Of a stretch of DNA of 22,623 nucleotides, positions 1 to 22,623 are shown piece after piece. Each line of letters opens with the position of its first letter. Position 1 is the stretch's first letter. Origin of the DNA: Candidatus Sumerlaeota bacterium (GTDB lineage Bacteria > Sumerlaeota > Sumerlaeia > JAFGJS01); the NCBI GenBank assembly GCA_016928995.1, contig JAFGJS010000141.1, positions 1 through 22,623 of the forward strand, given 5' to 3'. The position numbers were made by a program, and so were the translations under genes. Below the pieces are notes generated by a model. The model saw only the letters and a program-made list of their open reading frames with translations. It was not told the origin of the DNA and did not search any database.

Positions 1-276
1 AGGCCTCGCTTGAAAAGGAATGGGAGTCATTTCTCGTCTCCAGATGTACTTTCGCATAACTTTGGGAGCTCCGTCAAGATGCGCCCCGAACAGACTGCAC
101 GAGATATGGGATTGGATGAACTCGCGACGTATACGCTGGGCGACAGCGTGGAATGCGCTCCGTATGAGCCGACGCGCGAGTTTTACTGGAAGCATGGATT
201 CAGGATTTACCAACGCAACCAGACCGATAATCCTGAGTGCCTGGAAGAGATCAAAATCGCGAAAAAAGTCAGATGA
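1..276 (+). CDS. 3' end of a GNAT-family N-acetyltransferase gene (partial, possibly frameshifted)
   Basis: The frame is open from the left edge to the stop at 274-276. The last 55 residues (DELATYTLGDS, then YEPTREFYWKHGF, then NQTDNPECLEEIKI) match the C-terminal part of a GNAT acetyltransferase, where the FY..HGF strand closes the acetyl-CoA fold. The glycine-rich acetyl-CoA loop expected upstream is not in this frame. Another frame at 3-60 reads ASLEKEWESF before a stop, which resembles the helix that usually precedes this part, so a frameshift near 30-100 is possible and the gene may be dead. The true start lies outside the window. The substrate cannot be told. The family call is fairly sure from the C-terminal motif; intactness is unknown. 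Confidence 0.5.
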   Translation, partial: RPRLKRNGSHFSSPDVLSHNFGSSVKMRPEQTARDMGLDELATYTLGDSVECAPYEPTREFYWKHGFRIYQRNQTDNPECLEEIKIAKKVR

Positions 277-362
277 ACGGCGATGGATTTTGGAGTGAGT
301 GTCTATCGGTGTCTTCTAACTAGCTGTGGATACGCTGCTCACAGTCTCGTTAAATAACGGCT

Positions 363-1583
363 TTATTGCCTGCCTTGCGCTTCATTGCGTGTGTTGGTGA
401 AATTTTGTAGACCGATGTAAAGACGGGACATCCTGACGTTGAAAATGTACTCCCCGCTGACGTCACCGGAGCGGATCACATTCAATTTTTTCATACGCTG
501 CAGGAAATTGTTGAACTTCTTTTTTTCATTCGTAGTCAGTTTTTCTGCAATGTCGCGCTTTTGGAACTTCATGGCAAGAGGTTCCTCAGCGATTTTGCGC
601 AAAATATTGTGATAATCTTCACTGCGCAACGCGCGATAAACTTGTTGGTCAACATATCTTTTACCGACTTCCTCCGCAGCAGTCATGACAGCTTTTATTG
701 CGTCCATGGGATCAATCGTGCCGTCTTGATCCAGCCAGAATGCGGCATCGCCGATAATATGCATGATTTTGGGAAAGCCTGAAGAGTATTCAGCCATTAA
801 ATGTAAAGCTTCGGTCTCAACTTTGAATTGCACCGATTCGAATGCGTTGCGGAAAAAATTTACTACATCTTTCGAAGGCATCGGCTCAACGTCGATGATG
901 TCAAAAATACGGCCAACAGGTTCATGGCGTTGGATCATATCTTGCCGGCGTTCTTCGACGCCGCAAAGCATCAAAAGTAGCGGAACCGGTCTAGAGGATA
1001 AAGCATTTTCATCAATCAGCCCTTTGATGAAATGAGCGAAGCGGGGATTCTGGGTAATGCCATTTATTTCATCAAGCACCAGGAAAACACCCTTGACCCC
1101 GGCTGGCGAAAGTTTATTGCAGATTTCATGTAAGAAGGGCAGTATGCCGTTGGCGATTTGTGGCCCGTCTTTGCGCAGAGCGTCGAAGTGCAATTTGACG
1201 CCGAAGAGTTCCTGTTCGCCGATATACTTGGAAAGCCAATCGCGAACGATTTCCTCACGATTAGGCATCATGGCGCCGGACTGCACAGTTGCTTTCAGAA
1301 TCGCCGAACCGACTTCGTCGATTGAGTTGATGGCGCCCAGCGGCGCATAAATCCGGTGCAATCCGTGATTCCGCTCTGCGTAATACTGTGTGTAACCGGC
1401 GATGGAACTCTTGCCAATACCATATTCGCCTTGGATGAACATAGCCACTGGTTTGCCGCGTTCAACTTGCGCAACACCCCGCTCCAAAATGCGACGCAGT
1501 TGTTCTTCACGACCAGAAAATAATTCCACGGGAACAGGCTGGCCGGGGTAGAAAGGGCTGTTACCTTTGAGGTTGCTGGACAT
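363..1583 (-). CDS. lone AAA-type ATPase with C-terminal winged-helix region
   Basis: A 406-residue protein. It has a Walker A motif GEYGIGKSS at residues 52-60, Walker B VFLVLDE at 167-173, a sensor-like LMLCGVEE at about 204-211 and a GRIFDII stretch at 224-230 typical of Orc1/Cdc6, STAND and BREX BrxD-like ATPases. The C-terminal 80 residues (320-390) read as a winged helix. An FSGREEQL motif at 22-29 is the usual entry to such domains. It lies 83 bp downstream of ahcY on the same strand, but a hairpin separates them and fills the place where a ribosome binding site should be. No partner gene (methylase, nuclease, transposase) is adjacent, so its role is open: DNA-linked, defence and regulatory roles are all possible. 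The gene is visibly more AT-rich than ahcY, which would fit acquisition. The ATPase call is firm; the function is unknown. Confidence 0.75.
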   Translation of the reverse strand: MSSNLKGNSPFYPGQPVPVELFSGREEQLRRILERGVAQVERGKPVAMFIQGEYGIGKSSIAGYTQYYAERNHGLHRIYAPLGAINSIDEVGSAILKATVQSGAMMPNREEIVRDWLSKYIGEQELFGVKLHFDALRKDGPQIANGILPFLHEICNKLSPAGVKGVFLVLDEINGITQNPRFAHFIKGLIDENALSSRPVPLLLMLCGVEERRQDMIQRHEPVGRIFDIIDVEPMPSKDVVNFFRNAFESVQFKVETEALHLMAEYSSGFPKIMHIIGDAAFWLDQDGTIDPMDAIKAVMTAAEEVGKRYVDQQVYRALRSEDYHNILRKIAEEPLAMKFQKRDIAEKLTTNEKKKFNNFLQRMKKLNVIRSGDVSGEYIFNVRMSRLYIGLQNFTNTRNEAQGRQ

Positions 1584-1590
1584 AATTTAA

Positions 1591-1628
1591 CATGCGCCAA
1601 TCGATTTGATGCTTCAGATTGGCGCATG
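1591..1628 (-). terminator. 12-bp perfect stem between ahcY and the ATPase gene
   Basis: CATGCGCCAATC (1591-1602) pairs exactly with GATTGGCGCATG (1617-1628) around a 14-nt loop. Read on the minus strand it follows the ahcY stop by 38 bp and ends 7 nt before the ATPase start codon. There is no real U-tract on the minus strand (TTAAATT). It may be a weak terminator or attenuator, an operator, or a structure hiding the translation start. On the plus strand the stem is followed by a T-rich stretch, but no plus-strand gene ends there. Confidence 0.5.
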
Positions 1629-1666
1629 TTTGAGTTTTTGTCAAGTTTATCGGCGCTATTGGAGGA

Positions 1667-3130
1667 TTAATACCGGTAGTGCTCCGCCTTATACGGACCG
1701 TCCACATCCACGCCGATATACTCGGCCTGCTCGGGGCGCAGCCGCGTCAGTTTCACGCCAAGCCGTCCAAGGTGCAGCCGGGCGACTTCCTCATCCAGCG
1801 CCTTGCTCAGCGTATACACGCCGATGGCGTAGTCGTTTTGCTTCAGGTCGATCTGCGCCAGCGTCTGGTTCGTGAAACTGTTGCTCATTACGAACGACGG
1901 ATGGCCCGTGGCGCAGCCGAGATTCACCAGGCGGCCCTTCGCCAGCATGTATATGCAATGGCCGTCGGGGAAGATGTACTTGTCCACCGCGCCTTCCGCT
2001 TCAGGCTTGATCATCTCCATCTTCACGTCTTTGCGCCGGTTCAGTTTGTTCACCTCGATCTCATTGTCGAAATGACCGATGTTGCAGACAATCGCCTGAT
2101 CCTTCATCTGCTCCATGTGCTCCACGAGAATCACATTCAGATTGCCCGTCGTAGTCACGTAGATGTCGCCTTCGGGCAGCGCATCCTCCAGGGTTGTGAC
2201 CTCGAAGCCCTCCATCACGGCCTGCAAGGCGCAAATCGGGTCGATCTCGGTGATCAGCACACGCGCGCCGAAGCCGCGCATGCTCTGCGCGCAGCCCTTG
2301 CCCACATCGCCGTAGCCGCACACCACCACGACCTTGCCCGCCACCATCACGTCCGTGGCGCGCTTGATCCCGTCGGCCAGCGATTCGCGGCAGCCGTACA
2401 GGTTGTCGAACTTGCTCTTCGTCACGCTGTCGTTCACGTTCATCGCCGGAAAAAGCAGCGTCCCTTTCTTCTGCATTTCATACAGCCGGTGCACGCCGGT
2501 CGTCGTCTCCTCGCTCACGCCGCGGATTTTGTCCGCCGCCTTGTGCCAATGCTGCGGATCGCGCTCCAGCTCGCGCTTCAGGATCGAGTTGATCACCTGC
2601 AGTTCATGGATGTCGGTGTATTCGTCGAGGATCGACGGATCGTTCTCCGCCGCATAGCCGCGATGAATCAGCAACGTCGCATCGCCGCCGTCGTCCACGA
2701 TCTGATCCGGACCGGTTCCGTCAGGCCAGGTCAGCGCCTGGTAGGTGCACTCCCAGTACTCCTCCAGCGTCTCGCCCTTCCAGGCGTAGACCGGCGTGCC
2801 GTCCTTGGCGATCGCCGCCGCCGCGTGGTTCTGTGTGCTGAAGATGTTGCACGACGCCCAGCGCACGTCCGCGCCCAGCGCATTCAGCGTCTCGATCAAC
2901 GCCGCCGTCTGGATCGTCATGTGCAGCGAACCGGTGATCCTCACGCCCTTCAGCGGCTGCTCTTTGCCGTACTTTTCGCGGCAGGACATCAACCCCGGCA
3001 TCTCATGTTCGGCGATGGAAAGTTCCTTGCGGCCGAAACCGGCCAAATTCAAATCGGCCACCTTGTACGGCAGGCCTGAATAATTCGGCAATTCAATCTG
3101 CGGCGTCTCCACCGCGGTGTTTGTGGACAT
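1667..3130 (-). CDS. ahcY: S-adenosylhomocysteinase (adenosylhomocysteine hydrolase), long form
   Basis: Cytoplasmic NAD-dependent enzyme that splits S-adenosylhomocysteine to adenosine and homocysteine, clearing the inhibitor made by methyltransferases. It has 487 residues. Visible hallmarks: [10 protein letters not shown] with the active-site His at 70; [11 protein letters not shown] at 97-106; DDGGD at 146-150; [18 protein letters not shown] with catalytic Lys238 and Asp242; the NAD-binding GYGDVGKG at 272-279; IGHFDNE with His353; and the C-terminal KAEHYRY that reaches into the neighbouring subunit. An insert at about 160-200 compared with the shorter vertebrate type marks the long form found in plants and many bacteria. 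The ATG at 3130 is chosen because AAAGGAG precedes it by 10 nt; a TTG nine bases further up is less likely. No SAH riboswitch is visible in the leader. Confidence 0.97.
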
Positions 3131-3190
3131 ATCGTGCAATCTCCTTTGGTTTTCGCCGCCCTGGCCTGATGCGGCTTGACGATAAAGAGT

Positions 3191-3219
3191 ATTTTACCGC
3201 TTCAATTCTCCGCGGGCAA
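3191..3219 (-). promoter_or_regulatory. candidate sigma-70 promoter of ahcY
   Basis: On the minus strand TTGCCC (-35, 3219-3214) and TAAAAT (-10, 3196-3191) are separated by exactly 17 bp. They match the sigma-70 consensus at 4 of 6 and 5 of 6 positions. Transcription would start near 3184, giving a leader of about 55 nt before the ATG at 3130. Confidence 0.4.
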
Positions 3220-3259
3220 TGAACGCGCCGTTGATCCCGCTCCCGCCATTGTTGTGGAG

Positions 3260-3352
3260 TTTAACGCAAAGTCGCTAAGCCGCTAAGGACGCAACGGCAT
3301 TCGAGGAATAGCTTCTTTGCGATTCTTCGCGGCTTCGCGTCTTTGCGTTTAA
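3260..3352. repeat. large imperfect palindrome of the 'cgcaaag...cgcgaag' type
   Basis: The left arm from 3260 (TTTAACGCAAAGTCGCTAAG and on) and the reverse complement of the right arm ending at 3352 (TTAAACGCAAAGACGCGAAG and on) are closely alike over about 38 bp, around a short centre at 3295-3312. Each arm is itself a run of degenerate 8-9-mers (CGCAAAG, CGCTAAG, CGCGAAG). It fills most of the gap between ahcY and the glycosidase gene. Two weaker relatives lie at 13776 and 17608. It probably belongs to an intergenic repeat family, or forms a transcript-end structure. Confidence 0.7.
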
Positions 3353-3354
3353 TG

Positions 3355-3426
3355 CGGTTTATCCTTTTGACATGAGACGGATTGCTATGCTCTATTCCGG
3401 TTTATTCGCGATTAATCCTGCAATAT
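3355..3426 (+). promoter_or_regulatory. 72-bp promoter-plus-leader module, copy A
   Basis: It contains TTGACA at 3367-3372, an 18-bp spacer, and TCTATT at 3391-3396 as a possible -10. It ends with the leader motif AATCCTGCAATAT. It aligns without gaps to 5203-5274 at 53 of 72 positions. It lies 27 bp upstream of the glycosidase start. Confidence 0.5.
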
Positions 3427-3453
3427 ATTGATTTGATCATGAATGGAGAAAAA

Positions 3454-4428
3454 ATGGAAGCCTACTTGCTGACTTATTTTAAGGACGACACGCATAGCCC
3501 GCATTTCGCGCTCAGCGCGGATGGTTATACATTCACCGACGTAAACAAGGGCGAAAAGGTAGCGGACGGCGCGACGCTGGCCAGCCAAAAGGGCATCCGC
3601 GATCCGCATATCGCTCGCGGTCCGGACGGGGCGTTTTATCTCGCCATGACGGACCTGCACGTTTTCGGACAGCGCATGGGTTACCGAACGACTCAATGGG
3701 AAAGGGATGCGGAGAAATACGATTGGGGCAATAATCGCGGCTTTGTGCTGATGAAATCGCACGACCTGATCAACTGGACCGATAGCAATGTGCGCCTGGA
3801 CGAGTTGTTTTCGGAATTAAAAGATGTGGGCTGCGCATGGGCGCCCCAGGCCATCTACGATCCTGACGCAGGGAAAATGATGCTCCATTTCACCATGCGC
3901 ATCGGGCACGGGCGCACAAAACTGTACTACGCTTACACCGATGACGAATTCACCAGACTGACCACCTTGCCCCAGATCCTCTTCGAATATCCGAATCCTG
4001 AAGTCCAGATTCTGGATTCCGACATCATCCGGCTGCCGGACGGGCGATACTGTTTGACGTATGTGGCCCAGGAAAATCCCGGCGGCGTGAAAATTGCGTT
4101 CTCCGATTCGATCAACAAAGGCTACGTCTACCAGCCGGAATGGATTGATCTTGAACCGGGCGCCTGTGAAGCGCCGAACGTCTGGCCGCGGATCGGCGAA
4201 GAAAAATGGGTGCTGATGTGCGATGTCTTCAGCGTCCAGCCGCACAATTTCGGCTTTTGCGAGACCGCCGATTTTGTCACTTTCACAAACCTGGGGCATT
4301 TCAACCAGGGAGTCATGAAGACCACGAATTTCTCTTCGCCCAAACATGGTTCGGTGTTGCCAATCACGAAAGCGGAAGCGGAGAAGTTAGCTCAACATTG
4401 GGACATGGACTTTCCAGCGCTTTGTTGA
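3454..4428 (+). CDS. glycoside hydrolase family 43-like beta-propeller enzyme, cytoplasmic
   Basis: A 324-residue protein with the five-bladed propeller signature of GH43 (arabinofuranosidase / xylosidase type). KGIRDPHIA at 46-54 places the general base at Asp50. ILDSDIIRLPDG at 186-197 places the second acidic residue at Asp188 or Asp190. GACEAPNVWPR at 236-246 places the general acid at Glu239. A late PKHGSVLPI (296-304) is a further propeller hallmark. There is no signal peptide, so it would act on oligosaccharides already taken up. The ATG at 3454 is chosen because GGAGA lies 5-6 nt before it; the frame also has ATGs at 3439 and 3382 without such a site. No transporter or sugar regulator is adjacent. 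The sugar specificity cannot be read from sequence. The family call is strong, the substrate open. Confidence 0.82.
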   Translation: MEAYLLTYFKDDTHSPHFALSADGYTFTDVNKGEKVADGATLASQKGIRDPHIARGPDGAFYLAMTDLHVFGQRMGYRTTQWERDAEKYDWGNNRGFVLMKSHDLINWTDSNVRLDELFSELKDVGCAWAPQAIYDPDAGKMMLHFTMRIGHGRTKLYYAYTDDEFTRLTTLPQILFEYPNPEVQILDSDIIRLPDGRYCLTYVAQENPGGVKIAFSDSINKGYVYQPEWIDLEPGACEAPNVWPRIGEEKWVLMCDVFSVQPHNFGFCETADFVTFTNLGHFNQGVMKTTNFSSPKHGSVLPITKAEAEKLAQHWDMDFPALC

Positions 4429-4446
4429 AAACCTTTGAAAATCACA

Positions 4447-4474
4447 CTCGTTCTCGTCCTCGTTCTCGTTCTCG
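4447..4474 (+). repeat. CTCGTT hexamer microsatellite
   Basis: Four hexamers (CTCGTT, CTCGTC, CTCGTT, CTCGTT) and a final CTCG. They lie 18 bp after the glycosidase stop and about 90 bp before the GrpB gene, outside any coding region. Copy number may vary by slippage. Confidence 0.85.
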
Positions 4475-4566
4475 AAATCATGTTTCAAACGGGCGTAATA
4501 GCGATAAAATCGAGTGCGAGTTTGAAAGAGCATATCAACAAAGCTACCTTCCAGAAATGAGCACGG

Positions 4567-5112
4567 ATGGAGTCGCTTGAACAGAAAATCGCCCGGGTTG
4601 TGAAGGAGGATGTCGCCATCGCGCCGTACGATCCGGTGTGGCCGGAACTGTTTCAGCAGGAGAAGGCCAACCTTTTGGCCTGCCTTCCGCAGGGCTTGAT
4701 CAAGCGCATCGAGCACTTCGGCAGCACGGCCGTTCCCGGTCTGGCGGCCAAGCCGATTGTCGATATGCTGGTCGAGGTCACGTCGCTGGACGAGACACGG
4801 GAGATCGTTCCGCCGATCCTCGAGCCGCGTGGCTACGACTACTTCTGGCGTCCAACGATGGGGGATGACACGCCGCCGTTTTATGCCTGGTTCATCAAGC
4901 GCGACGCTGCCGGAAACCGGACGCACCACATCCATATGATCGAGGCGCACTTCGAGCACTGGGACCGGCTGCTCTTCCGCGACTACCTCATCGCGCATCC
5001 CCGCGTCGCGCAGGAATACGCCGAACTCAAACAGCGCCTATCGACCGCCCACGCGCATGACCGCATCGCCTACACCCAAGCCAAGACCGAGTTCATCGTG
5101 CGGATCACCTAA
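4567..5112 (+). CDS. GrpB family protein (UPF0157, nucleotidyltransferase fold)
   Basis: A 181-residue protein covering the full usual length of the GrpB/UPF0157 family. Visible family features: YDPVWPELFQQEK near the N-terminus (21-33); FGSTAVPGLAAKPIVDM at 51-67, with the Gly-Ser pair of the nucleotidyltransferase fold and Asp66; and THHIHMIEA at 119-127. Members adopt the polymerase-beta nucleotidyltransferase fold, but their substrate is unknown; some are fused to dephospho-CoA kinase. It stands alone here, between the glycosidase and the proteinase. The start is the first ATG in frame; the ribosome binding site is poor. A nearby ATG at 4557 is out of frame. Confidence 0.88.
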   Translation: MESLEQKIARVVKEDVAIAPYDPVWPELFQQEKANLLACLPQGLIKRIEHFGSTAVPGLAAKPIVDMLVEVTSLDETREIVPPILEPRGYDYFWRPTMGDDTPPFYAWFIKRDAAGNRTHHIHMIEAHFEHWDRLLFRDYLIAHPRVAQEYAELKQRLSTAHAHDRIAYTQAKTEFIVRIT

Positions 5113-5411
5113 CTCGCTAAATTATACTACAAAAACACCTGACCAAGCCTGCGTAGATTCACATTCTTGCGATCAATGTAGTTTGTTATCTTGCCTTCGA
5201 TACGGTTTATTCTTTTGACATAAAACGGCCTTTTGTGATCTATTCCAGAGTAATTCCGGCCGATCCTGCAATATCGGCTCGCAGGAACAACGGTTAGGCT
5301 AACAGGCTATTTGGATGATATTATATAGTCCCAATAGGCACTGATAGAAGAAACAAAAGAAAATCATATAATTTTAATATCTTGTTGGCACTCATGAGAA
5401 AGGACAACATC
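5113..5411. other. intergenic region before the proteinase gene
   Basis: 299 bases with no plausible gene. It holds the second copy of the 72-bp promoter-plus-leader module (5203-5274) and an AT-rich stretch from about 5310 to 5390. No terminator-quality hairpin was found. Confidence 0.6.
5203..5274 (+). promoter_or_regulatory. 72-bp promoter-plus-leader module, copy B
   Basis: Same order as copy A: CGGTTTAT, TTGACA at 5215-5220, an 18-bp spacer, TCTATT at 5239-5244, then ATCCTGCAATAT. The two blocks match at 53 of 72 positions without gaps. It sits 137 bp before the proteinase start, so the transcript leader would be about 160 nt. Confidence 0.5.
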
Positions 5412-6425
5412 ATGGCTACAGCTAAAAAAGCAGCTGCGAAGAAGAGTGCACCCAACCCTGGTGATGCACCACCGGCCTCAAAGCCAGCAGGAACCAGCGA
5501 GCAGGCTGATCCGTCTGCACCCGCGAGCAAGCCATTTACTCAAGCGGACGTAGTTCAGGCAATCTTCGGCGCTTATCTCGAGCCTGACGCACCTCATAGC
5601 AAGAAGGCGGACGCGAATATCGCAGTCCAACGATATCTTGAACAGACAATTGCAAAGCACTCCGTAGGATCGCAGTACAACATCATCCTTTTCTACGATA
5701 CCACACGCATGGTTCAGAGTGACGCAGATAACATCTACTCGGCGGTCACGGAGTTCCCAGAAGAGAAACCTATTCTTGTCATTCTGCACTCGACGGGCGG
5801 CTATGTGGAACCGGCGTATCTAATCGGCAAGCTCCTTCGCGAATACTCCGGGGAGGACTTGCATATCGCGGTCCCGCGACGTGCAAAGTCAGCAGCAACA
5901 CTTCTGTGTTGTGCCGCCGACAGGATCCACATGGGCGGGCTGAGCGAACTAGGGCCAATCGATCCACAGATTGACAACCTTCCAGCCCTTGGTCTCAAGA
6001 GCTCCGTCCAGCATATCGCTGAACTCGTTGCCGAATACCCGCAAGCCACCGAACTCTTTTCAAACTATCTCGCGAAGGCGGTGAAGCCCATTCACATAGG
6101 TTACTATGAACGCGTAGCTGAGTCAGCCGTTCAGTATGCGGAGAGACTGCTCAAACCGCACGCGAAAGATCTGAAAGACAATCCGGAAAACATTGCCAAG
6201 ACCCTCGTTTACTCATACAAAGACCACGGATTCGTCATCGACAAGCAGGAAGCAGTGTCAATCTTCGGTGACAAACTCGTTGTTTTGAACACTCCAGAAT
6301 ATAACCTCGGGAATGCCCTGTATCAGGCATTGGACTTCATCAACCGTATTGCCGGGTATGCAAATCAGACATTTTACATGATTGGATCGCTTACAACAGC
6401 CCCCGTATTCACCGCAAAGAAGTGA
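5412..6425 (+). CDS. SDH-family Clp-fold serine proteinase
   Basis: A 337-residue protein. Residues 1-40 are a low-complexity Ala/Lys/Pro tail (MATAKKAAAKK, then Pro/Ser-rich), likely disordered. Residues 85-320 carry the serine dehydrogenase proteinase fold related to ClpP and SppA: LHSTGGYVEPAY at 125-136 with the glycine pair of the oxyanion hole; RRAKSAATLLCCAADRI at 156-172 with the likely nucleophile Ser160; SELGPIDPQ at 178-186; and YKDHGFVID at 269-277 with a candidate His. Biological substrates of such bacterial proteins are unknown. There is no signal peptide or membrane helix, so it should be cytoplasmic. The ATG at 5412 is chosen because AAAGGAC lies about 8 nt upstream; an in-frame ATG at 5394 lacks this. 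It stands alone with its own leader. The family call is good; the role is open. Confidence 0.82.
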   Translation: MATAKKAAAKKSAPNPGDAPPASKPAGTSEQADPSAPASKPFTQADVVQAIFGAYLEPDAPHSKKADANIAVQRYLEQTIAKHSVGSQYNIILFYDTTRMVQSDADNIYSAVTEFPEEKPILVILHSTGGYVEPAYLIGKLLREYSGEDLHIAVPRRAKSAATLLCCAADRIHMGGLSELGPIDPQIDNLPALGLKSSVQHIAELVAEYPQATELFSNYLAKAVKPIHIGYYERVAESAVQYAERLLKPHAKDLKDNPENIAKTLVYSYKDHGFVIDKQEAVSIFGDKLVVLNTPEYNLGNALYQALDFINRIAGYANQTFYMIGSLTTAPVFTAKK

Positions 6426-6437
6426 TGATGTGCCAAC

Positions 6438-6459
6438 AAGCCGTCGGAGGCGACGGCTT
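6438..6459 (+). terminator. hairpin just after the proteinase stop
   Basis: AAGCCGTC (6438-6445) pairs with GACGGCTT (6452-6459) across a 6-nt loop, 12 bp after the stop codon. No T-tract follows, so termination would be weak or factor-assisted. Confidence 0.4.
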
Positions 6460-6610
6460 GCAGCCGCGCCTCAACGGCACCATTGAGTGTAATTTGGTGG
6501 ATTTCATCTATATGATTTGGAAACGCATCATTTTCTGTATTTTGCTGATTGTGTTGCGGTAATGCCGTTATTTTACGGAACGTTCGTGCAAAAACTGCCT
6601 TAAAACGTCT

Positions 6611-6881
6611 CATTTGCAGCTGAAAATGCCTCGTTTGAAACTTCAAACACTTCATTCGAAGTCTCAAATGCCATAAATGAAGCTTCATTTGCCACATATC
6701 ACGCTTCATATGCCTCAAATGAAGCGTGATTTGCCTCAGATAACACTTCATATGCCTCGGATGAAGAGTGATTTGTGATAGATGACGCTTCATATGCGAT
6801 AAATGAAGCGTGATCTGCCATAGATGAAGCGTGATTTGTTTCGGATGAAGCGTGATCTGTCGCAAATGATGCTTCATTCAT
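6611..6881. repeat. 21-bp-period array of alternately inverted 12-mers
   Basis: Ten 12-bp cores start at 6677, 6698, 6719, 6740, 6761, 6782, 6803, 6824, 6845 and 6866, exactly 21 bp apart. The core is ATGAAGCGTGAT (forward) or ATCACGCTTCAT (reverse). The order is palindrome, R, F, R, F, R, F, F, F, near-palindrome. Spacers of 9 nt are also related (ATGCCTCAA, ATGCCTCGG, TTGCCTCAG). The pair 6698/6719 is a perfect 12-bp inverted repeat; 6740/6761 matches at 10 of 12 and 6782/6803 at 11 of 12. Degenerate units extend left to about 6611. Because 21 is seven codons, two minus-strand frames stay open and give heptapeptide repeats, but neither has a ribosome binding site. It lies between the proteinase and DUF3592 genes. 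Confidence 0.88.
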
Positions 6882-6897
6882 GGTGGATCAATTCTGT

Positions 6898-6926
6898 TTG
6901 ACAGCGATGGGCATTTTGCCTTAATT
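6898..6926 (+). promoter_or_regulatory. candidate promoter of the DUF3592 gene
   Basis: A consensus -35 TTGACA (6898-6903) is followed by a 17-bp spacer and a weak -10, TTAATT (6921-6926). It lies just right of the 21-bp array and about 37 bp before the ATG at 6963. Confidence 0.35.
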
Positions 6927-6962
6927 TTGCAGATTGCATATTACGGACCGAAGGCGGCGGCT

Positions 6963-7514
6963 ATGGAGGCATATCTCTTATTGGCTGTGATGGCGGTTGT
7001 GCAATCCAAAGCGATAAGCATGTTCTTTATCGTCCTGGCCTTTTTGGCCTTTGCGTTCGTTGTCGGGTATTTCGTGATGCCATCCAATATGGATCTGTAC
7101 CGGTCCGGATACAAGCAGGAGGCCCAAGCCCGGCGCGAGGCGAATGATAATGTGCAGTGGCAGACAGTGGAAGGCGTGCTGCTGGAATGCAATGTCGTCG
7201 CAACCGGTCAGCGCAGCCTGCGAAAAACAGATGCGCCCATGCGGCCGATTTTGCCCCAACCTCGATTTGAAAAAGAAGCCATGAAATATGACGCGCCCGA
7301 TTGGAAGTCCGGGCATTGCGTGCAATTCACCTATAGCTATTCGGTCGATGGAGAGGAGTATAGGGGCTTCAAGGCTGAAGGCGCTCCGGATTTTCAAACT
7401 CAAGCCGAAGCGGAGCAGATTAAAAGCAAAATCAAACCAGGCAAAACCATCACAGTATATTACGATCCCGAAGCGCACCACTATTCAAAAGTCAATTTCT
7501 ATGAGTTGTTTTAA
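6963..7514 (+). CDS. DUF3592 membrane-anchored protein
   Basis: A 183-residue protein. A hydrophobic N-terminus (about residues 3-40) forms one long or two short membrane helices and includes FFIVLAFLAFAFVVGYFV. The rest is a soluble domain with the DUF3592 pattern: WQTVEGVLLE, then FTYSYSVDGEEYRG, then KPGKTITVYYDPEAHHYS. In this family the domain is predicted as an extracytoplasmic beta-barrel of unknown role. The ATG at 6963 is preferred, with AAGGCGG just upstream; a TTG at 6927 and an ATG at 7020 are alternatives. It has a possible promoter of its own. Base use is AT-richer than the genes to the right. Confidence 0.7.
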   Translation: MEAYLLLAVMAVVQSKAISMFFIVLAFLAFAFVVGYFVMPSNMDLYRSGYKQEAQARREANDNVQWQTVEGVLLECNVVATGQRSLRKTDAPMRPILPQPRFEKEAMKYDAPDWKSGHCVQFTYSYSVDGEEYRGFKAEGAPDFQTQAEAEQIKSKIKPGKTITVYYDPEAHHYSKVNFYELF

Positions 7515-7545
7515 TTTCAGGAATTAAGATTATGCATTTCTGGCG

Positions 7546-7649
7546 CTTTGGACTGCGGCGGCCATGCCGCCGCCTTGGCGAAACTTTGGTTTGAAGGCAG
7601 GGGAATATTCCACGATTCAAGGCGCAGGCATGGCCTGCGCACTCCAAAG
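7546..7649. repeat. inverted pair of 32-bp REP-like palindromes
   Basis: Copy 1 (7546-7577) and the reverse complement of copy 2 (7618-7649) share the frame CTTTGGA-TGCG-GGCCATGCC-CGCCTTG. Each copy has its own hairpin. In copy 1 the stem has GC/GC where copy 2 has CA/TG, so both sides of the stem changed together. The 40 bp between them is unrelated. This is the layout of a BIME-type or non-autonomous mobile element. No transposase gene is in the window. Confidence 0.7.
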
Positions 7650-7740
7650 CCCCCTGCGTAACATCCCGTCAGCCGGCAGCGGAATGTGAAAAAATTAATA
7701 TTTTTGTTTCTACCGTGCAGCACTTTTTGCGATTCTTCAG

Positions 7741-7753
7741 TCACTAATAGTGA
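7741..7753. promoter_or_regulatory. 13-bp palindrome upstream of the sigma factor gene
   Basis: TCACTA-A-TAGTGA is a perfect inverted repeat 22 bp before the sigma factor ATG. It could be an operator, but a 6-bp arm can occur by chance. Confidence 0.2.
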
Positions 7754-7775
7754 GAGATTAAAAACGGATGCGGCG

Positions 7776-8351
7776 ATGATCGATCTGGAGCGGGTCGCTC
7801 AGTTTCAATTGGGTGAGTTGGATGCTTTCGAGGCGCTGATGCGCGGCGAAAGCGCCAGGATGCTCGGATTTATTCGCCGCTACGTCCGTTCGGCGGAACT
7901 GGCGGACGACATTTTTCAGGAGGTCTGCATCCGGGTTTGGAAAAACCGGGCGCAGCTCAAGAATCGGAGCCGTTTCCGCAGCTGGATGTATCAGATCGCG
8001 CGCAACGCGATTTTCGACCAGCTGAAAAGCGAGGATTGGCGGCTGGAGATTGAGTTTTATGGCGATGAGGTTACGGCGCTGACGAGCGTCCGTGATTCGA
8101 TCAAGGAGCCCCGGCAACAGGCGGCGTTGCGCGAGTGGAACCGGATCGTCAGTGCTGAAATCCGCAAGTTGGATCCGAAGTCGCAGGAGATTGTGGCGTT
8201 GCATTTCGCCGCTGGTTTGAATTTGCGGGAGGCGGCGGATGCGCTGAACATGAAGCACAGCACGCTGCGTTCCCGGTTATGCCGGATCTTGCGGCAATTG
8301 AGGCGAAGCCTGGAGCAAAAGGGCATTCAAAGTGGCATCTTGAAACCGTGA
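7776..8351 (+). CDS. ECF-type RNA polymerase sigma factor
   Basis: A 191-residue protein with the two-domain layout of extracytoplasmic-function sigma factors. Region 2 is at about 17-85, with ADDIFQEVCIRVWKN (43-57) for core binding and FRSWMYQIARNAIFD (67-81) for -10 recognition. Region 4 is at about 125-180, with LDPKSQEIVALHFAAGL and the helix-turn-helix LREAADALNMKHSTLRSRL for -35 contact. The frame is open upstream to a GTG at 7686, but the family alignment begins near the ATG at 7776, so that start is used; its ribosome binding site is weak. The next gene starts 16 bp after the stop and encodes a membrane FecR protein, the usual kind of partner for such factors in planctomycete, verrucomicrobial and lentisphaeral genomes. 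Sigma factor identity is sure; its regulon is unknown. Confidence 0.93.
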   Translation: MIDLERVAQFQLGELDAFEALMRGESARMLGFIRRYVRSAELADDIFQEVCIRVWKNRAQLKNRSRFRSWMYQIARNAIFDQLKSEDWRLEIEFYGDEVTALTSVRDSIKEPRQQAALREWNRIVSAEIRKLDPKSQEIVALHFAAGLNLREAADALNMKHSTLRSRLCRILRQLRRSLEQKGIQSGILKP

Positions 8352-8367
8352 TATGGGAAGAAGACGC

Positions 8368-10122
8368 ATGGATTCCAACAACAAGCATGACTGGATCGAG
8401 CTACTGCTGGAGGGCCGTTCGCTGGATGAGCTGCGCGAGGAGCAGGGCGATTGCCTGGATCCGGCCGACGCCAGCGAGGTGCGCGCAATCGAGCGCATCG
8501 TGCGGCTGATGCGGGAGAATGAAAGCGCGCTGGAAGCGGCGAATCAGCGCCGCGCTGAGCGGCTTGTAGGATACGCGGCGCAGCAGATCCGCGAACAGCA
8601 GAGCGAACTTGAAATGGAGCGACAACGCGATACAGCGCCAGCCGAGACGGGCGCTACGCTCGGAAACGCCTTTTGGAGTCTCATTGGCTCTTTTTTTCCT
8701 TCGCGTCCGGATTCGAGCAATGCACCGGGCGAGGAGCGTCCGCGACCGGCAAGGCCGTTCGAGCGTCTGGCCATGCCTGTTCTGCTCTCCGCGCTGGTGA
8801 TTTTCGGCGTTTATATCTTGCTGCAAAAGGGGCCAGCGCCGGAAAACCGGAATCAAACTTTTGCACCACAGACCGTCTTTCGCAACAACGACGAGATCGT
8901 CAGTCTGCCGATCGCGCCGCATGCGCAAGCGGCTTTGGGAGTCCAAACAGTACTGGAGAAATTCTCCGACAGCCAGTTCCGCCTCGCGCAAGGCAAGGTC
9001 TGGCTGGATGTGCAGAAGGGCGGCGAGGGCCTGCTGGTCTCCAGCCCTTACGGCATGGTCTGCGTGACCGGCACCAGTTTCGGCGTGCAATTGAACGAAG
9101 ACGGCATCGTGGTGGATGTGGCGCGGGGCAGCGTGGAGTTTTCCAACGGCAGCCGCAGGCATACATTGGTTCAGGGCGAGTGTCTTCGCGCGGATAATCA
9201 AGGCCTGATTCAGATCGGGCAGCGGGCCTTGCATGAGGCAAAGCCTTACTGGGTGTCGAATCAGGAACGAGAACTCTGGATCGAGCAAAACACGCGCCAG
9301 GTGGCGCATTGGCCGTTGGATGAGCTGCCCGAAAACATCAAGGAAGGCGTCAAGGATCGCGGCAGCTTTGGCATGGACGGCGCCGTGCCGCCGGGCGAAG
9401 AGCCGGAATTCGGCGCTGAAACCCAGTCGGAAGAGCTGTTCGGCACATGTGTGCGTTTCAAGATCGCGATGCGCAAGCAGGCGATTGTGCTGGAGAAAAA
9501 CGACGGACTCGTTCCGCTGAAAGATTTCACGGTGGCGGCATGGGTGAAACGCGAATCGCAAGTCGCCTACCCGCGCATCCTCTCGTCCGCCTCGAACGGC
9601 TGGCGCGTCGGCTTTCACAATGATGAGTTGCTTTTCTCCTCCGCGGCGAACTATCCGCAGCATTACCGCGGAATTCACGATTATTCAGTCGCGGCTTCGC
9701 AGGTGGATGCCGGAAAGTGGCGTCACGTGGCGTACACGTACGAGGCGGATCAACGCAAAGTTTCGTTCTTCATCGACGGACAGCTCGCCGGATCGCAAAA
9801 TCTTGTTGAACCGATCAAGGAGCCGATGGGCGAATTTTACATCGGATTGGGTATCTATAAAGGTGTGCCGGTATCCACAACCGATGGCGCCCATTACTAT
9901 GGGATGGACGCTCAAGGCCAAAGTTATCCTGTGCGGGCGCTCAATCCCAAGGTGGGGCGCGAGGCTCCCCAATACGATATTCCGATTATGATCTTGATGG
10001 AAAACGGCGAACTGACGCCCACAACCCAATTTGACGGATGCATCGACGACCTGCGCGTGTTCGGCGAAACGCTGGATAGCGAGACAATCCGGAAGGTTGC
10101 GAAGTTTGACCTGTTGCCATGA
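8368..10122 (+). CDS. FecR-domain membrane protein with C-terminal LamG/concanavalin-like domain
   Basis: A 584-residue protein. The N-terminal cytoplasmic part (1-134) is charged and partly helical, and would be the part facing the sigma factor. A membrane helix lies at about 135-154 (LAMPVLLSALVIFGVYILLQ). A FecR-like domain follows at about 200-282, with FRLAQGKVWLDV, VCVTGTSFGV and VDVARGSVEF. The C-terminus (313-584) is a LamG/laminin-G-3-like lectin fold, with VAHWPLDE, FTVAAWVKR, KWRHVAYTYE, FFIDGQLAG and FDGCIDDLRVFGETL. By family logic it should sense or bind something outside and control the sigma factor; an anti-sigma role is inference. The ATG at 8368 has GGAAGAAG about 6 nt upstream; an ATG at 8353 is less likely. 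The prepilin gene follows 96 bp later. Confidence 0.88.
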   Translation: MDSNNKHDWIELLLEGRSLDELREEQGDCLDPADASEVRAIERIVRLMRENESALEAANQRRAERLVGYAAQQIREQQSELEMERQRDTAPAETGATLGNAFWSLIGSFFPSRPDSSNAPGEERPRPARPFERLAMPVLLSALVIFGVYILLQKGPAPENRNQTFAPQTVFRNNDEIVSLPIAPHAQAALGVQTVLEKFSDSQFRLAQGKVWLDVQKGGEGLLVSSPYGMVCVTGTSFGVQLNEDGIVVDVARGSVEFSNGSRRHTLVQGECLRADNQGLIQIGQRALHEAKPYWVSNQERELWIEQNTRQVAHWPLDELPENIKEGVKDRGSFGMDGAVPPGEEPEFGAETQSEELFGTCVRFKIAMRKQAIVLEKNDGLVPLKDFTVAAWVKRESQVAYPRILSSASNGWRVGFHNDELLFSSAANYPQHYRGIHDYSVAASQVDAGKWRHVAYTYEADQRKVSFFIDGQLAGSQNLVEPIKEPMGEFYIGLGIYKGVPVSTTDGAHYYGMDAQGQSYPVRALNPKVGREAPQYDIPIMILMENGELTPTTQFDGCIDDLRVFGETLDSETIRKVAKFDLLP

Positions 10123-10218
10123 TTGTTTGCGAGAGGCTCATCAGGACCAGCCTCTCTTGCCATAGGAAGGGAACGTGCAAAGAGCAAACAAACTATATTA
10201 AAAGGAGGCGCCAAAGAT

Positions 10219-10890
10219 ATGAAGCGCGTAAGGAAAAGTTATATCCAATTCGAAGGTTTCACCTTGATCGAATTATTGATCGTGGTGCTGATCATCGCCA
10301 TCCTGGCGGCGATCGCCGTGCCGAACTTCCTGGAGTTCCAGACTCGGGCGAAAGTTTCGCGGGTGCATTCGGACTTGCGCTCGCTGGGAGTAGCTATCGA
10401 AGCTTATATTACTGACGTCGGACGTCCGCCGTTGGATTTTCTGGAAGTGTATAGAGTGTGGAATGTTCCATTTGATGAACGTCACCAGTGTTATATACAA
10501 TTAACCACGCCAATTGCTTATATCTCCACATTTTTTCCCGATGTGTTTGTGGATAAATCTACTGCGACAGATCAGTATGGCGTGTTTCGCCCGGAGTTGC
10601 AATATTATCATTACGACCAATTTCAATTGCCGCGAGCGGATGATGCGCAAGATGCCGGTTGGCATCAGGGCGGGTATGATAATGGTTTTATCTGGTCGCT
10701 CTATTCGGTCGGTCCTCAACATTTCGAGGGAACACCTTGGGTGCCGGACATGTATGATCCATACTCAAGCGCGATATATCCTGAAAAAATTGCGAATATC
10801 TATGATCCGACGAACGGGACAGTCAGCCACGGTAAGATTTATCGCACCAATAAGGGCATTTTGATTGGTAAACATATTCCGCTCGTATAA
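10219..10890 (+). CDS. type IV prepilin / type II pseudopilin-like protein
   Basis: A 223-residue protein. A short basic leader (residues 1-13, ending EG) is followed by FTLIELLIVVLIIAILAAIA: prepilin peptidase should cut between Gly13 and Phe14, with Glu5 of the mature protein at residue 18. The helix continues to VPNFLEFQTRAKVSRVHSDL, a style common in Sumerlaeota, Hydrogenedentota and Lentisphaerota. The rest (60-223) is a Tyr/Asp/Pro-rich globular domain with WSLYSVGPQ and IYDPTNGTVSHGKIYRT near the end. AAAGGAGG about 11 nt before the ATG at 10219 fixes the start; the frame extends further up without a better site. It lies 96 bp after the FecR-LamG gene, so it may be in the same operon. 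Many such proteins exist per genome in these groups, so a pilus role should not be assumed. Confidence 0.9.
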   Translation: MKRVRKSYIQFEGFTLIELLIVVLIIAILAAIAVPNFLEFQTRAKVSRVHSDLRSLGVAIEAYITDVGRPPLDFLEVYRVWNVPFDERHQCYIQLTTPIAYISTFFPDVFVDKSTATDQYGVFRPELQYYHYDQFQLPRADDAQDAGWHQGGYDNGFIWSLYSVGPQHFEGTPWVPDMYDPYSSAIYPEKIANIYDPTNGTVSHGKIYRTNKGILIGKHIPLV

Positions 10891-10940
10891 ACGAGCCATC
10901 GGAATCATAGTCCGGAAACGTCGGTGTATCAGGCCTGAAA

Positions 10941-10980
10941 CGTCCAGACGCGGATCATCACGCCGCGTCTGGACGGCTTT
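10941..10980 (+). terminator. strong hairpin after the prepilin gene
   Basis: CGTCCAGACGCGG (10941-10953) pairs perfectly over 13 bp with CCGCGTCTGGACG (10963-10975) across a 9-nt loop, 50 bp after the stop. Only a short T-run (GCTTTC) follows. It likely ends the sigma/FecR/prepilin unit. Confidence 0.65.
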
Positions 10981-11088
10981 CGATTGTCCGATCAATTATA
11001 TCGTCGTATCTTCTCAACCGAGCCGGTAGGCGAGGCAGTTCTTTTTTCCTACCCGTACATCTGCGACGAAACTCACCGCGACGGCTCC

Positions 11089-12291
11089 TCACGCCTCGCC
11101 GGTGGATTTCAGCAAATCATCCAGAGTTTGTTCATATCGCTCTGCGTCGTCCCATCCGAACTCTTCCGCGCTGTACTTCGCGGATTCGAAGGGCAACGTC
11201 ACGGCGTCGATGTCCGCGCCCAGCGCCGGGATGGCGCTCGCCGCCTGCAGGTTGTATTCGCGCGCTGTCTCACCGGTCTGCCGCGCGCGATATCGCGCCG
11301 CCGTCCAGTCGCAAAACTTCGCATAGGTGCGCATCATGGCTTCGCGCGGCGAGTGTGGCGCGCGTCGGGATCGCCGCCGTTCTTCGCGTTTGCTCCGCGC
11401 CATCAGCAGACCGTGCGTTTCGCCGATGGTCTCATGCGTGCGGCGTTGCGACATCTTGCGCCAACGCCGGCGGCGCATGGCATACAGCACCACGATGAAC
11501 AGCATCAGCGTTCCCATGAGTGCCAGCGTATAGACGAGAATTTCCGTCATCTCCTTTTGCGTCACCTGCGGCAAGGGGCGGCCGCTCGAGCCTTCGATGA
11601 TGCCTTGCATCGTTGGTCGCTCCACGATGGTTCGTCCCGGCACAGGGCCCTGATTAAACTCGGGCTGCGCCCAGAAAATCATTCCCGCGATGAACAGCGC
11701 GCTGCTATAAAATCCGGCGGCGAGCAGATGCGCGCGCCACAGCCGGACGCGCTCCAGTTGCCCGAAGCTTTCCGCGCGAAAGGTGTAGAAATCCATCACG
11801 AAGCAAAGCGTCAGCAACGCCCCAGCCAGACCATAAAACTGCAGCATTTCGTACGGGTGTTGATACTTCTCGATGCCGTAGAGTATCAGGATCAGCAATG
11901 TGTTCATATACATTCGCGCGAAGCTCCGCGCGCCGGACAGCAACGCCAGCAGCGGTAAATGCATCGAGCAGAGGCACAGCAGCAGCGACGCGCGAGAGGA
12001 GATCACCAGCGGCGCCAGGGCGAACGTCACAATCACGAGGAATCCGCCGAAGCGCTCCCGGTAATTCATGCCGCGAAACAAGTCGATCAGCGTCACGCGC
12101 GCGGAGTAGGTGAGCAGGAACAATGCCGTCAGGACGCCCCACAACAGCGTTCCGGTGAGCTGCGGATCGTAATTCAATTGCGGCAATAGCGCCACGTGCA
12201 GCGTCAGGCCCGAAAGCCAAAACGCCCAGAAATACAGCGCCAGCGCATACGGGCTGTGATAAATCGCGCTATGTTTGCGAACCTGTCCCAT
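11089..12291 (-). CDS. membrane protein with C-terminal DUF4129-like domain, no transglutaminase core
   Basis: A 400-residue protein. About six hydrophobic segments fill residues 14-208. A linker of only about 40 residues (209-249) follows, then another membrane helix (251-271), a very basic stretch (RRRRWRK, KREERRRSRR) and a soluble domain at 312-398. That domain has TYAKFCDWTAARY, ETAREYN and ESAKYSAEEFG, which fit the DUF4129 pattern (usual TPREY and ARYG). In TgpA-type proteins a transglutaminase domain with Cys-His-Asp sits where the linker is; here there is no room for it. The start lies 3 bp after the stop of the DUF58 gene, so the two are coupled. The pair is probably a remnant or variant of the MoxR/DUF58/transglutaminase/DUF4129 locus. 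Domain assignment moderate, function unknown. Confidence 0.7.
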   Translation of the reverse strand: MGQVRKHSAIYHSPYALALYFWAFWLSGLTLHVALLPQLNYDPQLTGTLLWGVLTALFLLTYSARVTLIDLFRGMNYRERFGGFLVIVTFALAPLVISSRASLLLCLCSMHLPLLALLSGARSFARMYMNTLLILILYGIEKYQHPYEMLQFYGLAGALLTLCFVMDFYTFRAESFGQLERVRLWRAHLLAAGFYSSALFIAGMIFWAQPEFNQGPVPGRTIVERPTMQGIIEGSSGRPLPQVTQKEMTEILVYTLALMGTLMLFIVVLYAMRRRRWRKMSQRRTHETIGETHGLLMARSKREERRRSRRAPHSPREAMMRTYAKFCDWTAARYRARQTGETAREYNLQAASAIPALGADIDAVTLPFESAKYSAEEFGWDDAERYEQTLDDLLKSTGEA

Positions 12292-12294
12292 CGC

Positions 12295-13566
12295 TTATCT
12301 CGGCAAGGCCAATTGAGTTTCGAGGCGCTCCGTGCGCCCCACGGTATACACCGTGCAACCTAATTCCTTGAACCGCGCGACCAGCGCTTCGAGTTCTTCC
12401 CCTTCCACCTCATACATCTCATGCGCTTCGAGCAGCTTGATGAAACTACGATCGTCCACGAACACCACGATTGGCAGCACGTGGTTCTCCAACATCTGCG
12501 GGATCACCGGCTCCAGCCATTCGCGCTGGAACACGGACGCCGACACAACCCACGCGACCGTTGCGCCGGGCTTCACACGGAAATATTCCCGGTTGCAGAG
12601 CTCGCCGAAATCCCGCGCGCCTTCCGGCCGCCAGATCGCCATGCGGCTCAGGATCAGATGCAGATGCGCCACGCCCGCGCCGAGTTCCACGGTCTCCGTG
12701 CGCGATCCAATCGCGAACACTCGCGCCATGTGCGATTTCTCAATCGCCGTCTGCGCCAGGCACGCCCCGGCCTTCACGATCAGCTCCGTGGAGGTCTTGT
12801 CGCCCACGCCGCGTTGCGCGATGCGCCGCAGATCGAGGAAGATATTCACCTCGGTGATCGCCTGGTCCTCGATCTCGCGCACCGTGAGCACGTCGCGCCG
12901 CGCCGAGGTCGGCCAGTGGATCAGCCGCGGATGATCGCCCGTTCGATAATCGCGCAGATGGATGAACGACTCGCTGTGCCCCGGCCGGCGCACCGTTTCG
13001 CCGCCGACGTGAAACAGCGTGCCCTGCGACAGCAACGGCATGGCGTCGATGGAGGTGGACTTTGGCAGCACGTAAACCGGAGTCACGCATTCCAGCGTGC
13101 GTTCGAATTCAAACACGCCCAGCGCGTCGCCTGTTGAGACTCGCAGCGGACCGATGACATACAGCCCGCGCCGCCGGGAGCAAACGCCTTCGTAAACAAA
13201 GAGTAAGTCCTGGCCGCTACGGAATGGATCACACTCCAGGCAACGCATGTGGTACGGATCGCCCGGATTAAAGTGATCCGTCATGATGAACATCTCGGCG
13301 GCGAAACGGCTGTCATGGCTCACGTGCAACGTCACCGGCAGGCGGCTTTCCTCGAACGCATGCGGATAATGTTCGCGCGACACGCGCATCGAATCGGCCA
13401 GCCGGAAGCTCGTCAACCATGCCAGCGCCATCAGCGCCAGCAGGAACTCGCCCAGGAACAGCAACGCCGGCAGCCGCAACGTCAATCCCGTCGAGATCGC
13501 CAGCGCCGCGGCGAACAGCAGCACGTTGCGCCGCGTAAAAATCGAAAATGATAAATCATGCTCCAT
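12295..13566 (-). CDS. DUF58 domain-containing membrane protein
   Basis: A 423-residue protein. Two hydrophobic segments at about 14-30 and 33-52 anchor it. An extracytoplasmic beta-rich part follows, with RRGLYVIGPLRVSTGDALGVF at 132-152. The DUF58 hallmark RDYRTGDHPRLIHWPTSAR with LTVREIEDQ lies at 205-235. The C-terminal part (235-410) is compatible with the von Willebrand-A-like fold of these proteins. DUF58 genes normally sit beside a MoxR AAA ATPase and a transglutaminase/DUF4129 protein. No MoxR gene is adjacent here: upstream is a 406-bp repeat-rich spacer. The start codon at 13566 has no good ribosome binding site, but no better in-frame start is seen. Confidence 0.88.
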   Translation of the reverse strand: MEHDLSFSIFTRRNVLLFAAALAISTGLTLRLPALLFLGEFLLALMALAWLTSFRLADSMRVSREHYPHAFEESRLPVTLHVSHDSRFAAEMFIMTDHFNPGDPYHMRCLECDPFRSGQDLLFVYEGVCSRRRGLYVIGPLRVSTGDALGVFEFERTLECVTPVYVLPKSTSIDAMPLLSQGTLFHVGGETVRRPGHSESFIHLRDYRTGDHPRLIHWPTSARRDVLTVREIEDQAITEVNIFLDLRRIAQRGVGDKTSTELIVKAGACLAQTAIEKSHMARVFAIGSRTETVELGAGVAHLHLILSRMAIWRPEGARDFGELCNREYFRVKPGATVAWVVSASVFQREWLEPVIPQMLENHVLPIVVFVDDRSFIKLLEAHEMYEVEGEELEALVARFKELGCTVYTVGRTERLETQLALPR

Positions 13567-13617
13567 TGAATTCTGGTTTTCTTATCTCAAATAAATCGCA
13601 CTTTTTTTCATTACAGA

Positions 13618-13698
13618 GCGCTGAAAGCGCGACATATACCAGCCCAGGGCGAAGCCCTGGGTATGCATCGTTCAACATTGATTCAGCCCTGTAAGGGC
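13618..13698. repeat. three small-loop hairpins in a row
   Basis: GCGCT-GAA-AGCGC (13618-13630), CCCAGGGC-GAA-GCCCTGGG (13643-13661) and GCCCT-GTA-AGGGC (13686-13698). All have 3-nt loops, and the first and third are followed by a related GAC/GGC-ATA stretch. GTATGCATC occurs twice, after the second and third stems. This looks like a REP-type intergenic repeat. Confidence 0.65.
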
Positions 13699-13775
13699 GG
13701 CATAGAAGTATGCATCCCAGACCAACTGGCGCGATAACATTCCTTTTGCATCAGGGAACTTCTAATAATAAAAAA

Positions 13776-13870
13776 CTCACGCAGAATCGCGGAGCGCGCA
13801 GAGATTGGATCATTATCTTTAAAACACACACAATTGATTCTCTGTGTTCTCTGTGAACTCTGTGGTGAAT
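13776..13870. repeat. degenerate long palindrome ('cgcagag' type)
   Basis: A left arm rich in CGCAGA/CGCGGAG (13780-13804) faces a right arm of TCTCTGTG/CTCTGTGG words (13838-13868), about 33 bp apart. The arms match only partly. It is the same architecture as at 3260 and 17608. Confidence 0.5.
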
Positions 13871-13972
13871 TTTTTTGGTTCCCCATCAATTTGACATAGC
13901 CTTGCGCCAAAGCGCCATTATAAAATTACAGTGAGAAAACCAGAAAGGAATTAACAGGAAACATCAACAACC

Positions 13973-14317
13973 ATGCCTCGAACATTCAAAGCGACATTTC
14001 TGCCGATGAACGTGACCGTGGAGGTCGATCCATCGCAGGCGCCGTTCGGCCGCATGGGCGAGCCGGGCAGCATCCTCGACATCGCCCAGCTCGCCCCGCG
14101 CGAAATTTACCTCGATCACGTCTGCGGCGGCGTATGCGCCTGCGCCACCTGCCACGTCAAGGTGCGGCAGGGCCTCGAATCCTGCAATCCCCAGAGCGAA
14201 GATGAAATCGACATGCTGACGATGGCTGACGACGTCGAGGAATCCGTTTCCCGCCTCGCCTGTCAAACCATCCCCGACGGCAGCCAGAACCTAATCATCG
14301 AAATCCCCGACCAATAA
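13973..14317 (+). CDS. [2Fe-2S] ferredoxin, Isc/adrenodoxin type
   Basis: A 114-residue electron carrier. Cys51, Cys57, Cys60 and Cys97 have the spacing CX5CX2CX36C of the adrenodoxin/Isc-Fdx family, within HVCGGVCACATCHV and RLACQT. Extra cysteines at 55 and 71 are not needed for the cluster. An acidic stretch (SEDEIDMLTMADDVEE, 75-90) forms the usual partner-docking surface. The start has AGGAAAC about 11 nt upstream. No isc genes, reductase or P450 lies nearby, so its redox partner is unknown; iron-sulfur cluster assembly is the commonest job of this type. Folding and cluster type are sure. Confidence 0.92.
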   Translation: MPRTFKATFLPMNVTVEVDPSQAPFGRMGEPGSILDIAQLAPREIYLDHVCGGVCACATCHVKVRQGLESCNPQSEDEIDMLTMADDVEESVSRLACQTIPDGSQNLIIEIPDQ

Positions 14318-14332
14318 CGAAATCGTGCTAAT

Positions 14333-14350
14333 CTGCCGCGCAGTTTTTTT
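14333..14350 (+). terminator. short hairpin with T7 tract after the ferredoxin gene
   Basis: CTGC-CGC-GCAG (14333-14343) is followed directly by seven T's (14344-14350), 15 bp after the stop codon. The stem is only 4 bp, so efficiency is doubtful. Confidence 0.35.
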
Positions 14351-14400
14351 GCGACGGCTGTATTAGCTTTGGTAGACATTATTGCCACAGGTATTATGAA

Positions 14401-16305
14401 TTAGACTGGAATCACCATTCCGGCTTCAACCATATCTGCATCGGCCTCAACATCTACGCCTTCTTCCTGATCCTCGCCCGCGTAGGTTACCTTGCCAGTC
14501 GCTTGCCCGATTAGGCTCAGCAGACGTTTTTGCCGGTCTGCCATTAAGGCTTCAAATTCGTTACGGCGAAGGATATCGGGGTCAATTAGGTGTGTAAGAA
14601 GGTAGGAATTGAGTCTCTCCCGTTCAATGGCTGGTGTCTGCTTGTCGCCCTTTTCAAGTTTTGCCAAATATTCAGATGGCGCCACTCCACCAATGATCCG
14701 GTTGGTGCGGAATGACAGCGGCGTTTTGTTTATAATCGAGTCATAAACGGCTGGCTTGATGCCCTGCTTCTTGCACCAGTCTTGTGGGAAGATGTGGTGA
14801 ATATCTACGTTTTCACCGAAGAAAACAGTATGATCGAATTTTTGACCGGAGCGAAAATCTTGTGCGCCTTCTTTCATCAATAGTGCGTTCATGCCCTTAT
14901 AGGCAGCTGACAACCGCATGCGCATAGTTTTTAGCCGGTCGGCGCGAAAAATGGATTCGCTTACTGTCGTTGGCTCTGGTCCTCCTCGCAGCCAAATTGG
15001 CACTTCGATAAAATCTTTGGCAATTCGTGATTCGACCGCTGAGCCATATAACTCGCCGAACACACCGTTCCAGTACCATTGCACAAGTTTGGCGCGATTG
15101 GCTTCGTGCTCCCATGCCTCGCCGATGTCGGCTATAATGGCAGCCAGCGGTACGATTTGTGATTGATAGGGCAAATCGAAAATGCGGTAGATGTGTAGCA
15201 TGTGTAGAAACTTAGCGGCCTGCACAAAGCCATGCTCGACTTTTTTCTCGTATTGTTTATAAGCTTTTAGCGGTAAACTCAACAAGGCCTGTCGGTTGCC
15301 AGTAACGGCAGGCAGTTCCTTACCCTGTTTGCCAGCCTGTTCTGCCTCGCGGCGGCGTTCTCGCGTGTAGAATAAAGAAATCGCCTGCAGAAAATCAGTA
15401 TTGCTGACATTAGCGATGATTCCCGTTTCCGAATCAGCCGGCCGTAGTGTATCCACGAAGCGTCGATGGCGGCCTTTTTGCGTTTCGTCGCCGTACCAGT
15501 CCTTGCGTAGCTCGTGGCCGTCGGCAGCGTACATCGCCGTGACCAATTCGAAGGCGTCGAGTGGCTTGCCACCGGTGTTGACCTTTTCGAACACTACGCA
15601 GACAGCTTCTTTCGATGTAGAGCGATCGAGTGAAATCACAGGCACCCGATAATACTTAAAATTTTCCAGCACCTCACGCTTGAACTTGCGGAAGGTTTCG
15701 CGCATAGCTTCATTAGCGTCCCCCTTCCAGTATTGATCAAAGCCATCCTGCCAGCGGTCCCAGTCGAATACTTGAGTCACCGGGTACGTCAGCTCGGCAT
15801 ATTCATGCTCTGGCGTGGAAAGGTCGGTCACTACCTCGCGGCCGAAATCAGTACGGATGATTCGATCCTCCGGCACCCCCACGATTGCCTCTTCGCGGTC
15901 GATACTCGGATCAAGCGCCTTTCGGATATCGATATAGAACCAGCGTTTCACTTTCTTTTTTTTCGGTGTCACCGTCTCGACTACCTTTCTGCGTAGTGTC
16001 ACCTGATACAGCGAAGTCATGCGCTGCTGACCATCCAGCAACAGCGAATGAGGTGAAATGTGATTTGCCTCCGTAGGCGCGCCCTCAACCGGTCGGGGTT
16101 TAAAGTTTACCTCCCCACCCGAATTCAGCGACATCAGAGCACCCACCGGAAAAGAACGCGACACTGAGGCGATCAGACTTTTTATTCGATCTTCGTCCCA
16201 CACCCAGCTACGCTGAAAATCCGGCAGTTGTAGTTCTCCGTGGTGGCAATCCTCAAGTAATTTATATAGATCGTAAGGATTAGTCTGAAAGGTCGATCCG
16301 GCCAT
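14401..16305 (-). CDS. DUF262 / HNH (GmrSD-like) putative defence nuclease
   Basis: A 634-residue protein. The N-terminal DUF262 domain has ELQLPDFQRSWVWDEDRI (24-41), the nucleotide-binding DGQQRMTSL (91-99) and VVFEKVNTGGKPLDAFELV (237-255). A helical middle follows. The C-terminal DUF1524-like nuclease domain has NVDIHHIFPQDW (499-510) with His503/His504 and a later Asn (INKTPLSFRTNR, 525-536), the His-Me finger pattern. GmrSD enzymes cut phage DNA with modified bases, using NTP, and the related SspE acts with phosphorothioated DNA. No methylase, Ssp or Dnd genes are adjacent, so it would act alone. The tail (609-634) is acidic. GAGGAG lies 9 nt before the ATG. Base use is AT-richer than the importer operon beside it, which suggests acquisition. 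The family call is strong; target unknown. Confidence 0.87.
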   Translation of the reverse strand: MAGSTFQTNPYDLYKLLEDCHHGELQLPDFQRSWVWDEDRIKSLIASVSRSFPVGALMSLNSGGEVNFKPRPVEGAPTEANHISPHSLLLDGQQRMTSLYQVTLRRKVVETVTPKKKKVKRWFYIDIRKALDPSIDREEAIVGVPEDRIIRTDFGREVVTDLSTPEHEYAELTYPVTQVFDWDRWQDGFDQYWKGDANEAMRETFRKFKREVLENFKYYRVPVISLDRSTSKEAVCVVFEKVNTGGKPLDAFELVTAMYAADGHELRKDWYGDETQKGRHRRFVDTLRPADSETGIIANVSNTDFLQAISLFYTRERRREAEQAGKQGKELPAVTGNRQALLSLPLKAYKQYEKKVEHGFVQAAKFLHMLHIYRIFDLPYQSQIVPLAAIIADIGEAWEHEANRAKLVQWYWNGVFGELYGSAVESRIAKDFIEVPIWLRGGPEPTTVSESIFRADRLKTMRMRLSAAYKGMNALLMKEGAQDFRSGQKFDHTVFFGENVDIHHIFPQDWCKKQGIKPAVYDSIINKTPLSFRTNRIIGGVAPSEYLAKLEKGDKQTPAIERERLNSYLLTHLIDPDILRRNEFEALMADRQKRLLSLIGQATGKVTYAGEDQEEGVDVEADADMVEAGMVIPV

Positions 16306-16460
16306 GAATTTAGTCTCCTCTACTTGCGGGTATCATGATTAAGTTATTCAACAAAACAAAAATAATCATCATGAGCATATCATGTCAAAATAAAAGGTGG
16401 CCGGCGAAGCAGGAGAGAGCGTTCATCGGGGGATTGTTTGTTGCGTGACCTTCAGTTTCT

Positions 16461-17522
16461 TCATTGCATCCGGGCGCCCCATTGGGCGCGGCTGCGGATG
16501 AGCAGGAAGAGGAAGAATGGGCCGCCCAGCATGGCCGTGAGCACGCCGACGGGCAATTCGGCCGGCGTGATGCGCGCGATTGTGTCGCAGATGGCCAGAA
16601 AGGCGCCGCCGCCCAACGCGGCGCAGGGCAAGAGCAGCCGGTGCTCCGGTCCCACGATGCGCCGCAAGGCGTGCGGCACAATCAGGCCAATGAAGCCGAT
16701 GGGTCCGACCACAGCCACGACCGCGGCCGTGGCCATCGAGCCGCAGAAGAATGTGATTTTTTGCAGCCGCGCGACGTTCACGCCGCGTCCGGCAGCGAGT
16801 TCTTCGCCGAAGACCAGTTGGTCGTAGCGTCGCGCCTGGATCAGCAGCAGCGCCATGCTGGGCAGCAGCACTGGCAGCATCGGCGTGAGTTCGCCCCATG
16901 ATCCGGCGTCCACTCCGCCCATCAGCCAGCGCTCCATCCGCATCAGCATGTCGGGCGTGGACATGTAGCGCAGGAACATCATCGCCGCCGAACAGATCAG
17001 GCTCAGCGTCACACCGGCCAGCAGCAGCCCCATCGTGGAAATGCCCGAGCGCGATCGCGCCAGCAGGTAGATCACGGCCATCGTGGAAAACGCCCCGGCC
17101 AGCGACGCGCCTTGCCGCAGGTATTGCGTCAGCGCCGCCGCCATGTCGTCCGGCGCGAGCGTCAGCATTAAGCTCGATCCGGCGAACATGAACGCGCAAT
17201 ATGCGCCCAGCGCGCCGCCGCTCGCGACGCCCAGCGTGTACGGCGTGGCCAGCGGATTGCGCAGCATGGCCTGAAACGCCACGCCGCAGACCGCCAGCGT
17301 GCCGCCGGCCAGAAACGCCACGGCCAGCCGCACCAGCCGAAGGTCCAGTGTCAGCGCGGCGATCGACCATTCCTGACGCGGATGCGTGAGCCATTCGATG
17401 AACGCCGCAGACATAGCCAGCGGTTCCGAGCCGAAGCGCGGCGTGATGGCCATTGTCGCCAGCGCCGCGCCGGCAAAGGCCAGCAGCGTCAGAAAATATC
17501 GCCGTTGTGTCAGCAGCGCCAT
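16461..17522 (-). CDS. FecCD/BtuC-type ABC importer permease
   Basis: A 353-residue inner-membrane protein with about ten helices, the size of BtuC/FecD/FhuB-half permeases. Family marks: LRLVRLAVAFLAGGTLAVCG near residues 62-81, FQAMLRNPLATPYTLGVASG just after, and the ATPase-coupling loop VGPIGFIGLIVPHALRRIVGPEHR in the last third. It would form the dimeric pore for a corrinoid, haem or iron-siderophore with the ATPase encoded upstream. The ATG at 17522 follows GGGGGA; a TTG three bases further up is not used. The 232-bp gap from the ATPase gene is unusually long for this operon type and is filled by a repeat element. The ligand cannot be read from the sequence. Confidence 0.93.
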   Translation of the reverse strand: MALLTQRRYFLTLLAFAGAALATMAITPRFGSEPLAMSAAFIEWLTHPRQEWSIAALTLDLRLVRLAVAFLAGGTLAVCGVAFQAMLRNPLATPYTLGVASGGALGAYCAFMFAGSSLMLTLAPDDMAAALTQYLRQGASLAGAFSTMAVIYLLARSRSGISTMGLLLAGVTLSLICSAAMMFLRYMSTPDMLMRMERWLMGGVDAGSWGELTPMLPVLLPSMALLLIQARRYDQLVFGEELAAGRGVNVARLQKITFFCGSMATAAVVAVVGPIGFIGLIVPHALRRIVGPEHRLLLPCAALGGGAFLAICDTIARITPAELPVGVLTAMLGGPFFLFLLIRSRAQWGARMQ

Positions 17523-17537
17523 CAAATCCCCCGGAGA

Positions 17538-17752
17538 GTTCAGAGTTTAGTGTTCAGGTTTCAGGATCACCTTGAACGGTCGATACCGTTTTGCCCCGCA
17601 AAAAAAACCACAAAGACACGAAGACACAAAGGACTGATTTTCTAAACTATGTTTTACAATCATTTAGTCTCTGTGTGCCCCGTGTGCTCTGTGCGAGAAT
17701 CATATTTTTAGAGATTACCCAAAGTTTTAAATTCTGAACTCTAAACTCTGAC
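17538..17752. repeat. 215-bp composite palindromic element inside the importer operon
   Basis: The outer arms (17538-17561 and 17729-17752) are imperfect inverted repeats of CAGAGTTTAG-GTTCAG. The inner arms (17608-17632 and 17669-17697) are imperfect inverted repeats of CACAAAGACACGAAG. A further 6-bp hairpin AACGGT-CGAT-ACCGTT lies at 17575-17590. The nested layout fits a MITE-like or palindromic intergenic element. It sits between ATPase and permease genes and leaves the permease ribosome binding site intact. Confidence 0.6.
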
Positions 17753-17754
17753 CA

Positions 17755-18543
17755 CTACTCATACGTCTTTTTGCTCAGCACGGTGATCAACGGCTGGCGC
17801 GTGAGCGGATGCTCCAGCACGGCGATCTGGCCGCCGTAAACCGGCGACAGGCGTTCGGCGGTGAGCACTTCCTCCGCCGCGCCTGCGGCCTCCAGCCGCC
17901 CGGCGCTGAGCAGCAAGAGCCGGTCGCAAAATTGCGCGGCCAAATTCAGGTCGTGCGCCACCACGATCACGCATTGCCCGTTGCGCGAAAATTGCCGCAG
18001 CAGCGTCATGACTTCATGCTGATGATGCAGATCAAGCGCCGAGGTCGGCTCATCGAGCAGCAGGAACTCCGCCTGCTGCGCCAGCACGGATGCGAGCAGC
18101 ACTCGCTGCCGTTCGCCGCCCGAGAGATCGTCCAACGGCCGCTCCGCGAACTCCAGCGTGTCCGTCTGCAGCATCGCTTCGCGGATTTGCTTTAGGTCAT
18201 TCTGGGTCAGGAAGCCCATCGCCCCCAGATGCGGATAGCGCCCCAGCGCCACGGTTTCCTCGCAGGAGTATGCGCAGACCGGCGTCACCGTTTGCGGCAT
18301 GAACGCTATGGATCGGGCCAGCGCATCGGACTTGTGCTCGCGCAGCCGTTTGCCGTTGAGCCGGATGGCGCCCTCACTGGGCGTACGGATGCTCGCGAGC
18401 AAGCGCAGCAGCGTCGATTTGCCCGAGCCGTTCGGGCCGATGATCCCGGTCATCGTTCCCGGCTCGAAGCGCGCCGTAATGCCGCGCAAGGCCCATCGCC
18501 CTGGCTGGTACGCATAGCCCGCGCCGTCAGTTTCCAGCAGCAT
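17755..18543 (-). CDS. FecE/BtuD-type ABC importer ATPase
   Basis: A 262-residue ATPase that drives metal-chelate uptake through the permease encoded downstream. Walker A GPNGSGKST (36-44), Q-loop Gln84 (FMPQ), signature LSGGERQR (140-147), Walker B FLLLDEP (160-166), D-loop SALD and switch His197 (VVAHDLN) are all intact. The order and length match HmuV/FecE/BtuD. The frame is open to 18594, but the ATG at 18543 fits the family N-terminus (MLLETDGAGYAYQPG) and overlaps the end of the binding-protein gene by 17 bp, which suggests translational coupling. Confidence 0.93.
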   Translation of the reverse strand: MLLETDGAGYAYQPGRWALRGITARFEPGTMTGIIGPNGSGKSTLLRLLASIRTPSEGAIRLNGKRLREHKSDALARSIAFMPQTVTPVCAYSCEETVALGRYPHLGAMGFLTQNDLKQIREAMLQTDTLEFAERPLDDLSGGERQRVLLASVLAQQAEFLLLDEPTSALDLHHQHEVMTLLRQFSRNGQCVIVVAHDLNLAAQFCDRLLLLSAGRLEAAGAAEEVLTAERLSPVYGGQIAVLEHPLTRQPLITVLSKKTYE

Positions 18544-19477
18544 CGTCCGTCTTTTCCTGGATTTCATTCGTTGCGTTTGCGCCGTCCGCGTCATCGCTGT
18601 CCGGCGCTATGAGCAATTGTTGGATTTTGCGGATGGTTTGCACGATACGCGGAGTGGGCATCAGCACGGAATCGCCGGTCAGAAATTCGATGCGCCCATT
18701 CTTCACCGCAGGCAACGCGCTCAGCGGCTCCCAATCCTTGCATAAAGCCGCGCGCCGCGCATCAGTCATCTCCTCGCCCGGACGCAATTCGATGATTACG
18801 TCCGGCTGCCGGGCCAGCAAAGTTTCTTTCGAGATCGTCGGATAGCGCTCCTGATCGGCGAAAATGTTTTCGCCGCCCGCCGTTTCGACGACTTCATGGA
18901 TGAACGTGCCGCCGCCGACGGTGGCGATGCCGGCCAGCGAGCCTTCCCGGCGCGACATGACGATGAATACGCGCGGACGCGGATTGATCGCATCCGCCGC
19001 CTGTCGCAGTTGCTTCAATTCCTGATCCATTTTCTGACAGACCGTTTCCGCCTGCTCCTGCTCGCCAGTCAGGCGGCCCACGCGCCGCAAGGCCTGTTTG
19101 ATGTCCGCGATTGTCTCGATCTCGATCTGCTCATACGGGATTTTGCGCTCACCGCAGAGCCGCTCGATTTTCTCCTGCTTGCCTTGCAGCAGGATCAAGT
19201 CCGGCCGCAGCGCCAGAATCCGCTCCAGATTGGGATTGAACAGCCCGCCGCAATCGGGCTTTTCCGCAGCCTCGGGTGGATACGTGGTGAACTGCGAAAC
19301 GCCGGCGACGCGGTCTCCTGCGCCCACGGCATACACGATTTCCGCCAGCGCCGGAGACAGCGCAAGGATGCGTTGCGGCTTGGGGGATTGCTGCGCATCG
19401 TCCGCGCCATTGCCGGCGGCGCACAGCGTCATGCACAGCGTTAATATCAGCCATCCAGCCTCGCGGCGTTTGGGCAT
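18527..19477 (-). CDS. periplasmic metal-chelate binding protein, BtuF/FecB type
   Basis: A 316-residue exported protein. A signal peptide covers about residues 1-25 (basic MPKRRE, hydrophobic WLILTLCMTLCAA); Cys19 is not in a canonical lipobox. The class III binding-protein fold follows: PQRILALSPALAEIVYAVGAGDRVAGVS (34-61), LERILALRPDLILLQG (84-99), a long linking helix at about 130-165, then VGGGTFIHEVVETAGGENIFAD and LLARQPDVIIEL in the second lobe. A CCAGGAG site lies about 9 nt before the ATG. Ligands in this family are cobalamin, haem or ferric siderophores; no cobalamin riboswitch or clear Fur box is present to decide. It is encoded between a small membrane protein and the ATPase. Confidence 0.9.
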   Translation of the reverse strand: MPKRREAGWLILTLCMTLCAAGNGADDAQQSPKPQRILALSPALAEIVYAVGAGDRVAGVSQFTTYPPEAAEKPDCGGLFNPNLERILALRPDLILLQGKQEKIERLCGERKIPYEQIEIETIADIKQALRRVGRLTGEQEQAETVCQKMDQELKQLRQAADAINPRPRVFIVMSRREGSLAGIATVGGGTFIHEVVETAGGENIFADQERYPTISKETLLARQPDVIIELRPGEEMTDARRAALCKDWEPLSALPAVKNGRIEFLTGDSVLMPTPRIVQTIRKIQQLLIAPDSDDADGANATNEIQEKTDDAAGN

Positions 19478-19492
19478 CTCATGCTCCTGGAT

Positions 19493-19774
19493 TCAGTATT
19501 CGAGCAGTTCCAAGGCCTCTTTAAACTGCAACCATTGCCAATGCAACAGCCAGGCCGCCAGGATCAGCACGGCGGCGGTATATGCCAGCGCGATGGCTTG
19601 CCAGATTCGTTTTTCCACGCGGCCCATGACCTTGCTCTGATTGATCAGCGGGATCGTCAGCGCTCCCAACACGAAGAAAATCAGCAGCGCCAGTATCCAG
19701 CGCTGCGAAAAGATGTCTGACGCGCTCAAATCCGGCTTTTGTTCCTGGGGTTTGTTCGGTTGTTGCTCATCCAT
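19493..19774 (-). CDS. small two-helix membrane protein, first gene of the importer operon
   Basis: A 93-residue protein I do not recognise. The first 22 residues are hydrophilic and rich in Gln, Pro and Lys. Hydrophobic segments follow at 27-46 (ILALLIFFVLGALTIPLI) and 60-79 (AIALAYTAAVLILAAWLL), and the C-terminus WLQFKEALELLEY is short. Its stop lies 15 bp before the binding-protein start, so it is very probably co-transcribed with the importer and could be an accessory subunit. The ATG at 19774 is chosen because coding character begins there; the frame is open further up to 19942 through the divergent regulatory region. No clear ribosome binding site. Confidence 0.65.
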   Translation of the reverse strand: MDEQQPNKPQEQKPDLSASDIFSQRWILALLIFFVLGALTIPLINQSKVMGRVEKRIWQAIALAYTAAVLILAAWLLHWQWLQFKEALELLEY

Positions 19775-19797
19775 AAGATCAGTCTGCGCGAAAAAAG

Positions 19798-19849
19798 AAA
19801 ATGCTGTCAACCACGGAAGCCTTTGTCGTTCCGTTTGACAAAGCATTTT
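19798..19849. promoter_or_regulatory. candidate operator between importer operon and SorC-like regulator
   Basis: AAAATGCTGTCAA (19798-19810) and TTGACAAAGCATTTT (19835-19849) are inverted copies that differ by a 2-nt insertion. Each arm holds a TTGACA-like or TTGACAG word pointing toward one of the two divergent genes. A nested CTTTGTC/GACAAAG pair (19821-19827 and 19837-19843) overlaps the right arm. No good -10 was found at the right distance. Confidence 0.4.
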
Positions 19850-19931
19850 GAACGTGCAAGAAATTTCATGTTGCTTATTGATTTGCGGCATCACGTCGCC
19901 ATTTGCTGAATTAATGGAGTTGAAAAGACGC

Positions 19932-20984
19932 ATGTCCTCCAAACGCCGCCAATTGCCATCCGAACTGGTCTATCGCGCCTGCGAGATGCTGCTCGGGCGC
20001 GGCGATGGCGACCTGCCGCGCGGCGCCACGCAAATCGCCCGCTGGCTGCAGCAACAAGGCTTCAACGTGACGCGCGAGCAGGTCTATCCTTTGCTCCAGC
20101 AAGGCATCAAGCGCGGCTATCTGCGCTTTAATCCGCCGCGCGAATTCTCCCTTTCGCAGCGCCTGCAGCGCCGCTACAACCTGGAAAAGGCCAATATTCA
20201 GGTCGTGAATGTGACCGGTCCGACGACGCATGACAACATCGCCGACGCCACGGCGGAATTGCTGTTGTCGTTGATCAAGGAACTCGGCTCGCGCCGCGAA
20301 CGCAACGAAGCCGTGCATATCGGTTTCGGCGCGGGCACCACCACGATGCGCATCGCGCAGTACTTGGCGCAGATGCTATCCTTTGAGGCGGAAACCCCGC
20401 CATTGACGTTGCATGCTCTGAGCTCCGGCTTTTCGATCCACGATCCAACGACGGCGCCGGTGGCGTTCTTCAACTACTTTCAGGACATGAAGCAGGATGT
20501 GAGTTTCGTCGGACTGTTCGCCGCGCCTGTAGTCCAGTTTAAGGAATATCCCGATGTCAAGCGGCTGCCGGGCATCGAGGCCTCTTTCGAAGCGGCCAGG
20601 GAAATCGACATCGTCGTCACATCGCTGGCTTCGGTGAATGACGATCACGGCCTGCTGCGCCAATTCATGGAATATTCGCCAGACAAGGGGATGAAGAACC
20701 TGCGCGAGGCGGATTGGATCGGCGACGTGCTTTGGCGGCCTTATTCGCCGGACGGCCCGATCGAGGTGGATACGGAGATTCGCGCCGTGACCATTTTCGA
20801 ACTGGATGAACTGCGGCAATTAGTGAAAAAACGCGACAAGCACGTGATTGTCGCCGCGGCGCCTTGCTCGATCTGCGGCGCCAGCAAGGGTTCGGCGCTC
20901 AAACCGCTGCTGGAAAATGACAAACTGCGCATCTTCAATCACCTCGTAACCGACGCCGCGACAGTGCGTGAACTGTTAGAATAA
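19932..20984 (+). CDS. SorC-like transcriptional regulator with sugar-binding domain
   Basis: A 350-residue protein. Residues 8-85 form a winged-helix region (LVYRACEMLL, TQIARWLQQQGFNVTREQVYPLL). The rest matches the SorC/DeoR sugar-binding fold: VHIGFGAGTTTMRIAQYL (128-145), VSFVGLFAAPVV (190-201), IDIVVTSLASV (225-235) and the ending IFNHLVTDAATVRELL, where SorC members have LITDE. A PCSICGASKG at 311-320 lies near the usual phosphosugar site. It is divergent from the importer operon with an inverted repeat between, so it may control it; its effector is likely a small phosphorylated sugar or similar ligand. Start uncertain: the ATG at 19932 is preferred, the ATG at 19914 is possible. It converges with the Wzt-like gene, with 3 bp between stops. 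Confidence 0.78.
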   Translation: MSSKRRQLPSELVYRACEMLLGRGDGDLPRGATQIARWLQQQGFNVTREQVYPLLQQGIKRGYLRFNPPREFSLSQRLQRRYNLEKANIQVVNVTGPTTHDNIADATAELLLSLIKELGSRRERNEAVHIGFGAGTTTMRIAQYLAQMLSFEAETPPLTLHALSSGFSIHDPTTAPVAFFNYFQDMKQDVSFVGLFAAPVVQFKEYPDVKRLPGIEASFEAAREIDIVVTSLASVNDDHGLLRQFMEYSPDKGMKNLREADWIGDVLWRPYSPDGPIEVDTEIRAVTIFELDELRQLVKKRDKHVIVAAAPCSICGASKGSALKPLLENDKLRIFNHLVTDAATVRELLE

Positions 20985-20987
20985 CAA

Positions 20988-22250
20988 TCAGGAATCGCCG
21001 TTCTTCCATTCCATGGCGCAAGGCAGTTCCAATAGCGCCGGATTCCGCGAGTCATCGCCCCGCACCCAAAAGCGGTAGGACCGCACCACTACATCGTAAA
21101 AATCAAAGAAGCGTTCCTCGCCGCTGGGGCCCAGCGCGAAGGACATAAAATAATTTCCCGCCCTCAATGGCGAATCCAGCGTGACGCGAAAACAGCCCTT
21201 TCCGTGGAAATCGCGGAAGATCAGGTCGTCCTCATGTGAAAAATAAACGGCGACCGACATGTCATGATCGCTGCCCGCCACGACGGTCAACTCGATGTCG
21301 TCCAGCCGTCGCTTCGTCTCAAACTCCACCTCGACGCTGATCGGCTCGCCTTCCTGGAAGTACAGGCAATCATCGCCGGACGCATTGGCGATCCGCACAT
21401 TGACCATCTGTGCCTCGCTTGTGCCCAGACGAATGTGCTCCGCGATGCCGGCCCGCTCCTCGGAGTACGCGACGCTGCGCTGCTCGCCGAGCTTGCCGGT
21501 TTGCGTGCCCCGGTACGCCGCGATCACCTGCGCCGTGGGGCCGTCCATTTTCAGACGTCCCCGCTCCAGCCAGATCACGCGTTCGCACAGAGACTCCACT
21601 TGATCGAGAAAATGCGAGACGAAAAAGAATGTCTTGCCCCTCTTTTTATATCGCCGGATGCATTGCCGCGCGACTTGCTGGAAATATTGATCGCCGCACA
21701 CCAGAATCTCATCCAGCAGCAGGATGTCCGGATTCACGTAAAACGCGATGGAGAACGTCAGGCGCACCAGCATGCCGCTGGAGTAATACTTCACCGGTGT
21801 ATAGATGAAGTCCTGCAAACCGGCCATTTCCTGGATGTCGTCGAGGATCTCGAACACCTTGCGCCGCGATTCACCGAACAACGAGCAGCAAAGGAAGATG
21901 TTCTCCATCCCGGATAAATCCGGATGAAAGCCGGATTTCAGATCGGTCAGCGTGGTGATCCGGCCGCGCGTGATTAGCTCGCCTGATGTCACAGGCGTCA
22001 CTCCCGCGATCAGGTTGAGCAGCGTCGTTTTGCCCGAGCCGTTGCTGCCGATCACGCCGATCGCTTCGCCCGACTGCACCGTGAGATTCAGATTATGCAA
22101 CGCTGTAGTGTCCGACGCCGGGGGAAGTTTGAACGTCACCGACTGCACGAACAGCTCCTTCAGGCTGCGGCTGTAACGAATCGAATGATGAAACGTTTTG
22201 CACACATCGCGCAGTTCAATCGCCGGTAATTGTTCAGTTGTCGCGCTCAT
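20988..22250 (-). CDS. Wzt-like ABC polysaccharide-export ATPase with carbohydrate-binding C-terminus
   Basis: A 420-residue protein that should power export of an undecaprenol-linked O-antigen or similar glycan. The ATPase half carries Walker A GSNGSGKTT (68-76), the export-type signature YYSSGM (155-160), Walker B DILLLDE (175-181) and switch His213 (VSHF). The C-terminal half (about 280-400) is the beta-sandwich Wzt_C domain, with FQEGEPISVEVEFE and LRAGNYFMSFALG, which in Wzt binds the capped glycan end. The ATG at 22250 is chosen; the frame continues to 22349, but those residues are translated from an intergenic repeat. The Wzm permease partner is not adjacent on either side in this window. 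Regulation is not visible. Confidence 0.9.
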   Translation of the reverse strand: MSATTEQLPAIELRDVCKTFHHSIRYSRSLKELFVQSVTFKLPPASDTTALHNLNLTVQSGEAIGVIGSNGSGKTTLLNLIAGVTPVTSGELITRGRITTLTDLKSGFHPDLSGMENIFLCCSLFGESRRKVFEILDDIQEMAGLQDFIYTPVKYYSSGMLVRLTFSIAFYVNPDILLLDEILVCGDQYFQQVARQCIRRYKKRGKTFFFVSHFLDQVESLCERVIWLERGRLKMDGPTAQVIAAYRGTQTGKLGEQRSVAYSEERAGIAEHIRLGTSEAQMVNVRIANASGDDCLYFQEGEPISVEVEFETKRRLDDIELTVVAGSDHDMSVAVYFSHEDDLIFRDFHGKGCFRVTLDSPLRAGNYFMSFALGPSGEERFFDFYDVVVRSYRFWVRGDDSRNPALLELPCAMEWKNGDS

Positions 22251-22623
22251 GCCAACATCCATAGCGGCCGGGCGCTGAACAGGCAATGCAATTTTACTGA
22301 ACAAATCCGAAATTCGAAATCCTGAATCCGAAACAATCTCTAAATTCAAATGGCCAAAATTCTAAAAAAACCAGCTAACATGATGATTGCCGCGTATTGA
22401 TCAGTGTGGCTGGAACGGCTGTGTCCAAATGGCGCGGGTTGCACAGAACATCTTGCGTATTGCAGGCCAATGTGTTTGATACGTTAAAGTTTTATCAGTT
22501 TGGAATTTGTTTCGGATTTCGAAATTCGAATTTAGAATTCCCGGATTCAACTTCCAAGTGCCCCCCCCACGGGGTGGTCACGTGTTCTTTGAGAATACAA
22601 CTGCTGGCGTGGCGAAGCCAAGC
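22251..22623. other. gene-free right end with inverted repeats
   Basis: 373 bases before the window edge with no convincing gene. An inverted pair of AT-rich words (CGAAATCCGAAACAA and relatives) lies at 22303-22350 and 22503-22549, flanking about 150 bp of plain sequence. Eight C's run at 22561-22568. A promoter for the Wzt-like gene should be here, but I could not pick one. Confidence 0.6.
22303..22549. repeat. inverted pair of 'ccgaaattcgaaatccgaaac' repeats
   Basis: The left copy (22303-22350) and the reverse complement of the right copy (22503-22549) share ATTCGAAATCC, CCGAAACAA and TAAATTC words in a similar order with small insertions. The arms are about 150 bp apart. Confidence 0.55.

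Follow-up and report, generated by a model that had tools for sequence, protein, structure and literature searches.

A non-coding 21-bp tandem repeat array with in-phase dyads, a possible track for a DNA-binding protein, in a Candidatus Sumerlaeota bacterium

What a run of 21-bp units is doing in the non-coding gap at 6426-6962, flanked by two unrelated genes (for a ClpP-like SDH-type protease and a DUF3592 protein), is the question raised by this locus in the window, that is, in the whole 22,623-bp stretch of DNA analysed (contig JAFGJS010000141.1 of assembly GCA_016928995.1). When the gap was compared with itself over lags 5-59, the top self-identity was 0.467, at lag 42, and 1000 dinucleotide shuffles reached at most 0.347. 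Inside the array, self-identity was 0.67 at lag 42, 0.63 at lags 21 and 84, and 0.57 at lag 63; it stayed below 0.38 at the other lags. The ten 12-bp cores at 6677, 6698 and onward to 6866 followed one another in steps of exactly 21 bp with no indel, and the spacers between them were conserved (TGYC/TGCCNCR), in agreement with the original prediction. The array that had been placed at 6677-6877 was real but larger than proposed, with 14 units starting at about 6593 (Table 1). The unit was an imperfect 14-bp palindrome (TTTGAAGCTTCAAA / ATGAAGCTTCAT) followed by a 7-bp linker, TGCCNCA; the left units read TTGAAGCTTCAAATGCCTCAT and the right units ATGAAGCGTGATCTGCCATAG. It was nearly identical on both strands, and its 21 letters correspond to two turns of the helix; the helical phasing that had been predicted for the units was real. 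The leader in front of the array contained neither a sigma70-like promoter nor a conserved fold when these were sought.

Table 1. Positions, in the window, of the array and of the features around it
Feature	Position	Strand	Remarks
21-bp dyad array	6593..6886		14 units, the first four of type TTTGAAGCTTCAAATGCCTCA and the remaining ten of type RATGAAGCKTSATNTGCCNC
Ten right-hand cores (stretch of the original prediction)	6677..6877		part of the 14-unit array
Leader	6498..6592	+	about 95 bp, precedes the array; about 70% identity to L048 2903-3007 (C93)
9-bp perfect hairpin	6438..6461		AAGCCGTCG gagg CGACGGCTT; just 3' of the upstream gene; no U-run; seen by eye
Weak terminator-like hairpin	6909..6921	+	3' of the array; 2 found vs 0.9 expected by chance
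Upstream neighbour, ClpP-like SDH-type serine protease (PF01972)	5382..6425	+	outside the element
Downstream neighbour, DUF3592 protein	6927..7514	+	outside the element
167-aa open frame across the array	6374..6877	-	heptads ITLHLRQ/MKRHLSQ; judged spurious

A regular alternation of reverse and forward cores, with adjacent units forming 12-bp stems, had been put forward as well, and both had to be corrected. The alternation was not significant when lag-2 identity was compared with lag-1 identity over the ten units (P=0.08). Pairing between neighbours was perfect (12/12) only for the pair 6698/6719 and reached 8-11/12 in the other pairs, and over the ten units it was no greater than in random order (P=0.40). 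Adjacent pairing rose above random across all 14 units (P=0.001), which we attributed to the left-right gradient of unit types. The first core, ATGAAGCTTCAT, was a perfect palindrome and the remaining cores were self-complementary at 6-10 of 12 positions. Because the cores are near-palindromes, the orientation of any one of them is poorly defined; together with the non-significant order tests, this indicates that the palindromic consensus itself gives rise to the alternation. Strict alternation is not the meaningful feature of the array.

The prediction had proposed a search for recurrence, and arrays were found in the same genome and in others, with unit numbers that varied and neighbours that were not constant. 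In this genome, a second long copy at C80 (1149-1505) held 17 units and showed 74% identity over 261 bp (E 2.9e-41). Three units at C93 were preceded by a leader with about 70% identity to window 6498-6600, and the last 50 bp or so of the window leader was weakly present before the C80 array. Weak, short matches occurred at C12 and C47. The 12 units at C73 were built on a different palindrome, TTTCCAACTGGAAATGCCACA, in the same 21-bp geometry, and the 11 units at C67 had a fourth, unrelated sequence; this last array turned up in a blind TRF survey of 361 kb that had been selected independently of it. The window and C80 arrays are unrelated in sequence to the one at C73, and the only frame common to them was TTT-8-AAA-TGCCNCA, a loose target. 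In about 800 kb of the genome surveyed by TRF, all four non-coding arrays of more than 100 bp had a period of 21, three of the four sitting on contigs chosen for carrying a match. At least 234 substitutions were counted within four arrays by minimum spanning trees (74 in the window, 59 at C80, 48 at C73 and 53 in G006, a genome of another family) with no indel at all, and the indel rate given by TRF for the arrays was 0-1%.

Other repeats were observed in the same genome. A REP-like repeat, TCCCGAAGGGACATAGGAGCGTAGCC..., directly abutted the C80 array (L039 1530-1800), and the piece recurred, in inverted orientation, on either flank of a RAYT-like gene (L276 1353-1383 and 2026-2055); the lineage seems to have a REP family of its own, distinct from the 21-bp unit. 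Short tandem repeats of the heptamer type (AAATCCG, TTTAGGA, TTCCGGG) were present at window 22303-22333 and 22511-22537 and at L039 3841-3958. Near the C93 array, a 117-bp repeat (L048 4936-5828) apparently lay within a tail-fibre-like coding sequence. An Acido-Lenti-1 RNA (RF01687) was detected at window 13617-13661 on the minus strand with 51 bits, above the gathering score.

When 39 genomes of the class were searched with a sequence profile, two matched, the second being G006, from a different family. G006 carried one copy, of about 10 units, with an HTH-like gene on one side and an hsdM-like gene on the other (genes read by eye). The left-right gradient of unit types was colinear among window, C80 and G006 (P<0.001, P=0.001 and P=0.001), which suggests that the three arrays are copies of a single old one and not a continually homogenised satellite. 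A pattern scan led to a MAG of Planctomycetaceae bacterium Ct408_bin98 (G064) with many arrays (TTTTCAGATGAAAATGGCGCA, TTTGCCGGCGCAAATGCCGCA, TTTGCATGTGCAAATGGTTTA, ATTTGCCATGGCAAATGGTTT). These sat within mosaic elements with terminal inverted repeats of about 30 bp (AATAGACCTTTTCTCTAACCCTTCCCTAAG), which enclosed 3 units at C574, about 8 at C261 and about 12 at C463. Many mosaic intergenic elements were seen in this MAG (L310-L327, L236-L238), with a common end of about 30 bp, AGACCTTTTCTCTAACCCTTCCCTAAG, and mixed internal repeat modules, some of them with 21-bp arrays. The 117 stretches listed as matches of the pattern scan (genome_contigs) represent a lower bound and not a census; four of them (L164, L185, L204, L163) came from MAGs titled Planctomycetaceae, several with palindromic units such as GGGACATGTCCC. 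A 13-unit non-coding 21-bp array in Taibaiella lutea (L175 7000-7222) was not dyad-symmetric (P=0.22), showing that dyads are not universal in repeats of this kind. The array had no match in phages or plasmids and the pattern matches on viral contigs were unlike it by eye, and a phage or plasmid origin was rejected.

The reverse-complement symmetry of the units was then compared with that of permuted columns. Every array tested from this genome, G006 and G064 exceeded the permutations (window P<0.001, C80 0.005, C73 0.018, C67 0.0025, G006 <0.001, and 0.019, 0.012 and 0.007 for the G064 arrays), compared with 13% reaching 0.05 among the 111 other 21-bp arrays that served as the comparison set, taken from the matches listed by the blind pattern scan. 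The best dyad centre was the same in nearly all array types. A distance of exactly 10.5 bp separated the two best dyad centres in C73 and in the longer arrays of G064, the spacing required by a dyad-symmetric period of 21 bp. Between array types, palindrome pair 4-9 was CG five times and AT three times and was never broken. In eight array types, pairing of a palindrome half with its own partner was 0.79 vs 0.59 when halves were swapped (P=0.002), demonstrating compensating changes. The selected feature is best read as a geometry of the DNA and not as one sequence.

Enigmatic non-coding tandem repeats of 20-21 nt, constant in size and variable in sequence, have been described in bacteria by Subirana and Messeguer, who note that 20-21 nt equals two helix turns and propose either small RNAs or a protein whose polymerisation on DNA demands repeats of one size (PMC8161180). 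We file the array in this class because its size, its non-coding nature and the presence of several families of one length agree with it: the window, C80, C93, C73 and C67 arrays are all of 21 bp, no frame is consistently open between copies, and the families are window/C80/C93, C73 and C67. The array, lying 3' of a gene, is very probably a repeat of this kind. It is also intergenic and patchy between species, as those repeats are, and has a short conserved signal within the unit. Species-specific sequence is another trait of such repeats; here two of 39 genomes of the taxonomic class matched, but G006, of another family, has a related sequence. About 5-6 arrays were found, the published repeats being abundant in genomes with about 20 or more tandem repeats, and the 800 kb or so of this survey was covered without a sequence model. 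The arrays described here differ in the frame of two dyads with compensatory changes and in the attached leader, in place of which G064 has terminal inverted repeats. Repeats of this class are known from earlier work, and the dyad rule is an addition to it; PMC8161180 reports no such rule for the 21-nt repeats, short signals and their reverse being noted there in 52-nt repeats, and the rule may be implicit in the supplementary lists of Subirana and Messeguer.

Known systems of regularly spaced repeats were compared with the array. BIME-2 or REP arrays, moved by RAYT transposases, are likewise intergenic and consist of palindromic units at regular spacing whose orientation alternates (PMC2817692), and nine genes for Y1_Tnp (RAYT-like) proteins are present in the genome. 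However, the 21-bp units did not flank RAYT genes (none at 18 RAYT-like loci), their size and sequence were not REP-like, and G064 had arrays but no Y1_Tnp match; a REP/BIME identity was rejected, no RAYT gene being flanked by the unit. The BOX elements of Streptococcus pneumoniae (boxA-(boxB)n-boxC) resemble it in combining fixed end modules with variable tandem stem-loop modules, dispersed and intergenic (PMC3049150), but have another sequence and unit size, and neither terminal inverted repeats nor a second end module was recognised around the arrays of this genome, whereas G064 does have the inverted repeats. The suggestion that the array is a repeat element stands in part: the leader is common to window and C93, its end recurs at C80 and the G064 arrays are bounded by inverted repeats. 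CRISPR was rejected, as the linkers are conserved and are not unique spacers. The array was not an ordinary tandem repeat of a coding sequence either, and the original prediction was right on both counts. Iteron, parC and parS arrays are helically phased protein-binding repeats. They differ from the present case, in which several copies of varying sequence lie on one chromosome and no adjacent Rep or Par gene was recognised.

Among the readings named at the outset, we favour a multi-site protein-binding array on one face of the helix, the protein being putative. Each 21-bp period, or two helical turns, contains two dyad axes 10.5 bp apart, so that all dyads face the same side of the helix. A putative dimeric, loosely sequence-specific protein of chromosome architecture could bind these dyads and polymerise along that face, and the DNA at gene boundaries might thereby be stiffened or wrapped. 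That the in-phase dyads form a track for such an architectural protein at gene ends is a tentative proposal, while the explanation as a whole, with classification, DNA geometry and binding mechanism taken together, falls just short of an even chance. A wider version, which we regard as unlikely, would explain the 20-21 nt constancy by dyads placed every 10.5 bp: at the ends of genes, in two phyla or more, a dimeric nucleoid protein would polymerise along the arrays, whose sequence could drift while dyads and phase are kept.

The strongest rival to a protein track is a satellite without host function, shaped by template-switching at palindromes, which we consider rather unlikely. Slippage would multiply the units and quasi-palindrome template-switching would copy one arm to the other, keeping the dyads perfect and yielding compensating changes, and the copies would disperse within a larger non-autonomous element, made up of leader and array here and of the inverted-repeat mosaic in G064. 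Dispersed copies with a common leader agree with such a satellite, as do the inverted repeats that bound arrays of differing length in G064, the inconstant neighbour gene and the patchy occurrence by the sequence model; the dip in identity at lag 63 relative to lags 42 and 84 fits block duplication. However, slippage alone would not forbid indels across the substitutions counted above, nor would it explain why window, C73 and C67, unrelated in sequence but from one genome, all keep to 21 bp. The colinear gradient in window, C80 and G006 is unlike free homogenisation, and no bounding inverted repeats were found around this genome's arrays.

An RNA element in the 3'-UTR, co-transcribed with the upstream gene and using its tandem hairpins to protect the 3' end or to terminate transcription, is improbable. 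The window array folded strongly when compared with dinucleotide shuffles (z -6.5 to -8.6), several arrays started 0-90 bp from a stop codon (10 bp in G006, 61 at C80, 87 at C73, and at the stop codon itself in a Chitinophagaceae array), and the 52-nt satellites of B. coagulans are transcribed (PMC8161180, PMC8625621). However, both strands folded (z -6.5 and -8.0) and the sense strand was not the better one in the window or at C73, folding of the ten units was no better than with the units in random order (P=0.83 on the plus strand and 0.62 on the minus strand), and a period of 21 nt is without obvious meaning for RNA helices. No match to the array was obtained in an Rfam search. The folded RNA of the original prediction gained no specific support from these results.

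Intrinsically curved DNA, in which A/T tracts every 10.5 bp would bend the helix without any protein, is more doubtful still and very improbable for these arrays. The power of the AA/TT/AT/TA signal was concentrated at 10.5 bp, with hardly any at 21 bp, and with the Bolshoy wedge model the window array reached 0.93 deg/bp, above all sampled genome windows (P=0.01 vs column permutation), and C80 reached 1.13 (P=0.005). The De Santis and Olson parameters, however, gave no excess for window, C80 or G006, and one G064 array only was curved in all three models; the outcome depends on the model, one of three parameter sets favouring curvature for the window array. For the window array, neither strand-specific RNA structure nor static curvature is supported. 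A heptad-repeat protein, encoded by the minus-strand 167-aa frame or by a plus-strand frame, is scarcely credible and was rejected in all six frames: 21 bp makes seven codons, and there is an open minus frame in the window and an open plus frame at C73, but the open frame differs among copies, the 167-aa frame has a stop in C80, the 68 differences between window and C80 are spread without bias over the codon positions (26/25/17), stops are not avoided beyond what composition gives, and no Pfam match was found. A test for stop-free frames as a means of separating coding from non-coding arrays was discarded as too lax, since it called 80 of the 117 listed arrays 'coding-like'.

Constant-size repeats have been enigmatic in many bacteria, with no rule beyond their length. 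The arrays described here follow a definite rule: every 21 bp hold two dyads. It was seen in the window, in its paralogues and in other genomes, and the dyads were kept by compensating changes with no indels. The dyad symmetry may tell why the size of the repeat is constant. A search based on geometry could find arrays that sequence searches miss, and the rule makes the earlier guess of a protein polymerising on DNA directly testable by footprinting.
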